The notes beneath the pieces are model-generated. The model did no database searches, was not told where the DNA came from, and was given only the letters and a program-made list of their open reading frames with translations. DNA of 64,000 nucleotides from Planotetraspora sp. A-T 1434 (GTDB lineage: Bacteria > Actinomycetota > Actinomycetes > Streptosporangiales > Streptosporangiaceae), in contig NZ_JAOEGB010000006.1 in NCBI RefSeq assembly GCF_025420585.1, positions 186,001-250,000 on the forward strand, in the 5' to 3' direction. The position numbers and the translations under genes were made by a program. Below, piece after piece: positions 1 to 64,000 of the stretch. Numbering within the stretch: position 1 is the first letter of the stretch; the number at the start of each line of letters is the position of its first letter.

Positions 1-1451
<1,451 letters not shown>

Positions 1452-1453
1452 CT

Positions 1454-1459
1454 AGTCTA
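1454..1459 (-). promoter_or_regulatory. Candidate -10 box of a leaderless hisD transcript
   Basis: TAGACT on the minus strand ends 6 bases before the hisD GTG. That spacing would put the transcript start at or next to the start codon, a common arrangement in actinomycetes. No convincing -35 was found. The rest of the 71-base gap between hisD and the upstream gene holds only a weak GGGAGGA/TTCTCCC hairpin. Confidence 0.4.
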
Positions 1460-1518
1460 CGGATGACCAGGGAGGAATCTTCTCCCGTCCAGTCCTTAAG
1501 ACGGTCTGGGTGATCTCA

Positions 1519-2835
1519 TCAGGACACCCGGAACGACTGCGCGGCCGTGCCGTTGCAGGTGTACTGCTGGAGCTGGACGGAGTCGGCGGCCGAGGCCCCG
1601 GGCACGTCGAGGCATTTCCCGCTGAGACGGCTCACGAAGTGGTAGTACCCGCCGCCTTCGGAGACCGCCTGCCATTGCTGGTTGTTCCCGCCGCTGTACG
1701 CCCACAGCTGGAGTAGAGCGCCATCCGCCGAGGAAACGTTGGTCACGTCGATCACCTGGGCGCTGTTGTTCCGGTTGTTGATCCGCGCGAAGCCGCCGCT
1801 GGTCGGCTGGAACTGCCACTTCTGGGCGGTCGTGCCGTTGCAGGAGTACTGCTGGACCGCGGTGCCGTTCGCCGTCGCGGCTGCCCGGGCGTCCACGCAT
1901 TTGCCGTTGCCGCGGTTGACGACGCTGTACCACGCGGTGGGGTCCGGGCTCGTGGTCGGAGTGGTCGTCGGGGTGGTCGTCGGTGTGGGGCTCGGGGTCG
2001 GGCTCGGGGTCGGGGGCGCGGTGGCCCCGCCCAGCCACAGCAGGCCGTCGATGACGAACCGGTTCTGGGTGTCACTGGCGAATGTCGAGGACAGCGGGGT
2101 GTTCGTGCTGTAGTTCATCGCGTTGTGGCCGAAATTCGCGTACAGCATCTTGTAGTTCTTGTTCGTCCACATGATGGGGTAATAACCGCTGTACCAGGTC
2201 TGGTTGGGGTCGGTCCCGACCGGGAAGCTGGAGGAGTCAATCGACCCGAGGATCTTGATGTTCGGGTTGTTCCGCAGGTCGTTGTTCCAGCTGTACCACT
2301 CGCTCACCGACGAGGTGAAGGTCGCGGGGAGCCGGGCCGTCGAGGGGTGGCTTCCCCCCTCGTTCCGGGTGGTGACCGAGGTGGGCCCCCAGGTGTTGGA
2401 CTTGAACGCGCCGGTGCCCAGGAACTCGTTGTGGTACCAGGACCAGCTCTGCGGGTTGGTGTTGAAGGCGGACACGTGGAAGCCCATCCAGGCCCCGCCG
2501 CCCCGCATGTACTGCTCGAAGGCCGACCGCTGCGCCGCCGTCTGCGGCAGGTCGTCGAGGAACATCACGACCTGGTACTGGGAGAGGGTGGCGGCGTTCA
2601 GCTGGTCCCAGTTGTTGGTCGCGGTGTACGAGAAGTTGTTCTGCGTGGCGACCTGGGGGAACCACTGGTTGGCCTCTTTGACGAAACTGATGTGGGCGTC
2701 GTCGTAGGTGCCGCTGTAGAACGCGAGGACCTTGAACTGCGGCGCGGCGGACGCCGCGTTGACGGTGAAGAGGGTCGCGCCGACGGCGACGGCGAACAGG
2801 GCGAGTAATCGCCCCAGTGCCACACGGGTCCTCAC
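1519..2835 (-). CDS. Secreted ThuA-domain protein with C-terminal ricin-type lectin (CBM13)
   Basis: About 438 residues. The first ~31 form a signal peptide (basic start, hydrophobic core, cleavage near AASAA). Residues ~33-260 match the ThuA-like fold (FKVLAFYSGTYDDAH at the start, QYVVMFLDDLP and WMGFHVSAF inside), a class I glutamine-amidotransferase-like domain found in sugar-utilisation proteins. A Pro/Thr linker follows, then a ~130-residue ricin-type beta-trefoil with repeated GKC(V/L)D and QxW motifs, which binds polysaccharide. The GTG at 2835 was chosen because GGAGG stands at the right distance upstream; a reading frame continues further upstream but would overlap the oppositely oriented ybaK. 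The exact substrate cannot be read from sequence. The gene is probably part of extracellular glycan use, like the GH9 and GH27 genes at the other end of the window. Confidence 0.85.
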   Translation of the reverse strand: MRTRVALGRLLALFAVAVGATLFTVNAASAAPQFKVLAFYSGTYDDAHISFVKEANQWFPQVATQNNFSYTATNNWDQLNAATLSQYQVVMFLDDLPQTAAQRSAFEQYMRGGGAWMGFHVSAFNTNPQSWSWYHNEFLGTGAFKSNTWGPTSVTTRNEGGSHPSTARLPATFTSSVSEWYSWNNDLRNNPNIKILGSIDSSSFPVGTDPNQTWYSGYYPIMWTNKNYKMLYANFGHNAMNYSTNTPLSSTFASDTQNRFVIDGLLWLGGATAPPTPSPTPSPTPTTTPTTTPTTSPDPTAWYSVVNRGNGKCVDARAAATANGTAVQQYSCNGTTAQKWQFQPTSGGFARINNRNNSAQVIDVTNVSSADGALLQLWAYSGGNNQQWQAVSEGGGYYHFVSRLSGKCLDVPGASAADSVQLQQYTCNGTAAQSFRVS

Positions 2836-2919
2836 AGGTAACCTCCGGGGGGTTCTTTGGTAACTTAATTCAAATATTGCTAAAACCCCGGTGTCAAGGA
2901 TCTCTGTAGGCTGAGCGAC
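2836..2919. promoter_or_regulatory. Divergent promoter region, AT-rich core
   Basis: An 84-base gap between divergent genes. Bases ~2860-2886 form an AT-rich patch (taacttaattcaaatattg) that stands out in this GC-rich sequence and could be an operator for the ThuA gene. Towards ybaK, TAGGCT lies 7 bases before the GTG start and could be the -10 of a leaderless message. Neither -35 box is clear. Confidence 0.35.
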
Positions 2920-3417
2920 GTGAGTAAGACCAGGAGCAAGGGCGGGCAGGGAACCCCGGCGACGGTCGCTTTGACCCAGGCCAAGGCGGAGTTCACGCTC
3001 CACCCCTACGATCACGACCCGAACGCCCAGGCGTACGGCGAGGAGGCGGCCGACGCGCTCGGCGTGCCGTACGAGCGGATCTTCAAGACCCTCGTCGCCG
3101 AGACGGAGTCGGGCCTGGCGGTGGCCGTGGTGCCCGTCGCCGGAAAGCTCGACCTCAAGGCGTTCGCCGCCGCGCTGAAGGGCAAGCGGGCGGCGATGGC
3201 CGACGCGGTCAAGGTGGAGCGGGTCACCGGCTACGTCGTCGGGGGCATCAGCCCCCTCGGGCAGCGCAAGAAGCTGCCCACAGTGATCGACGAGTCGGCG
3301 CTCGGGTTCGAGACCGTCTACTTCTCCGCCGGCCGCCGCGGACTGCAGATCGAGACGGCCCCGGCCAACCTGGTCTGGCTCACCCAGGCCGTCACCGCCG
3401 CCATCGCGAAGAATTGA
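2920..3417 (+). CDS. ybaK: Cys-tRNA(Pro) deacylase, YbaK/EbsC family
   Basis: A 165-residue trans-editing protein of the YbaK/ProX family, which removes Cys mischarged on tRNA-Pro in the cytoplasm. It shows the family pattern: an N-terminal FTLHPYDHDP segment, RIFKTLVAE with the conserved lysine, then VVGGISPLGQRKKLPTVID near the C-terminus, the usual substrate-loop signature. Length is typical. The start is GTG 2920. The amidase gene follows 4 bases after the stop, so the two are likely co-transcribed, although the amidase does not look functionally related. Confidence 0.93.
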   Translation: MSKTRSKGGQGTPATVALTQAKAEFTLHPYDHDPNAQAYGEEAADALGVPYERIFKTLVAETESGLAVAVVPVAGKLDLKAFAAALKGKRAAMADAVKVERVTGYVVGGISPLGQRKKLPTVIDESALGFETVYFSAGRRGLQIETAPANLVWLTQAVTAAIAKN

Positions 3418-3421
3418 GCCC

Positions 3422-4813
3422 ATGACCGAGCTGCCCGACCTCACCGCGACCGAGATGTCCGGCCTGCTCCGCACGCGGCAGGTGAGCGCGGTGGAGCTCA
3501 CGGAGGCGTGCCTGCGGCGGATCGGCGAGGTGAACGGCCAGGTCAACGCCATCGTCACGCTGGTGCCCGAGCGCGCCCTCGACCAGGCGGCGCAGGCCGA
3601 CGCCGACCTCGCCCGCGGCCACTGGCGCGGCCCGCTGCACGGGCTCCCCGTCGCGCACAAGGACCTCGTCGACACGGCCGGGATCAGGACGACGTACGGC
3701 TCGCCCCTGTTCGCCGATCACGTGCCGGTGACCGACGACCTGATCGTACGGAGGATCAGGGAGGCGGGTGGCATCGCGGTCGGCAAGACCAACACGCCCG
3801 AGTTCGGCACGGGCTCCCACACGGTCAACGAGGTGTTCGGGGCCACCCGCAACCCGTATGACCTGTCCAGGAGCGCGGGCGGGAGCAGCGGCGGGGCGGC
3901 GGCGGCGCTGGCGACCGGCATGGTGCCGCTGGCCGACGGCTCGGACATGGGCGGCTCGCTGCGCAATCCCGCGTCGTTCTGCAACGTGGCGGGGCTGCGG
4001 CCGACCCCCGGCCGGGTGCCGTCGAAGTCCGCCAACGCGGCCTGGTTCACGCTGGCCGTGCCGGGGCCCATGGCCCGCACGGCGGCCGACCTCGCGCTGT
4101 TCATGAGCGCGATCGCCGGGTTCGACCCGTGCTCGCCGTACGCGGTCAGGGAGGCGTTCGGCGGGCCGCCGGAAGGTGATCTCCTAACCCGCGACTTCAC
4201 CGGGGCGCGGATCGCGTTCAGCCCCGACCTGGGCGGGCTGCCGGTCGACCCGGAGACGGCGCGGGTCACGGCCGGCGCGGCGACCGCGCTTGCCGGGCTC
4301 GGAGCCAAGGTGGAGCGGGTCGATCTCGACCTTTCCGACGCCGAGGACGCCTTCCGGATCTACCGGTCGTGGTACTACGCCCTGAACTACGGCGACCTGA
4401 CGGAGGTCGGCCCCAACGTCGCGTGGAACGTGGAGCAGGGCAGGAAGGTCACCGGGGCGGACCTCGCGCGGGCCGAGCGGCTCCGCACCAAGCTGTTCCA
4501 CCGGATGAACGCCTTCTTCGACGACTACGAGTTCCTGGTCGCCCCGGTCAGTCAGGTGCCGCCGTTCCCGGTGGACGATCCGTACGTCCTGGAGATCAAC
4601 GGCCGGCGGATGCCGGACTATCTCGCCTGGATGCGGTCCTGCTACTGGGTGTCCGTCCTGCACGCGCCCGCGATGTCGATTCCCGCCGGGTTCACGCCGG
4701 GCGGCCTGCCGGTGGGCGTGCAGATCATCGGCAGGCCGTGGGCCGACCTCGACGTCCTGCGGCTCGGGCACGCGTTCGAGCGGGCGACCGGGCACGGGAA
4801 GAGGCGGCCCTAA
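3422..4813 (+). CDS. Amidase, amidase-signature family
   Basis: A 463-residue amidase-signature hydrolase. The Ser-cisSer-Lys triad is intact: Lys80 in PVAHKDLVD, cis-Ser155 in AGGSSGGAA and nucleophile Ser179 in GSDMGGSLRNPAS. The spacing matches GatA, but the protein stands alone without gatB or gatC, so it is more likely a stand-alone amidase acting on small amides or amino-acid amides than part of the Glu-tRNA amidotransferase. The substrate cannot be told. The ATG at 3422 has no clear ribosome binding site and probably depends on coupling to ybaK. Its stop overlaps by 4 bases the stop of the gene on the other strand. Confidence 0.88.
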   Translation: MTELPDLTATEMSGLLRTRQVSAVELTEACLRRIGEVNGQVNAIVTLVPERALDQAAQADADLARGHWRGPLHGLPVAHKDLVDTAGIRTTYGSPLFADHVPVTDDLIVRRIREAGGIAVGKTNTPEFGTGSHTVNEVFGATRNPYDLSRSAGGSSGGAAAALATGMVPLADGSDMGGSLRNPASFCNVAGLRPTPGRVPSKSANAAWFTLAVPGPMARTAADLALFMSAIAGFDPCSPYAVREAFGGPPEGDLLTRDFTGARIAFSPDLGGLPVDPETARVTAGAATALAGLGAKVERVDLDLSDAEDAFRIYRSWYYALNYGDLTEVGPNVAWNVEQGRKVTGADLARAERLRTKLFHRMNAFFDDYEFLVAPVSQVPPFPVDDPYVLEINGRRMPDYLAWMRSCYWVSVLHAPAMSIPAGFTPGGLPVGVQIIGRPWADLDVLRLGHAFERATGHGKRRP

Positions 4814-5283
4814 CTCCGCTGGCGGTAGGTCACCACGAACTCGACGGCCCAAAAGATCGCGGTGGCCAGGACCGGCCAGGCGAACAGCACACCGTGCGCG
4901 GTCAGGCCGAGCGACGCCGTGCCGGTGACCCCGCCGGGGCCCGCGGCCTGGACCGTTCCCTTCGCTGACCTGCCGACCAGGAACGCGATATATCCGGCCA
5001 GCAGGCCGCCGCCCGCCAGCCCCAGCAGGGCCGCGACCGGCCGCCGGCGCGCCAGGACGTACGCCGCCACGCCGCAGACCAGGCCGAACCCGCCGGTGAC
5101 GACGGCGAACCAGCCGTCGGCGTCGATGAGCGACTGCGACTCCGGGTCGGCGACCTGCGGCCCCACGTCGGTCAGCACGTAGAGCGAGGAGGGCGCGAGC
5201 CCCGACCACGCGAACCCGGCGGCCACTCCCAGCAGGGCCAGCACGAGCACGGTCATGACCAGCGTCGCCAAATGATGCCGCAC
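4810..5283 (-). CDS. Small membrane protein of unknown function
   Basis: 157 residues with four likely membrane segments, at about residues 7-27, 62-78, 84-103 and 130-150. A loop between the first two (~28-60, with LYVLTDVGPQVADPES) probably faces outside. The pattern resembles actinobacterial DUF2567-type proteins, but I cannot name the family firmly. It is transcribed away from murA and ends tail to tail with the amidase. There are no Cys pairs or catalytic motifs. Confidence 0.65.
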   Translation of the reverse strand: MRHHLATLVMTVLVLALLGVAAGFAWSGLAPSSLYVLTDVGPQVADPESQSLIDADGWFAVVTGGFGLVCGVAAYVLARRRPVAALLGLAGGGLLAGYIAFLVGRSAKGTVQAAGPGGVTGTASLGLTAHGVLFAWPVLATAIFWAVEFVVTYRQRS

Positions 5284-5324
5284 CGTCCAGATGGTACCTA
5301 CATGGCGATGGGGCGAAGCGCCGT

Positions 5325-5330
5325 TACTCT
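5325..5330 (+). promoter_or_regulatory. Candidate -10 box of a leaderless murA transcript
   Basis: TACTCT lies 7 bases before the murA GTG start at 5338, and no Shine-Dalgarno sequence is present. This fits a leaderless actinobacterial message. No clear -35 was found. Confidence 0.4.
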
Positions 5331-5337
5331 TTAGGGC

Positions 5338-6642
5338 GTGAGTGAAGAGGTGTGGCAGATCGACCCGTCAGGCCCGCTACGCGGGGACGTCGAGGTGCGG
5401 GGATCCAAGAACGCGGTCTCCAAGCACATGGTCGCGGCGATGCTGGGCACAGGCCCGAGCACGCTGCACAACGCCCCGGAGGTCGGCGAGGTCGGGCTGA
5501 CCGCGGCGATGCTGGAGGCGCTCGGCATCCACGTGGAGATCACGCCGGGTGAAATCACGATCGAGCAGAGCGCCGAGATCCGGCCGCGCGTCCCCGAGGA
5601 GTACACCGGGCTCAACCGCATCCCGATCCTCATGCTCGGCCCGCTGCTGCACCTGGCCGGGGAGGCGTTCGTCCCGCTCGTGGGCGGCGACCCGATCGGG
5701 CGGCGGCCGGTCAACTTCCACGTCGAGGCGCTGCGCTCGATGGGCGCCGAGATCGAGGTCGGCGACACCGGCATCACGGCCAAGGCCACCCGCCTGCGCG
5801 GCAGCCGCATCACGCTCCCCTACCCCAGCGTCGGCGCTACCGAGACCATCCTCATGACGGCGGTGCTCGCCGAGGGCAAGACGGTCATCAAGGGCGCCGC
5901 GATGGAGCCCGAGGTGGTGGAGCTCGCGCTGTTCCTCCAGCGGATGGGCGCCATGATCGAGCTCAGCCCCGACCGGCGCATCGTCATCGAGGGCGTCGAG
6001 CGCCTGCGCGGCGCCTCGACATGGCTCGCCGGGGACCGCATCGAGGCGTTCTCCTACCTGGTGGCCGGGCTCGTCACCGGCGGCGAGGTGCGGGTCCACG
6101 GCTGCCCGCAGGACCGGCTCGTCACCGCCATCACCACGCTCGCCCGGATGGGCGCCAGGTTCGACATCACCGACGACTGGCTGACCGCCTCCGCGCCGGA
6201 CGGCCTGCGGGCCGCGGCCGTGCAGACCGACACGCATCCCGGGTTCATGACCGACTGGCAGACGCCGCTGATGGTGCTGTTCACCCGCGCCGAGGGCATG
6301 TCCGTGCTGCACGAGACCGTCTTCGAGAACCGGCTGGTCTACGTGCCGGCCCTGCAGAAGATGGGCTGCGAGATCGAGGTCTTCGCGCAGTGCCTGGGCG
6401 GCCCCGCCTGCCGCTACCACGACACCAACGCCAAGCACTCGGCCGTCGTGCGCGGAGTGTCCAAGTTGCGCGGTGCCGACGTCACGCTGCCCGACATCCG
6501 CGCCGGGTTCTCCGCGGTGCTGGCGGCCGCGGTCGCCGAGGGCACCTCGACCCTGCGCGGCGTCAACCACATCGAGCGCGGCTACCACCGCCCCTTCGAG
6601 CAGTTCACCTCTCTGGGGCTGAAGATCAGCCGAGGAACGTAA
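5338..6642 (+). CDS. murA: UDP-N-acetylglucosamine 1-carboxyvinyltransferase with Asp in place of the catalytic Cys
   Basis: A 434-residue EPSP-synthase-fold enzyme for the first committed step of peptidoglycan synthesis: enolpyruvyl transfer from PEP to UDP-GlcNAc in the cytoplasm. Conserved residues seen are Lys24 in RGSKNA, TDWQ (the Asp that acts as general base in E. coli MurA, there in TDMQ) and DIRAG near the C-terminus. In the active-site loop, the E. coli Cys115 position (GGCTIGARPV) reads GGDPIGRRPV, so the residue is Asp118. A Cys-to-Asp change is known in mycobacterial MurA, where it keeps activity and makes the enzyme insensitive to fosfomycin. The enzyme is somewhat divergent elsewhere, so a paralogue role beside a second MurA cannot be excluded. 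A class A PBP gene follows 52 bases downstream. Confidence 0.9.
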   Translation: MSEEVWQIDPSGPLRGDVEVRGSKNAVSKHMVAAMLGTGPSTLHNAPEVGEVGLTAAMLEALGIHVEITPGEITIEQSAEIRPRVPEEYTGLNRIPILMLGPLLHLAGEAFVPLVGGDPIGRRPVNFHVEALRSMGAEIEVGDTGITAKATRLRGSRITLPYPSVGATETILMTAVLAEGKTVIKGAAMEPEVVELALFLQRMGAMIELSPDRRIVIEGVERLRGASTWLAGDRIEAFSYLVAGLVTGGEVRVHGCPQDRLVTAITTLARMGARFDITDDWLTASAPDGLRAAAVQTDTHPGFMTDWQTPLMVLFTRAEGMSVLHETVFENRLVYVPALQKMGCEIEVFAQCLGGPACRYHDTNAKHSAVVRGVSKLRGADVTLPDIRAGFSAVLAAAVAEGTSTLRGVNHIERGYHRPFEQFTSLGLKISRGT

Positions 6643-6694
6643 AGCTTTCGGCGTCCGGCGTTTGGAGACGGCCATCGGGTCGCACTGATATTCC

Positions 6695-9199
6695 GTGACC
6701 TCTCGTCTCCTCAGCGCCGCCGCCGCGCTGGGTCTTTCCGGCGCGCTGGGAGGTGTCCTGGTCGCCGCGCTGGCCATGCCGCTGGTGAGCGGGGCCGGGT
6801 TCGCCGCGAAGGGAGCCGCGTCCACCTTCACAGACTTGCCCCCTCCGCCGCGCGAGGACCCGCTTCCGGAGATGACCCGCCTGCTCGACCGGAACGGCAG
6901 GCAGATCGCCCAGTTCTACTACCAGAACCGGGAGTCCGTGCCGATCGACAAGGTGGCCCCGGCCATGCGGCAGGCCATCGTGGCGATCGAGGACTCCCGG
7001 TTCTACGAGCACGGCGGCGTCGACATCAAGGGGACGCTCCGGGCGCTCATCGCCAACACGCAGGCGGGCGGCATCCGGCAGGGCGGCTCGTCGATCACCC
7101 AGCAGCTCGTGAAGAACATAATGGTCAACCGGGCCGAGTCGGCCCACGAACGCGCCCTGGCCCGCATGCGCAGCATCCAGCGGAAGATCGACGAGGCGCG
7201 GTACGCGCTCGCGCTGGAGAAGAAGTACTCCAAACAGCAGATCCTGGAGCGCTACCTCAACATCGCCTACTTCGGGGCGGGCGCGTTCGGGATCCAGGCC
7301 GCGGCGCGGCGGTTCTTCGGCGTCGACGCGGCCGACCTGACGCTCCTCCAGTCGGCCACGCTCGCCGGCGCCGTGCGCACGCCGTACGACACCGACCCGT
7401 CGCTGGGCAAGGCGCAGCAGGAGCGGCTGCTGGAGCGGCGCGACACCGTGCTCGACCGGATGGCCGAGCTGAAGATGATCACGACGGAGGAGGCCCACGC
7501 GGCGGCCCGCAGCCCGCTGGACCTGCGCCTGCGCGGGGAGCCGGGCGGCTGCGAGGGCAGCGCCTACCCCTACTTCTGCGTCTACGTGGAGCAGGAGGTG
7601 CTCACCAACCCCGCCTTCGGATACAGCAGGGCCGACCGGGAGCGACGCCTCCAGCGGGGCGGGCTCACCCTGTGGACCTCGATCGACCCGGCCGCGCAGA
7701 AGGCCGCCGAGCGGGCGATCGCTGCGCGCGTGGCCCCGCGGGACACCCAGGTGGCGGCCGAGACCATGGTGGAGCCCGGCACCGGCCTCATCCGGGCGAT
7801 GGCGGCGAGCAAGCGCTACGGGCGCAACCCCCGCGACCGCAAGGCCGGGCCGCGGACGACCTACAACCTGGCCGCGGACAGGACGCACGGCGGCGGCGAC
7901 GGCTTCCAGGCCGGGTCGACGTTCAAGGCGTTCACGCTGGCCACGGCCCTGGCCCAGGGCTGGCGGTTCGGGGACGGCTTCGACACGCCCGGTTCCTACG
8001 TGCCGTCGAGCGGCTACCGCGACTGCTCGGGGAAGCCCGTCAACGCCCCCTCGGCCACGATCTACAACGCCAGCGGAGAGGGCACCGGCGGGCCGTACAG
8101 CCTGGAACTGGGCACCTGGAAGTCGGTCAACATCTTCTACATGAAGCTGGAGCGGGAGGTCGGCCTGTGCAACGTCGTCAGGACGGCCAGGGCGCTCGGC
8201 ATCTCGAGGGCGGACGGCACGCCGCTGCGCGAGGTGCCCACCTTCACGCTGGGCGTCAACGAGATGGACCCGACGACCGTCGCGGCGGCGTTCGCGGCGT
8301 TCGCGGCGCGCGGGCGCCACTGCCGGCCCATGGCGATCACCGACATCGTCGAGCGGGACGGCACGCGGACCTCGGTGCCGCCGAGTTGCGTGGAGGTCCT
8401 CGACCCGGAGGTCGCCGACGCGGTCAACCACGTGCTGTCCGGGGTCTTCACGAAGGGGACGATGCACGGGCAGTCCATCGGGCGGCCCGCGGCGGGCAAG
8501 ACGGGCACGAACAACGGGTACACCTCCGCCTGGTTCGCCGGGTACACACCCCACCTCGCGGCCGCCGTCAGCGTCGGCGACATCCGCGGCTCCTACCGCT
8601 ACCCCCTCACGGGCGTCACCATCGGCGGCCAGTACTACGGCGCCGTTCAGGGCGCCTCGCTACCCGGCCCGATCTGGGTCGACTCCATGCGGTCCGCGTT
8701 GCGGGACATCCCGCCGTCGGACTTCGTCCCACCCGACATGCGGCGCTTCGGCGGCGGCTTCACGCCCGGCCTCAAGGAGTTCCTCGAAAGGGAGAAGAAG
8801 CACAGAGATCGGGAGGTTTCAGGCCACGGCGGCCGGCGCGACGCCGACCACAGCGGGGACCACGGCGGGGACCACAGCAGGGACCACAGCGGGGACCACG
8901 ACACAGCCCATGACACGGGCCACGAGGCCGGTCACGACACAGCCCGCGACACGAGCCACGACACGAGCCACGACACCGGCCGGTTCGCCTATCAGAAGCA
9001 CGCCGGCCAGAACCCCGACCCCGCCCACGCCCCCGCCCAGCCCATGGGCCGGTCTCATGCCCGTCCCCCGGCCCGCAACGGCGGCCACGACGATCACCAC
9101 GCCGGCCGGCGGAACGCGGGCCATGGCCACAGCAGGCACCACAGGAACCACCACCCGGCCCATCGTCACAGGCCGGGCCGAGCGCACAACGACCGCTGA
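6695..9199 (+). CDS. Class A penicillin-binding protein with a His/Asp-rich C-terminal tail
   Basis: An 834-residue bifunctional peptidoglycan synthase. After an N-terminal membrane anchor (~6-34) comes a GT51 glycosyltransferase domain with catalytic Glu99 in EDSRFYEHGG and Glu185 in QQILERYLN. The transpeptidase domain follows, with Ser408 in GSTFK, SVN at about 480 and KTGT at 602-605. The last ~130 residues, from about residue 702, are low complexity with 27 histidines and many aspartates (DHSGDH, HDTSHDT, HHRNHH). This tail should lie outside the membrane and could bind metal ions or stay disordered. No PASTA domain is present. The GTG at 6695 was chosen as the first start after murA; co-transcription with murA is likely. 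The gene ends at a hairpin shared with dnaE. Confidence 0.93.
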   Translation: MTSRLLSAAAALGLSGALGGVLVAALAMPLVSGAGFAAKGAASTFTDLPPPPREDPLPEMTRLLDRNGRQIAQFYYQNRESVPIDKVAPAMRQAIVAIEDSRFYEHGGVDIKGTLRALIANTQAGGIRQGGSSITQQLVKNIMVNRAESAHERALARMRSIQRKIDEARYALALEKKYSKQQILERYLNIAYFGAGAFGIQAAARRFFGVDAADLTLLQSATLAGAVRTPYDTDPSLGKAQQERLLERRDTVLDRMAELKMITTEEAHAAARSPLDLRLRGEPGGCEGSAYPYFCVYVEQEVLTNPAFGYSRADRERRLQRGGLTLWTSIDPAAQKAAERAIAARVAPRDTQVAAETMVEPGTGLIRAMAASKRYGRNPRDRKAGPRTTYNLAADRTHGGGDGFQAGSTFKAFTLATALAQGWRFGDGFDTPGSYVPSSGYRDCSGKPVNAPSATIYNASGEGTGGPYSLELGTWKSVNIFYMKLEREVGLCNVVRTARALGISRADGTPLREVPTFTLGVNEMDPTTVAAAFAAFAARGRHCRPMAITDIVERDGTRTSVPPSCVEVLDPEVADAVNHVLSGVFTKGTMHGQSIGRPAAGKTGTNNGYTSAWFAGYTPHLAAAVSVGDIRGSYRYPLTGVTIGGQYYGAVQGASLPGPIWVDSMRSALRDIPPSDFVPPDMRRFGGGFTPGLKEFLEREKKHRDREVSGHGGRRDADHSGDHGGDHSRDHSGDHDTAHDTGHEAGHDTARDTSHDTSHDTGRFAYQKHAGQNPDPAHAPAQPMGRSHARPPARNGGHDDHHAGRRNAGHGHSRHHRNHHPAHRHRPGRAHNDR

Positions 9200-9229
9200 G
9201 CCGTGCGCCGCGCGGGCCGTACGGCTCAG
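9196..9229. terminator. Candidate bidirectional terminator between convergent genes
   Basis: CTGAGCCGT at 9196-9204 is the exact reverse complement of ACGGCTCAG at 9221-9229, with a 16-base GC-rich loop. Both arms contain a stop codon, that of the PBP gene and that of dnaE. There is no T-run, as is usual for actinomycete terminators. Confidence 0.6.
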
Positions 9230-12200
9230 GCGAGGCAGGCGGAGCCGAGGAGCTGTTTGAGGTCCCCCATGAGCGCGGGCGAGGGGGTGACGCGGAGCCG
9301 GTCGTCGAGGCGCACGACGGTGGTGCGCGGGCCGTTGTGCACCTGGAGGTGCACCTCGGTCGTGCCCGGATGTGCGATCAGGACCTCCTTGAGCCGGCCC
9401 ACGACGGGCGGAGTGCAGCGGTCCATCGGCAGGCGGACGACGAGCGGGCCGCCCGACTCGGCCGTCAGGTCGGGGGCCGTCACCTCCATGGCGACGATCT
9501 TTGCCACGTCCTCGCGCTTGTCGATCCGGCCCTTGACGAAGACGATCGCGTCCTCGGCGAGGATCGTGGCGCAGAGCTGGTACGCCGAAGGGAAGATCAT
9601 CACCTCGATTGCGCCCTCCAGGTCCTCCAGCATGGTGATGACCCAGGTGTCGCCCTTCTTGGTGACCTTCCGCTGGAGACCGGTCAGCAGGCCGCCGACC
9701 GTGATGATCTGGCCGTCGGGACGGTCCTCCGACTGGAGGGCCGCCACCGAGCAGTCCGCGCCGGACGCCAGGATGTGCTCCACGCCGAGGAGCGGGTGGT
9801 CGGAGACGTACAGCCCGAGCATCTCCCGCTCGAACCGCAGCAGCGTGGTCTTGTCCCACTCCCCCGGCGGGATCTGGACGTCGAACGTCTGGTTCTCCGC
9901 GCCGTCGACCACGCCGAACAGCGAGTCCTGCCCGATGGCCTCGTTCTTCGTGATGTCGGTGATCGCGTCGACCGCCTGCTCGTGGACCATCAGCAGGCCC
10001 TTGCGGACGTGGTCGAACGAGTCGAAGGCGCCCGCCTTGATCAGGGAATCGATGACGCGCTTGGTGCAGACGATCGGCGGGACCTTGCGCAGGAAGTCCG
10101 TGAAGTCGGCGAACCTGCCCTTCTCCTTGCGTGCGGCGATGACGCCGTCGACCACGCTGCCGCCGACGTTGCGGATGGCCGACAGACCGAAGCGGACGTC
10201 GGTCCCGCGCGGGGTGAAGCCGGAGTCGGAGTCGTTGACGTCCGGCGGCAGCACCTTGATGCCCATGCGGCGGCACTCGTTCAGGTAGAGCGCCGACTTG
10301 TCCTTGTCGTCCTTGACGGACGTGAGCAGGGCGGCCATGTACTCGGCCGGGTAGTTGGCCTTGAGGTAGGCCGTCCAGTAGGAGACCAGGCCGTATCCGG
10401 CGGTGTGGGCCTTGTTGAACGCGTAGCCGGAGAAGGGCAGGAGGATGTCCCACAGCGCCTTCATGGCGGCGGCCGAGAAGCCGTTGTCCCGCATGCCCTT
10501 CTCGAAGAACTCGAACTGCTTGTCCAGCTCGGACTTCTTCTTCTTGCCCATCGCGCGGCGGAGCAGGTCGGCGCCGCCCAGGGAGTAGCCCGCGACCTTC
10601 CGCGCGATGGCCATGACCTGCTCCTGGTAGACGATCAGGCCGTAGGTCGTGTCGAGGATCTCCTTGAGCGGCTCCGCCAGCTCGGGGTGGATCGGGGTGA
10701 TCTCCTGCCGGCCGTTCTTGCGGAGCGCGTAGTTGGTGTGCGAGTTGGCGCCCATCGGGCCGGGCCGGTAGAGCGCGAGGGCGGCGCAGATGTCCTCGAA
10801 GTCGTCGGGGCGCATGATGCGCAGCAGCGAGCGCATGCCGCCGCCGTCGAGCTGGAAGATGCCGAGCGTGTCGCCGCGGCCGAGCAGCTCGTAGGTGATC
10901 CGGTCGTCGAGCGGCAGCTTCAGCAGGTCGATCGGCTCGCCGCCGTTGATCTCGATCATCTTCAGGCAGTCGTCGATGATCGTGAGGTTGCGCAGGCCGA
11001 GGAAGTCCATCTTCAGCAGGCCGAGCGTCTCGCAGGTCGGGTGGTCGAACTGCGTGATGATCGCGCCGTCGGAGTCGCGCCGCATGATCGGGACGTTGTC
11101 GACGAGCGGCTCGGCGGACATGATGACGCCCGCGGCGTGCACGCCGGTCTGCCGGATCAGGCCCTCCAGGCCCTTGGCGAGGTCCATCGCCGCCTTGACG
11201 TCGACGTCCTCCTCGTACAGCTTCCGCAGCTCGCCGGCCTCGTTGTAGCGCGGGTGGCCGGAGTCGAAGATGCCGCTCAGCGGGATGTCCTTGCCCATCA
11301 CGGCGGGCGGGAACGCCTTGGAGACCTTGTCGCCCAGGGCGTACGGATAACCGAGGACGCGGGCGGCGTCCTTGATGGCGGCCTTCGCCTTGATGGTGCC
11401 GAACGTCGCGATCATGGCGACCTTGTCGGCGCCCCACCGCTCCGTGACGTAACGGATGACGTCGGCTCGCCTGCGCTCGTCGAAGTCGATGTCGACGTCG
11501 GGCATGGACACGCGCTCGGGGTTGAGGAACCGCTCGAAGATCAGGCCGTGCGGGATGGGGTCGAGGTCGGTGATGCCGAGCGCGTAGGCCGCGAGGGAGC
11601 CCGCCGCCGAGCCACGGCCGGGGCCGACCCGGATGCCGTTGTTCTTGGCCCACATGACGAAGTCGGCGACCACGAGGAAGTAGGACGGGAAGCCCATCTG
11701 AAGGATGACCTCGATCTCCTTCTCCGCCCGCCGCCGGTGCTCGTCGTCGAAGCCGTCCGGGAAGCGGCGCTCCATACCCTCCCAGACCCGCTTGCGGAAC
11801 CAGCTCTCCTCGGTCTCACCGTCCGGCACCGGGAAGCTCGGCATCAGGTTCTTGTAGCCGAACATGTTCGCGGGGTCGACCTTCTCGGCGACCAGCAGCG
11901 TGTTGCGGCAGCCCTCCTGCCACAGGTCGGAGGAGTCGACGGCCCGCATCTCGTCGGCCGACCTGATGTAGTAGCCGCTGCCGTCGAACCGCAACCGGTC
12001 GGGGTCGGAGAGCCGCTTGCCGGTCTGGATGCACAGGAGCGCGTCGTGACTCGCCGCGTCGGCCTCGTAGGTGTAGTGCGAGTCGTTGGTGACCAGCGGC
12101 GGGATGTCGAGCTCCCGGCTGATCCTCGTCAGCCCGTCCCTGACCCGCCGCTCGATGTCGAGCCCGTGATCCATGATCTCCAGGAAGTAGTCGTCCTTCC

Positions 12201-12744
12201 CGAAGATCTCCTGGAACTTCGCGGCGGCCTTCAGCGCCTCGTCGTACTGCCCCAGGCGCAGGCGCGTCTGTACCTCGCCCGACGGGCAGCCGGTGGTCGC
12301 CATCAGGCCGTCGGAGTGCTCGGCGAGCAGGTCGGCGTCCATCCGAGCCCAATTGCGGACGAATCCCTCGGTGTAGGCGCGGGAGCTGAGCCGCATCAGG
12401 TTGCCGAGACCGGTCCGGTTCCTGGCCCAGATGGTCATGTGGGTGTAGTAGCCGCCCGCCGAGACGTCGTCGCTCTTCTGGTGCGGCTCGCCCCACAGGA
12501 CCGGTTCCTTCCGCAGCCGCGACTCCGGCGCGACGTACGCCTCGATGCCGAGGATCGGCTTCACCCGGGCGTCGGTGGCCTGCTTGTAGAAGTCGTAGGC
12601 GCCGTGCATGTTGCCGTGGTCGGTGATCGCGATCGCGGGCATGCCGAGATCGCCCACGAGTTTGAACAACTGCTTCAGCCGAGTGGCCCCGTCGAGCATC
12701 GAATACTCGGTGTGGACGTGCAGATGCACAAACGAATCACCCAT
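9226..12744 (-). CDS. dnaE: DNA polymerase III alpha subunit
   Basis: 1172 residues, the main replicative polymerase of the DnaE1 type. An N-terminal PHP domain starts with FVHLHVHTEYSMLDGA and contains further His/Asp metal motifs. The polymerase core includes PDVDIDFDERRR at 415-426, where Asp418 and Asp420 match the E. coli catalytic pair in PDFDVDF. It is followed by the helix-hairpin-helix segment and a C-terminal OB-fold region (VITMLEDLEGAIEVMIFP). The ATG at 12744 is the natural start: MGDSFVHLHVHTEYSML matches the usual family N-terminus. It faces the PBP gene tail to tail. Upstream is an 86-base gap to the mutase gene, with nothing distinctive in it. Confidence 0.97.
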   Translation of the reverse strand: MGDSFVHLHVHTEYSMLDGATRLKQLFKLVGDLGMPAIAITDHGNMHGAYDFYKQATDARVKPILGIEAYVAPESRLRKEPVLWGEPHQKSDDVSAGGYYTHMTIWARNRTGLGNLMRLSSRAYTEGFVRNWARMDADLLAEHSDGLMATTGCPSGEVQTRLRLGQYDEALKAAAKFQEIFGKDDYFLEIMDHGLDIERRVRDGLTRISRELDIPPLVTNDSHYTYEADAASHDALLCIQTGKRLSDPDRLRFDGSGYYIRSADEMRAVDSSDLWQEGCRNTLLVAEKVDPANMFGYKNLMPSFPVPDGETEESWFRKRVWEGMERRFPDGFDDEHRRRAEKEIEVILQMGFPSYFLVVADFVMWAKNNGIRVGPGRGSAAGSLAAYALGITDLDPIPHGLIFERFLNPERVSMPDVDIDFDERRRADVIRYVTERWGADKVAMIATFGTIKAKAAIKDAARVLGYPYALGDKVSKAFPPAVMGKDIPLSGIFDSGHPRYNEAGELRKLYEEDVDVKAAMDLAKGLEGLIRQTGVHAAGVIMSAEPLVDNVPIMRRDSDGAIITQFDHPTCETLGLLKMDFLGLRNLTIIDDCLKMIEINGGEPIDLLKLPLDDRITYELLGRGDTLGIFQLDGGGMRSLLRIMRPDDFEDICAALALYRPGPMGANSHTNYALRKNGRQEITPIHPELAEPLKEILDTTYGLIVYQEQVMAIARKVAGYSLGGADLLRRAMGKKKKSELDKQFEFFEKGMRDNGFSAAAMKALWDILLPFSGYAFNKAHTAGYGLVSYWTAYLKANYPAEYMAALLTSVKDDKDKSALYLNECRRMGIKVLPPDVNDSDSGFTPRGTDVRFGLSAIRNVGGSVVDGVIAARKEKGRFADFTDFLRKVPPIVCTKRVIDSLIKAGAFDSFDHVRKGLLMVHEQAVDAITDITKNEAIGQDSLFGVVDGAENQTFDVQIPPGEWDKTTLLRFEREMLGLYVSDHPLLGVEHILASGADCSVAALQSEDRPDGQIITVGGLLTGLQRKVTKKGDTWVITMLEDLEGAIEVMIFPSAYQLCATILAEDAIVFVKGRIDKREDVAKIVAMEVTAPDLTAESGGPLVVRLPMDRCTPPVVGRLKEVLIAHPGTTEVHLQVHNGPRTTVVRLDDRLRVTPSPALMGDLKQLLGSACLA

Positions 12745-12830
12745 GAGACCCCCAACATCGCCGCCGCTTCCGGGTGCGGATCAGAGCCTGCGCGTGATCG
12801 CGAACCCGTGGGACTCAGGTGATTCAAATC

Positions 12831-13856
12831 CTATCCGGCGTCGGGAGTTGCCAGGTCAGACCCCCGGCGCTCCTCCTCGGCCAGATGGAGGCCGGCCTCG
12901 ATGACGGCGTTCATGACGGGCGCGAGGCGTGCCTCGCCGAGACGGGGAGCGCGGCGCGCCATGGCCGCGACCAGACGGCGCTCCCGCTCCATGTCGCGGC
13001 CCCGGAAGCCCCCGACGGGCTTCAGCCGCTGGATCGTCCCGGCAAGCCCGGCCCGGCGCTCCAGGAGGATCGCGAGGGCCGCGTCGACCCGGTCGATCGC
13101 CTCCCTCGCGTCTGCGACCCTTCCGTGCGCCTCCGGCCGTACGAGAGCGGCCAGGACCGTGGCGGCCTCGTGCGCCGCCTCGGCGGTCGCCTGCGAGGCG
13201 GCGGGGGCGAGCAGCAACCCGTCCGCGCCGGCGGCGACCGCCGCGCCCGCGAGCGCCGGGTCGTCGCCCAGGTAGGCGAGCACCGGACGGCCCGAGCGCC
13301 GCCGGGCGGCCCCCATCAGCGCGAGGTCCAGCGTGACGTCTCCCAGATCGGCACGGCCATCCAGATCGGCACGGCCATCCAGATCGGCACGGCTCCCCGG
13401 ATGGGTGCGGCCGCCCAGATCGGCACGGCTCCCCGGATGGGTGCGGCCGCCCAGATGGGTACGGCTGCCGCTCTCGCACAGCACCACCCGTTCGTTCCCC
13501 TCGGCGGCGCAGAGGTCCGCGACGGCCAGCCACTCCTCCAGCGTGGCCGTGTGGCCGCGCTGGACGACGACCGGCAGGCCGAGCCGCGCCACCGCCCGCA
13601 CGAGGTCCAGGTCGTGCGCCCACGCGGCGCCGACGACCACGGCGTCGGCCGGTTCCGCGACCGCGGCCAGGTCGTCGGCCCCGGAGGGCTCCACGAGCAG
13701 CGGGCCCTGCCACGCGGCGCGCATCTCCTCTGCCGGGACGCGGCCTCTCACCCATCGGGCGTGGTCCCCGCCGATCACGGCGACGGGCATGCCGTCCCCG
13801 ATGGCGAGATCCCCGATTCGTACCGCACCGCGGTCGAGCTGGGCTACCTGCGACAT
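12831..13856 (-). CDS. Chorismate mutase (AroQ) fused to a degraded DAHP-synthase-like domain
   Basis: 341 residues from the ATG at 13856, preceded by AGGAG at good spacing; an ATG further upstream (13907) would lie inside the leader region. The C-terminal ~90 residues are an AroQ chorismate mutase with the expected Arg (AREAIDRVD), Arg (LERRAGLA), Lys (QRLKPVGG) and RDMERE. This domain should convert chorismate to prephenate for Phe and Tyr. The N-terminal ~220 residues follow the type I-beta DAHP synthase (VVVQRGHTATLEEW, RVVLCESGSRT, LDLALMGAARR) but have lost key parts. The AGPC metal-ligand Cys is gone, the KPRTSPY segment is absent, the KRG lysine is Gln, and the DVTHS His and AEVHP Glu are missing. 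I infer a non-catalytic regulatory or partner-binding domain. Automated annotation would probably call it a bifunctional DAHP synthase. A 108-bp exact repeat sits in this domain. Confidence 0.8.
   Translation of the reverse strand: MSQVAQLDRGAVRIGDLAIGDGMPVAVIGGDHARWVRGRVPAEEMRAAWQGPLLVEPSGADDLAAVAEPADAVVVGAAWAHDLDLVRAVARLGLPVVVQRGHTATLEEWLAVADLCAAEGNERVVLCESGSRTHLGGRTHPGSRADLGGRTHPGSRADLDGRADLDGRADLGDVTLDLALMGAARRRSGRPVLAYLGDDPALAGAAVAAGADGLLLAPAASQATAEAAHEAATVLAALVRPEAHGRVADAREAIDRVDAALAILLERRAGLAGTIQRLKPVGGFRGRDMERERRLVAAMARRAPRLGEARLAPVMNAVIEAGLHLAEEERRGSDLATPDAG
13344..13451. repeat. In-frame tandem repeat inside the DAHP-synthase-like domain
   Basis: Two exact 18-bp copies (13344-13361 and 13362-13379) are followed by two exact 36-bp copies (13380-13415 and 13416-13451); all four begin with CAGATCGGCACGGC. 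On the coding strand they give alternating RADL, DGRADL and GGRTHPGS units. All units are multiples of 3, so the frame is kept. They fall just after the CESGSRT strand, where the active enzyme would have a loop. Confidence 0.9.
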
Positions 13857-13910
13857 TTCGGCTCCTAGTGGCCTAGTGGGCCGGCCCATCAACCGGCTCG
13901 TTGACAACGA

Positions 13911-13939
13911 AAAAGGCAGAGACGCGATGTCTCTGCCTT
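13911..13939 (-). terminator. Intrinsic terminator in the leader of the chorismate mutase gene
   Basis: On the minus strand AAGGCAGAGAC (13939-13929), loop ATCGC, GTCTCTGCCTT (13923-13913), then a T-run that continues the stem: an 11-bp perfect hairpin with five T in a row. It stands 54 bases before the start codon and downstream of a short aromatic leader ORF. It is therefore best read as the terminator arm of an attenuator rather than the end of another gene; the only upstream gene runs the other way. Confidence 0.8.
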
Positions 13940-14000
13940 CAGCCGGCTCCGGATGGTCGCTAGATCACGATCGGGCGACCGGCCCTCCCGGAGCCGGCTG
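13940..14000 (-). promoter_or_regulatory. Upstream attenuator stem (13-bp perfect inverted repeat)
   Basis: CAGCCGGCTCCGG (minus strand, 14000-13988) and CCGGAGCCGGCTG (13952-13940) are exact reverse complements separated by 35 bases. The first arm lies inside the leader ORF, just after its Tyr/Phe codons, and the second arm directly abuts the terminator hairpin. A ribosome stalled on the aromatic codons would cover the first arm. The alternative pairing that would break the terminator is not obvious to me. Confidence 0.65.
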
Positions 14001-14024
14001 CGTAAACGTGAAATACCTAGCCAC
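13965..14024 (-). CDS. Putative aromatic leader peptide (attenuation)
   Basis: A 19-codon ORF, GTG start, TGA stop, translated as MARYFTFTQPAPGGPVARS. Three of codons 4-7 are aromatic: TAT, TTC and TTT. TAGGGT (14037-14032) lies 7 bases before the GTG, so transcription could begin at the start codon. The ORF is followed by two consecutive hairpins, the second a terminator, and then the chorismate mutase gene. This is the layout of leader-peptide attenuation by Phe/Tyr supply and fits the predicted enzyme. It is too short to support by coding statistics alone. Confidence 0.65.
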   Translation of the reverse strand: MARYFTFTQPAPGGPVARS

Positions 14025-14031
14025 GAACCCG

Positions 14032-14037
14032 ACCCTA
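14032..14037 (-). promoter_or_regulatory. Candidate -10 box for the attenuator transcript
   Basis: TAGGGT on the minus strand, 7 bases before the leader GTG. A TTCCAG 17 bases further upstream is a poor -35. The remaining bases to 14161 form the upstream region of the first kinase gene. Confidence 0.4.
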
Positions 14038-14130
14038 GCAGGCCCCCCCACAGCCTGGAACAGCATGTCTCACATACCGGAATGCCGGTAGTGGCAGGAC
14101 TTCGGGGAGGTTGATCCCTTTGCCATCCAT

Positions 14131-14141
14131 GGGACGATTCA
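14131..14141 (+). promoter_or_regulatory. Motif GGGACGATTCA upstream of kinase 1, shared with kinase 2
   Basis: The 11-mer GGGACGATTCA ends 20 bases before the kinase 1 ATG. The same 11-mer at 20212-20222 ends 22 bases before the kinase 2 GTG. It may be a shared promoter element, operator or untranslated-region element, or a relic of gene duplication. TTGATC at 14111-14116 could serve as a -35 here, but its spacing is not conserved at kinase 2. Confidence 0.4.
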
Positions 14142-14161
14142 TGGGTCCGGGAGGGGATTAG

Positions 14162-16846
14162 ATGTCACAAACGGAAGGCCGGCTCGTCGGAGGCCGGTAC
14201 CACCTTGTGGAGCCGATCGGCCGGGGTGGCATGGGCGTCGTGTGGCGGGCGCACGACGAACTGCTGGACCGCGAGGTCGCGGTCAAGGAGGTCCGTTACG
14301 ACAGCGCGATGGGCGACGAGCTCAGCGATCTCAACCGGCGCACCATGCGGGAGGCGCGGGCGGCGGGCCGCCTCACCCACCCCAACGTGGTCGTCGTCCA
14401 CGACGTGATCGAGGAGGACGGCCGCCCCTGGATCATCATGCAGCTCGTCAGGTCACGCTCGCTCGGCCAGGTGATCCGCGAGGACGGACCGCTCTCACCC
14501 GACCGGACCGTCGAAATCGGGCTGCAGATCCTCGACGCCCTGCGCGCCGCCCACCGGCAGGGCGTGCTGCACCGGGACGTCAAGCCGGAGAACGTGCTGC
14601 TCACCGACGACGGGCGGGTGGTCCTGACCGACTTCGGCATCGCCCGTCTCGAGGCCGATTCGACGATGACCCGCACCGGGCTCGTCGGCACCCCGGCGTT
14701 CATCGCGCCTGAACGGCTCCGCGGCGGCCCCGCGCAGCGCGAGTCGGACCTGTGGTCACTGGGCGCCACGCTGTACTCCGCGGTTGAGGGCAAGCCCCCG
14801 CACGACCGCGGCATGGCCATGGCCACCATGCACGCCGTGCTGAACGACGAACCCACGCTTCCGAGCAGGGCAGGACGGCTGGGGCCGGTGCTTCTGCGCC
14901 TGCTCGCCAAGGAACCGGCCGACCGGCCGGGCTACGACGAGACGGCCAGGCTGCTGAAGCAGGCGGCCCGTCCCACTCCCACCGGCACCGCCGTCATGCC
15001 GGCCGTACATCTGTCGACCGAGCCCCCCGCATCAAGTGAACCGGGTCCGGGCGCGGGTTCCGGTTCGGCGTCCTCGGCTCCGGGTGCCGGTGCCGATGGG
15101 GGTCCAGGTGGCGGCGGGGGTGCGCCCAGGCCGACACCGTCCCCCGCCGCGAAGCCCCCCGCATCGGCGAAGCCCCCGGCGTCCGCGGCCGCGAGAGGTG
15201 CGGCAAGCCCTGCCGGGTCCCCGGTAGGCGGCCTCCCTCCGGCATCGGCCGGAGAGAGGTCTTCCGGCCAGGCGAAAGCCGTTCCAGCTTCAGAGCCGGG
15301 CTCCGGCCGCGGAGCGGGGGACCCGGCCGCCGAGCCCGGACGCCAGCACCCCCGTAAGGCAGGCGACGAAAGCCCCTCGGCGGCGGGCGATGACCGCGCG
15401 GCAGCCGCAGAGTCGCGACAGGGCTCCCCCTCACCGGGCGCGCGGAGTGCCACGACGTCGGGCGACCACGGCGGCTCCCCCGCGCCGGGCGACCGGAGAG
15501 GGCCGGCGGCCTCTCGCGACGGGCGCGACCGCGACGAAGACTCACCTGACATGCGGAGCCCCGCACTCGCCGGCTCCGACTTGGCCGACGACTGGAGCGC
15601 CCAGAACCCAGGGACCCAGAACCCAGGGACCCAGCACCCAGGGACCCAGCACCCAGGGACCCAGCACCCGGAGAGCCGGCACCGGGACGACCAGCACCGG
15701 GACGACCACGATCCCGGTGACGGCTACGGGAGCGGCCAGGAGGCGGCACCGGGTGAGATCACCTCACCCATCCCGGTCGTCCGCGAGAGCGGCCGGCCCG
15801 CTGGCGCAACCCCGTCCTCGGCCGCCCCCACTCCCTCGCCCTCGTCCCCTGCGCCCGCGCCTCCGCCTGCGTCCAAGCCCGCCGTATCTCCCGGCCCGCC
15901 GGCCTCGTCCTCCCCCACGACGCCTCCCTCTGCCCGCCGTCAGCCGATGCCGGAGACGGGTGCGCAGGCCGCACCCACCAGGCGCGACAGCCCGCCCTTC
16001 GGCCGGCGCGCCGACGACGCGGGACCGGGTTGGGGCGGGGCGGCAGCCGTGCCGACCGCCGACCAAGGGGGCGCTCCGGCCGTGCCCACGCAGCGGAGCG
16101 AGATCTGGCGCGGGGACGCGCAGACCGGGCCGGTCGAGCGGCGTCCGAGGCCCATGCTCAAGGCGGCCCTTGTGATCGTCCCAGCCTTGCTTGTCATCGC
16201 GGGCATCGCGGGATATCTCGGTCTTCGCGCGGGCAAACGCGACTCGGGGAACGGCGCGACGGACGGCAAGGCGTCATCTTCCGCACCGCCGTCCCACAAG
16301 CCATCCCCGCCATCCGCGTCGGCCTCCGAGAAGCCCAGTCAGGCGAGTTCCACGCCGACCCCCTCTGACAAGCCGTCGCCGACCCCCACGACATCGAAGC
16401 CCGCTGACGTTCCGGACGGCTGGCACCGGTACAAGGACAAGAGCGGCTTCTCCGTCGCCCTGCCCAAGGGCTGGGACGTCAGCAAGCGAAGCGGCACAAC
16501 GGTGTGGCTCCGCGGTCCCGGCACTCCAGGCTTCCTGCTCATCGATCAGACGGACACCCCGCGGAAGGACGCGAAGAAGGACTGGGAGAACCAAGAGCGG
16601 AGCCGGCGGTACTCCTTCGCCAACTACAAGCGCGTGAAGATCGTGTCGGTGGACTACTGGAAGGAGGCGGCCGACTGGGAGTTCACGTTCGGATCGGGGT
16701 CAGGCCGCACGCACGTGGTCAACCGCGGGTTCGTCACCGACAAACACCACGGCTACGCGATCTACTGGAGCACTCCGGACAGCCGCTGGGACAAGGACCA
16801 CCACTTCTTCGAGACCTTCACCACCACCTTCAAGCCCGCCAAATGA
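14162..16846 (+). CDS. Receptor Ser/Thr protein kinase 1, long disordered linker and C-terminal sensor domain
   Basis: 894 residues. A Hanks-type kinase domain covers ~10-275: GRGGMG glycine loop, Lys42 in AVKEV, catalytic HRDVKPEN with Asp139, DFG at 157-159 and GTPAFIAPE. The Thr/Ser-containing activation loop (STMTRTGL) suggests autophosphorylation. A ~390-residue Pro/Ala/Ser/Gly-rich linker follows, with 15-bp tandem repeats (NPGTQ/HPGTQ). One membrane span lies near 666-688, then a Ser/Pro stalk and a ~145-residue outer domain (GWHRYKDKSGFSVALPKGW to TFKPAK). The same outer domain ends kinase 2, so it is probably a shared ligand or envelope sensor; no PASTA repeats are present. The ATG at 14162 follows GGGAGGGG. 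Its stop overlaps the start of a broken methyltransferase gene as ATGA. Confidence 0.93.
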   Translation: MSQTEGRLVGGRYHLVEPIGRGGMGVVWRAHDELLDREVAVKEVRYDSAMGDELSDLNRRTMREARAAGRLTHPNVVVVHDVIEEDGRPWIIMQLVRSRSLGQVIREDGPLSPDRTVEIGLQILDALRAAHRQGVLHRDVKPENVLLTDDGRVVLTDFGIARLEADSTMTRTGLVGTPAFIAPERLRGGPAQRESDLWSLGATLYSAVEGKPPHDRGMAMATMHAVLNDEPTLPSRAGRLGPVLLRLLAKEPADRPGYDETARLLKQAARPTPTGTAVMPAVHLSTEPPASSEPGPGAGSGSASSAPGAGADGGPGGGGGAPRPTPSPAAKPPASAKPPASAAARGAASPAGSPVGGLPPASAGERSSGQAKAVPASEPGSGRGAGDPAAEPGRQHPRKAGDESPSAAGDDRAAAAESRQGSPSPGARSATTSGDHGGSPAPGDRRGPAASRDGRDRDEDSPDMRSPALAGSDLADDWSAQNPGTQNPGTQHPGTQHPGTQHPESRHRDDQHRDDHDPGDGYGSGQEAAPGEITSPIPVVRESGRPAGATPSSAAPTPSPSSPAPAPPPASKPAVSPGPPASSSPTTPPSARRQPMPETGAQAAPTRRDSPPFGRRADDAGPGWGGAAAVPTADQGGAPAVPTQRSEIWRGDAQTGPVERRPRPMLKAALVIVPALLVIAGIAGYLGLRAGKRDSGNGATDGKASSSAPPSHKPSPPSASASEKPSQASSTPTPSDKPSPTPTTSKPADVPDGWHRYKDKSGFSVALPKGWDVSKRSGTTVWLRGPGTPGFLLIDQTDTPRKDAKKDWENQERSRRYSFANYKRVKIVSVDYWKEAADWEFTFGSGSGRTHVVNRGFVTDKHHGYAIYWSTPDSRWDKDHHFFETFTTTFKPAK
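15601..15671. repeat. 15-bp tandem repeat in the kinase 1 linker
   Basis: Four 15-bp units and a partial fifth: CCAGAACCCAGGGAC twice, CCAGCACCCAGGGAC twice, then a broken copy. They encode the pentapeptide (N/H)PGTQ in the cytoplasmic disordered linker. The copy number is likely to vary between strains. Confidence 0.85.
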
Positions 16847-17122
16847 TCGACGTGAGCGTTCCCGGCGAGCCTCCACGACGAGGGGCGACCGTTGACGGTT
16901 TCGAGCCGGCCCAGGCGTCCGGCGCTCGCATCTACAACTACCTACTCGGCACATGGCGGCGCCGGTCACCTTCCGCACCAAGGGGAGATAGCCCGGTTCT
17001 TCGACGGCCTCGACCTCGCGCCGCCAGGCCTGGTGTTCGTTGAGCAGTGGGCTCCAGGTTTCGCGCGTGAGCGTGAGCCCATCCCGCTGGAAATCCTCGC
17101 CGGTGTGGCGGTCAAGCGCTAA
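16843..17122 (+). pseudogene. Remnant of a SAM-dependent methyltransferase gene (DUF574 type)
   Basis: Two ends of a ~270-residue S-adenosyl methyltransferase family survive in 280 bases. The start (from ATG 16843) reads ASGARIYNYLLGT, the family's N-terminal signature, which is usually ARVYDYLLGG. The end reads EIARFFDGLDLAPPGLVFVEQW, likewise typical of the family's C-terminus. The middle ~190 codons, including the SAM site, are deleted. A middle piece (MAAPVTFRTKG, from 16953) lies in a third frame and runs into a TAG, while the terminal piece continues in yet another frame, so at least one deletion and one small indel have occurred. It overlaps kinase 1 by 4 bases at its start and the SARP gene by 4 bases at its stop. 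Confidence 0.8.
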
Positions 17123-19929
17123 CCCCCGAGATTGGAGCGTGCCGCTGCCGCCGCGGCGGCACGCTTGTTCAGGCAGCGCACCCGCAGATACGGGGCGGTG
17201 TCTCCCTCATAAAGGTCCGCGGCCTCCCCGTACCGGTCGGCCGCCTCGCCGTACCGGCCAAGCCCGGCGAGGGCGTCCCCGGCCAGATCAGCGAACGATC
17301 CTTCTCCGGCCCGGTAGCCGAACATCCGCATGAGCGCCCACCCCCGGGACGCCAGGGCGAGCGCGTCCTCGAAGTGGCGGCCGGCGAGTTGCACGATGGT
17401 GAGGAGCCGCAGCGTGTAGGCCTCATCCGCGCGTTGCCCCGTCTCCTGGGCGATCCTTTCAGCGCAGGCCAGCGCGTCCCCGACCAGGGTGATGGCCGTG
17501 TCGGCGTCCCCGAGCCCGGCGTGGACCAGCCCGAGCGACCGCACGCATGCCATCTCGGAGTAGATGTCACGGGCGGCGCGGGCCGTTCGCAGGCCGCGCT
17601 GGGCGTCCTCGGCGCCCTGCTTGAGGTGGCCGTCACGGTCCGGCAGGTCCGGGTCCTGGGTCAGGACCCAGGCCGCGAACGCGCGTGCCGCCAATGACCT
17701 CGCCAACCCCTGCTGGTCTCCCGTGTCGGCGAAGAACGCCACGCAGGTGCCGAGCATGGGGATGGCGCGGGCCGCCCCACCGGGCAGGCGGCTGATCAGC
17801 ACGGCCAACCGCAGGCGCGCCTCAGCGGCCAACGCCGGGTAACCGGCTGCGGCGGACTGCATCACCAACCGCCACATGTATTCGGTGTCCCAATCCCTGC
17901 GCGACCAGAACAGGTAGCTGCTGGCCGTGAGGGCGAGCCACATCGCCTTGCGGATGTGGCCCTCTCGGCAGGCCAGCCGGATCACCGCGAGGACGTTGGT
18001 GATCTCCTGGTCGAACCACTCACGGGCGCCGGACTCGACGAATTTGAGCGCGCACGGTGGGGCGTCCAAGCCCTGGGCCAACTCCGGAGTGGGCGGGTGG
18101 TGAGGCTCGTGCTGGATGTGGGAGTCAGCACGTGCGGCCAACGCCAGCCACCCGTCCCAGAGGCGGCACATCGCCGCGTCGCGTTCAGCGGTGTTCTCGG
18201 CCAGCCGGTCGGCCGCGTAGGAGCGGAGCAGGTCATGCTGCCGATAACGGGGCTGCCCGAGCCGGTCCGCACCGGCGGGGGTGATCAGGCTGCGCGTGGT
18301 GAGCGTCTCGACACGCTGGTCCGCGTCGTTGTCGCCGGTCAGCATGGCCACGAGCCAGGCTGCCCAGTCGCCCGGTCCGGCGAGTGAGAGCACGCGGAAC
18401 GCGTGCCGCGCCCCCGCGTCAAGGGCCTCGTAGCTGCCGGCGGCGATCCTGGTGCTCACCTGTGTGCCGTCAGCGTCGCGGACACTGTCGCCGAGCAGCC
18501 CGGCGAAGTACCGCAGGCTCCAGTGTGGCTGGCTCGACAGCCGCGACCCCGCGACCCGGATCGCCAATGGCCATCCGCCGCACGCGGCGGCGATCGTGGC
18601 GGCCTCGTCGGGTTCGGCCCGCACCCGGCCGGGGCCGATGATCTCACCGAGGAGACGGGTCGCCTCCCGCGCAGGCAATGGGTCCAGCCGCAGATGGCGC
18701 ATCGCCCCGTCCGCGAGGTGGGCGCGGGACGTGATGATGACCGCGCACCCCGCCGTCCCTGGGGCGAGGTCGTGGACCTCGTGCGAGCCGGCGTCGTCCA
18801 GCAGGACCAGGACGCGCCGCCCGGCCAGCAGGGACCGGAACAGCGCTGTCCGTTCGCGGCTCGTGCGGGGCATCTCCCCGCGAACGCCGAGAGAGCGGAG
18901 AAACTCGGCCAGGACATCGCCGACGGGCCGCGCGTGGCCCGACGTCGCGTCGAGGTGCGCGTAGAGTTGCCCGTCCGGGTAGTGGTGCCGGATGTGGTGC
19001 GCGACGTGTGTGGCGAGGGCGGATTTGCCGATCCCACCGGGGCCGTAGATCGCCGCGATACGCACCCCCGTGTCGCCCGGGGCGGGGGTGAGGACCTCGA
19101 CCAGGCGGGTGATCTCCTCGGCGCGGCCGGTGTAGTCCATCACGTCGGGTGGGAGTTGGCCCGGCACCGGCACCGCGTCCCCGCTCCCGCTCCCGGGGCG
19201 GTCGGCGGCCAGTTCGTCGCGAAGGTCACGCAGCCGGGTGCCTACTCCCGCTCCGGTCTCCTGGATCATGCGCGTATCGGTGGCCTCGAAATGCCGGAGC
19301 GCCTCGGCGCGCTGACCCGACCGGTACAGCGCACGCATCAGCAGCCCATGCAATTGCTCAGATAGCGGGGCATCGGCCAGTGCGCGGCGCACCTCCCTGA
19401 CGACCTCGCGGTGCTCCCCAAGGCCCAACTGCGCCTGGAACAGCGCGGCCTGCGCCTCCAGCCGCTCCTCCAGGAGCTCGTCGCGGAGCACGCGCATCTG
19501 TGCGGACTCCTCCGGGAGATCCGGCAGAGGAGCGCCGCGACCCCACAGGTCGACCGCGCGGTGCAACAGCGCCGCGGCCGCCTGATCGTCGGCACCCATG
19601 AGAGGCCGTGCCTGTTCGACCAGGGCGCGGAACTCCTCCAGGTCCAGGCCGTCACCCGGCTCCAACAGGAGCCGGTACCTCCCCGAACGGCCGCGGGGGA
19701 CCCGGGCGTGCCCGAGGGCGCCGCGAAGGAAACTGACGGCGGACTTCAGGGTCCCCTCGTGCGCGGTGGCGTCGGCCTCCCCCCACACGGCTTCCAGCAG
19801 CGCGTCAGAGGAGATCCCGCCGTCACCGACCAGTAGCAAGGCGCACAACACCCGTCGCCGGATCGGCGGGAGCACGATCGGCGTCCCCCCAGACGAAACC
19901 CCCACCTGCCCCAAGATCGAGAAATGCAC
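17119..19929 (-). CDS. SARP-family regulator of the AfsR type (wHTH-BTAD-NB-ARC-TPR)
   Basis: 936 residues. An N-terminal OmpR-like winged helix (~1-92, RRRVLCALLLVGDGGISSDALLEAVW and SGRYRLLLEPG) is followed by a bacterial transcriptional-activation (BTAD) domain (~98-243). An NB-ARC/STAND ATPase comes next, with P-loop GPGGIGKS at 296-303, Walker B-like RVLVLLDD and ITSRA sensor. The C-terminal ~300 residues look like TPR repeats with alternating Ala/Leu pattern. AfsR-type proteins activate secondary-metabolism or developmental genes and are phosphorylated by Ser/Thr kinases; here the gene lies between kinase genes, a suggestive link. No biosynthetic cluster is visible nearby. The start is GTG 19929. 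It overlaps the pseudogene stop by 4 bases. Confidence 0.92.
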   Translation of the reverse strand: MHFSILGQVGVSSGGTPIVLPPIRRRVLCALLLVGDGGISSDALLEAVWGEADATAHEGTLKSAVSFLRGALGHARVPRGRSGRYRLLLEPGDGLDLEEFRALVEQARPLMGADDQAAAALLHRAVDLWGRGAPLPDLPEESAQMRVLRDELLEERLEAQAALFQAQLGLGEHREVVREVRRALADAPLSEQLHGLLMRALYRSGQRAEALRHFEATDTRMIQETGAGVGTRLRDLRDELAADRPGSGSGDAVPVPGQLPPDVMDYTGRAEEITRLVEVLTPAPGDTGVRIAAIYGPGGIGKSALATHVAHHIRHHYPDGQLYAHLDATSGHARPVGDVLAEFLRSLGVRGEMPRTSRERTALFRSLLAGRRVLVLLDDAGSHEVHDLAPGTAGCAVIITSRAHLADGAMRHLRLDPLPAREATRLLGEIIGPGRVRAEPDEAATIAAACGGWPLAIRVAGSRLSSQPHWSLRYFAGLLGDSVRDADGTQVSTRIAAGSYEALDAGARHAFRVLSLAGPGDWAAWLVAMLTGDNDADQRVETLTTRSLITPAGADRLGQPRYRQHDLLRSYAADRLAENTAERDAAMCRLWDGWLALAARADSHIQHEPHHPPTPELAQGLDAPPCALKFVESGAREWFDQEITNVLAVIRLACREGHIRKAMWLALTASSYLFWSRRDWDTEYMWRLVMQSAAAGYPALAAEARLRLAVLISRLPGGAARAIPMLGTCVAFFADTGDQQGLARSLAARAFAAWVLTQDPDLPDRDGHLKQGAEDAQRGLRTARAARDIYSEMACVRSLGLVHAGLGDADTAITLVGDALACAERIAQETGQRADEAYTLRLLTIVQLAGRHFEDALALASRGWALMRMFGYRAGEGSFADLAGDALAGLGRYGEAADRYGEAADLYEGDTAPYLRVRCLNKRAAAAAAARSNLGG

Positions 19930-20244
19930 ACCAGCCCCCGGAGTAGGTCATAAACGCCAAAACTGTCACATGCCGCGTGCGGCAATTTACTTCTGATCTA
20001 CCTGGTGATGGTGATCTTCCACAACCTCTTAAATTAAGACGTTCCGATGACCTCCGTTTCTCCCGCGCTCCGGGCTCCGAACTGCGCGTGTTCATCTCGC
20101 CGGCCACAGCCCCTACCGCCACGACCCACCCCGATCAGGGCGCCGCGCCGGAGAAGCCCCAACCACCCCGGATGCGCTAAGCCCGGGCCAGCCGATCGGC
20201 TCTTGACTTGTGGGACGATTCAGAGGTTTCGAAAGGGGGCGAGG
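19930..20244. promoter_or_regulatory. Divergent regulatory region between the SARP and kinase 2 genes
   Basis: A 315-base gap. It holds TGCCGCGTGCGGCA (19971-19984, 6-bp arms), a perfect AT-rich palindrome TCTTAAATTAAGA (20027-20039), TTGACT at 20203-20208 and the shared 11-mer GGGACGATTCA at 20212-20222. The first two would suit operators for the SARP gene; the last two lie close to kinase 2. Nothing else was recognised. Confidence 0.45.
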
Positions 20245-21918
20245 GTGGCGGAAGGGCGTCGTGTGGCGGGCAGGTACCACCTGCTCGAACCCATCGGACG
20301 TGGCGGCATGGGGATCGTCTGGCGCGCCCACGACGAGCTGCTCGACCGTGCCGTGGCCGTCAAAGAGGTCCTCTACCACCCGATGGGAGAGGAGGACCAG
20401 GAGGCCTTCAACCGCCGGACGATCCGCGAGGCCCGCGCCGCCGGCCGCATCTCCCACCCGAACGTCGTGGTGGTCCATGACGTCATCGAGGAGGACGGCC
20501 GTCCCTGGATCGTCATGCAGCTCGTCCGGGCCCGATCGCTCGGCGAGGTCCTGCGTGAGCATGGGCCACTCATCCCCGAGCGCGTCGCGTCCATCGGCCT
20601 CCAGGTGCTCGACGCTCTCCGTACGGCTCACGCCGCCGGTGTGCTCCACCGCGACGTCAAGCCGGAGAACGTCCTGCTCAGTGGCGACAACCGGGTCGTG
20701 CTGACGGACTTCGGCATCGCCACCATGCCGGAGGAGACCGGGCTGACCATGACGGGCGTCGTCACGGGCACCCCGGCGTTCCTCCCGCCCGAGCGGCTCA
20801 ACGGCGAGCCCGCCACGCCCCAGTCCGATCTGTGGTCCCTCGGCGCGACCCTCTACGCCGCCGTCGAGGGCAGGCCTCCCTTCGACCGGAACTCGCCCAT
20901 CGCCACCATGGCCGCCGTACTTCACGAGGAGCCTGAGCCGCCCCGCCGCGCGGGCGCTCTGACGCCGGTGATCGAGGGGCTGCTGCGGAAGGACCCGGCC
21001 CAGCGGATCGACGCCGTCGAGACCGCCGAGCTGCTCCAGGCCGCCGCGTCGGGCGGAGCGAGCCGTCTCCAGCCCGGCGTGAACCCTTTCGAAGGCACGC
21101 ACGGCGGGCATCAGACGGCCGGCGATGCCCCGGGTCCGGCCGGGGGCTACTACTTATCGAACCAGGGGAATACGCACGGCGGCCTCGGCCACGGAGGGAC
21201 CGTCGGCAACGTCGGAGGGACCGCCGGAGGACCGCCACGGCGCCCGTTCCGGGTCCGGGTGGTCCTGCTCATCCTGCTTCCTGTGCTGCTGGCAGGGGTG
21301 GGCGTCGGCGGCTGGTACGGCTACCAGGCACTGATCGAGCCCCACGCCGGCGCGTCCGGCGCGTCGGGGCATCCATCGCCGGGCCCGGCGTCGCCCACCG
21401 CGACGGACAAGGGATCGGCGTCCCCGTCGGAACCCGTGGCGTCGGCTTCACCGTCCCCCTCCCGGACGGCCACCCTCCCGAAGGGCTGGAAGACGCACTC
21501 CGACACGCTGGGCTTCTCGATCGCTCTCCCTCCGGGCTGGACGGAGTTCGACCGAGGAAACACGCGAGTGAGGTTCCACTGGCCGAGCATGCCGGGCAGC
21601 TACCTCCAGGTCGACCTCACCCCGTGGACGGATGACGACCCTGTCGCCGCCCTCACGACAGTCGAGGCGACATCGACGAAGAAGGGCTACCTCCGCGACT
21701 ACAAGCGGATCCGCCTGATGAAACAGCGTTACCGCGGTCTACCGGCCGCGGACTGGGAATTCACCCACGCGCTCAAGGCGGGCAAGGTCCGGGTGCTCGA
21801 CCGGGCCTTCATGATCGACGGGCAACAGGTCGCGATCTACTGGCAGACGCCCGACAGCCGCTGGACGACAGGTATGTCCTACTTCCCGGTCTTCGCGAAC
21901 ACCTTCCGGCTTGAATAA
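20245..21918 (+). CDS. Receptor Ser/Thr protein kinase 2, same outer domain as kinase 1
   Basis: 557 residues from the GTG at 20245, which follows AAAGGGGG; the frame is open further upstream, but that part has no kinase features. The kinase domain (~8-270) has Lys40 in VAVKEV, HRDVKPEN, DFGIATM and GTPAFLPPE. After a Gly-rich linker there is one membrane span near 333-357, a Ser/Pro stalk, and a ~145-residue outer domain (GWKTHSDTLGFSIALPPGW to YWQTPDSRW). This domain matches that of kinase 1 in order and motifs (GFS-ALP-GW, ADWEFT, R-F---, IYW-TPDSRW). The two genes look like paralogues from a duplication, with a much shorter linker here. Transcribed divergently from the SARP gene. Confidence 0.93.
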   Translation: MAEGRRVAGRYHLLEPIGRGGMGIVWRAHDELLDRAVAVKEVLYHPMGEEDQEAFNRRTIREARAAGRISHPNVVVVHDVIEEDGRPWIVMQLVRARSLGEVLREHGPLIPERVASIGLQVLDALRTAHAAGVLHRDVKPENVLLSGDNRVVLTDFGIATMPEETGLTMTGVVTGTPAFLPPERLNGEPATPQSDLWSLGATLYAAVEGRPPFDRNSPIATMAAVLHEEPEPPRRAGALTPVIEGLLRKDPAQRIDAVETAELLQAAASGGASRLQPGVNPFEGTHGGHQTAGDAPGPAGGYYLSNQGNTHGGLGHGGTVGNVGGTAGGPPRRPFRVRVVLLILLPVLLAGVGVGGWYGYQALIEPHAGASGASGHPSPGPASPTATDKGSASPSEPVASASPSPSRTATLPKGWKTHSDTLGFSIALPPGWTEFDRGNTRVRFHWPSMPGSYLQVDLTPWTDDDPVAALTTVEATSTKKGYLRDYKRIRLMKQRYRGLPAADWEFTHALKAGKVRVLDRAFMIDGQQVAIYWQTPDSRWTTGMSYFPVFANTFRLE

Positions 21919-21978
21919 CGATTTGGTGGAGTTGCCCAGGTCCGGGCGGATACTGACAACGAATAGTCACGCTCTGGA

Positions 21979-23547
21979 ATGGCATGGGCCAACTCGGGTA
22001 GCGCGAGATCCATGGCTGATGCGCAGATCTCCGATCGAGTCGTCGCTGGACGGTACCGCCTGATCGAGCCGCTCGGGCGAGGCGGCATGGGGACGGTCTG
22101 GCGGGCCATGGACGAGGTTCTGCAGCGTGAGGTGGCCGTCAAGGAGCTCCTCGCGTCCGCCGAGCTGACGGGGCCAGAACGCGAGGTCTTCACCGTACGG
22201 ACCTTCCGCGAGGCGAGAGCCGCCGGACGGCTGAGCCATCCGGGCGTGGCGGCCGTCTACGACGTCTTCGAGGAGAACGGCCATCCCTGGATCGTTCTTG
22301 AGCTGGTCCCGTCGCGGACTCTCGGCTCGATCGTCCGCGAAGAGGGCCCGCTGCCGCCCCAGCGGGTGGCGGAGATCGGCCTCCAGGTGCTCGGGGCTCT
22401 CAGGGCCGCCCACGCGGCGGGGGTGCTGCACCGGGACGTCAAGCCCGACAACGTGCTGATGGCCCACGACGGCCGGGCGGTGCTCACGGACTTCGGCATC
22501 GCCGCCATGGAGGACGACTCCCCCGTCACCCGGACCGGCATGCTGATCGGCACGCCCGCGTTCATCGCGCCCGAGCGGGCCGCCGGCGCGCAGGCACAGC
22601 GCGCCTCGGATCTGTGGTCTCTCGGCGTGACGCTGTTCCTCGCGGTCGAGGGCCGGTCGCCGTTCCACCGCGGCCACGCGCTGGCGACGCTGGCGGCGGT
22701 CATGTACGAGGAGCCGGGGCCGCTGCACCGGGCCGGCCCGCTGGCTCCGGTCATCACCGGCCTGCTGATCAAGGACCCGTCCCGCCGGATGACGGCGGAG
22801 GAGGCGGCGGCGCACCTGATGGCGGTGTCCGCCGGACAGGCGACGGACCCGATCGTCCCGGCGCCGAGGAACCCCCGTTTCGCGCGTCTCTCGCCCGCGA
22901 GCGCAGCAAGCGCCGCGAGCCCTGCCGCCGCCGGCGTCTCGACTCCGACCCCCATCCCCTACCCGGTGACCTCCCCGGCCCTCTCCACCGCTCCGCCGCC
23001 CCAGCCTCGGCGCGTACGGTGGGGACTCGTCGCCGGAGCGGGAGCCCTGGTCGCCCTGGTGGGCGTCTCCGTGGGCGGAGTGGCCTACATGACGGCCCGC
23101 ATGCCGGACCCGGGGACGCACCCGATCAGCACGCCCACCGTGACGGTCTTCGCCACGCGGACGGCCGAGGCGGCGCCGACCGGGCACCGGACGGAGCCGA
23201 CGTCCCGGGAAGAGACCGGCCCCGGCTACCGTACGGCGGGCTCTACCGGCCCGACCGGCCACCATAGGAGCCAGAGCCCGACGGCGAAGCCCAGCCCGAA
23301 GCACAGCCCCAAGCACAGTCCCACGCCCAAGGCGTCACCCACGAAGAGCCCCGGCGACGGAACCGTGGAGCCCTCTACGGGAAAAGCCGGCGGCAAGGAC
23401 AAGAACGGCAAGGACCAGAAAAAAGACACAAACAAGGATAAAAAAGGGAAGAAAAGTGAAGCGTGGGACGGAGCGGCCGGCGAGCAGGACAACGGTCTCA
23501 CCGGCCAGGACGGCGACTTCGGCGACAGCGACTGGGCGGGAAGCTAG
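21979..23547 (+). CDS. Receptor-like Ser/Thr protein kinase 3, short basic tail instead of a sensor
   Basis: 522 residues from ATG 21979; an internal ATG at 22012 ([10 protein letters not shown]) is an equally possible start, as neither has a strong ribosome binding site. The kinase domain (~20-285) is complete: [30 protein letters not shown] and [10 protein letters not shown] single membrane span ([24 protein letters not shown]) follows, at about 352-375. The outer part has no folded domain: it is Ser/Thr/Pro rich, then Lys/Asp rich ([19 protein letters not shown]) and ends acidic. The input signal is therefore unclear. Its stop overlaps that of the pseudouridine synthase gene by 4 bases, tail to tail. 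Confidence 0.9.
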
Positions 23548-24473
23548 CTCTCGTCGTCGACGATCTTGAGCGCGCGCTCCAGATCATCGGGATAGTCGCT
23601 GGTGAAGGAGACCCACTCCCCCGTCGCCGGATGCTCGAAGGCCAGCGAGACTGCGTGCAGCCACTGCCGGGACAGCCCGAGCCGGGCGGCCAGCGTGGGG
23701 TCCGCGCCGTACATGAGGTCGCCCACGCAGGGATGCCTCAGGGCCGACATGTGCACCCGGATCTGGTGGGTCCGGCCGGTCTCCAGCTTGATGTCCAGCA
23801 GCGACGCCGCCCGGAACGCCTCGATGGTGTCGTAGTGGGTGACGGAGTCCTTCCCGCCGGCCACGACGGCGAAGCGGCCGTCCCCTGACGGGTGACGGTC
23901 GATCGGGGCGTCCACGGTGCCGCGCAGCGGGTCCATGTGCCCCTGCACGAGCGCGTGGTAGCGCTTGTCGACGGTGCGCTCCTTGAAGGCCCTCTTGAGG
24001 TGCGAGTACGCCCGCTCGCTCTTGGCCACCACCATGGCTCCAGTGGTGTTCGCGTCGAGCCGGTGGACGATGCCCTGCCGCTCGGCCGCGCCGCTGGTGG
24101 AGACCCGGTGGCCGGTGCCCAGGAGGCCGCCGAGCACAGTCGGTCCGGTCCACCCGACGGTCGGGTGCGCGGCCACGCCGATCGGCTTGTTGACCACGAC
24201 GATGTCGTCGTCCTCGTAGATGATCGCCATGCCGGGCACGGGCTCGGCCACGGGCATCGGGGCGGCCGGGGGCGGCGGGATGGTCACGTCGAGCCACGCT
24301 CCCGCGTGGACCCGGTCGGACTTCGCCGGGAGTGAGCCGTCGACCAGCACCTCACCCGAGGCGATCAGCTCGGCGGCGCGGGTGCGGGAGAAGCCGAACA
24401 GCCGGGCCAGGGCGGCGTCGAGGCGCTCGCCCTCCAGGCCGTCGGGGACGGGCAGGCTCCGCTGGTCAGCCAT
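23544..24473 (-). CDS. rluD: RluA-family 23S rRNA pseudouridine synthase (RluD-like)
   Basis: 309 residues from the ATG at 24473. An S4 RNA-binding domain (~15-62, [26 protein letters not shown]) comes first. The catalytic domain has [12 protein letters not shown], the catalytic Asp140 in [21 protein letters not shown] and [10 protein letters not shown]. Members isomerise uridines in helix 69 of 23S rRNA; the exact site cannot be read from sequence. The gene starts 8 bases inside the end of lspA, the usual order lspA-rluD in bacteria, so both are on one transcript with the DksA-like gene. Confidence 0.92.
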
Positions 24474-25020
24474 CCGAAGCCTCCCCCGTCCTGGCGTCCC
24501 CCGTCTGGCGGGTGCCGTCGATCTGGTAGCCGCGCCAGGCAAGGAACACGGCAAGGACGCCACCGCAGACGATGGCCGAGTCGGCGAGGTTGAACACCGG
24601 GAACCCGGTGACGGGGAAGGCCTGGAGGAAGTCGACCACGTGTCCCTGCAGCGGCGCGGGCGACCGGAAGATCCGGTCGGTGAGGTTGCCGAGGGCTCCG
24701 CCGAGCAGCAGGCCCAGCGTGATCGCCCAGGGCAGGCTCCGGAGCTGCCGTGCCGTACGGAGGATGGCGACGACCACACCGACGGCGATCACCGTGAAGA
24801 TGATCGTCATCCCGGTGCCGATGCTGAACGCGGCACCGGGATTGCGGATGACGTTCAGCACCAGCACGCCGGGGATGACGGTGACGGGCTCCTTGTGCTC
24901 CAGGAACTTCACCACCAGGAACTTGCTCACCACGTCGAGCGCGTACGCCACCGCCGCGACGGCGACGAGGAGGGCGACCCTCCGCGCGCGATCGGGCCGC
25001 GTGTCCGTCTCTCCGCTCAG
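24466..25020 (-). CDS. lspA: Lipoprotein signal peptidase, probable CTG start
   Basis: 184 residues, the aspartic membrane protease that cleaves prolipoproteins after lipidation. Four membrane spans are visible. The catalytic pair is Asp115 in [10 protein letters not shown] and Asp147 in FNLADSAI, with the family motif NPGAAFS at ~60. No ATG or GTG fits well: a CTG at 25020 overlaps the upstream stop as CTGA and has GGGAGGAG 5 bases before it, whereas the in-frame GTGs at 25044 and 25053 lack such a site and would overlap the upstream gene. I prefer the CTG start by analogy with the many ATGA/GTGA overlaps in this window. Confidence 0.88.
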
Positions 25021-25412
25021 CGGCGCTCCTCCCGCTGCTTGCACGCTACGCACAGCGTCGCCCTCGGGAACGCCTGCAGACGCTCCTTGCCGATCGGCTT
25101 GTGGCACGATTCGCACTCTCCGTAAGTCCCTGCGTCGACGCGGGCGATCGCCCGCTCGTTCTGCGCGAGCAGGTCGCGCGCATTCAGGGTAAGGGCGATC
25201 TCACGCTCGCGCTCATAGGTCTTCGCCCCGGCATCCGCCGGATCGTCCCCCGCGCCCTCGCTGGCGTCCCCCGCGGCCAGCTCCGCCTCGGCGCGGGTGA
25301 TGTCGGCGTTCAACTCCTCGATCTCGTGGAGGAGCCGCTTGCGGACCTCGGCGAGCTCGTCCGCGGACCAAGTATCTTCGCTGGTGGCGGTTCTCGCCGC
25401 ACGCGTGGCCAT
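25017..25412 (-). CDS. TraR/DksA-type C4 zinc-finger protein
   Basis: 131 residues. An N-terminal helical hairpin (about 18-50 and 65-95, rich in Glu, Arg and Leu) is followed by a C4 zinc finger with Cys100, Cys103, Cys121 and Cys124 (CESCHKPIG, then LCVACK). DksA/TraR proteins bind the RNA polymerase secondary channel, but actinobacterial members usually lack the paired acidic tip and their role is less clear. It heads a three-gene operon with lspA and rluD, behind a good promoter. Confidence 0.88.
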   Translation of the reverse strand: MATRAARTATSEDTWSADELAEVRKRLLHEIEELNADITRAEAELAAGDASEGAGDDPADAGAKTYEREREIALTLNARDLLAQNERAIARVDAGTYGECESCHKPIGKERLQAFPRATLCVACKQREERR

Positions 25413-25464
25413 GAGGGCCTCCCATTATTCAGCAGTGGTGATCAAGCACATGAGCAGTTCGGGC

Positions 25465-25493
25465 AGCATAGGTCGCTGATAACGGATCGGCAA
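25465..25493 (-). promoter_or_regulatory. Promoter of the DksA-like/lspA/rluD operon
   Basis: On the minus strand TTGCCG (25493-25488), a 17-base spacer, then TATGCT (25470-25465). Both boxes match the primary sigma consensus well. Transcription should begin near 25458, about 46 bases before the start codon. Confidence 0.65.
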
Positions 25494-25595
25494 ACGACTC
25501 GCCGACGGTTTTACCCCTCTCAGAGCCGGGCGGCACACACAATGCGCAGCGCCCCGCCGTACACCGGGAAACCGGCGAACGCGGGGGCACTTACC

Positions 25596-25625
25596 CTGAC
25601 AACAACCGAGGCACCGCCGTATGTT
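25596..25625 (+). promoter_or_regulatory. Candidate promoter of the ileS T-box leader
   Basis: CTGACA (25596-25601), an 18-base spacer, then TATGTT (25620-25625). It lies about 60 bases before the T-box stem I. A later start cannot be ruled out, because TAGTCT occurs at 25667-25672 without a matching -35. Confidence 0.45.
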
Positions 25626-25685
25626 CCTTCGAGGGAAGCCTCGGCGGCCCGTCTGCGTTATCGTTTTAGTCTGCAAGGCGTTGAT

Positions 25686-25895
25686 GGGGACGAGTACCTC
25701 CGCACCCACTCGCGTGAGCGACCCGGGGACGGTGCGAGCCCGGGGCGAGCCGCGGAGGGAAGATCACCCCGGAGCCGCCGGAAGAAAGGCCCTCGGGCCG
25801 AGTAGAACCGGCAGCGAATCAAACGAGAGGGCGCCCATCGGTTACGGGGGCGTCAAGGAGGGTGGTACCGCGGAGCCGTCCCGGCTTCGTCCCTT
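25686..25895 (+). promoter_or_regulatory. T-box riboswitch, isoleucine specifier ATC
   Basis: Stem I is closed by GGGG (25686-25689) with CCCC (25767-25770). The specifier loop lies between that and the next helix, CCTCCGC (25697-25703) with GCGGAGG (25752-25758). The 3' side of the loop carries ATC at 25763-25765, the codon for Ile. The conserved T-box GGTGGTACCGCGG lies at 25861-25873; its TGGT would pair with the ACCA end of uncharged tRNA-Ile. It sits in a hairpin with AGGG/CCCT and CGGAGCC/GGCTTCG arms ending near 25895. No T-run follows, so control is probably at translation, as in other actinobacterial ileS T-boxes: uncharged tRNA would favour exposure of the GGAGG at 25917-25921. Confidence 0.88.
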
Positions 25896-25933
25896 CGCGC
25901 CATGTCAGCCACGCGTGGAGGTCCCGCCCGACG

Positions 25934-28900
25934 ATGTCTTCCCATTACTTCCGCTCTCTTCCCGCGCAGGTCGACCTGCCGGCCCTCGAACGCGAGGTGC
26001 TCGAACGCTGGCGGGACGGGAAGGTGTTCGAGCGCTCCCTGGAGCAGAACGCGGACGGCCCCTCCTGGGTGTTCTACGAGGGCCCGCCCACGGCGAACGG
26101 CATGCCGGGCGTCCACCACGTCGAGGCCCGCGTCTTCAAGGACGTCTTCCCCCGCTACAAGTCCATGCGCGGCTACCACGTCCCCCGCAAGGCCGGCTGG
26201 GACTGCCACGGCCTGCCCGTGGAGGTCGCCGTCGAGAAGGAGCTCGGCCTCTCCGGCAAGCCCGAGATCGAGGCGTACGGCATCGCCGAGTTCAACGCCC
26301 GCTGCCGCGAGTCGGTCCTGCGGCACGTCGACGCGTTCGAGGAGATGACCGAGCGGATGGGCTACTGGGTCGACATGTCCCAGGCCTACCGCACGATGGA
26401 CCCGTCGTACGTCGAGGCCGTCTGGTGGTCGCTCAAGACCATCTGGGACAAGGACCTGCTGTTCCGCGACTTCCGGATCACGCCCTACTGCCCGCGCTGC
26501 GGCACCGGCCTGTCCGATCACGAGCTGGGCCAGCCGGGCGGTTACGAGACCGTCTCCAGCCCGTCGGTTTACGTGCGGATGCCCGCCACGTCCGGCCCGC
26601 TCGCCGAGCTGGGCGCCTCTCTCCTGGTGTGGACCACCACCCCGTGGACCCTGGTGTCCAACACGGCGGTGGCCGTGCACCCCGAGGTGACCTATGTGGC
26701 GGCGCGCCACGGCGACGAGGTGCTGGTGGTGGCCGAGCCGCTGCTGGAGCGGGTCCTCGGCGACGACGCCGAGGTGGTGGCCTCCTTCGTCGGCGCGGAT
26801 CTGGAGCACACGACCTACTCGCGGCCGTTCGACCTGGTCGACATCCCGGGCGCGCACTATGTCGTCCTGGGCGACTACGTCACCATCGAGGACGGCACCG
26901 GCCTGGTCCACCAGGCTCCCGCGTTCGGCGCCGACGACATGACCGTCTGCAAGCGGTACGGCCTGCCGGTCGTCAATCCGGTCGGGCCCGACGGCCGGTT
27001 CCTCCCGGACGTTCCGCTCGTGGGCGGCCTGTTCTTCAAGGACGCCGACGAGCCGCTCACCGAGGACCTGCGCGAGCGCGGCCTGCTCTTCCGAGGCGGG
27101 CACTTCGAGCACAGCTACCCCCACTGCTGGCGCTGCCACACGCCGCTGCTCTACTACGCCCTGCCGTCCTGGTACATCAGGACCACCTCGATCAAGGACC
27201 AGCTTCTCGCCGAGAACGAGCGGACCAACTGGTTCCCCGAGACGATCAAGAACGGCCGTTACGGCGAGTGGCTCCGGGGCAACGTCGACTGGGCGCTGTC
27301 CCGCTCCAGATACTGGGGCACGCCGCTGCCGCTGTGGATCTGCTCGGTGGACGAGTCGCACGTCACCTGCGTCGGCTCCCTGAAGGAGCTCGGCAGGCAC
27401 GCCGGCATGGACCTGTCCGCGCTCGACCCGCACCGGCCGTACGTCGACGACGTGACCTTCCCCTGTCCCACCTGTGGCGGGGAGGCCAGGCGCGTCCCCG
27501 ACGTGATCGACGTGTGGTACGACTCCGGCGCCATGCCGTTCGCCCAGTGGGGCGCGCCGCATCGCAACGAGGACGTCTTCGAGAGGTCCTACCCGGCCCA
27601 GTTCATCTGCGAGGCCATCGACCAGACCCGCGGCTGGTTCTACTCGCTGATGGCCGTCGGCACGCTGGTCTTCGGCAGGTCGTCGTACGAGAACGTCCTG
27701 TGCCTCGGCCTGATCCTCGCCGAGGACGGCCGGAAGATGAGCAAGCACCTCGGCAACGTGCTCCAGCCCATGCCTCTGATGGAGCAGCACGGCGCGGACT
27801 CCCTCCGCTGGTACATGGCCACCTCCGGCTCCCCCTGGGCGCCCCGGCGGATCGGCCACGCCGCCCTGGAGGAGATCGTCAGGAAGGTCCTGCTGACCTA
27901 CTGGAACACCGCGTCGTTCTTCACGCTCTACGCCAACGCCGAGTCGTGGTCGCCGGACCGGCTCTCCGAGGCCCCGGCGTACGGCGAGCGCCCGCTGATC
28001 GACCGGTGGGCCCTGGCCGAGCTGCACCGGACGGTCGCCGAGGTCACGGCGTCGCTGGAGGAGTTCGACACGACCCGGGCCGGCCGCCGCCTGGCGGACT
28101 TCCTGGACGACCTGTCGAACTGGTACGTCCGGCGGTCCCGCCGCCGGTTCTGGTCGGGCGAGGCGTCGGCGTTCGCCACGCTCTACGAGTGCCTGGAGAC
28201 CGTCACCCGGCTGATGGCGCCGCTGGTGCCGTTCCTCACCGACTACGTGTGGGACGTGCTCCGCGGAGCCGACGCCCCGCCGTCGGTCCACCTGGCCACC
28301 TGGCCGGAGGTGAACAGCACGCTGCTCGACCCGGTCCTGTCGGAGCGGATGGCGCTGGTCCGCCGCCTCGTCGAGCTGGGCCGCTCCGCCCGCGCCTCGT
28401 CGTCGGTCAAGACCCGCCAGCCGCTTGGCCGGGCCCTGATCGGCGCACCGGGCTGGGCCACCCTCCCGGGCGAGCTGCGCGAGCTGATCGCCGACGAGCT
28501 GAACGTCCAGAGGCTGGAGGACATGTCCGGATTCTCGGCCGACCTGGTGACCTTCACCGTCAAGCCGAACTTCCGGGCCCTCGGCAAGCGGTTCGGGTCA
28601 CAAACCAAGCTGGTGGCCGGCGCCGTCAGCGGCGCCGACCCCGCCGCCCTGGCCCAGGCCCTCCGGTCCGGTACGGCCGCCGCCGTCGACGCCGGAGAGC
28701 TGGGCGTCGTCGAGCTGGGCCCGGACGACGTGATCGTCACCGAGCAGCCGAGGACGGGCTGGGCCGTGGAGACCGGCGCGATCGACACCGGGACCGGCGA
28801 GACCGTCGCGCTCGACCTGGCGATCACCGACGAGCTGCGCCGTGCGGGCCTGGTCCGCGAGGTCATCCGCCTCGTCCAGGACGCCAGGAAGTCGACCGGC

Positions 28901-29092
28901 CTGTCCATCACCGACCGGATCGACCTGTGGTGGTCGGCCGACGGCGACCTGGCGGAGGCCCTGCGCGGCGGCGGCCAGACCGTCGCCGACGAGGTGCTGG
29001 CGGCGAGCCTCACCGAGGGCTCCCCCGACGAGGATCTGCCCCGGCAGGAGGACGCCGACCTCGGCCTGACGTTCCACCTCCGCAAGGCCTGA
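25934..29092 (+). CDS. ileS: Isoleucyl-tRNA synthetase
   Basis: 1052 residues from the ATG at 25934 (SSHYFRSLPAQVDLPALE). A class I synthetase: the HIGH-like site lies in PPTANGMPGVHH, the CP1 editing domain has TTTPWTLVSN, the catalytic core ends with KMSKH in GRKMSKHLGN, and a long C-terminal anticodon-binding part follows. KMSKH, the GVHH form and the overall length resemble the eukaryote-like IleS of mycobacteria, a group known to be weakly sensitive to mupirocin; sensitivity here is only inferred. GGAGG stands 12 bases upstream of the start, after the T-box. The gene ends in a strong hairpin. Confidence 0.97.
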   Translation: MSSHYFRSLPAQVDLPALEREVLERWRDGKVFERSLEQNADGPSWVFYEGPPTANGMPGVHHVEARVFKDVFPRYKSMRGYHVPRKAGWDCHGLPVEVAVEKELGLSGKPEIEAYGIAEFNARCRESVLRHVDAFEEMTERMGYWVDMSQAYRTMDPSYVEAVWWSLKTIWDKDLLFRDFRITPYCPRCGTGLSDHELGQPGGYETVSSPSVYVRMPATSGPLAELGASLLVWTTTPWTLVSNTAVAVHPEVTYVAARHGDEVLVVAEPLLERVLGDDAEVVASFVGADLEHTTYSRPFDLVDIPGAHYVVLGDYVTIEDGTGLVHQAPAFGADDMTVCKRYGLPVVNPVGPDGRFLPDVPLVGGLFFKDADEPLTEDLRERGLLFRGGHFEHSYPHCWRCHTPLLYYALPSWYIRTTSIKDQLLAENERTNWFPETIKNGRYGEWLRGNVDWALSRSRYWGTPLPLWICSVDESHVTCVGSLKELGRHAGMDLSALDPHRPYVDDVTFPCPTCGGEARRVPDVIDVWYDSGAMPFAQWGAPHRNEDVFERSYPAQFICEAIDQTRGWFYSLMAVGTLVFGRSSYENVLCLGLILAEDGRKMSKHLGNVLQPMPLMEQHGADSLRWYMATSGSPWAPRRIGHAALEEIVRKVLLTYWNTASFFTLYANAESWSPDRLSEAPAYGERPLIDRWALAELHRTVAEVTASLEEFDTTRAGRRLADFLDDLSNWYVRRSRRRFWSGEASAFATLYECLETVTRLMAPLVPFLTDYVWDVLRGADAPPSVHLATWPEVNSTLLDPVLSERMALVRRLVELGRSARASSSVKTRQPLGRALIGAPGWATLPGELRELIADELNVQRLEDMSGFSADLVTFTVKPNFRALGKRFGSQTKLVAGAVSGADPAALAQALRSGTAAAVDAGELGVVELGPDDVIVTEQPRTGWAVETGAIDTGTGETVALDLAITDELRRAGLVREVIRLVQDARKSTGLSITDRIDLWWSADGDLAEALRGGGQTVADEVLAASLTEGSPDEDLPRQEDADLGLTFHLRKA

Positions 29093-29101
29093 CCGAACGA
29101 G

Positions 29102-29139
29102 AAGACCCCGTCAAGCGCATACGGCTTGGCGGGGTCTTT
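29102..29139 (+). terminator. Intrinsic terminator after ileS
   Basis: AAGACCCCGTCAAGC (29102-29116) pairs with GCTTGGCGGGGTCTTT (29124-29139), with one G-T wobble and a short loop, and ends in three T. The next gene is on the other strand and ends just beyond, so the hairpin may serve both. Confidence 0.8.
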
Positions 29140-29163
29140 CGCATGTCCGTCGCGGAACGGAAC

Positions 29164-30882
29164 TTATCGGGCCTGACAGACCGAGCAGTGGGTGAGGCCG
29201 GCCTCTTCGGCGTCCTCCCGGGTCATGACCTCGATGCCGGCGTCGTCCATGCCGGCGATCAGGGGGCACTCCGAGCTGTGGTATCGGCGGGTGCCGACCA
29301 TGACCTTCACCGATCCCGGAGGCGTGGCGCCGATCCTGCGGGTCTCGATCGTGTGGTCGCCCTCGTCGTCTTCGGACGCGCCCTCGTCGCCGGCCTGCTG
29401 TACGGGACTGGACACGGAGGTGGAGCCGGAAGGGACCGTGAACCCGGCGCGCCCGGGTTCCTCGGTCTCGGCCGGCTCCACCGGCTTCGTGTTCGCCGTC
29501 CGGTCCTCGGCCGCATCCACCGCGTCGTCGGCGTCGTCGGCGTCATTGGCGTCGTCGGCCTCGTCCGAGCCAGCGGTGTCGTGGCTATCGGCGGTGTCGC
29601 GGGTGTGGTCAGCGTCGTCAGCGGCCGGCTCGGGCGCGGCCGGTGCGGGCTCGGGCTCGGGCTCGGATTTATCCGCCTTGTCGGCCTTGTCTGCCTTGAA
29701 CCAGTCGGACTGGGGCGGTGCCGATTCCGTGTCCACGGACGTGGTGTCTTCGGATGTGGTGTCCTCGGGCACGGTCGCGTCGGGTTCTGGCCGGGCGGCC
29801 TCTGGTTTGCCGGCCCACCCGGACATGCCCCAGCCGGACGTCGCCCAAGGGGACCGGGCGGTCTCCGTCTCAGGCGTCGGCTCCAGCGGGGAGGAGGGAG
29901 ACGCGTCGCGCTTGAACCAGTCGAGAGGGGCCGACTGGGGCTTGATCACCGGGATCTCCCCCGTGTCGGGTTCCGGGGCGTCGGACTCGGCGGTGTCCGG
30001 TTCCACGGCCACAGGGCCCACGGTCACAGGGCCGGCGGTGACAGGACCGGCGGTGACAGGGCCGGCGGTCACGGGGTCGGCGGTGACAGAGCCGGCGGTG
30101 TCCGGTTCCACGGCCACAGGGTCGGCGGTCACGGGGTCGGCGGTGACGGGTCCGGCAGTGATGGGTCCAGGGGTGACGGGTCCGGCAGTGGCCTCCGGTG
30201 TGACCGGCTCGGGCTTGGCGGGCTGCGGGACGACCGCGGCCGGCGTGCCGAGAGGGCTCTCCCGGTTCTCCCGGCTCTCCCGGCTCTCCGCCAGGTCCTC
30301 GGCGTCGCCCGCCGGACGGGCGGATGCCTCCGGCAGGCAGGTGGTGCAGGGGGTGAAGCCCTCCTCGCGGGCTTCCTCGTGGGTCAGCTCCTCGACCTCG
30401 CGCCCCACGAGCTGCCGGCAGTTCGGCAGGTGGAAGCGCTTGCGGCCGGGGATGACCAGCACGATGGTCTCAGGGCCGAGACCGCGACCGGCGCTGGCCG
30501 GTGGACGGGTGATCGGCGCCGTCGCCGGGACCCGCGGCGACGGGAACGTGTGCGGCGGCAACCCCCCGTGATGCGTGACCGGCGGCACCGCCACCATGGG
30601 CGAGGCCACCGGATGGGCCGGCGCCCCGCCGTACACAGAGGCGCCGGTATGCGCCAACTGCGGGACGGGGGAACCCTGGGGGGTGAGAACCGGCCCGTCG
30701 GCGGCGCGTCCGCCGGCGGGGAACAGCTCATGGCGCCTCAGTAGAGCCCCGATCAGCAGGCAGACCGCAGAGAGCACGCTGATCACGATCGACCACATCA
30801 CGAGAAAAGCCTTCGCCAGGACAACGCCCGCGATGAGCAGGACGATGGCGGCGAGCACCAGTGCGGCGCTGATGAGGATCAC
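29164..30882 (-). CDS. Membrane protein with two Ada-like Cys/His zinc modules and a repetitive acidic linker
   Basis: 572 residues, not recognised as a named family. Two N-terminal membrane spans (2-23 and 27-47) are followed by a Pro-rich stretch. Module A (~140-184) has His151, Cys155, Cys179 and Cys182 (FHLPNCRQLVG, then FTPCTTCLP). A ~330-residue linker follows, with (A/T)GPVT/ADPVT pentapeptide repeats and acidic Asp/Glu/Ala runs. Module B is the last ~45 residues, with His535, Cys539, Cys566 and Cys569 (YHSSECPLIAG, then LTHCSVCQ). The HxxxC...CxxC pattern resembles the small zinc domain at the C-termini of some extracellular nucleases and in Ada. The gene lies 32 bases downstream of divIVA on the same strand, so a link with polar growth is possible but unproven. 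GTG start at 30882. Confidence 0.75.
   Translation of the reverse strand: MILISAALVLAAIVLLIAGVVLAKAFLVMWSIVISVLSAVCLLIGALLRRHELFPAGGRAADGPVLTPQGSPVPQLAHTGASVYGGAPAHPVASPMVAVPPVTHHGGLPPHTFPSPRVPATAPITRPPASAGRGLGPETIVLVIPGRKRFHLPNCRQLVGREVEELTHEEAREEGFTPCTTCLPEASARPAGDAEDLAESRESRENRESPLGTPAAVVPQPAKPEPVTPEATAGPVTPGPITAGPVTADPVTADPVAVEPDTAGSVTADPVTAGPVTAGPVTAGPVTVGPVAVEPDTAESDAPEPDTGEIPVIKPQSAPLDWFKRDASPSSPLEPTPETETARSPWATSGWGMSGWAGKPEAARPEPDATVPEDTTSEDTTSVDTESAPPQSDWFKADKADKADKSEPEPEPAPAAPEPAADDADHTRDTADSHDTAGSDEADDANDADDADDAVDAAEDRTANTKPVEPAETEEPGRAGFTVPSGSTSVSSPVQQAGDEGASEDDEGDHTIETRRIGATPPGSVKVMVGTRRYHSSECPLIAGMDDAGIEVMTREDAEEAGLTHCSVCQAR
29990..30190. repeat. 15-bp coding repeat region in the two-zinc-module gene
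   Basis: Degenerate units of the type ggcggtgacagggcc, period 15 bp, give the AGPVT/ADPVT pentapeptides; the tract is interrupted by AVEPDTAGS segments. Thr and Pro at fixed spacing suggest an extended linker. Confidence 0.75.
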
Positions 30883-30914
30883 TGGGGGTTTCTCCGGGGT
30901 GGGGGGCCCGCTGC

Positions 30915-31778
30915 CTACCGGCGGTCGTTGTGCGGGCCCTCAGGACCCTGGAACGCGCCGGAGTGCTGCGGGGGCTCCTGGCCGAACGGGTTGGGGCCCG
31001 CAGTGATCGGCTGGCCACCGGGAGCGACGGCGTGCGCCATCGCCGGGGGGCCGCCCACGATCGGGAAGGCGCCGCTGCCCTCGGCGGAGACGTTCAGCTC
31101 GGCGAGCTGGTTCTCCAGGTACAGCTTCAGGCGGCTGCGGTACTCCCGCTCGAAGCTGCGCAGCTCCTCGACCTTGCGCTCGAGCTCGTCACGGGTCTGC
31201 ACGAGCGAGCCCATGGCCTGGCGGTGCCGCTCCTGGGCGTCGCGCTCCAGCGTCTCGGCCCGGGCGCGGGCGTCGCCGATGATCTGCTCGGCCTGGCGGC
31301 GGGCCTTGCCCAGGATGTCGTCGGCCTCGCGCCGGGCGCGGGTCACGGTCTCGTCCGCCTCGCGGCGGGCGTCGGCGATGGCCTGGTCGGCGGTCTGCTG
31401 CGCGAGGGCGAGCACGCGGGCCGCGGTGTCCATGTTGTCCTCGGCGGGCGGGAGGCCCATGCCGACGGGGACGGGCTCGGGACGGGCCGGCTCCGGGGGC
31501 TTGATCGGCTCAGGCTGGGGGGCCATCATCTCGGGCTTGGGCTCGGCGACCGGGGCGGGCGCCATCTGCATGGAACCGGCCATGCCCATGCCCCCGGGGA
31601 CCTTGCCCCTCAGGCACTCAGCCAGCTTCGCACGGAGCTCCTCGTTCTCCTGAATGAGTCGGTCGAGCTCGGCCTCGACCTCGTCGAGGAACGCGTCAAC
31701 CTCCTCCTCGTCGTACCCCGGCCTGAGCCGGGTGGTACTGAACTGCTTGTTCCGCACATCAGCGGGCGTCAACGGCAT
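30915..31778 (-). CDS. divIVA: DivIVA/Wag31 polar-growth protein
   Basis: 287 residues. The N-terminal membrane-binding segment MPLTPADVRNKQFSTTRLRPGYDEEEVDAFLDEVEAELD is split here into its two recognisable parts: PADVRNKQFSTTR, and then GYDEEEVDAFL. Coiled coils run over ~33-60 and ~125-225, separated by a Met/Pro-rich linker. DivIVA marks hyphal tips and recruits the elongation machinery; in actinobacteria it is often phosphorylated by Ser/Thr kinases. ATG start with GGAG upstream. It is the usual last gene of the division cluster, but here one more gene follows. Confidence 0.95.
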   Translation of the reverse strand: MPLTPADVRNKQFSTTRLRPGYDEEEVDAFLDEVEAELDRLIQENEELRAKLAECLRGKVPGGMGMAGSMQMAPAPVAEPKPEMMAPQPEPIKPPEPARPEPVPVGMGLPPAEDNMDTAARVLALAQQTADQAIADARREADETVTRARREADDILGKARRQAEQIIGDARARAETLERDAQERHRQAMGSLVQTRDELERKVEELRSFEREYRSRLKLYLENQLAELNVSAEGSGAFPIVGGPPAMAHAVAPGGQPITAGPNPFGQEPPQHSGAFQGPEGPHNDRR

Positions 31779-31827
31779 TTGGGTCTCCTTGGCGCGCTTG
31801 GAGTCTGTCCGGCGGGACGGTACCCGA

Positions 31828-32115
31828 TCAACGAAGCGCGTTCACGACTTGGATCAAGACCAAAACCACAATGAACAGCACTGTGAAGCTCAGGTCAAAG
31901 GCCACCGTACCCAACCTGAGGGGCGGAATGAAACGGCGGAGGAATTTGAGAGGAGGATCGGTCGCCGTGTAGGTGACCTCCGCCAGCACCAGGACGACCC
32001 CCGAGGGCCGCCAGGAACGGGCGAAAGCCTGCACCGTCTCAAAGATCATTCTGCCGATCAACAGAACCAGGTACAGAGTCAGGGCGACGACCAAGATCTC
32101 GCTAACGATCCCCAC
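31828..32115 (-). CDS. yggT: YggT/YlmG family membrane protein
   Basis: 95 residues from the GTG at 32115. Two membrane spans (~5-28 and ~72-93) enclose the conserved segment TDPPLKFLRRFIPP, diagnostic of the family. YlmG-type proteins stand beside sepF in Gram-positive division clusters and are implied in septum or envelope assembly. A longer frame begins at 32181, but the family's length favours the start given. Confidence 0.85.
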   Translation of the reverse strand: MGIVSEILVVALTLYLVLLIGRMIFETVQAFARSWRPSGVVLVLAEVTYTATDPPLKFLRRFIPPLRLGTVAFDLSFTVLFIVVLVLIQVVNALR

Positions 32116-32198
32116 GGTCCAGCCCCGCCTCCATCTGGGTCCACTGCCTCCGGTCCCATTGGGTACCGCTCGGCCGGTCACTGTTCATAGATGGAACT

Positions 32199-32747
32199 CT
32201 AGCTCTGGTTGAAGAAGCCTCGTTCCGCGATTCGGGCCTTGTCCTCGGCGGTCACCTCAACGTTGGCAGGGGACAACAGGAATACCTTGTTGGTAACACG
32301 TTCGATGCTGCCGTGTAGGCCAAAGACGAGACCTGCCGCGAAATCGACAAGCCGCTTCGCGTCGCTGTCAACCATCTCGGTCAGATTCATGATGACCGGA
32401 GTCCCCTCGCGGAAGTGCTCCCCGATCGTGCGCGCCTCGTTGTACGTGCGGGGGTGAAGGGTCGTGATCCGCGCCAGATCGGTCGTACGGCGCTCCAGCA
32501 CCGTCGTGGGGGGCCTGGGTGCCGGGACGGCCGTTTCGCCGTCCTCGTCGCGCTCATGGGCCGCCACATGGGCGGCCCCAGCCGCCGGGGCACCGGACGG
32601 CCCGACGACGAAGCCGCGCCTCGGCGACTCGTAGTCGTCGTCGCCGTAATCCTCGTCGCCGCCGTACTCGGTCCCGTACCTGTCGTCGTAGCGGTCGTCC
32701 TCCACGAGACCGAGGTAGACCGCCATCTTGCGCATCGCGCCGGCCAT
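32199..32747 (-). CDS. sepF: Cell division protein SepF
   Basis: 182 residues. An N-terminal amphipathic helix ([18 protein letters not shown]), a Tyr/Asp-rich linker, and the C-terminal SepF dimerisation domain (~93-180: [55 protein letters not shown]). SepF ties FtsZ to the membrane; actinobacteria have no FtsA, so it is the main anchor. GGAGG lies 10 bases before the ATG. The 118 bases upstream, to yggS, contain only a weak CCAAG/CTTGG hairpin. Confidence 0.95.
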
Positions 32748-32865
32748 CGCTCGTCGTCCTCCGCGTTTTCTATGGGAAGGCCAGGGCGGTAGCCGTACCC
32801 CCCTTGGAGCTCACCGCTGATCGACCTCTACCTGAGCGCGGACACCAAGGTCCACTTGGGGGACA

Positions 32866-33573
32866 TTACCTGACGAAGGGCTTCCGGCGACCGAGCAACG
32901 CCGTACCGACACGCAGGTGTGTCGCGCCGTTGGCTATCGCTTGGGCAAGATCCCCACTCATGCCCGCTGAAATCACATTCGCGGAGGGTTGTTCCTTCTG
33001 TACGGCTTCCGCCACCCCCCGCAGCCGGGCGAATGCCTCCCCCGGGTCCTCCCCGAGGGGCGCGACCGCCATGACGCCGCCCAGCCACAGGCCCTCCGCC
33101 GAGGCGATGGCGCCGGCCAGCTCGGAAACGTCCTCGGGCCGGACGCCGCCCCGGCCGCTGGGGGCCTCCGGGTCCAGCGTGACCTGGATGAGGCACCCCA
33201 CCTCACGCCCGGCCCGTACGGCCTCGCGGCTGAGCGCCTCGGCCAGCCTGAGCCGGTCGACCGAATGGACGAGGTGGGCGTAGGACACGACGGACCGGAC
33301 CTTGTTGGTCTGTAACTGCCCGATGAAGTGCCACGTGAGCGGGAGATCGGCACAGTCGGCGGCCTTCCGCGCCGCCTCCTGGTCCCGGTTCTCGCCGATG
33401 TCGGACACCCCGAGCTCCGCGAGCAGCCGCACATCAGAGGCGGGATAGGTCTTGGTCACCGCGATGAGGGTGATCTCCGACCGGGCCCTGCCCGCGGCGC
33501 GGCACGCCTCCTCGACGCGCCGCTCCACCTCTGTCAGGTTTCTCGCGATCTCCGAGCGTCGATCGTCATACAT
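32866..33573 (-). CDS. yggS: YggS/PLPBP pyridoxal-phosphate homeostasis protein
   Basis: 235 residues, a single-domain PLP barrel. The PLP-lysine lies in LIAVTKTYP; other marks are [18 protein letters not shown] and the C-terminal [12 protein letters not shown] and LRVGTALLG. It buffers free PLP and affects amino-acid balance. The start overlaps the ftsZ stop by 8 bases. In many actinomycetes a yfiH (purine nucleoside/laccase-domain) gene lies between ftsZ and yggS; here none does. Confidence 0.94.
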
Positions 33574-34957
33574 TCGGGCCCGGTTTGAGGAAATCCGGCA
33601 CGTCCAGCTCCTCCTCCTGCTCCTCGAACACCACCGGGCGGCGGGGAGCCGGCTGGGTGACGCGCGAGGTGATGGGGGTGGGCGGCTCGGGCGTGGGACG
33701 CGGAATGGACAGCGGCCCGGTGTTCGCCGCGGCCGGCTCGGGACGCGGCGGCTCCGGCGTAACCGCAGGGGGCGGCGGCACGGCGGACACGGACGGCGCC
33801 GGGGCGGGCGCCGGGCTCACGTACGGACGCGGCGCGGGCTGCTCGGCGCGCGGCTCAGGCTTGGGAGCCGGCGCGGGGACCGGGGCCGGAGCGGGCGCGG
33901 GGACCGGCGTGGGAGCCGGGGCCGCCGCGACGGGGCGGGACGGCGGGGGCGCCGCCGGCGGGCGGGACGGCTGCGACCGCGACAGCGGGGCGGCCACCGG
34001 CTTGGTGGCGACCGGCTCGTCGAACCCGGCGGCGATGACCGTCACGCGGACCTCGTCGCCAAGCGCGTCGTCGATGACCGTGCCGAAGATGATGTTGGCG
34101 TCGGACGCCGCCGCGTTGGAGACGAGCTGGGCCGCCTCGTTGATCTCGAAGAGACCGAGGTCGGACCCGCCCGCGATGGACAGCAGCACGCCGTGGGCGC
34201 CGTCGATGCTGGCCTCCAGCAGCGGGCTGGAGACCGCCATCTCGGCGGCCGCCACGGACCGGTCGTCGCCTCTGGCGTGGCCGATGCCCATGAGGGCCGA
34301 GCCCGCGCCGGACATGACCGACTTCACATCGGCGAAGTCGAGGTTGATCAGACCCGGAGTGGTGATGAGGTCGGTGATGCCCTGGACACCGGACAGGAGC
34401 ACCTGGTCGGCGGCCTTGAAGGCGTCGAGCACGCTGACCTGGCGGTCCGAGATGGACAGCAGCCGGTCGTTCGGAATGACGATGAGCGTGTCCACCTCCT
34501 CGCGCAGGGTCTCTATGCCGGCCTCGGCCTGCATGGCCCGGCGCTTGCCCTCGAAGCTGAAGGGCCGCGTGACGACGCCGATGGTCAGGGCGCCCAGCGA
34601 TCGGGCGATACTGGCCACGACCGGCGCGCCGCCGGTGCCGGTGCCGCCGCCCTCGCCGGCGGTGACGAACACCATGTCGGCGCCCTTGATGACCTCTTCG
34701 ATCTCCTCGCGGTGGTCCTCCGCGGCCTTGCGGCCCACCTCCGGGTTGGCGCCCGCGCCGAGACCTCGGGTCAGCTCGCGCCCGACGTCGAGTTTCACAT
34801 CGGCGTCACTCATCAGCAGCGCCTGGGCGTCGGTGTTGATGGCGATGAACTCGACGCCCTTGAGTCCCTCCTCGATCATCCGGTTGACGGCGTTCACTCC
34901 GCCGCCGCCGATGCCGACGACCTTGATGACCGCGAGGTAGTTCTGCGGTGCTGCCAC
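33566..34957 (-). CDS. ftsZ: Cell division GTPase FtsZ
   Basis: 463 residues from the GTG at 34957. The tubulin-like GTP loop GGGTGTG is at 103-109; NTDAQAL and the T7 loop [11 protein letters not shown] are present. After ~315 comes a ~140-residue Pro/Ala-rich linker, longer than in most bacteria, and then the C-terminal peptide DVPDFLKPG that binds SepF. The start was chosen because [14 protein letters not shown] is the family's usual N-terminus; upstream in-frame codons are unlike it. A conserved-looking promoter palindrome lies ~60 bases upstream. Confidence 0.97.
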
Positions 34958-35017
34958 GACGAGGGGCCTTTCCGCTCGTTTACGTTTCGTGCGGGCGGTG
35001 CCCGCGCTGTCTCTTCT

Positions 35018-35055
35018 AACTCTCACCCTCAAGTTGAGATTTAGAGTTATGTCAA
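35018..35055 (-). promoter_or_regulatory. ftsZ promoter with a 31-bp imperfect palindrome
   Basis: TTGACA (35055-35050, minus strand) is a consensus -35. Just downstream, 35048-35018 form an imperfect inverted repeat: outer arms AACTCT and AGAGTT, inner arms CTCAA and TTGAG around a single central base. The palindrome covers the expected -10 region (TTGAGG at 17 bases), so a bound protein could block or shape this promoter. The rest of 34958-35183 shows no gene. Confidence 0.6.
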
Positions 35056-35183
35056 CCTGAGGATTGATACGGACAGTAGGGTTGCGCCTCCCCCAGGGTC
35101 AACTAACCGCGCCGCAAGGCCGTCCGGCGTGTCGCGCACTGTCCCATTCGCACGCTCCCCCTCCGTGCGGCCGGTGAGAAATC

Positions 35184-35858
35184 TCACTTGACCGTCACCA
35201 CGCCGGGTGAGCTGACGTCGTAGCTGGTCGCGGGCTTGCCGAGGACGGCCAGGAGGAGCCGGCCCTTCTCCGCGGCGCGCCGCGCGTCGCCCCAGACGAC
35301 CGTGCGGCCGTCGGTGAGCGTGAGGGTCACCGACTTCGGGGACGGCGCCCGGACCTCCCGGACGCGGCGCAGCACGTCCTCCGGAAGGCGGCTCAGCACG
35401 GTGAGCGCCGACCCGGTGGCCGGGTCCTCCGCCGCGAAACGCTGGACCCGCAGCACGGGCAGCCGGGGCGGGACCACGGCCACCTCCCGCAGGGCCACTC
35501 CGAAGCGGTCCACGACCACCGACCTTCCGCGGCCCAGCGGCACGGCGGCGACCGGCGTGCGCTCCACCACGGTCACCCGCACCGTGCCCGGCCAGCTCCG
35601 CTCCACGCGGGCCGACTCGACCTCCCGGACGGCTTCCACCCGCTGCTCCACCGCGTCCAGGTCGACGGTGGCCAGCGGCGTGCCGGTCCGCACTCCGGCG
35701 GCCAGGCGGAGCTGCTCGGCCGGCACCACGGTGTTCCCCGTGATCTCGACCACCCGCACGCCCAGAACCGGCGAGAAGAACACCACCCAGGTCGCGGCGC
35801 CCACCACCCCGCCCGACAGCAGGGTGGCGATCGCCGCACGCCGGACGGCGGGCCTCAC
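35184..35858 (-). CDS. ftsQ: Cell division protein FtsQ
   Basis: 224 residues. A short basic cytoplasmic tail, one membrane span (~8-30), a POTRA domain (VRVVEITGNTVVPAEQLRLAAGV, ~38-105) and the FtsQ beta domain. FtsQ links FtsL to the septal synthase. The GTG at 35858 overlaps the murC stop as GTGA. The frame stays open further upstream inside murC, but the overlap and coupling favour the shorter protein, whose cytoplasmic tail is only ~8 residues. Confidence 0.9.
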   Translation of the reverse strand: MRPAVRRAAIATLLSGGVVGAATWVVFFSPVLGVRVVEITGNTVVPAEQLRLAAGVRTGTPLATVDLDAVEQRVEAVREVESARVERSWPGTVRVTVVERTPVAAVPLGRGRSVVVDRFGVALREVAVVPPRLPVLRVQRFAAEDPATGSALTVLSRLPEDVLRRVREVRAPSPKSVTLTLTDGRTVVWGDARRAAEKGRLLLAVLGKPATSYDVSSPGVVTVK

Positions 35859-37252
35859 CGGGCGGCCAGCTCCGCGACGATGCGGGGGCCCAGCTCGGTG
35901 ATGTCTCCCGCGCCCATTGTGAGGACGATGTCTCCCGGGCGGGCCCGGTCGGCGACCAGCGGAGGCACCGAAGCGCCGTCGGGGACGTATGCGACGCACT
36001 CTGACGGCAGCGGCACCTTCCCCGCGACGAGCGCGCCCGAGACTCCGGGCTCCGGATCCTCCCTGGCGCCGTACACGTCGAGGACGATCGCCTCGTCGGC
36101 CAGGCCGAGGGCCGCGCCGAACTCCGCGGCGAAGAACCGGGTGCGCGAGTAGAGATGCGGCTGGAACACCGCGATCACCCGCCCGCCGCCGGAGACCACG
36201 TCACGGGCGGCGCGCAGGTCGGCCGCCAGCTCCGTCGGGTGGTGGGCGTAGCTGTCGTACACCGACACGCCGCCCGCCTCACCCTTGGCCTCGAACCGCC
36301 GCTTGGCCCCGGTGAACGCGGCCAGGCCCTCCCTGACCTCCTCGAACGGCAGGCCGAGCTCCATCGCCACGGCGACCACCGCGGTGGCGTTGAGCGCGTT
36401 GTGCCGCCCCGGGACGACCAGCCGGACGCTGCCGTGCCCGGCCACGGTGAACTCGACGCCGAGCCCGCGCGGGACGACGTCGGCGGTACGGAAGTCGGCG
36501 TCGGCGGCCTCGCCGTACGTGACGACCTTGAGGCCGCGGGCCCGCGCGATGGGCCCGAGGGCCGCCGCGCCGGGATCGTCGGCGCAGAGCACGAGCACCG
36601 AGCCGATCCGCTCGACGAAGCGGGCGAAGCTGTCGTGGACGGCCTGCGGGTCGCCGTAGTTGTCCAGGTGGTCGGCCTCGACGTTGGTGACGACCGCGAT
36701 GCGCGGCGCCAGCATGAGGAACGACCCGTCACTCTCGTCCGCCTCGGCCACGAAGACGTCGCCCGCGCCCTCGTCCGCGCCGAGGCCCGTCGTGACGAGC
36801 TGGCCGCCGACGCAGTACGACGGGTCGGCGCCGCACTTCTGCAGCGTGACGGTGAGCATCGAGGTGGTCGTGGTCTTGCCGTGGGTGCCCGCGACCGCGA
36901 TGCCGTTCCGGCCGGCCATCACGGCGGCGAGGGCGGCGGCCCGCGGGATGACCCGGAGGTTCTGCCGCAGGGCCTCCCCCAGCTCCGGGTTGGAGTCGCG
37001 GATCGCGGTGGAGACGACGACCGTGTTGACGTCCTTGATGTGGGAGGCGGCGTGGCCCACGTGCACGGTGGCGCCGAGGTCGCGCAGCTCGCTCAGCATC
37101 TCGGAGGTGCGCGCGTCGCTGCCCGACACGGGCACGCCACGCTTCAGGAGGATCCGGGCGATCCCGGACATGCCGGCACCACCGATGCCGATGAAGTGCA
37201 CCCGGCCCAGTTCCCCCGCCGGGATGGGCTCCACGAGCTTCACAAGACTCAT
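35855..37252 (-). CDS. murC: UDP-N-acetylmuramate-L-alanine ligase
   Basis: 465 residues. A Mur ligase with N-terminal UDP-binding motif [18 protein letters not shown] loop GTHGKTTT, the central EADESDGSF and the C-terminal [10 protein letters not shown] typical of MurC. It adds L-Ala to UDP-MurNAc. ATG start overlapping the murG stop as ATGA, and its stop overlaps the ftsQ start. Confidence 0.96.
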
Positions 37253-38328
37253 CGCGAGGCGATCTCCAAAACCTTGCGGGCGAGCGTCACGTCGGCGTCC
37301 TTGCGGCCCAGCCGGGAGGCGGCCTCGGACATCGCGACGACCCGCTCGGGGTCGTTCAGGATCGGCAGCAGCACCTCGACGATCCAGGCCGCGGACAGGT
37401 CCGCGTCGTCGACCATCAGGCCGCCCCCGGCCTGCACGATGGGCTGGGCGTTGAGCCGCTGCTCCCCGTTGCCGTGCGGCAGCGGCACGTACGCCGCGGG
37501 CAGGCCGACGGCGGTGAGCTCCGCGCAGGTCATCGCGCCGCTGCGGCACAGCACCAGGTCGGCCGAGGCGTAGGCGAGGTCCATGCGGTCGACGTACGGA
37601 AGGATCACGTACTGCGGGTCGCCGGGCGGCGGCTCCTGCTCGACCGTGTTCTTCGGCCCGATCACGTGGAGCACCTGGATGCCGGCCGCCCGCAGATAAG
37701 GCGCGGCGTCGAGGGCCGCCTGGTTGATCGAGCGGGCGCCCTGCGAGCCGCCGAAGACGAGCAGCGTCGGCCGGTCGGACTCCAGCCCGAAGTAGGACCT
37801 CGCCTTGTCCCCCAGGGACAGGCGGTCCATCATCGAGACCTCGCGGCGCAGCGGAATCCCGACGTACTGCGCGTTGGGCAGCGACGCGTCCGGGTGGCCG
37901 GTGAAGACGTGGTCGGTGAGCCGGGCGCCGAGCCGGTTGGCCAGGCCGGGCCGCGGGTTGGCCTCGTGGACCACGATCGGCACGCCGCGCCGCCGCGCCG
38001 CCAGGTAACCCGGCGTCGCGACGTAGCCGCCGAACCCGACGAGGACGTCGGCCTGGACCCGGTCGAGGATCCCGGCCGCCGCGTTGATCGCCCCGGCGAG
38101 CCTTCCCGGCACCGCCAGCAACTGGGGGGTGAGAGCCCGGGGCAGCGGCACGGCGGGCACCAGGGCCAGCTCGTAGCCGCGGGCGGGCACGAGCCGGGTC
38201 TCCAGGCCCCGCTCGGTGCCGAGGCAGGTGATCCCGATCGCGGGGTCCTGCTGGCGAAGCGCATCGGCCAGCGCGAGCGCCGGCTCAATATGGCCGGCCG
38301 TCCCGCCGCCGGCGAGGACCACCCTCAT
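37249..38328 (-). CDS. murG: UDP-GlcNAc:lipid I N-acetylglucosaminyltransferase
   Basis: 359 residues, GT28. The N-terminal glycine-rich loop [15 protein letters not shown], the central [15 protein letters not shown], and [11 protein letters not shown] with the C-terminal [30 protein letters not shown], of which the last is split by nature into acceptor and donor residues. It makes lipid II on the inner membrane face. It overlaps murC and follows ftsW by 18 bases. Confidence 0.96.
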
Positions 38329-38346
38329 GTCACTCCCTGTTCCGTG

Positions 38347-39609
38347 TCATCGCCTCGGGCGGCCACCCAGGCCAAGCCAGCTTAGAGCCCTGGCGGCGGG
38401 CCCGGGTCCACGGGCGGCCAGGGCCTCGGCCGCGCCGGGCTCCCGTTTGGCGAAAGACAACAACATGCCAAGCGCGGCGAGGGTCGGCAACAGGGCCGAT
38501 CCTCCGTAGGACACCAGGGGCAGCGGGATGCCGGTGATCGGGAAGACGCCGATGACGGCGCCGATGTTGACGATCGCCTGCCCGGCGATCCACGCGACCG
38601 CCGCTGCGGATGAAAGCCGGATGAACGGGTCGTCGACCCGGGAGGCGATGCGCAGCCCGGCGTACCCGAACAGGCCGAACAGCGCCACGACGACGAGGGT
38701 GCCCATCAGGCCCAGCTCCTCGCCGAGGATCGAGAAGATGAAGTCGCTCTCCGCGTGGGGCAGCCAGTTCCACTTCTGCCGGCTGCTGCCGAGGCCCAGG
38801 CCGAACCAGCCGCCCGAGCCCATCGCGATCTGCCCCTGCGCCGCCTGCCACCCGGCGCCGTGCACGTCCTTCCAGGGATCCCAGAAATCCGTCAGGCGGG
38901 CCACCCGGTACGGCTCGACCATGATCATGATGACCGTGGCCAGCACGAGCAGCAGGAGTATCCCCCCGAACAGCCGCACGGGCGCGCCGACCACCCACAG
39001 GAGCGCCAGGAAGATCAGCATCAGCACGAGGGTGGTGCCGAGGTCGCGGCCGAGCATGACGAGGACGGCGATGAGGGCCGTCCCAGGCATGAGCGGGATC
39101 AGCAGGTGCCGCCACTCGATCCGGCCGCCCCGCGCCTTCCTGGCGAGCAGGTCGGCCCCCCACAGCACCAGGCCGAGCTTCGCCGGCTCCGACGGCTGGA
39201 AGGAGAACGGCCCGATCGCGATCCATCGCTGGGCGCCCAGCAACTCCTGGCCGATGAAGATGACCATCAGGAGGCCGAGGATCGAGATGCCCATCAGCGG
39301 ATATCCGGCGAGCCGGAAGAACCGCTGCGGCATGCGGGAGCAGACCCACATCAGTGGGAGGCCGATGGCGACCGACATCGACTGCTTGAGGAACCAGTAG
39401 AACGGGTTCCCGGTCTTCTGCAGCGCCTCGATGCTGGAGGCGGACAGCACCATCATCAGGCCGAGGGTCAGCAGCAGGGCGCTGCACCCCAGCACCAGGT
39501 AGTACGACGTCAGCGGGCGGCCCAGCAGCTCGCGGAGCGCCCCGAGCTGGGTGCGGCTCCAGCCCGGCGCGGTCTCCTCCGCCTGCTGCGCCGTTTGCTG
39601 GGCGGTCAC
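38347..39609 (-). CDS. ftsW: Septal peptidoglycan glycosyltransferase FtsW
   Basis: 420 residues of the SEDS family with ten likely membrane spans. Motifs include GAQRWIAIGPFSFQPSE, the invariant loop residue region LGRDLGTTLVLM, WNWLPHAESDFIFSILGEELG and PLPLVSYGGSA. FtsW polymerises lipid II together with FtsI. GTG at 39609 overlaps the murD stop (GTGA). Confidence 0.96.
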   Translation of the reverse strand: MTAQQTAQQAEETAPGWSRTQLGALRELLGRPLTSYYLVLGCSALLLTLGLMMVLSASSIEALQKTGNPFYWFLKQSMSVAIGLPLMWVCSRMPQRFFRLAGYPLMGISILGLLMVIFIGQELLGAQRWIAIGPFSFQPSEPAKLGLVLWGADLLARKARGGRIEWRHLLIPLMPGTALIAVLVMLGRDLGTTLVLMLIFLALLWVVGAPVRLFGGILLLLVLATVIMIMVEPYRVARLTDFWDPWKDVHGAGWQAAQGQIAMGSGGWFGLGLGSSRQKWNWLPHAESDFIFSILGEELGLMGTLVVVALFGLFGYAGLRIASRVDDPFIRLSSAAAVAWIAGQAIVNIGAVIGVFPITGIPLPLVSYGGSALLPTLAALGMLLSFAKREPGAAEALAARGPGPAARALSWLGLGGRPRR

Positions 39610-40982
39610 CGCTCCGCCAGGCGGTGCACGGCTCGCGCGAAGGCCTCCCCACGGGCTCCATAACTGGCGAACATGTCCAGCGACGCTCCGGCGGGGGCCA
39701 GCAGCACGGTGTCCCCCGGGGAGGCGAGCCGGGCGGCTTCGGTGACGACACGGTCCATCACCCCAGTGTCTTGCCCCGGGACGTCCACCACCGGGACATC
39801 CGGGGCGTGTCGCGCCAGAGCCTCGCGGATTCGCTCGCGGTCGGCCCCGAGAACCACCGCTCCCCGCAGGCGCGGCGCGGCCTGCCGTACGAGGTCGCCG
39901 ACGTCGGCGCCCTTGAGCTGGCCGCCCGCGACCCACACGATCGACCGGTAGGCGGCGAGGGAGGCCGCGGCGGCGTGCGGGTTGGTCGCCTTGGAGTCGT
40001 CCACGTAGTCGACGCCGCCGACCGTCGCCACGTGGGCGATCCGGTGCGGGTCGGGGACGAACTCCGCGAGGCCGCGCCGTACCGCGTCCGCGGGCACGCC
40101 GTAGGCGCGGGCGAGCGCCGCGGCGGCGAGCGCGTTGGCGACGTTGTGCGGCGCGAACGGCCTGACGTCCGCCAGGCAGGCCAGCTCCTCCGCCTCGTTG
40201 GCCGGGTCGGCCACGAAGGCCCGGTCCACCAGAAGGTCCTCGACGAGGCCGAGCTGTCCCGGCCGCGGCGAGCCCAGCGTGAAGCCGGCCCGCCGGCCTC
40301 CGTCGGCGTACGGCTCGGCCAGCCTGGTGGACCACTCGTCGTCGGCGTTGTAGACGACCACGCCGGCGTTCTCGAAGATCCGGGCCTTGGCCGCGGCGTA
40401 GTCCTCGAAGGAGCCGTGCCAGTCGATGTGGTCGGGCGCGACGTTCAGCACCGCCGCCGCGAGGGGGGCGAGGCTGGACGACCAGTGGAGCTGGAAGCTC
40501 GACAGCTCCACGGCCAGCACGTCGTACGGCTCGCGGACCGCCTCGACGATCGGGACGCCGACGTTGCCCACGGCGATGGCCCGTTTCCCGGCCGCCGTGA
40601 GGATGGAGGTCAGCATCCGCACGGCGGTGGTCTTGCCGTTCGTGCCGGTGAGGGTGAGCCATGGGGCGGCGGAGCCGTCCGACGCGCGGAGGTGCCAGGC
40701 CAGCTCGACCTCGCCGATCACCGGGATGCCCGCGCGGGCGGCGGCGACCAGCAGCGGATGGTCGGGCCGCCACCCCGGCGAGGTGATGACGAGCGAGGTC
40801 CCCTCGGGGAGGACCGGCTCGCCGAAGCGCACCTCGATCCCGGACGCGGCCAGCTCGGCGGCGACTGCCCGCTGCCGCTCGCCGTCGCCCGACTCGAGGA
40901 CGATGACCCGCTCGCCGCTTCCGGCGAGCCCTCGGGCGGCGGCCGTGCCGGAGACGCCGAGCCCGGCGACGACGACGCTCAC
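39606..40982 (-). CDS. murD: UDP-N-acetylmuramoyl-L-alanine:D-glutamate ligase
   Basis: 458 residues from the GTG at 40982, which overlaps the mraY stop as GTGA; an ATG at 40997 (MDAQAV) is an alternative. Mur ligase motifs: [19 protein letters not shown] in [23 protein letters not shown] and [13 protein letters not shown]. It adds D-Glu to UDP-MurNAc-L-Ala. Confidence 0.95.
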
Positions 40983-42052
40983 TGCTTGGGCATCCATTCC
41001 AGGTAGAACAGGCCGAGACCGGCGGCGACGCACATCGCGGCGATCAGCCAGAAGCGGACGACGATCGTCGTCTCGGCCCAGCCCGACAGCTCGAAGTGGT
41101 GCTGCAGCGGGGCCATCCGGAAGACCCGTTTCCTGGTCATCTTGAAGAAGCCGACCTGGATGATCACCGACATCGTGATGATGGTGAACAGGCCGCCCAG
41201 GATGACCAGCAGGAGCTGCGTGCGGGTGGTGATCGCCAGGCCCGCGATGACGCCGCCGAGCGCGAGCGAGCCCGTGTCACCCATGAAGATCTTGGCGGGC
41301 GGGGCGTTCCACCACAGGAAGCCGAGGGTCGCCCCGAGCACCGCCGCCGCGACCACGGCCAGGTCGAGCGGGTCGCGCACCGAGTAGCAGTTGGGCCCGA
41401 GCGCGGCCGTGCAGCTGTTGCGGAGCTGCCAGTTGCCGATCAGCACGTACGCCGCGAGGACGAGGCAGGTCGCCCCCGACGCCAGGCCGTCGAGGCCGTC
41501 GGTCAGGTTCACCGCGTTGGAGAAGCCGACGATGATGAACAGCACCCAGATCGTGAAGCCCAGCAGGCCGATGGGCGGCCCGAAGTCGCGCAGGAACGAC
41601 AGGCTCTTCTCGGCCGGCGTGAGGTCGTATCCGTTCGGGAACTGGACGGCCAGCACCGCGAAGATCGCTCCGACGACGAGCTGGCCGCCCGCCTTGGCGC
41701 CGCTGCGCAGGCCGAGGCTGCGCTGCTTGTAGATCTTGATGAAGTCGTCGAGGAAGCCGACCAGGCCGAGCCCGGTCATGAGGAACAGCACGAGCAGCCC
41801 GGACGCCGTGGGCGTGTCCCCGGTCGACGACAGCATGCTCGTCAGGTGGGCCGTGAAATATCCGATGAGCGCCGCGATCACGATCACGGTGCCGCCCATC
41901 GTGGGCGTGCCCTTCTTGTCGTAGTGCCCGGACGGGCCCTCCTCGCGGATGTTCTGGCCGTATCCGCGTCGCGCGAACAGGCGGATCGCGAGCGGCGTGC
42001 CGACCATCGAGAGCAGCAGCGACACCGCGGCCGCGATGAGGATGTTCCTCAC
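40979..42052 (-). CDS. mraY: Phospho-MurNAc-pentapeptide transferase
   Basis: 357 residues, about ten membrane spans. The catalytic signatures are present: KKGTPTMGG near residue 47, [10 protein letters not shown] with the Asp pair at ~103-104, and [10 protein letters not shown]; the C-terminal [13 protein letters not shown] is a typical MraY ending. It makes lipid I. GTG start overlaps the murF stop as GTGA. Confidence 0.96.
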
Positions 42053-43416
42053 CGGGCGTCACCTCCGAGGATCGCCTCGGCGACCCGCTCGAGCCCGGCC
42101 GCGCGCGGCCCCTTCACCAGCACCACGTCGCCCGGCGCCAGCCGTGCGGACAGCTCCGCCGTGGCGGCGGCCACGTCGGGGACGTGCAGCGCGCCGGGAG
42201 CACCGGCCAGGATGGGCCCGGCGTCCTCGCCCACGACGATCAGCGTCTCCAGCCCGGCGCCCGCGGCGAGCCGCCCGACGCCCTCGTTGAGCTCGGCGCT
42301 GCGGTCGCCCAGCTCGCGCAGCGCCGCGATCACAGCGAACCGCCGCCTGCCCTCCCCGATCCTCGCGAGGCTCGCCAAGGCGGCCCGCATCGAGTCGGGG
42401 TTGGCGTTGTACGCGTCGTTGATCACGGTGACGCCGTCGGCCCGGTCGGTGACCTCCATGCGCCAGCGGCTGCGGGGCTCGGCCTCCGACAGCTCCTGGG
42501 CGATCGTCGCCACCGGCAGGCCCAGCTCGTAGGCCGCGGCCGCCGCGGCGAGCGCGTTCTCGACCGCGTGCGCGCCGTGGAGGCGGAGCCGCACGGGGGC
42601 CGCGCCGGACGGCGTGCGCAGCGTGAACGACGCCCGGCCGCGCTCGTCGAGTGTCTCGCCGGTGGCCCGGACGTGCGCCTCCGGCGACCGCCCGAAGTAG
42701 GTCACCCTCGCGCCGGTACGGCCGGCCATCGCCCTGACGAGAGGGTCGTCGATGTTGAGCACGGCCACGCCGTCGTCCGGCAGCGCCTCGACCAGCTCGC
42801 CCTTGGCCTGGGCGATCGCCTCCTTGCCGCCGAAGACGCCGAGGTGCGCGGTGCCCACGTTGAGCACCACCCCGATGCGCGGCGGGGCGATCCGGGCCAG
42901 GTAGGCGATGTGGCCCACGTTCCTCGCGCTGAGCTCCAGGACCATGAACCGGGTGGCCTCGTCGGCCTTGAGGACGGTCAGCGGATGGCCGATCTCGTTG
43001 TTGTACGAGCCGACCGGCGCGACTGTGGGGCCGATGCGCGCGGCGAGCCTCGCCAGCAGGTCCTTGGTCGTGGTCTTCCCGGCGGAGCCGGTCACCCCCA
43101 CGACGGTCACGGCGGGCAACTCGGACACGACGGCCGTGGCGAGATCGGCCAGGGCGGCCAGCACGTCACCCACGATGACCGCGGGCGCCTCGACCGGGCG
43201 GGAGGCGAGGACGGCGGTCGCCCCCGCCGCGCAGGCCTGCTCGGCGAAGTCGTGCCCGTCGGCGCGCCCGCCCTTGATCGCCACGAACAGCGATCCCGGC
43301 TCGGCGGCCCGCGAGTCGATCACGACGGGGCCGCGGACCACGGCCCGGGGGTCGGCCATACCGGTCAGGGCACCGGAGGTGATCTCGGCGACCCGCGCCA
43401 GCGGCAACGGGATCAT
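42049..43416 (-). CDS. murF: UDP-MurNAc-tripeptide:D-Ala-D-Ala ligase
   Basis: 455 residues. ATP loop [20 protein letters not shown] (MurF signature), NVGTAHLG and [16 protein letters not shown], which is also diagnostic of MurF. The start overlaps the murE stop as ATGA. Confidence 0.96.
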
Positions 43417-45026
43417 GCGTCTTTCCTGCTCTCTTCTGTTCGTCTTCTAGACACGGCGTCCCCGGCGACCTGACGGTCGTCGAACGGGATGACCGCGCCC
43501 CCGGCGTACTGGCCCTGCTCGTGTCCCTTGCCGGCCACAACTACCACATCTCCGGGCGCGGCACCGGAGATCGCCAGAGCGATGGCGGCGGCGCGGTCGG
43601 GCTCCACGATGACGTGGGCCCGCTCGCCCTGGGGGACCGTCAGCGCGCCTTCCAGCATGGCGGCCAGGATGGCGAGCGGATCCTCGGTGCGGGGGTTGTC
43701 GCTGGTGAGAATCGCCACATCGGCGAGCCGGGCGGCCGCCGCGCCCATCATGGGCCGCTTGCCCCGGTCACGGTCACCGCCGCAGCCGAGCACGATCGTC
43801 AGCCGTCCCCGTGGTCCCGCCGGCGCGGAACCGTCGTCCAGCACCGCCCGCAGCGAGGTCAGGACCGACTCGACGGCGCCGGGCTTGTGGGCGTAGTCGA
43901 CGATCACCTGGTAGCCGTCGGTCCCCGGCACGCTTTCCATGCGTCCGGGCACCCCGGTGAACGTGGCGATGCCGTTCACCGCGGTCTGGAGGGGGATCCC
44001 GGTCTCCACCAGCGCGACGAGCGCGCCGAGGGTGTTGGCCACGTTGAACGGGCCGGGAAGGGCGACCGCGGCCTCGGCCTCGACCCCGCCGGGACCGACG
44101 ACGCGGAAGGCGCTGCCGCCGGCGCCGAGCCGCACGTCCTCCGCCCGCCACTCGGCCTCCGGGGACCCGGCGGCGGAGAACGTCGTGATCGGGATCTTGG
44201 CGATCCCGGTGAGCTCGCGGCCGTGGGGGTCGTCGATGTTGACGACGCCGAGCCGAGAGAACTCGGGGGTGAACAGCCTGGCCTTGGCGGCGAAGTAGTC
44301 GTCGAGGTCGCGGTGGAAGTCCAGATGGTCCTGCGACAGGTTCGTGAATATCGCGACATCGTAGAAGATCCCGTCCACGCGGCCGAGGGCCAGGGCGTGG
44401 CTGGAGACCTCCATCGCGGCGGCCGTGACGCCCTGCTCCCGCATCAGCGCGAACAGGCCCTGAAGGTCGTTCGCCTCCGGGGTGGTCAGCTCGGGGACGA
44501 ACCGCACGTCGCCCGCCCGGATCTCCACGCCGCCGACCAGGCCGGTGCGGTGGCCCGCCGCCCGCAGCCCCGCCTCCAGGAGGAACGTCGAGGTGGACTT
44601 GCCGCTGGTCCCCGTGACGCCGATGACCGTGATGCCGTCCGCGGGCCTGCCGTACACCCAGGCGGCGACCTGCCCGAGCAGCGCCCGCGGGTCGGGCACG
44701 ACGAGCACGGGCAGCCCCGTGGCCGTCGCGCGCTCGCGCCCCTCCTCGTCGGTGAGGATCGCCACCGCCCCCGCCGCCAGCGCGTCCCCGGAGAACTCCG
44801 CGCCGTGGGCGGCCTTCCCGGGCAGCGCCACGTAGAGGTCGCCGCGCCGGATCCGGCGCGAGTCGATGCTGAGGCCCGTCACGGCGCCGCGGGCCGCCCT
44901 GGCCCCGGGAGCGGAGGACGTGCCGAGAAGCGCCGCGAGGCCGGACAGCGGACGGGTGGGAGCGGCAGAAGGACGCACGGCGAGAGCGTACCGTCCCTCG
45001 TCACTCACCGGTGCGAAGGACGACAT
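43413..45026 (-). CDS. murE: UDP-MurNAc-L-Ala-D-Glu:meso-diaminopimelate ligase
   Basis: 537 residues if started at ATG 45026, which has AAGG 8 bases upstream and overlaps ftsI by 26 bases; GTG at 45008 is an alternative. Motifs are SIDSRRIRRGDLYVALPG, GVTGTSGKST and DHLDFH. DNPRTEDP decides the third amino acid: DNPR marks enzymes that add meso-DAP instead of lysine. The cell wall is therefore predicted to be DAP-type. Confidence 0.94.
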   Translation of the reverse strand: MSSFAPVSDEGRYALAVRPSAAPTRPLSGLAALLGTSSAPGARAARGAVTGLSIDSRRIRRGDLYVALPGKAAHGAEFSGDALAAGAVAILTDEEGRERATATGLPVLVVPDPRALLGQVAAWVYGRPADGITVIGVTGTSGKSTSTFLLEAGLRAAGHRTGLVGGVEIRAGDVRFVPELTTPEANDLQGLFALMREQGVTAAAMEVSSHALALGRVDGIFYDVAIFTNLSQDHLDFHRDLDDYFAAKARLFTPEFSRLGVVNIDDPHGRELTGIAKIPITTFSAAGSPEAEWRAEDVRLGAGGSAFRVVGPGGVEAEAAVALPGPFNVANTLGALVALVETGIPLQTAVNGIATFTGVPGRMESVPGTDGYQVIVDYAHKPGAVESVLTSLRAVLDDGSAPAGPRGRLTIVLGCGGDRDRGKRPMMGAAAARLADVAILTSDNPRTEDPLAILAAMLEGALTVPQGERAHVIVEPDRAAAIALAISGAAPGDVVVVAGKGHEQGQYAGGAVIPFDDRQVAGDAVSRRRTEESRKDA

Positions 45027-47121
45027 CCGGCGCCTTCGTCCCGGTCGGCGGGATCTTCCTGCTCTTCAACGCGAAGGTCATGACGTCCTTGAACACGGGG
45101 GCGGACACCATGCCGCCGAAATGGCCGTTCTTGGGATCCTGGATGACGGCCAGCGCCATGAGCCGGGGCGCGTCCGCCGGGGTGAACCCCACGAACGTCG
45201 CCGTGTAGCCGCAGTATCCCTTGCACTTCTCGTCGTACCGCATGGCGGTGCCGGTCTTGCCCGCGACCCGGTAGCCGGGGATCGCCGCGGCGGCGCCGGT
45301 GCCGTCGTGCCCGACCGCGGCCTCCAGCATGCCGGCGATCTGCTGCGCGGTGCGCTGGCTGATGACCCTGGTCTGCTTGGGCGCCGGGGCCGGGACGAAC
45401 CGGCCGTGCTCGTCCGTGGTGCCCGCGACGATCGAGGGGGTCACCCGCACTCCCCCGTTGGCGATCGTCTGGTAGACGCTGGCCATCTGGAGCGCGGTCA
45501 CCGAGATGCCCTGCCCGTACGCGATGGTGCAGCGCTGGCTGCCGGACCAGGTCTCCCAGCGAGGCAGCAGCCCCGCCTCCTCGCCGGGGAGGCTCGCGCC
45601 GCTCTTCACGCCGAAACCGAAGGAACGGAACATGTCGTACAGCCGCTGGCTGCTGACCTTCTCCGCCGCCATGATCGTGCCGACGTTGCTGGACTCGGCG
45701 ATGACACCGGTGAACGTGAGGTTCTCGGGGCTGTGCGGGTGGGCGTCCTTGAGCTGCCGGTCGGCGCACTGCGTGTGGTCGGGCACCCGGAAGACGGTGT
45801 CCGGGGTGACCGCGCCCGACTCGATGGCCGCGGCGGCCGTGATGACCTTGTTGGTGCTGCCCGGCTCGAAGACCTCCGAGGCGGCCCGGTTGCCCCAGTC
45901 CTCCTCCGGCGTCGTCTCCCAGTCGTTGAGGTCGACCTCGGGTGAGTTGGCCATGGCCACGATCTGCCCGGTCCTGACGTCCATCACGATGACGCTGCCG
46001 CTGCGTGCGCTGGCCGCCCGCACCTGCCGCTCGATCGCCTGCTGCGCGGCCCACTGGATGTCCCGGTCGATCGTCAGCCGCACGTCGCGGCCCGGCACCG
46101 GCGCCCGGTGGCTGCTGCTCGTCATGGGGATGCGCTGGCCGTCCCTGCCGATCTCGATGCTCTGCTTGCCGTCCTGCCCGGCGAGCACCTTGTCGTAGGC
46201 CCGCTCGATCCCCGTGAGGCCGTGCCCCTCGAAGCCGACGAACCCGATGAGGCCGCCCGCCAGGGAGTCGCCGGGGTACTCCCGGCGGTAGGTCGGCCTG
46301 GAGCCCACTCCCTTGAACCGGAAGCTCATGATCTTCTTGGCGCGCAGCGGCTCGATGTCCCGCGCGGCCACGATGTACCGCTGGGTGGTCTTGGCCAGCT
46401 TGGCCGCGATCTCCTCCTTGGGGCGGTTCAGCTCCACGGCCAGGGTCGTGGCGATCAGGTCCCGCTGGGCGGGGGTGACGTCGGCCGGGTCGAGGTAGAT
46501 CTCCCGGGCGTCGGCGGTGACGGCCAGCTCGTGCCCGGCCACGTCCCTGATCGACCCGCGCCGCGCGGGCAGCGTCTCCGGCTGCACGCGCTGCTGGGCC
46601 GCCTTGGCCTGGAGCACCTTCGAGTCCAGCCCCTGGAGCTGGACGAGGCGCCCGGCGAACAGCGACAGCACGAACGCCATCACGGCGAGCCCCGCGTTCA
46701 GCCGCCGCGCCGGGTTGCCCAGCCGCAGCACGGCCGGCGGGCGCGGGGGCGGCGGCGGACCCGGAGGACGCGCGCCGGCGGGCCCGCTCCCACGCGGCCG
46801 GCCAGCCGGAGGCGTACGGCCGGGCGTAGGCGTACGGCCGGGGGGAGGCGTACGGCCGGGCGGGACGGAGTCGGGGCGCGGGCGGCGGCGTGGCTCATCC
46901 GCCGCCGGCGGCCTGCCGCCGTCCGCGTTCCCGCTCCTCGCGGGCCGCTCGGGACGTGGCGGGCCGGCGGGGCGGGCGGGCTTGCCCTGCGACCCGGGCG
47001 ATCCGGGGGATCCCGGGGATCCCGGCGATCCCGGTGCCCTCCTGCCGCCGCCCGGCCCCTGACCGCCTCGCCCATTGGGACCGCCGCGGCCGGGGCCCGG
47101 GCTCCGGCCGCTCTCTCTCAC
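45001..47121 (-). CDS. ftsI: Septal transpeptidase FtsI (PBP3), long basic N-terminal region
   Basis: 706 residues, a class B PBP. The first ~145 residues are a Pro/Gly/Arg-rich cytoplasmic segment with GSP and RTPPPG repeats, much longer than in E. coli. A membrane span follows at ~150-170 (LAVMAFVLSLFAGRLVQ), then the dimerisation domain (RRGSIRDVAGHELA, RREYPGDSLAGGLIGF). The transpeptidase has STNK in EPGSTNKVI, SSN in AESSNVGT and KTGTA. GTG start, overlapping the ftsL stop as GTGA. Confidence 0.94.
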   Translation of the reverse strand: MRESGRSPGPGRGGPNGRGGQGPGGGRRAPGSPGSPGSPGSPGSQGKPARPAGPPRPERPARSGNADGGRPPAADEPRRRPRPDSVPPGRTPPPGRTPTPGRTPPAGRPRGSGPAGARPPGPPPPPRPPAVLRLGNPARRLNAGLAVMAFVLSLFAGRLVQLQGLDSKVLQAKAAQQRVQPETLPARRGSIRDVAGHELAVTADAREIYLDPADVTPAQRDLIATTLAVELNRPKEEIAAKLAKTTQRYIVAARDIEPLRAKKIMSFRFKGVGSRPTYRREYPGDSLAGGLIGFVGFEGHGLTGIERAYDKVLAGQDGKQSIEIGRDGQRIPMTSSSHRAPVPGRDVRLTIDRDIQWAAQQAIERQVRAASARSGSVIVMDVRTGQIVAMANSPEVDLNDWETTPEEDWGNRAASEVFEPGSTNKVITAAAAIESGAVTPDTVFRVPDHTQCADRQLKDAHPHSPENLTFTGVIAESSNVGTIMAAEKVSSQRLYDMFRSFGFGVKSGASLPGEEAGLLPRWETWSGSQRCTIAYGQGISVTALQMASVYQTIANGGVRVTPSIVAGTTDEHGRFVPAPAPKQTRVISQRTAQQIAGMLEAAVGHDGTGAAAAIPGYRVAGKTGTAMRYDEKCKGYCGYTATFVGFTPADAPRLMALAVIQDPKNGHFGGMVSAPVFKDVMTFALKSRKIPPTGTKAPDVVLRTGE

Positions 47122-47645
47122 CGGTCCGTGCCCTCCTCCTGAGGCTCACCCGCGCTCGCGGCGGTGGCGGCGGTGCTGGACTGGCCGGGGTCGATGAACT
47201 GCGGCGACGACCTGTCCTCCCGGAGGCCGTATCTCCTGGCCGCCTCCTCGACAGCGTTCGGCTGGTCCCACACCCGAAGCCGGCCCTCCAGGTCCGCGGC
47301 CTGCTCGCGGAGCTGATCGGTGCTCGACCGGAGGTCGCTCACCTTGAAGGAGTCCTGCGCGAGCACCGTGTTCAGGAGGAGCAGGGTCACCAGGCCGCCG
47401 GACATCAGCCCGACGACGAGCAGCACGAAGGGAGCCCTCGGCGGCCGCCGGAGGGCCTGCCGCACCGACCCGCCGCGCGACCTCAGCCGTACGGAGGCGT
47501 CCGGAGCGACGGTCTCCTTGGCTCGTGCGGGCGCGGTCGCCGTGCCCGGGACGCGGCCCCGCGGCGCACGGGCGGGCGGACGGCCGGGCGCGGCGGGAGC
47601 CCGCCGGGTCGTCGTCGTCCTGGTCTCCTGCTCTGTCGTCCTCAT
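47118..47645 (-). CDS. ftsL: Cell division protein FtsL
   Basis: 175 residues. A Pro/Arg-rich cytoplasmic tail (~1-70), one membrane span ([21 protein letters not shown], split about 72-92) and a periplasmic coiled coil ([16 protein letters not shown]). Sequence is weakly conserved in this family; the identification rests on topology and on the position between rsmH and ftsI. ATG overlapping the rsmH stop as ATGA. Confidence 0.85.
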
Positions 47646-48607
47646 CCCTGGCGGATCCTCTCTGCCGCCCGCAAACGGGCCGAGGCCGCCCGCGGGTTGC
47701 GGGCCACCTCGTCTTCGTCCGGGAGCTCGGCTCCCCTCGTCAGTAGGCGGAACCGGGGCTGGTGAGCCTCTAGCGGGACGGGGAGGCCGGGGGGGCTGGT
47801 GTCCCTGGTTCGCGCCGCGAGGACCTGCTTGGTGAGCCGGTCCTCCAAAGAGTGGTAGGCGAGCACGACCACTCGCCCGCCGAGCGTCAGCGCGTCGAGG
47901 GCCGCGGGCAGCGCGCGCTCCAGCGCGGTCAGCTCCTCGTTCACCTCGATGCGCAACGCTTGGAACGTTCTCTTGGCGGGGTTGCCCCCGGTTCGCCTCG
48001 TCGCGGCGGGGATGGCCGCCCGCACGAGATCGGCAAGCCGTTTGGTGCTGGTGATGGGGTCTTTGACGCGTTCTTTGGCGATGAGGTTCGCCACGCGTGC
48101 CGCGAACCGCTCTTCGCCGTAGTCTCGCAGGATGCGGGTCAGCTCCGCGACGGAATATGTGTTCACCACGCGCTCGGCGGTGAGCTCCTGCTCGCGGTCC
48201 ATCCGCATGTCGAGGGGGGCGTCGTAGGAGTACGCGAAGCCGCGCTCCGCCTCGTCGAGCTGAGGGGAGGAGACGCCGAGGTCGAAGAGCGCGCCGTTGA
48301 CGCGCGACCGCCCGATGTCCGCCAGGACATCGGGAAGCTCGTCGGAGACGGCCCGCACGATCGTGACCCGCTCCGCGTAGGGCGCGAGCCGTTCGGTGGA
48401 CCGCTTGATGGCGGTGGGGTCGCGGTCGATGCCGACGAGATGCAGCGACGGATGGGCGGCGAGAAGCGCCTCGGCGTGCCCGCCGAGGCCGAGGTTGGCG
48501 TCGACGACGACCGGATCCGGCCCGGCCAGCGCGGGACCGAGCAACTCCAGCACGCGATCGAGCATGACCGGAACGTGACCGCCCGGTTGCCCCAGGTCTT
48601 GCGACAA
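47642..48607 (-). CDS. rsmH: 16S rRNA (cytosine-1402-N4)-methyltransferase
   Basis: 321 residues. SAM-binding [17 protein letters not shown] and GIDRDPTAI, then [19 protein letters not shown] and MRMD; the C-terminal [14 protein letters not shown] and [14 protein letters not shown] are diagnostic. The start is TTG at 48607, preceded by a G-rich site. The 226-base gap to mraZ includes a GGCCTC/GAGGCC hairpin (48694-48710) and a TAGGGT (minus, 48675-48670) that could be a second promoter. Confidence 0.94.
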
Positions 48608-48833
48608 CGCTTTCCAACCCCCAACTGGCCGCTTCGAAGCTCGCGGATGCGCGGCTGCCGCCGGTGATTACCCTACGGATCCCCACCCATGCCGGCCTCT
48701 TCGGGAGGCCGACCCGTCCGGCCAGGTCCCCATCCGCGTCGCCTGCCGCGGCATCTGACACCGGGGAAGGTGCATCAGCTGCCGCATGGGAGCGGGTGGA
48801 GACCTCGCCGAACGTCACCGACGGGTCGATCGA

Positions 48834-49265
48834 TCACAGGATTCCTGGCAGCACCTCCTCCGACAGATCGGAGAACGCCTGCTCCTGGGCGGCCAGGTAG
48901 GTGTCCCATGCCTGGGCGTCCCAGATCTCCAGCCGGGTGTTGGCCCCGATGACCACGCAGTCACGTTCCAGCCCCGCGTACTGCCTGAGGCTCGGGGGAA
49001 TCGTGATGCGCCCCTGCTTGTCCGGCGTCTCGTCGGACGCGCTGGCGAAGAAGACGCGGCTGTAATCGCGGACCGCCTTGGCGGTCACCGGCGCCGTGCG
49101 CAGGGCCTCGGTAATGCGCTGGAACTCCTCTACGGGGAAGACGTAGAGGCAGCGCTCCTGGCCTTTGGTGATCACAAGACCCTCCGCCAGCTCCTCGCGA
49201 TACTTCGCCGGCAGGAACAGCCGTCCTTTGTCATCAAGGCGCGGCTGGTGGGTGCCGAGGAACAC
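48834..49265 (-). CDS. mraZ: Transcriptional regulator MraZ
   Basis: 143 residues with two SpoVT/AbrB-like domains: [23 protein letters not shown], split at its two halves into the first DxxGR motif (DDKGRL), and [13 protein letters not shown] as the second. MraZ assembles into a ring and binds repeated GTGG-type boxes to control the division cluster. GTG 49265 was preferred over GTG 49274 because GGAGG lies 8 bases before it, and because FLGTHxPRLD is the usual family N-terminus. Confidence 0.95.
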
Positions 49266-49311
49266 CGGACCCACCTCCCGTGCCTTGCGGAGCGCTCAGC
49301 GCTGTAGCCCC

Positions 49312-49357
49312 TGCCCTCCACTGCGCACCACCATACTCCACTTCTCCCCACCGTCAA
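49312..49357 (-). promoter_or_regulatory. Division-cluster promoter overlapping four MraZ boxes
   Basis: Minus strand: TTGACG (49357-49352) as -35, 16-base spacer, TATGGT (49335-49330) as -10. Four direct repeats with a strict 10-bp period run through it: GTGGGGAGAA (49351-49342), GTGGAGTATG, GTGGTGCGCA and GTGGAGGGCA (49321-49312). One-turn spacing and GTGG core match the known MraZ operator design, so MraZ bound here would cover the promoter. Confidence 0.8.
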
Positions 49358-49413
49358 CTGATCCGAACCGTGTCGGCATCGATTTTTCGCGGCGTTTCCG
49401 CAGGTCAGCGATG

Positions 49414-49433
49414 GTGGAGTGAAGTGGAGCGTC
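49414..49433 (+). promoter_or_regulatory. Second, inverted pair of MraZ-like boxes
   Basis: GTGGAGTGAA followed by GTGGAGCGTC on the plus strand: two more GTGGAG repeats at 10-bp spacing, opposite in direction to the main operator and ~57 bases upstream of its -35. They may help a MraZ ring loop the DNA. No gene start lies close on the plus side, and I see no clear element in the rest of 49434-49670 apart from a TAGGGT near 49595. Confidence 0.5.
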
Positions 49434-49670
49434 CTGGCGGCCCCTCCCCCGCCCTTGGGCGTGTCGGAGAAAAGCGCGGGGGAGTTTGTCACGGGATTCG
49501 GACGAACGCGCTACCTGACTGGGAACACATCTGACAACACTGTGGGCAGTTCGCCTGCCGATTTCTGGACATAGTCGCCCGGGAACCCCAGGAGTCATAG
49601 GGTCGGCACACAGAATGGAAAAGCAACGTTTAACGCCCCATTCTCGGGGACGCACCCTCATGGAGGCCTG

Positions 49671-50651
49671 GTGGCAGCAACCCCCGACGTCACCGATGCT
49701 GGAAGCCGGCTCGAAGAGCTGGTGGAAACCGCCCACCGGATCCGCCGCGCGATCGAGTCCGTGATCGAGGGCAAGAGTGACGTGGTCCGCCTCACCCTCA
49801 CCGTTCTTCTGGCGGAAGGCCACCTCCTCATCGAGGACGTGCCCGGGGTCGGCAAGACGATGCTGGCCAAGGCGTTGGCGCGCTCCATCGACTGCCCGGT
49901 CAGGCGCGTGCAGTTCACCCCCGACCTGCTGCCGAGCGACATCACCGGAGTCAGCGCGTACAACCAGCAGACCAGGGAGTTCGAGTTCAAGCCGGGGCCG
50001 GTCTTCGCGAACATCGTCGTCGGCGACGAGATCAACAGGGCATCGCCCAAGACGCAGTCCGCGCTTCTGGAGTGCATGGAGGAGCACCAGGTCACGGTCG
50101 ACGGCGTGACGTATCAACTGGAGTCGCCCTTCATGGTGATCGCGACCCAGAACCCGATCGAGATGGAGGGGACCTATCCCCTGCCGGAGGCGCAGCGCGA
50201 CCGGTTCACCGCGAAGATCGCGATGGGCTACCCCGAGCCGGCCGCCGAGCTGGAGATGCTCGACGTCCACGGCGCCTCCCAGCCGCTGGACAAGCTGGAG
50301 CCGGTGGCCACCACGGCCGAGGTCCACGCGCTGATCCAGGCGGTCCGCGCCGTCTACGTCTCCCAGCCGGTGAAGAGGTACGCGATCGACATGGTGGCCG
50401 CGACGCGCCACTCCTCCGACCTGCGGCTCGGCGCGTCCCCGCGCGCCACCCTGCACCTGGTCAGGAGCGCCAGGGCGCACGCCGCGCTCTCGGGCCGCGA
50501 CTACGTCATCCCCGACGACCTGCAGGACCTGGCCGTCCCGGTCCTCTCGCACCGGCTGCTGCCGAGCATGGAGGCCCAGGGCCAGCGCCGGCACCCGGAG
50601 CAGGTGGTCGCCGAGCTCGTCCGCCGCATCCCGGTGCCGGACGCGAAGTGA
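49671..50651 (+). CDS. MoxR-family AAA+ ATPase
   Basis: 326 residues. Walker A GVGKT in EDVPGVGKTMLAKAL, Walker B VVGDEINRA, the sensor ATQNPIEMEGTYPLPEAQRDRF and the C-terminal lid. MoxR ATPases are chaperone-like and usually pair with a DUF58/VWA protein, as here. GTG start with GGAGG upstream. First gene of a three-gene operon with DUF58 and transglutaminase genes. Confidence 0.93.
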   Translation: MAATPDVTDAGSRLEELVETAHRIRRAIESVIEGKSDVVRLTLTVLLAEGHLLIEDVPGVGKTMLAKALARSIDCPVRRVQFTPDLLPSDITGVSAYNQQTREFEFKPGPVFANIVVGDEINRASPKTQSALLECMEEHQVTVDGVTYQLESPFMVIATQNPIEMEGTYPLPEAQRDRFTAKIAMGYPEPAAELEMLDVHGASQPLDKLEPVATTAEVHALIQAVRAVYVSQPVKRYAIDMVAATRHSSDLRLGASPRATLHLVRSARAHAALSGRDYVIPDDLQDLAVPVLSHRLLPSMEAQGQRRHPEQVVAELVRRIPVPDAK

Positions 50652-50682
50652 CGCGCCGGCTGACGCGCAGGAGGGAGGTCCG

Positions 50683-51945
50683 ATGACGGGGTTGAAGGCC
50701 CTCACCTCCCGGGGGCGCTCGTTCCTCGCGTCGGGCGTCGCGGCGCTCCTGTGCGCCCTGTTCCTGGGGGAGCACGACCTGCTGCGGGTGGCGGTCCTGA
50801 TCATCGCCATGCCGCTGCTCGCGTCGATGGTCGTGGCGCGGACCCGATACCGGCTGACCTGCGCCCGGCGGCTCGACCCCGCCCGGGTGGAGGTCGGCGC
50901 CGACAGCACCGTCACGCTGCGGCTGGAGAACTTGACCCGCCTCCCGACCGGCCTGCTGCTGGTCGAGGACACCCTGCAGTACGCCCTGGGGACCCGGCCG
51001 CGCTTCGTCCTCGACAGGGTGGAGTCGCGGGGCATCCGGGAGATCGACTACAAGGTCCGCTCCGACTTGCGGGGACGCTTCCCGATCGGGCCGCTCTCGG
51101 TGCGGATCACCGACCCGTTCGGGATGGTCGAGCTGGCCAGGTCGTTCACGATCACCGACACGCTGGTGGTGACCCCCGAGGTCGTGCCGCTGCCTGCCGT
51201 ACGGCTGTCGGGCGAGTGGACCGGCGGGGGCGACAGCCGTACGAGATCGGTGGCGGCGGCGGGCGACGACGACGTGGCTCCGCGCGAGTACCGCCAGGGC
51301 GACGACCTGCGGAGGGTCCACTGGCGGTCCACCGCGCGGCACGGCGAGCTGATGGTCAGGCGCGAGGAGCAGCAGTGGCAGAGCCGGGGCGCGCTCCTGC
51401 TCGACACCCGCAGGCACGCCCACCGGGGCGAGGGCCCGCGGTCGTCCTTCGAGGTCGCGGTCTCCGCGGCGGCGTCGATCGGGGTGCACCTGTCCCGCGA
51501 GGGCCTCGGCCTGCGCCTGGTCACCGACCAAGGTGCGCGGCAACTACCCGGCGATCTCAGAAGCCGGCATGAGATCGCGGACTACAGCATGGGCCAGTCC
51601 TGGTCGCTGCTCGACACGCTCTCCGTCGTACGGCCGAGCACGGCGCGGTCGCTGGAGCACGGGATCACGGCGCTCCGCCAGGGCGGCGGCGACGGCCTGA
51701 TCGTCGCCGTGCTCGGCTCGATCGACGGCGAGGAGGCGCGGGCGCTGGCCAGGCTGCGGCATCCGGGCGTCACCGGGGTCGCGGTCGTGCTGGATGTGGC
51801 GACGTGGGACCAGTTCCCCGACGAGGACGCGGAGGCGGCGCGGGCGGCGCTGGCCGGAGCGGGCTGGCGCGTGCTGACGCTCCCGGCGGGCGCCTCCCTC
51901 GCGACCGTCTGGCCGCAGGCGGCCTATAAGAGGAGTGCGGCATGA
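50683..51945 (+). CDS. DUF58 protein
   Basis: 420 residues. Two N-terminal membrane spans (~12-46), a beta-rich domain, then the DUF58 core with REYRQGDDLRRVHWRSTARHGELMVRREEQ at about 210-235, here broken by its Arg/Asp/His invariant positions. A VWA-like remainder follows (LLLDTR). These proteins act with MoxR and TgpA-type transglutaminases; the role is unproven, probably envelope related. ATG 50683 preceded by GGAGG. Confidence 0.88.
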   Translation: MTGLKALTSRGRSFLASGVAALLCALFLGEHDLLRVAVLIIAMPLLASMVVARTRYRLTCARRLDPARVEVGADSTVTLRLENLTRLPTGLLLVEDTLQYALGTRPRFVLDRVESRGIREIDYKVRSDLRGRFPIGPLSVRITDPFGMVELARSFTITDTLVVTPEVVPLPAVRLSGEWTGGGDSRTRSVAAAGDDDVAPREYRQGDDLRRVHWRSTARHGELMVRREEQQWQSRGALLLDTRRHAHRGEGPRSSFEVAVSAAASIGVHLSREGLGLRLVTDQGARQLPGDLRSRHEIADYSMGQSWSLLDTLSVVRPSTARSLEHGITALRQGGGDGLIVAVLGSIDGEEARALARLRHPGVTGVAVVLDVATWDQFPDEDAEAARAALAGAGWRVLTLPAGASLATVWPQAAYKRSAA

Positions 51946-54431
51946 AACTGCCGGTGGCGGCGGGACTGGCCACGGCGGCGGTCTCGATCACGCTCTACCC
52001 GCTGTTCAACGGGGGCGCCTGGTTCTGGGCGAGCCTGGGCGTGGTCCTCGTGACGACGGCGGTGGGAGTCGTGGCCTCGCGGCTGGCCACTCCCCGATGG
52101 CTTGCGCCGCTCGCGATGCTCGTCGCCCAGGGCCTGTACCTGACGGCCGGCTTCGCCCGGCAGGAGGCGTGGCTGAGCGTGATCCCGACGAAGGACTCGG
52201 TCCTCCGTCTGGGCGAGCTGATCGCCTCCGGCTACGACGACATCCAGCGGTTCGCGGCCCCTGTCCCGTCCAATCCCGGCATCTCCCTGCTGACCGGGGG
52301 CGGCGTTGGGCTGATCGCCGTCCTGGTCGACCTCTTCGCGGTACGGCTCCGCCGGGCGGCGCTGGCCGGGCTGCCGCTGCTGGCGCTGTTCACCGTGCCC
52401 GCCGCCGTGATCACCGACCCGATCGGGTGGCCCGCTTTCGTGATCGCGGCGCTGGGATACGTCGGGCTGCTGGTGGCCGACGGGCGGGAGCGGCTCAGCC
52501 ACTGGGGCCGGGCCGTGCTGGTGCGGCGGTCCAGGGTCGGCGGCACGGGCACGGCGCCCGACACCGGGCGGCTGGCGCTCTCGGGCAAGCGGATCGGCGT
52601 TACCGCGATCGCGCTCGCCATCCTGCTGCCCGCGCTGCTCCCGACACTGGCGCCGAACCCCCTGTTCGGGTTCGGGGTGGGCAACGGCCTCGGCCCGGGC
52701 GGCAACAACATCGGCATCCCGGACGCGATCGCCAAGCTCGGCGGGCAGCTCAACCAGCAGCGCAACGCGACGGTGCTGACCTATACGAGCAGCGACGACC
52801 AGCCCCGTTACCTGCGGATCTACTCGCTCGATCTCTTCGACGGCAGGAAATGGACGCCCAGCGCGCTGCGGGGACGCCCCGAGGACCGGGTTTCGGCTGG
52901 GCCGCTGCCCCCGGCGCCGGGCCTCGGCCCCGGGGTCGCGGTGAAGCGGGCCGAGACCCGGATCACGATCAGCGAGGACATCGACCAGCTCAGGTTCCTG
53001 CCGCTGCCCTATCCGGCGACTCAGGTGGACGCCGACGGCGACTGGCGGGCCGACCGGGCCACCCTGATGGTCTTCTCGACCCGCGACGAGGCGGCGGGGC
53101 TGGAGTATCGCGTGGCGACCGGCGAGCCGCAGCCCACCGTGGCGCAGCTCGACGCGGCCGTTTCCCCGCCGGGCAGCGGCCGTTTCCTGGACCTTCCGCC
53201 CGGCCTCGACGGCCAGGTCCGCGCCATGGCGGTCCGGGTCACGAGAGGGGCGGCCACGCCGTACCAGAAGGCCGTGAAGCTCCAGGAGTGGTTCACCCAC
53301 AGCGGCAAGTTCACCTACAGCCTGCGGACGACCGGGTCGGGCGGCGACGCGCTGTCGCGGTTCGTCCTGACCGGCCGCTCGGGCTACTGCGAGCAGTTCG
53401 CGAGCGCGATGGCGGTCATGGCGCGGATGCTCGGCATCCCCGCCCGGGTGTCGATCGGCTACACCGGCGGCACGAAGATCGGCAAGTCGTGGGTCGTGCG
53501 GACCCACGACGCCCACGCGTGGCCCGAGCTGTACTTCGCGGGTGTTGGGTGGCTGCGGTTCGAGCCCACGCCCACGGGAGGCGCCGGCCAGGGCACGGCC
53601 CAGGTGCCGCCGTACACCGTCCCCGTGACGCCGACGGCGAACCCCACGACGGGCTCGTCCGCCGGTCCGTCGTCCGGCGCGGGCGACACGAGTGACCACC
53701 CGGGCGGCCCGGCGAGGCGGAACCCCCGCCAGCTCGACCGCGACTTCGGCGGCGTGCCGGTGATCCCGGACCCCGGCCTGCCCGTGGCGGCCAAGGGCGG
53801 CATCGGTGCCGGCACCCTCCTCCTGCTCGCCCTCATCCCCGCCCTCCTCCGGCTGCTCTTCTGGTACGGCCGGCGCCGGGTTCTCGCCCGGGTGACGGCG
53901 GCCCGGCCTGCGACGGTTCGCGTTCCGGCCCCGCGGGCGCCGGAAACCTCCGGGGAGCTTCCCCGCGACGTGACGGTGCGGGCGATCCCCAGGGATCCCT
54001 CGGCGTACGCGGCTCGCGCCGTCGAGGCGGCCTGGGCGGAGCTGTGCGACACGCTCACCGACTTCGGGATGCCCCGGAACCCGAGCGAGAGCCCTCGGGC
54101 GGTCGCCCGGAGGCTGACGGAGCAGTACGAGTTGGACGCGGAGGCCGCCGCGTCGATCCGCACGATCGCCTCGGCGGAGGAGCGGCTGCGGTACGCCCCC
54201 ACGCCGCTCGACGCGGGACCCGTGGCCGCGGACGTCAGGCGAGTGAGGCGGGCGCTGGCGGCCACGGTGTCGAAAAGGCGGCGGGTGGGGGCGGCTCTGG
54301 CGCCGAGGTCGACGCTGCTGCGCCTACGAGCGCTGGGTGAGAAGGCGTTGGACGGTTTCGACCGGTTGGAGAACATCCGGGTGCGGACGGCGCGGCGAGA
54401 CGATCACGTGAGGGAACTGACGAGGAGGTAG
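51942..54431 (+). CDS. TgpA-like membrane transglutaminase
   Basis: 829 residues. Six or so N-terminal membrane spans, a large outer part, then a transglutaminase-like fold with Cys483 in GYCEQFASA and His525 in HDAHAWPELYF. The third catalytic position, usually Asp in FDPT, is Glu541 (FEPT) here. A further span lies near 618-640, and the protein ends in a cytoplasmic DUF4129-like segment. The start overlaps the DUF58 stop as ATGA. The MoxR-DUF58-TgpA trio is a common operon and is thought to modify or sense envelope proteins. Confidence 0.9.
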   Translation: MKLPVAAGLATAAVSITLYPLFNGGAWFWASLGVVLVTTAVGVVASRLATPRWLAPLAMLVAQGLYLTAGFARQEAWLSVIPTKDSVLRLGELIASGYDDIQRFAAPVPSNPGISLLTGGGVGLIAVLVDLFAVRLRRAALAGLPLLALFTVPAAVITDPIGWPAFVIAALGYVGLLVADGRERLSHWGRAVLVRRSRVGGTGTAPDTGRLALSGKRIGVTAIALAILLPALLPTLAPNPLFGFGVGNGLGPGGNNIGIPDAIAKLGGQLNQQRNATVLTYTSSDDQPRYLRIYSLDLFDGRKWTPSALRGRPEDRVSAGPLPPAPGLGPGVAVKRAETRITISEDIDQLRFLPLPYPATQVDADGDWRADRATLMVFSTRDEAAGLEYRVATGEPQPTVAQLDAAVSPPGSGRFLDLPPGLDGQVRAMAVRVTRGAATPYQKAVKLQEWFTHSGKFTYSLRTTGSGGDALSRFVLTGRSGYCEQFASAMAVMARMLGIPARVSIGYTGGTKIGKSWVVRTHDAHAWPELYFAGVGWLRFEPTPTGGAGQGTAQVPPYTVPVTPTANPTTGSSAGPSSGAGDTSDHPGGPARRNPRQLDRDFGGVPVIPDPGLPVAAKGGIGAGTLLLLALIPALLRLLFWYGRRRVLARVTAARPATVRVPAPRAPETSGELPRDVTVRAIPRDPSAYAARAVEAAWAELCDTLTDFGMPRNPSESPRAVARRLTEQYELDAEAAASIRTIASAEERLRYAPTPLDAGPVAADVRRVRRALAATVSKRRRVGAALAPRSTLLRLRALGEKALDGFDRLENIRVRTARRDDHVRELTRR

Positions 54432-54442
54432 TGGTGGGGCGC

Positions 54443-54826
54443 TCAGCGCTCGTCGTGACGACGGCGCCAGCGCTCCTCCATCCGCTCCATGAAGCCCTGG
54501 CGCTGGGGACGGCGGCCGCGCGGCCGGCCCGGCGCCGCCGAGCTCTCACCGCCGAACCCGTTCATGCGCTTCCAGCTGGACAGGCCCCACAGGCAGGTGG
54601 CCAGCATGACCACGAAGCCGGCGACACCGATGATCGGATTGGCGATGACGCCGACCATCAGCATGACGACGCCGAGCGTGAAGCCGATCGAGGCCTTCAC
54701 CAGGCGGCGCTTGTAGTGGTTTCGGGGATCACTGATGCGGACTGTATTGGCCCACTTCGGGTCCTCGGCGTAGAGGGCCTGCTCGATCTGGTCGAGCAAG
54801 CGCTGCTCGTGCTCAGACAGCGGCAC
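54443..54826 (-). CDS. DUF3040 membrane protein
   Basis: 127 residues from the GTG at 54826, with GGGAGG 5 bases upstream. PLSEHEQRLLDQIEQALYAEDPKWA is the family start, broken here at LSEHEQRLL and AEDPKFA-like parts. Two membrane spans (~52-72 and ~76-92) and a basic tail. DUF3040 proteins are common in actinobacteria and of unknown function; they often sit close to dinB or the division cluster. Confidence 0.85.
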   Translation of the reverse strand: MPLSEHEQRLLDQIEQALYAEDPKWANTVRISDPRNHYKRRLVKASIGFTLGVVMLMVGVIANPIIGVAGFVVMLATCLWGLSSWKRMNGFGGESSAAPGRPRGRRPQRQGFMERMEERWRRRHDER

Positions 54827-54973
54827 GGCGCCTCCCAAGGACGGCCCCATTCAGGGGAAGACGGCAACGGACGACACGCGGTGTCCGGACCTCGCGGTCG
54901 GTTATCCCCAGAATACGAGGCTGTAGACGTAGGCGAAAGAAAACGTCCAACGCGGTCCAAACCGGAGGCGAAG

Positions 54974-56215
54974 TCATGGATCCATTGGATCAAACGGACG
55001 GCGAACGAGCGAGGCCGGGCGTACCGCGTCCGGGCCGAAGCGCCGGACCGCCTTGTCCATCGCCTGTTCGGCCTCCCGCCAGCCGGTCTCGCGCTCGCCG
55101 AGGCTGAGCTGGCGGGTCGCCGCGGCGGCCGGGCGGAGGTTCTCGACACGGACTCCGACCAGCCTGAGACGCACCCGCTCCAGCCCGGCGGCCTCGTAGA
55201 GCTCGCAGGATGTGGTGTAAATCTCCTTCGCGACGTCGGTCGGTTCTCTCAACGTGCGCGATCTGGTGATCGTGGTGAAGTCGGAGCGTCGCAGCTTCAC
55301 GCTGACCGTGCGGCCGACGTGCCCGGCCGCCCGCAGCCGGGCGGCGACCCGCTCCGACAGCCGCAGCAGCTCCCGCCTGATCGCCTCGGGGTCGTCCACG
55401 TCGTGGGGGAAGGTCTCCTCGTTGCCGATGCTCTTGTCGGGGACGTGCGGCACGACCGCGCGCTCGTCGCGGCCCCAGGCGAGCGCGGCCAGGTGGGCTC
55501 CGACGGCCCCGAACTCGCGCTGCAGCGTGGCGACCGGCACGTGGGCCAGGTCGCCCACGGTCTTGATGCCGAGCCGTACCAGCGCCTGCTCGGTGCGCTC
55601 CCCCACTCCCCACAGCGCGGCGACGGGCAGCGGGTGGAGGAACTCGACCACCTTGTCCGCCGGGACGACGAGCAGCCCGTCGGGCTTGCACTGCCGGGAC
55701 GCCAGCTTGGCGACGAACTTGCTGCTCGCCACGCCCACCGAGCAGGTGATGCCGTAGCGCTCCGCCACCTGCTCGCGGATCATCCGGGCGATGACCGCGG
55801 GCGGCCCGAGCCTGCGGCGGGCGCCACCGACGTCCAGGAACGCCTCGTCGGAGGCGATCGGCTCCACCTCGGGAGTGATCGCCTGGAAGATCTCCATGAC
55901 TCCTCGGGAGACCTCGGAGTATTTGCCGTGGCTGGGCGGGATGACCGTCGCCTGGGGGCAGATCCGGCGGGCCCGCGTCATCGGCATCGCGGAGTGGACG
56001 CCGAACCGCCTGGCCTCGTAGGTGGCGCTGAGCACCACGCCCCGGGCCCCCGGCGCCCCGACGATGACCGGGGTGCCCCTCAGCTCGGGACGGTCGAGCA
56101 GCTCCACGCTCGCGAAGAACGCGTCCATGTCCACGTGCAGGATGGGGCAGCCGCTGTCGTCGCCGGGGCCACCCGGCGGCGACGGCTCCCGTGGCAGCAG
56201 CTGGTTGCGGGACAC
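54974..56215 (-). CDS. dinB: DNA polymerase IV (Y family)
   Basis: 413 residues. Catalytic residues lie in HVDMDAFFASVE and ASDEAFLDV; the palm, finger (CSVGVASSKFVAKLAS) and little-finger domains are complete. QLSLGE near residue 377 resembles a sliding-clamp binding motif. It makes mutagenic bypass synthesis possible. GTG start. No LexA-type box was recognised upstream. Confidence 0.95.
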   Translation of the reverse strand: MSRNQLLPREPSPPGGPGDDSGCPILHVDMDAFFASVELLDRPELRGTPVIVGAPGARGVVLSATYEARRFGVHSAMPMTRARRICPQATVIPPSHGKYSEVSRGVMEIFQAITPEVEPIASDEAFLDVGGARRRLGPPAVIARMIREQVAERYGITCSVGVASSKFVAKLASRQCKPDGLLVVPADKVVEFLHPLPVAALWGVGERTEQALVRLGIKTVGDLAHVPVATLQREFGAVGAHLAALAWGRDERAVVPHVPDKSIGNEETFPHDVDDPEAIRRELLRLSERVAARLRAAGHVGRTVSVKLRRSDFTTITRSRTLREPTDVAKEIYTTSCELYEAAGLERVRLRLVGVRVENLRPAAAATRQLSLGERETGWREAEQAMDKAVRRFGPDAVRPASLVRRPFDPMDP

Positions 56216-56254
56216 CCCGCCAGCCTACCCGAACACGCTTTCTACAAGCGGATT

Positions 56255-56974
56255 CTACCGGTACGCGATGACGTGAAGCTGGGTGGCGATGTCGCGCAGC
56301 ACCGGGTGGGCGGCCGCCGCCCGCTCCAGGGCGATCAGCCCGTCGGGGTCGCCCTCCGCCAGCATGCCGGGCACCAGGTCGGCGAAGATCCGCACGCCGT
56401 GCACGTCGCCCACGGTGAACCCGGCCTTGGTGACCAGCGCGGCCAGGGCGTCGCGGCCGAACCGGCGCGGAGCCGGGTCGCGGTCGCCCCAGCGCCCGGC
56501 GGCGTCGGAGAGCACCTGCCGGGCCTCGTCGAAGTGCCCCGCGAGGGAGCGGTGGATGGCCGTCGCGACGGGGTTGGCCGCCAGCACGCTGACCGCTCCC
56601 CCGGCGCGGAGGATGCCCCGGACGGCGCCGAGCGCGCCCGCCGGGTCCTCGACGTACTCCAGGACGCTGTGGCAGAGCACCAGGTCGGCGCTGTCCGGCC
56701 GCAGCAGCTCCCCGAGGTCGGCCGCCTCCCCCTGCAGGCCCTTGACGCCCACGCCGGTCTCGGCGGCGCGGCGCTCCAGCGCGGCGAGCGAGTCCGGGCT
56801 GGGGTCCACCACCGTCACGGCGTGGCCGAGCTTCGCGAGCGGTACGGCGAAGCCGCCGGTGCCGCCTCCGGCGTCGACGATGTCGAGCGACCGGCGTCCG
56901 GTGGCGGCGACCCGGTCGGCCAGGACGGCGCGGAGCGCCTCCCAGACGACGGTCTGCCGCGTGGCGTCACGCAC
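56255..56974 (-). CDS. Class I SAM-dependent methyltransferase
   Basis: 239 residues. Motif I is DIVDAGGGTGGFAVPLA (about 31-47), motif II VTVVDPSPDSLAALE, then VLCHSVLEYV. It resembles CmoA/UbiE-like small-molecule or tRNA methyltransferases; the substrate cannot be inferred. GTG start with GGAGG upstream, 15 bases after nusB, so probably in the same transcript. Confidence 0.85.
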   Translation of the reverse strand: MRDATRQTVVWEALRAVLADRVAATGRRSLDIVDAGGGTGGFAVPLAKLGHAVTVVDPSPDSLAALERRAAETGVGVKGLQGEAADLGELLRPDSADLVLCHSVLEYVEDPAGALGAVRGILRAGGAVSVLAANPVATAIHRSLAGHFDEARQVLSDAAGRWGDRDPAPRRFGRDALAALVTKAGFTVGDVHGVRIFADLVPGMLAEGDPDGLIALERAAAAHPVLRDIATQLHVIAYR

Positions 56975-56989
56975 TTCCGGCCCTCCAGG

Positions 56990-57400
56990 TTAGAGCGACA
57001 GCGACGGCTTGAGCTGCTTGAACCGGGCCAGCAGGCCGTTGACGAACTGCGGCGACTCGTCGGTCGACAGCTCCGCCGCGAGGTGCACCCATTCGCTGAT
57101 GACCACGCCCTCGGGCACCTCGTCCGACCAGAGCATCTCGTAGGTGCCCCCGCGCAGGATGTTCCGGTCGACGGCCGGCATCCGCTCCAGCGTCCAGCCC
57201 TCGGCGTAGGTCGAGATGAGCTCGTCGATCCGGTCGAGGTGCCGGGCCACTCCCTCGACGAGCGCCGAGGTGTACTCGTTCACGGGCGGTTCGGACCGCT
57301 CGACCCGCTCGGCGAGCACGCTCAGCGGGTTCTCGTCCCGGGCCTCGGCCTCGAAGAGGATGTCCAGCGCGCGGCGTCGGGCTTTCCCCCGAGCTGACAC
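56990..57400 (-). CDS. nusB: Transcription antitermination factor NusB
   Basis: 136 residues, all-helical. ARGKARRRALDILFEAEAR, RMPAVDRNILRGGTYEML with the conserved Asp-Arg-Asn, and VVISEWVHLAAELSTDESPQFVNGLL, of which the last is the usual C-terminal pattern. It works with NusE in rRNA antitermination. The GTG start is one base after the efp stop. Confidence 0.95.
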   Translation of the reverse strand: MSARGKARRRALDILFEAEARDENPLSVLAERVERSEPPVNEYTSALVEGVARHLDRIDELISTYAEGWTLERMPAVDRNILRGGTYEMLWSDEVPEGVVISEWVHLAAELSTDESPQFVNGLLARFKQLKPSLSL

Positions 57401-57401
57401 G

Positions 57402-57962
57402 TCAGGCCCGACCGAGGTACTCGCCGCTGCGAGTGTCGACCTTGACCCTCTCGCCGGTCGTGATGAACAGCGGCACCTTGATCTCGGCGCCGGTCTCCAG
57501 CTTGGCGGGCTTGGTGCCGCCGGTCGAGCGGTCGCCCTGCAGGCCCGGCTCGGTCTCCGCGATGGTGAGCTCGACGGCGGCCGGAAGCTCGACGTAGAGC
57601 ACGTTGCCCTCGTTGATCGCGACCGTGGCGAGCATGTTCTCCAGCAGGTAGTTCGCGGCGTCGCCGACCGCCGGACGGGAGACGTGCAGCATGTCGTAGG
57701 TCTCGGTGTCCATGAAGACGTAGTCCTCGCCGTCGAGGTACGAGTACTGCATCTCGCGCTTGTCGACGTTGGCCACGTCGACCTTGACGCCCGCGTTGAA
57801 GGTCTTGTCCACGACCTTGCCGGACAGGATGTTCTTCAGCTTGGTGCGGACGAACGCGCCGCCCTTGCCGGGCTTGACGTGCTGGAACTCGACGACGGTC
57901 CAAAGCTCACCGCCGTCGAGCTTGAGCACCAGTCCGTTCTTCAGGTCGTTCGTCGTGGCCAC
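57402..57962 (-). CDS. efp: Translation elongation factor P
   Basis: 186 residues with three beta-barrel domains. The tip loop reads KPGKGGAF, with a lysine at the position modified in other bacteria (Lys32); no yjeA/poxA modification gene is visible here. It relieves stalling at polyproline, relevant to the many Pro-rich proteins in this window. GTG start with AGGAG 8 bases upstream. Confidence 0.96.
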
Positions 57963-57988
57963 GTGAGATCTCCTGCGTGTGGCTGCCC

Positions 57989-59038
57989 CTAGAGGACGAG
58001 CAGCTCCTTGGTCGTCAGTGTGAGGAGCTCCGGCCCGTCGTCACGCGTCACCAGCGTGTCCTCGATGCGCACACCGCCCCTGCCCGGCAAGTAGACCCCG
58101 GGCTCGACGGTGATCGGAACTCGATCCTCTAGTCTACCGGTCCTGTCAGGGCCCAGGAACGGAAGCTCGTGGATCTCCAGTCCCACCCCGTGGCCGAGGC
58201 CGTGCTCGAAATGCGGCGCGTGGCCCGCCTGGGCGATGACGCCCCGCGCGGCCGCGTCCACGTCGTGCGCCGTCGCACCGGGCCGCACGGCGTGCCGCCC
58301 CGCGCGCTGGGCCTGCCGTACGAGCTCGTAGATCTCGCGCTGCCACCCGGCGGGCTCACCGACGGCCACCGTGCGGGTCATGTCGGCGTGGTAGCCGTCG
58401 AAGAGCGCGCCGAAGTCCACGGTGACCAGGTCGCCCCGCTCGACGGGACGGCCCGACGGCGCGTGGTGCGGAATGGAGCCGTTGGGGCCGCTCGCGACGA
58501 TCGAGTCGAAGGCGGGCTTCTCAGCCCCGAGCTCCATCATCCGGAACTCCAGCCACCGGGCGATCTCACGCTCGGTCACGCCGGGGGCGATCCGGCCGAT
58601 GACCAGCGAGAACGCCTCATCGGTGATCGCGCAGGCCCGGCGGAGCGACTCGATCTCCCCTTCGTCCTTGACGGTTCTGACGCCCTGGACGAGGCCGATG
58701 ACGGCGGCCAGGGGCCGCTCGGCGCGGAGCCGCTCGAACTCGGCGACCGCCATGTGGTCGGCCTCGATGGCGATCCGGCCCGCGCGCCCGGCCAGCGTTC
58801 CCGCCACGTCCCTGGCCTCGACCAGCTCGACGTCGGGACACAGACGCCGGGCGGTCTCGATGTAGCGGGAGTCGGTGGCGAGCACGGCGTCGCCCTCGAC
58901 GGTCACGAGCACCGCCGCGTTGGAGCTCGCCAGGCCGGTCAGGTAGCGCACGTTGACGGGCCGCGTGACGAGCAGCGCGGTCACGTCGTGCTCCGGGAGG
59001 GCCGCGGCCAGCCGTGCGCGGCGGGAGGCATGGGTCAC
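57989..59038 (-). CDS. pepQ: Xaa-Pro aminopeptidase/dipeptidase (M24B)
   Basis: 349 residues with a creatinase-like N-terminal domain and an M24 pita-bread core. The metal ligands are seen in [16 protein letters not shown] (two Asp), [15 protein letters not shown] (His), ITVEPGVYL (Glu) and VRIEDT (Glu). It removes residues next to proline and is cytoplasmic. It precedes efp by 26 bases on the same strand, a common gene pair. Confidence 0.92.
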
Positions 59039-59100
59039 GACTGGACTCTACGCCGGGCTTGACCGTGCCTCTTGCCAGGGTTTAGGTAGGTTCCTTAACT

Positions 59101-60945
59101 ATGAAGAGATTACGCGCGGCCGGAGCCCTCGCGGCCCTCGTCCTGACGGTTGGGAGCCCCGCCATGGCGGCAGCCGGGAAGAACGCCGGGTTCATCCGGG
59201 TGGACCAGGTCGGGTTCTCGGCGGGCGAGGCGAAGCACGCCTACCTCATGTCGACCGGCGCCGCGACGGGCGCGGCGTTCACGGTGGTGGACGAGCGGGG
59301 CCGGGCCGTGCTGAAGGGTCACGCGGGCGCCGATCTCGGCAAGTGGAACAGCCGCTACCCCCACGTCTACGACCTCGACCTCACCGCGCTGCGCGAGCCG
59401 GGCCGCTATCGGATCAAGTCCGAGGGGCGCACGTCTCCGCCCTTCCGGATCGGCGCGCGCTTCGGGGAGACCGCGCGCAAGGCCGTGACCTTCTTCCAGA
59501 GCCAGCGCGACGGCGCGGACGTCATCCCGGGCGACCTGAAGCGCGCGCCGAGCCACCTGAACGACCGGAAGGCCACCGTCTATGAGTGGCCCACCTTCGC
59601 CGGCCCCGACACCGACGAGATCAAGGGCGACCTGAAGAAGATCGGCGGGAAGGTGGACGCCGAGGGCGGCTGGTTCGACGCCGGCGACTACCTGAAGTTC
59701 ACCCACATCCTGGCCTACGTGGACACCCTGATCTTCGCGGCGGAGCGGGACGGGGGCTCCGGCAAGGCGCTCGCCGCCGAGGCGCGGCACGGCCTCAAGT
59801 ACCTCGACAAGATGTGGGACGACAAGAACAAGACGCTCTACATCCAGGTGGGCCTCGGCTCGGGCAACGACAAGGTCACCGGTGACCACGACGTGTGGCG
59901 GCTGCCGGAGGCCGACGACCACGACAGGAAGCATCCGTATCTCCGGAAGCGGCCGATCTTCCGGGCCGCCGCCCCGGGCGAGAAGATCAGCCCCAACCTG
60001 GCGGGCCGTACGGCCGCCGCGTTCGCGCTGGCGGCGCAGCTCGAACCGAACAGGAAGAAGGCGCACGCCCTCCTGGAGAAGGCCGCCGGTGTGTACGGCA
60101 TGGCCAAGACGGAGAACGTCAAGCAGCTCGTGACGTCGCTGCCGTTCGCGTTCTACCCGGAGAGCGCCTGGCGTGACGACATGGAGCTCGGCGGCGCGCA
60201 GCTCGCGCTCGCGGCGGCGAAGCTGGGCGACCCCAGGGCCTCCGCGTGGCTGGAGCAGGCCGCGCACTGGGCCTCGGAGTATCTCGCGCACGAGGCGGGC
60301 GGGGACACGCTCAACCTGTACGACGTGAGCGCGCTCGCCCACCGGGACCTCGTCGTCGCGCTGCGGGACGCGGGGGCCAAGGGCCTGGCCGTGTCGGAGG
60401 ACGACCTGATCGGCGACCTGAAGGCGCAACTGGAGATCGGCGCCAAGCGGGCCGCGAAGGACCCCTTCCGGGCCGGGGCGAACCACGCCGAGTTCGACTC
60501 GGTGCCGCACGCCTTCGGGCTGGCCGCCACCTCACGCCTCTACCGGTCGGTCACGGACGACACGTCGTACGACGCCTTCGGCACCCAGCAGCGCAACTGG
60601 GTGTTCGGCGCCAACCCGTGGGGCGTGTCCTTCATGGTCGGGGCCGGGACGAGCTTCGTCCGCTGCCCGCACCACCAGGTGGCCAACATCAACGGCCGCC
60701 TGGACGGCCGCCGTCCCATCCTCGTCGGCGCGGTCGTCAACGGCCCGAACGGCGAGGGCCTGTTCAAGGAGGGCCTCGGCGACTTCGAGGACGGGATGCG
60801 GCGCTGCCCGGACGGCGGGGACCGGTACGAGCGGTTCACCGGCCGCGGCGCGCGCTTCGTGGACGACGTCCGGTCCTGGCAGGCCTCCGAGCCCGCGGAC
60901 GACTTCGCCGCCATCGCCCTCTACGCCCTGACCTTGATGGACTGA
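59101..60945 (+). CDS. Secreted GH9 endoglucanase
   Basis: 614 residues with a signal peptide (1-24, cleavage near AMAAA). An N-terminal immunoglobulin-like CelD_N domain (~29-120, FIRVDQVGFSAGEAKHAYL) precedes the GH9 (alpha/alpha)6 barrel. The catalytic base region is GWFDAGDYLKF with Asp193 and Asp196; the acid is Glu597 in QASEPADD; the conserved His stretch is RCPHHQV. No carbohydrate-binding module. A TTAGG...CCTTAA element just upstream (59079-59097) may be an operator. Confidence 0.92.
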   Translation: MKRLRAAGALAALVLTVGSPAMAAAGKNAGFIRVDQVGFSAGEAKHAYLMSTGAATGAAFTVVDERGRAVLKGHAGADLGKWNSRYPHVYDLDLTALREPGRYRIKSEGRTSPPFRIGARFGETARKAVTFFQSQRDGADVIPGDLKRAPSHLNDRKATVYEWPTFAGPDTDEIKGDLKKIGGKVDAEGGWFDAGDYLKFTHILAYVDTLIFAAERDGGSGKALAAEARHGLKYLDKMWDDKNKTLYIQVGLGSGNDKVTGDHDVWRLPEADDHDRKHPYLRKRPIFRAAAPGEKISPNLAGRTAAAFALAAQLEPNRKKAHALLEKAAGVYGMAKTENVKQLVTSLPFAFYPESAWRDDMELGGAQLALAAAKLGDPRASAWLEQAAHWASEYLAHEAGGDTLNLYDVSALAHRDLVVALRDAGAKGLAVSEDDLIGDLKAQLEIGAKRAAKDPFRAGANHAEFDSVPHAFGLAATSRLYRSVTDDTSYDAFGTQQRNWVFGANPWGVSFMVGAGTSFVRCPHHQVANINGRLDGRRPILVGAVVNGPNGEGLFKEGLGDFEDGMRRCPDGGDRYERFTGRGARFVDDVRSWQASEPADDFAAIALYALTLMD

Positions 60946-61068
60946 CCACCCAGCCAAATTCATCCGACCTATCCACGAGACATGTCGTACAAAGGTGCTT
61001 TTTTTCAGTTAACACGTGTGTAAAGATCCGATCTGTGGCGCGGTCGCGCCCAGATGAGGAGGATGCAC
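60946..61068 (+). promoter_or_regulatory. Promoter region of the alpha-galactosidase gene
   Basis: A 123-base gap. It contains a seven-T run (60992-60998) with no clear stem before it, and TTAACACGTGTGTAA (about 61007-61021), whose centre ACACGTGT is a perfect palindrome that may be a sugar-regulator operator. A GACATGTC palindrome lies further upstream. Confidence 0.35.
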
Positions 61069-63096
61069 GTGCGAAGAGCACTGAGCGCGATCGTCACCGC
61101 GGCGACGGTCTGCGCCCTGACCACGGTCGCCGCCGTCACCGGGGAGGTGGCCACGCCCAAAGCGGCCATCGCCCTGGATGACGGGCAGGCGCTCACCCCG
61201 CCGATGGGCTTCAACAACTGGAACTCCACGGGCTGCGCCATCGACGAGAAGATGATCCGCGACATGGCGGACTTCTTCGTCACCTCGGGGCTGAAGCAGG
61301 CCGGGTACGACCACGTCAACGTCGACGACTGCTGGGCGGCGCCCGAACGCGACCCCGAGACCGGACGGCTCCGGGCGCATCCCGAGCGCTTCCCCAGCGG
61401 GATCAAGGCGCTCGCCGACTACGTCCACTCCAAGGGGCTGAAGTTCGGCATCTACACCAGCGCGGGCACGCAGACCTGCGCGAAGACGATGCCCGGGGCC
61501 CTGGACCACGAGGAGGTCGACGCGCAGACGTTCGCCGACTGGGGAGTCGACTACCTGAAGTACGACAACTGCAACAACCAGGGCAGGCCCGCGCTCGAGC
61601 GCTACACGAAGATGCGGGACGCGCTGAAGAAGACGGGCCGCCCCATCGTCTTCAGCATCTGCGAGTGGGGCCAGAACAAGCCCTGGGAGTGGGGCAAGGA
61701 CGTCGGTCACCTGTGGCGCACCACCGGCGACATCAGCGACGGCTACGTCTCCATGCTGAACATCTTCAAGCTGAACGCGCCGCTCGCGCCGTACGCGGGG
61801 CCGGGGCACTGGAACGACCCGGACATGCTCGAAGTGGGCAACGGCGGCATGACGGACGCCGAATACCGCTCGCACATGAGCCTGTGGTCGATCATGGCGG
61901 CCCCCCTCCTCATCGGGACCGACCTGCGCAAGGCGACGCCGCAGACGATGGAGATCCTGCTCAACAAGGACGTCATCGGCGTGGACCAGGACCCGCTCGG
62001 CGTGCAGGGCCGCGTGCTCCGCAACGACGACGGGCACTGGATCATGGTCAAGCCCCTCAAGGACGGCGACGTCGCCGTGGCGCTGTTCAACGAGACCGAC
62101 ACGACCGCGACGTTCGGCACGACGGCGCAGGAGCTCGGCCTGCCCCGGCGGCCCGCCTACGTGCTGCGCGACCTGTGGCGGCACAAGGAGGCCGAGACGG
62201 CGGGCGCGATCAGCGCGACGGTGCCCGGCCACGCCACCGTGATGTACCGGGTCAAGCCACGGGCCGACTGGTGGCGCACCCCGCCCGCCGCCGACCTGGG
62301 GCTCGTCGTCCCGCCCACCATGACAGGGATCCCCGGGACGATCACCCCTCCGGGCCGCGCCTTCACGGCGAAGGTGACCACGACGAACCTCGGCCGGATC
62401 CCCCTCGTCCTCCCCACCCTGAAGCTCACCGCCCCCGCCGGGTGGTCGATCGAGCCCTCCCGGCCGGTGTCGCGGCCGACGCTCGGCACCGGCCAGTCGC
62501 TGTCGGCCGAGTGGCGGGTCACTCCCCCGGCGTCCGCACCGCCGGGCACGGCCGGGCTGACGGCGACGCTGACCTCCCAGAACGGACCGTCGCGGGACGC
62601 CACCGAGGCCCTCACCGTACCGGCGGCGCCGCCCGCGGGGACCTCCGATCTCGGCGACGTCGCCCGGGCATGGGCGAGCAACGGGTACGGCCCGGTCGAG
62701 CACAACATGTCGAACGGCGGCCCCAAGCCCGGTGACGGCAAGCCTCTGACGATCAACGGCGTCGTCTATCCGAAGGGCCTCGGCACGCACGCGCCCGTGC
62801 AGATCGTCTACTACCTCGCCGGCCGGTGCACCGGGCTCACGACGGACGTGGGCGTGGATGACGAACGCGACCCGCGTACGGTGCCGGGACAGAGCACGAT
62901 CACGGCCGAGCTGTGGGCCGACGGCGCCAAGCGGGCCGACAGCGGCCTGCGCACCTGGCAGGACCCGGCCACGACGCTCACGGCGGACCTCAGCGGGGCG
63001 ACCTTCCTGCGCCTGGTCGGAACGGTGGGAGGCGACACCAACAGCTACGACCGGATCGACTGGGCCGGCCCGGTGCTCACCTGCAAGGCCGCCTGA
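61069..63096 (+). CDS. Secreted GH27 alpha-galactosidase with C-terminal NPCBM domain
   Basis: 675 residues from the GTG at 61069, which has AGGAGG 6 bases upstream (ATGs at 61054 and 61063 overlap that site). A signal peptide (1-~33) precedes the GH27 barrel: MGFNNWNS, nucleophile Asp166 in YLKYDNC and acid/base Asp250 in HWNDPDML. A beta-sandwich and an NEW3-like domain follow (~400-515). The C-terminal ~145 residues (AWASNGYGPVEHNMSNGG, GLGTHAPVQIVY) are an NPCBM module. It removes alpha-galactosyl groups from galactomannan or raffinose-type sugars. Its last 52 bases overlap the MFS gene on the other strand. Confidence 0.93.
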   Translation: MRRALSAIVTAATVCALTTVAAVTGEVATPKAAIALDDGQALTPPMGFNNWNSTGCAIDEKMIRDMADFFVTSGLKQAGYDHVNVDDCWAAPERDPETGRLRAHPERFPSGIKALADYVHSKGLKFGIYTSAGTQTCAKTMPGALDHEEVDAQTFADWGVDYLKYDNCNNQGRPALERYTKMRDALKKTGRPIVFSICEWGQNKPWEWGKDVGHLWRTTGDISDGYVSMLNIFKLNAPLAPYAGPGHWNDPDMLEVGNGGMTDAEYRSHMSLWSIMAAPLLIGTDLRKATPQTMEILLNKDVIGVDQDPLGVQGRVLRNDDGHWIMVKPLKDGDVAVALFNETDTTATFGTTAQELGLPRRPAYVLRDLWRHKEAETAGAISATVPGHATVMYRVKPRADWWRTPPAADLGLVVPPTMTGIPGTITPPGRAFTAKVTTTNLGRIPLVLPTLKLTAPAGWSIEPSRPVSRPTLGTGQSLSAEWRVTPPASAPPGTAGLTATLTSQNGPSRDATEALTVPAAPPAGTSDLGDVARAWASNGYGPVEHNMSNGGPKPGDGKPLTINGVVYPKGLGTHAPVQIVYYLAGRCTGLTTDVGVDDERDPRTVPGQSTITAELWADGAKRADSGLRTWQDPATTLTADLSGATFLRLVGTVGGDTNSYDRIDWAGPVLTCKAA

Positions 63097-64000
63097 CGGG
63101 AGGAGCGGAGCGGCACCTCCCTGAGGAAGACCACGGCGACGAGGCCGAGAACGGCCGCGGGCACCCCGAGAAGGAACACCGTGCTCATCGCCGACGCGAA
63201 CGCCTGGATCACGATCCGGCGCGCGGCGGCGGGGAGATGGTGGATGGCCTCCGGGGTGCCCAGCGCCAGGCCCGTGGCCCTGACGTGGGCCGCTCCCAGC
63301 ATCGCGGTCATCTCGGCCTTGACCCGGTTGGTCAGGATCGCGCCGAAGGCGGCCACGCCCACCGCGCCGCCGAGGTTTCGGAAGAAGGCCACTCCCGAAG
63401 TGCTCACCGCCATGTCCCGGCCCTCCGCCGCGTTCTGCGCGGCGAGGATCAGCATCTGCATGGACATGCCCAGCCCCGCGCCCAGGATCGCGATGTCCAC
63501 GCCGAGCACGACGTAGCCGCTGTCCGCCTTCAGCAGTGAGAGCAGCCAGAGCCCCGCCGCCACCAGGATCATGCCGGCGAGGGGGAAGATCTTCCATCGT
63601 CCCGTCCGGGTGACGACGCGCCCGGAGATGATCGAGCCCAGGAAGAGGCTGAGGACCATGGGCAGCGTCATGACCCCCGACGCGGCCGGGCTCAGCCCCT
63701 TGACGATCTGCAGGAACTGCGGCAGGTAGATCAGCACGCCGTACAGCGCGATGCCCACCAGCAGCGACGCCGTGCTGGACAGGACGAACGACCGGCTGCG
63801 GAACAGCCGCGGCGGCAGGATCGGCTCGCTCGCCCTCCGCTCGGCGAGGACCGCCAGCCCGAACAGCACCACGCTGAGCGCGGCCAGGCCGTACGCCCAG
63901 GGGGAGCTCCAGTCGAACTCGTGGCCGCCGAGCGAGAGCAGCAGCATCAGCGCGGTCGCCCCGCTGGTGAGGGTCGTGGCGCCCCAGACGTCGAGCCGGA
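63045..64000 (-). CDS. MFS drug-exporter-type transporter, C-terminal part (5' end outside the window)
   Basis: The visible ~317 residues carry about eight membrane spans. RLDVWGATTLTSGATALMLLL at the left edge of the visible part (split by its spans) and RSFVLSSTASLLVGIALYGVLIYLPQFLQ resemble the central part of DHA2/EmrB-QacA exporters. The frame is open to the window end, so the true start is beyond 64000. The stop at 63045 lies inside the GH27 gene, a 52-base tail-to-tail overlap. Confidence 0.85.
   Translation of the reverse strand, partial: RLDVWGATTLTSGATALMLLLSLGGHEFDWSSPWAYGLAALSVVLFGLAVLAERRASEPILPPRLFRSRSFVLSSTASLLVGIALYGVLIYLPQFLQIVKGLSPAASGVMTLPMVLSLFLGSIISGRVVTRTGRWKIFPLAGMILVAAGLWLLSLLKADSGYVVLGVDIAILGAGLGMSMQMLILAAQNAAEGRDMAVSTSGVAFFRNLGGAVGVAAFGAILTNRVKAEMTAMLGAAHVRATGLALGTPEAIHHLPAAARRIVIQAFASAMSTVFLLGVPAAVLGLVAVVFLREVPLRSSRQAALQVSTGPAQSIRS

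Follow-up and report, generated by a model that had tools for sequence, protein, structure and literature searches.

Does a ribosome translating a short leader govern the transcription of the chorismate mutase gene in Planotetraspora sp. A-T 1434, and if so, how would its position act on the terminator that stands before the gene? The question arises from a stretch of 64,000 nucleotides of contig NZ_JAOEGB010000006.1 (positions 186,001 to 250,000), here called the window. A preliminary description had placed on its minus strand a -10-like TAGGGT, a 19-codon ORF with Tyr-Phe-Thr-Phe codons, a 13-bp perfect inverted repeat and an 11-bp hairpin with a T-run, and had read them as a Tyr/Phe attenuator of the chorismate mutase (CM) gene that follows. 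All of these elements were present where it had located them. The analysis adds four features that the description lacked: the leaderless transcript predicted from the 7 nt between -10 element and start codon, the bias towards TTT, the rod structure, and a partial copy of the first arm past the terminator. The sections below examine what the elements are likely to do.

Organization of the leader region

The whole leader is read on the minus strand. The -10 element TAGGGT (14032-14037) is separated by 7 nt from the GTG at 14024, which opens a leader ORF of 19 codons ending with a TGA at 13965 (13965-14024; peptide VARYFTFTQPAPGGPVARS); the start was assigned from this spacing, on account of which the transcript is predicted to be leaderless. 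Near the hairpin the codons read TAT TTC ACG TTT (Tyr-Phe-Thr-Phe), and the comparison of leaders described below points to the last of them, TTT at 14004-14006 with A as the next base, as the control codon. Directly 3' of the control codon region lies arm A of a long hairpin (CAGCCGGCTCCGG, 13988-14000), which forms a 13-bp perfect repeat with arm B (CCGGAGCCGGCTG, 13940-13952), giving the pairing 14000-13988 / 13952-13940. Arm B adjoins the intrinsic terminator (13913-13939), an 11-bp hairpin (13939-13929 / 13923-13913) of the form AAGGCAGAGAC-ATCGC-GTCTCTGCCTT that runs into the T-rich TTTCGTT.

Folding and co-evolution define the remaining segments. Segment M (13955-13965), at and just past the stop codon, has two candidate partners: segment A', which holds the 5' half of an inner stem of the long hairpin (GGTCGC, 13975-13980), and segment zero (GCTAGGT, 14015-14021), with which it would make a rod. 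Segment A' is also partly able to pair locally with arm A. Past the terminator, segment D (AGCCGGTT, window 13898-13891) is a copy of part of arm A and is able to pair with arm B. The Shine-Dalgarno sequence AGGAG (13862-13866) and the CM gene (12831-13856, ATG at 13856) follow. Since the nearest upstream long ORF (14162-16846, plus strand) is divergent and points the other way, the terminator does not serve an earlier gene.

Shuffled sequences averaged -42.3 kcal/mol, whereas the predicted fold of the leader RNA reached -62.5 kcal/mol (z -5.8), a value that none of 200 shuffles attained. Searches with Rfam 15, which includes the T-box, riboswitches and known leaders, returned no family above its gathering score at the leader, the weak matches lying far below. 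Elsewhere in the window, the mraW RNA motif of Rfam was matched above the gathering score (53.9 bits; 48704-48821, minus strand).

The protein encoded downstream

Identification of the next gene downstream as a chorismate mutase gene was borne out by a type II chorismate mutase domain (PF01817, 6e-08), which scored above the cut-off. The protein joins a partial DAHP-synthase-like N-terminal region to this AroQ-type domain. Of the 270 positions of the Pfam DAHP synthase family, the N-terminal part covers just the central 96-172, and it has VVQRG in place of the LLKRG of the two best-matching solved DAHP synthases, so that it looks like a degenerate and probably non-catalytic domain, as judged from its sequence. 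The chorismate mutase domain is the sole domain matched in some relatives (e.g., L026 and L029). The linker of the window protein carries a repeat run (RTHPGSRADLGG, DGRADL; about 13460-13340, minus strand), which is absent in the aligned relatives. A second match to the chorismate mutase family, a stronger one, is present in the same genome at locus L203.

Conservation and distribution of the leader

The preliminary description had proposed comparison with relatives as the check on its reading, and leader codons, stems and terminator were all found to be kept. The first sample comprised the best 30 CM loci from 100 genomes, the window's own and its relatives (further genomes with CM matches exist), and the same leader was recognized in 25 of these 30 loci, the window's counted. 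For two of the five misses, L018 and L028, the sequence available before the gene is too short to judge; the element is absent at the other three, L011, L017 and L025, though the CM gene is there (3 of the 28 loci with upstream sequence). A covariance model (R1) built from the 25 leaders gave one full-length match in the 7.8-Mb genome of the window, at E 1e-31; the sole other match there was to the palindromic part on the opposite strand.

Class-wide, 75 of 394 genomes passed the threshold of E 0.01, and 72 of them, the window's included, hold a full-length leader, the other three (G221, G288 and G380) having the palindromic part only. Phylum-wide, 5 carriers were found in 296 genomes, the window's included, and all belong to the class. 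No genome of family f20, of which at least eight were searched, was among the class or phylum matches. A second sample, the best 80 of 181 CM loci found, covered Planotetraspora, Streptosporangium, Microbispora, Nonomuraea, Actinoallomurus and other genera, and 75 of its 80 loci were matched by the model, L135 weakly (29 bits); the misses were three Herbidospora loci, one MAG (L198) and L199, which starts at a contig edge. Because the leader is conserved in relatives, it is more than a chance arrangement; on this comparative evidence the element described is genuine and its conservation strong.

The predicted start is conserved as well. A TAnnnT hexamer lies 6 nt (23 loci) or 7 nt (52 loci) before the ATG or GTG start in 75 of 75 matched loci of the 80-locus set, and this spacing was not built into the search, since the model begins at the start codon. 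The leader transcript is thus predicted to begin at its own start codon, as do leaders of Streptomyces lividans (trpL, leuL, ilvL, thrL and metL), according to the available text of PMC8079986, which also counts alaL among the leader peptides of that species.

A single phenylalanine codon as the likely control codon

At the sequence level the element has a short leader ORF with codons for an end product of the pathway. Comparison of 75 unique leaders (74 from the 80-locus set and the window) showed that the codon just 5' of the hairpin encodes Phe in 74 and is TTT in 72, and that a Phe two codons earlier is TTC in 35 of 35 cases (Fisher p 2e-26 against the TTT of the control position). By comparison, Phe is encoded twice by TTT and 74 times by TTC in four long genes of the window. 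Furthermore, the base directly after TTT is A in 72 of the 72 TTT-bearing leaders of the 80-locus set (TTTA in 72/75), and the residue that follows the control Phe varies among T, I, R and M. Since TTT is rare here, and since the next base is fixed as A even though the next residue varies, the control codon itself appears to be under selection.

Sensing of both Tyr and Phe, as originally suggested, is narrowed by these data to essentially one Phe codon, Tyr being variable and present in only 53 of the 75 leaders. As few as one aromatic residue is encoded in 10 of the 75, and a single codon is nearly invariant. An in-frame stop precedes arm B in 105 of 106 CM leaders.

The peptide itself looks conserved, and one could imagine that FTxPAPGGPV acts on the ribosome exit tunnel when a ligand is sensed and arrests its own translation. 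Its conservation tracks the RNA, however: the codons for T, I, R or M after the control Phe share only their first base, A; all 75 leaders use CCG for the aligned Pro; and the same region reads PARVAGR or EAPGGAD in other lineages. Arrest by the nascent peptide is therefore an explanation to which we give hardly any credence.

Leader codons in relation to the downstream gene

The 155 unique leaders were sorted by downstream gene into 111 before CM, 41 before DAHP synthase and 1 before a tRNA synthetase, with 2 cut by contig ends; 153 of 155 thus precede one of these three kinds of gene, the synthetase being of the tyrosyl type, and these were the only kinds sought. A Pfam scan of ten representatives agreed with the sorting (five DAHP synthases, four chorismate mutases and one tRNA synthetase). 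Trp codons occur in 2 of the 111 CM leaders and in 28 of the 41 homologous DAHP synthase leaders. DAHP synthase supplies Phe, Tyr and Trp, whereas chorismate mutase, past the Trp branch, supplies Phe and Tyr only, so the Trp split between the two groups is as expected from the place of chorismate mutase after the branch. The single tRNA synthetase case (L109, genome G409) has the element with a Tyr-only leader (VLTRRVYPNGSGVSRSPARP) before a class I tRNA synthetase gene of a Pfam family that covers the Tyr and Trp enzymes, and which we take to be tyrS.

The same distribution bears on the idea that leader, hairpins and terminator make up a gene of their own, for a small RNA or a small protein, which neighbours chorismate mutase by chance. 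The terminator alone would yield a stable RNA, estimated from the fold at about 115 nt. The association of 153 of the 155 leaders with three aromatic gene types, the other two being cut by contig ends, speaks against a chance neighbour, and so does the window, where no TAnnnT lies between the terminator and the gene. We regard an independent gene as very improbable.

Two alternative folds of the leader

The window and 55 of the 75 matched leaders of the 80-locus set were aligned on the structure of the window. The long hairpin, inner stem and terminator are made of standard pairs in 95.4% of the cells (window and 55 CM leaders), and 10 pairs have changed on both sides; shuffles gave 4.4 such pairs, and none of the 500 reached 10. 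The perfect 13-bp repeat reported for the window is perfect there, but its two outermost pairs often fail to form elsewhere, being open in 10 of 41 and in 39 of 54 cells.

Alternative pairings were assessed by comparing cognate with non-cognate duplex energies in 40 representatives of 149 leaders, which are not phylogenetically independent; the 149 were what remained of the 155 after removal of L100, L099 and L115, in which the rule found no terminator, and of three more without an A:B run of 7. Control codons, arms and terminators were assigned automatically and are plainly wrong in L019, L108 and L135, which adds noise. The helices that co-evolve in the 40 representatives are the terminator arms (z -15.6), A:B (-14.9), zero:M (-7.0), A':M (-5.6) and B:D (-4.4). 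Among the 31 representatives of the CM-like subset, set by peptide pattern and holding at least three DAHP synthase leaders (L064, L108 and L116), the values were -12.2 for A:B, -5.7 for A':M, -5.0 for zero:M and -2.4 for B:D; the other nine gave -4.9 for A:B, -2.5 for zero:M, -2.2 for B:D and only -0.3 for A':M. A:A' had also been considered as a co-evolving helix; being weak overall (z -1.6, p 0.05, 40 representatives) and +0.2 in the CM-like subset, it is kept as a possible helix. On these figures for A':M and A:A', pairing partners in the rod vary more than those in the hairpin.

Since zero:M and the combination of A:B with A':M both co-evolve and are mutually exclusive, the leader has two folds. 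It looks bistable on this comparative evidence, alternating between a rod that joins the start of the ORF to the stretch past its stop codon and the long hairpin made of A:B and A':M. The zero:M helix shifts register between lineages. When arm B is held open, a rod with at least 4 zero:M pairs forms in 102 of 106 CM leaders, and it averages 6.6 kcal/mol above the unconstrained minimum in CM leaders. The long hairpin stands close to the terminator, 136 of 152 leaders having a gap of between -1 and 4 nt.

Co-evolution of B with D over all 40 representatives and in both subsets, together with a match of 13 bp between arm B and segment D in L024, would suit translational or combined control, in which the choice of arm B between A and D decides how the read-through mRNA folds near the ribosome-binding site of the chorismate mutase gene. 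However, the B:D match leaves the Shine-Dalgarno sequence uncovered in the leaders inspected, and the terminator is conserved, which would be pointless under purely translational control; we consider this explanation unlikely. A role of arm B as a ribosome-binding sequence (GGAG) was dropped, as the arm reads GTCCGAACCGGC in L020.

A terminator without a detectable antiterminator

At the sequence level an intrinsic terminator lies between the leader ORF and the structural gene. A classical trp-type attenuator would also have an antiterminator that contains one of the terminator arms, and no upstream segment was found to co-evolve with either arm in the 40 representatives (z -0.5 to +2.7). Cognate complementarity of upstream segments to the 5' terminator arm was no better than non-cognate (z +0.5 to +2.7), the lowest upstream:terminator-arm value among the nine non-CM-like representatives was z -1.5, and when RNAduplex was run on the 5' arm and the RNA preceding it in 152 leaders, the mean z relative to shuffles was +0.7. 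The best upstream duplex with the terminator arm in the window's CM leader has -6.2 kcal/mol and is weaker than those of shuffles (z +1.4). These results bear out the doubt voiced in the preliminary description, that no clear antiterminator pairing could be seen, and lend no support to a classical scheme whereby ribosome stalling would free the second arm of the repeat for antitermination.

Folding models agree. A ribosome placed on the control codon, with the footprint customary for such models, lowered the pairing probability at the last six bases of arm B to 0.29 from 0.84 (106 CM leaders). The terminator was equally folded with and without stalling, 0.96 of it being paired either way (75 leaders); from folding alone, termination is therefore predicted in every state. 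Two further candidates were set aside. In some folds the control-codon region (GCGUUU) pairs with an AGAC in the terminator arm; this was dropped because, by eye, the pairing is impossible in lineages with other terminator sequences. As for a frameshift at UUU-A that would carry the ribosome through the terminator, selection to keep a shifted frame open left no trace: across the 5' arm and loop of the terminator the +1 frame is open in 75 of 106 CM leaders (68 expected from shuffles) and in 20 of 29 representatives (18.9 expected), and the +2 frame in 36 of 106 (55 expected).

Two DAHP synthase leaders of family f28, L112 (G370) and L117 (G362), keep the A/A'/B plan and add a pairing of A' with the terminator arm (z -4.6 in L117; seen by eye in L112). 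These two leaders may connect the classical type with the insulated one.

The genome of the window also holds a second aromatic leader, MRTAFAFWYGDGPVRTARPQALR (L201/L205; G000:C72:294727-294871, minus strand), before its type I DAHP synthase gene, which starts 142 nt past the leader start. Like the CM leader, it is predicted to be leaderless and has aromatic codons and a terminator before the gene; unlike the CM leader, it has Phe-Trp-Tyr codons, carries a classical antiterminator and is not matched by model R1. The genome encodes one type II and one type I DAHP synthase, and a pattern scan upstream of the type II gene and of L203 revealed no such leader. The DAHP synthase leader region matches 47 of 100 genomes of the family, the window's included, and the leader ORF is visible in 46 of the 47 loci fetched, a selection that required Trp and so favoured the pattern. 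GGACCCG or a variant of it, behind the leader codons, pairs with the terminator arm: the antiterminator duplex has -13.9 kcal/mol or less in 17 of 17 representatives (mean -20.7) and involves nt 31-36 in 16 of 17, and the upstream RNA co-varies in energy with the 5' terminator arm (z -2.1, p 0.02, 17 representatives). The duplex of the window genome (-20.5) is unexceptional against base shuffles (z -1.1, p 0.15), because the arm is very GC-rich. Judged on sequence, this leader is of the classical antiterminator type, and the contrast with the -6.2 kcal/mol of the CM leader is plain.

A hidden antiterminator would restore classical attenuation to the CM leader, if weak, non-contiguous, tertiary or protein-assisted pairing engaged a terminator arm on stalling. 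L117 does pair in this way, L112 of the same genus seems by eye to do likewise, and the other leader of the window genome is classical; but complementarity to the terminator arms stayed at or below the non-cognate level for every segment tested, and the window's best duplex fell short of its shuffles. A pairing of this kind strikes us as rather unlikely. The terminator of the CM leader, if really insulated from the upstream RNA as these comparisons suggest, is unusual.

Proposed mechanism of regulation

We judge it probable, from comparison of leaders and predicted folds, that the element is a ribosome-mediated transcription attenuator that would sense charged Phe-tRNA, with Tyr-tRNA in a minor role, and control the chorismate mutase gene through an insulated terminator. 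A leaderless transcript starting at the leader start codon would be loaded early with a 70S ribosome. If Phe were plentiful, the ribosome would pass UUU and reach the stop codon, A:B would form together with A':M flush with the terminator, and transcription would end before the gene. If Phe-tRNA were scarce, a ribosome parked on UUU would mask the lower half of arm A as well as segment zero; formation of the rod would be blocked, the lower part of arm B beside the terminator would stay single-stranded, and more polymerases would read through. On a transcript without a ribosome, the rod (zero:M and A:A') would close the leader ORF and later be replaced by A:B.

Since the modelled ribosome frees arm B, leaves the terminator unchanged and acts on a hairpin that adjoins it, we propose tuning by contact: the neighbouring hairpin would alter terminator strength by its presence, and not by sequestering a terminator arm. 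The comparisons above support the leader with its control codon, both alternative folds and the terminator; stalling, readthrough and, above all, the coupling of hairpin to terminator are what we infer from them. The more general proposal is tentative, and we would call it possible rather than probable: a ribosome may set the efficiency of an intrinsic terminator without strand exchange, a bistable leader placing or withholding a long hairpin flush with an insulated terminator, and one homologous element may do so in actinobacteria before genes for chorismate mutase, DAHP synthase and tyrosyl-tRNA synthetase.

The element would add chorismate mutase to the actinobacterial genes under leader-peptide control. 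It is widespread, has no Rfam 15 match here and seems to use a rare synonymous codon to mark the site of sensing. Should the insulation of the terminator prove real, the effect of upstream RNA structure on intrinsic termination could be studied here in a clean natural system, for which the genome itself supplies a control in the form of a classical attenuator of the aromatic pathway. These actinomycetes channel aromatic amino acids into many natural products, which makes the control point of practical interest.

Comparison with known attenuators

In the pheL-pheA attenuator of enterobacteria, a leader with a Shine-Dalgarno start and many Phe codons precedes a chorismate mutase gene, and the RNA has an intrinsic terminator and a classical antiterminator. 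The CM leader resembles it in its Phe codons before a chorismate mutase gene and in its intrinsic terminator; it differs in that no antiterminator was found, in its predicted leaderless start and in its one nearly invariant Phe codon. The available text of PMC11802643 names the enterobacterial system too.

Among actinobacteria, the structures described by Seliverstov et al. (2005) concern Trp, Cys and Leu/Ilv genes and ileS, and no conserved structures are reported for other amino acid pathways in the available text (PMC1262725). These leaders and those of S. lividans share with the CM leader a short ORF, few control codons, an often leaderless start and hairpins before the gene; they differ from it in that the available texts give no Phe/Tyr or chorismate mutase leader (PMC8079986, PMC1262725), the words phenylalanine and chorismate mutase being absent from that of PMC8079986. 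A 2026 paper deals with transcription attenuation of ilvB1NC in mycobacteria (PMC13236596).

The open-access literature, with few subscription journals covered, yielded no chorismate mutase leader in actinobacteria among the matches listed, and no papers on tandem terminators were found in the open-access literature. The aroR-aroF attenuator of Corynebacterium glutamicum was reportedly described by Neshat et al. in 2014. Its leader aroR, with Phe-Tyr-Phe codons (given likewise in the available text of PMC4046766), controls the DAHP synthase gene aroF and responds to Phe and not to Tyr, according to the available text of PMC11802643. The preliminary description, which knew of no described case of this gene in actinomycetes, is thus upheld within the open-access literature, but the type of control is already represented by aroR-aroF (PMC11802643, available text). 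Likened by description and not by RNA, aroR-aroF shares with the CM leader an actinobacterial leader peptide, Phe/Tyr codons and a gene of the aromatic pathway, and differs in that it controls DAHP synthase rather than chorismate mutase (PMC11802643, available text).
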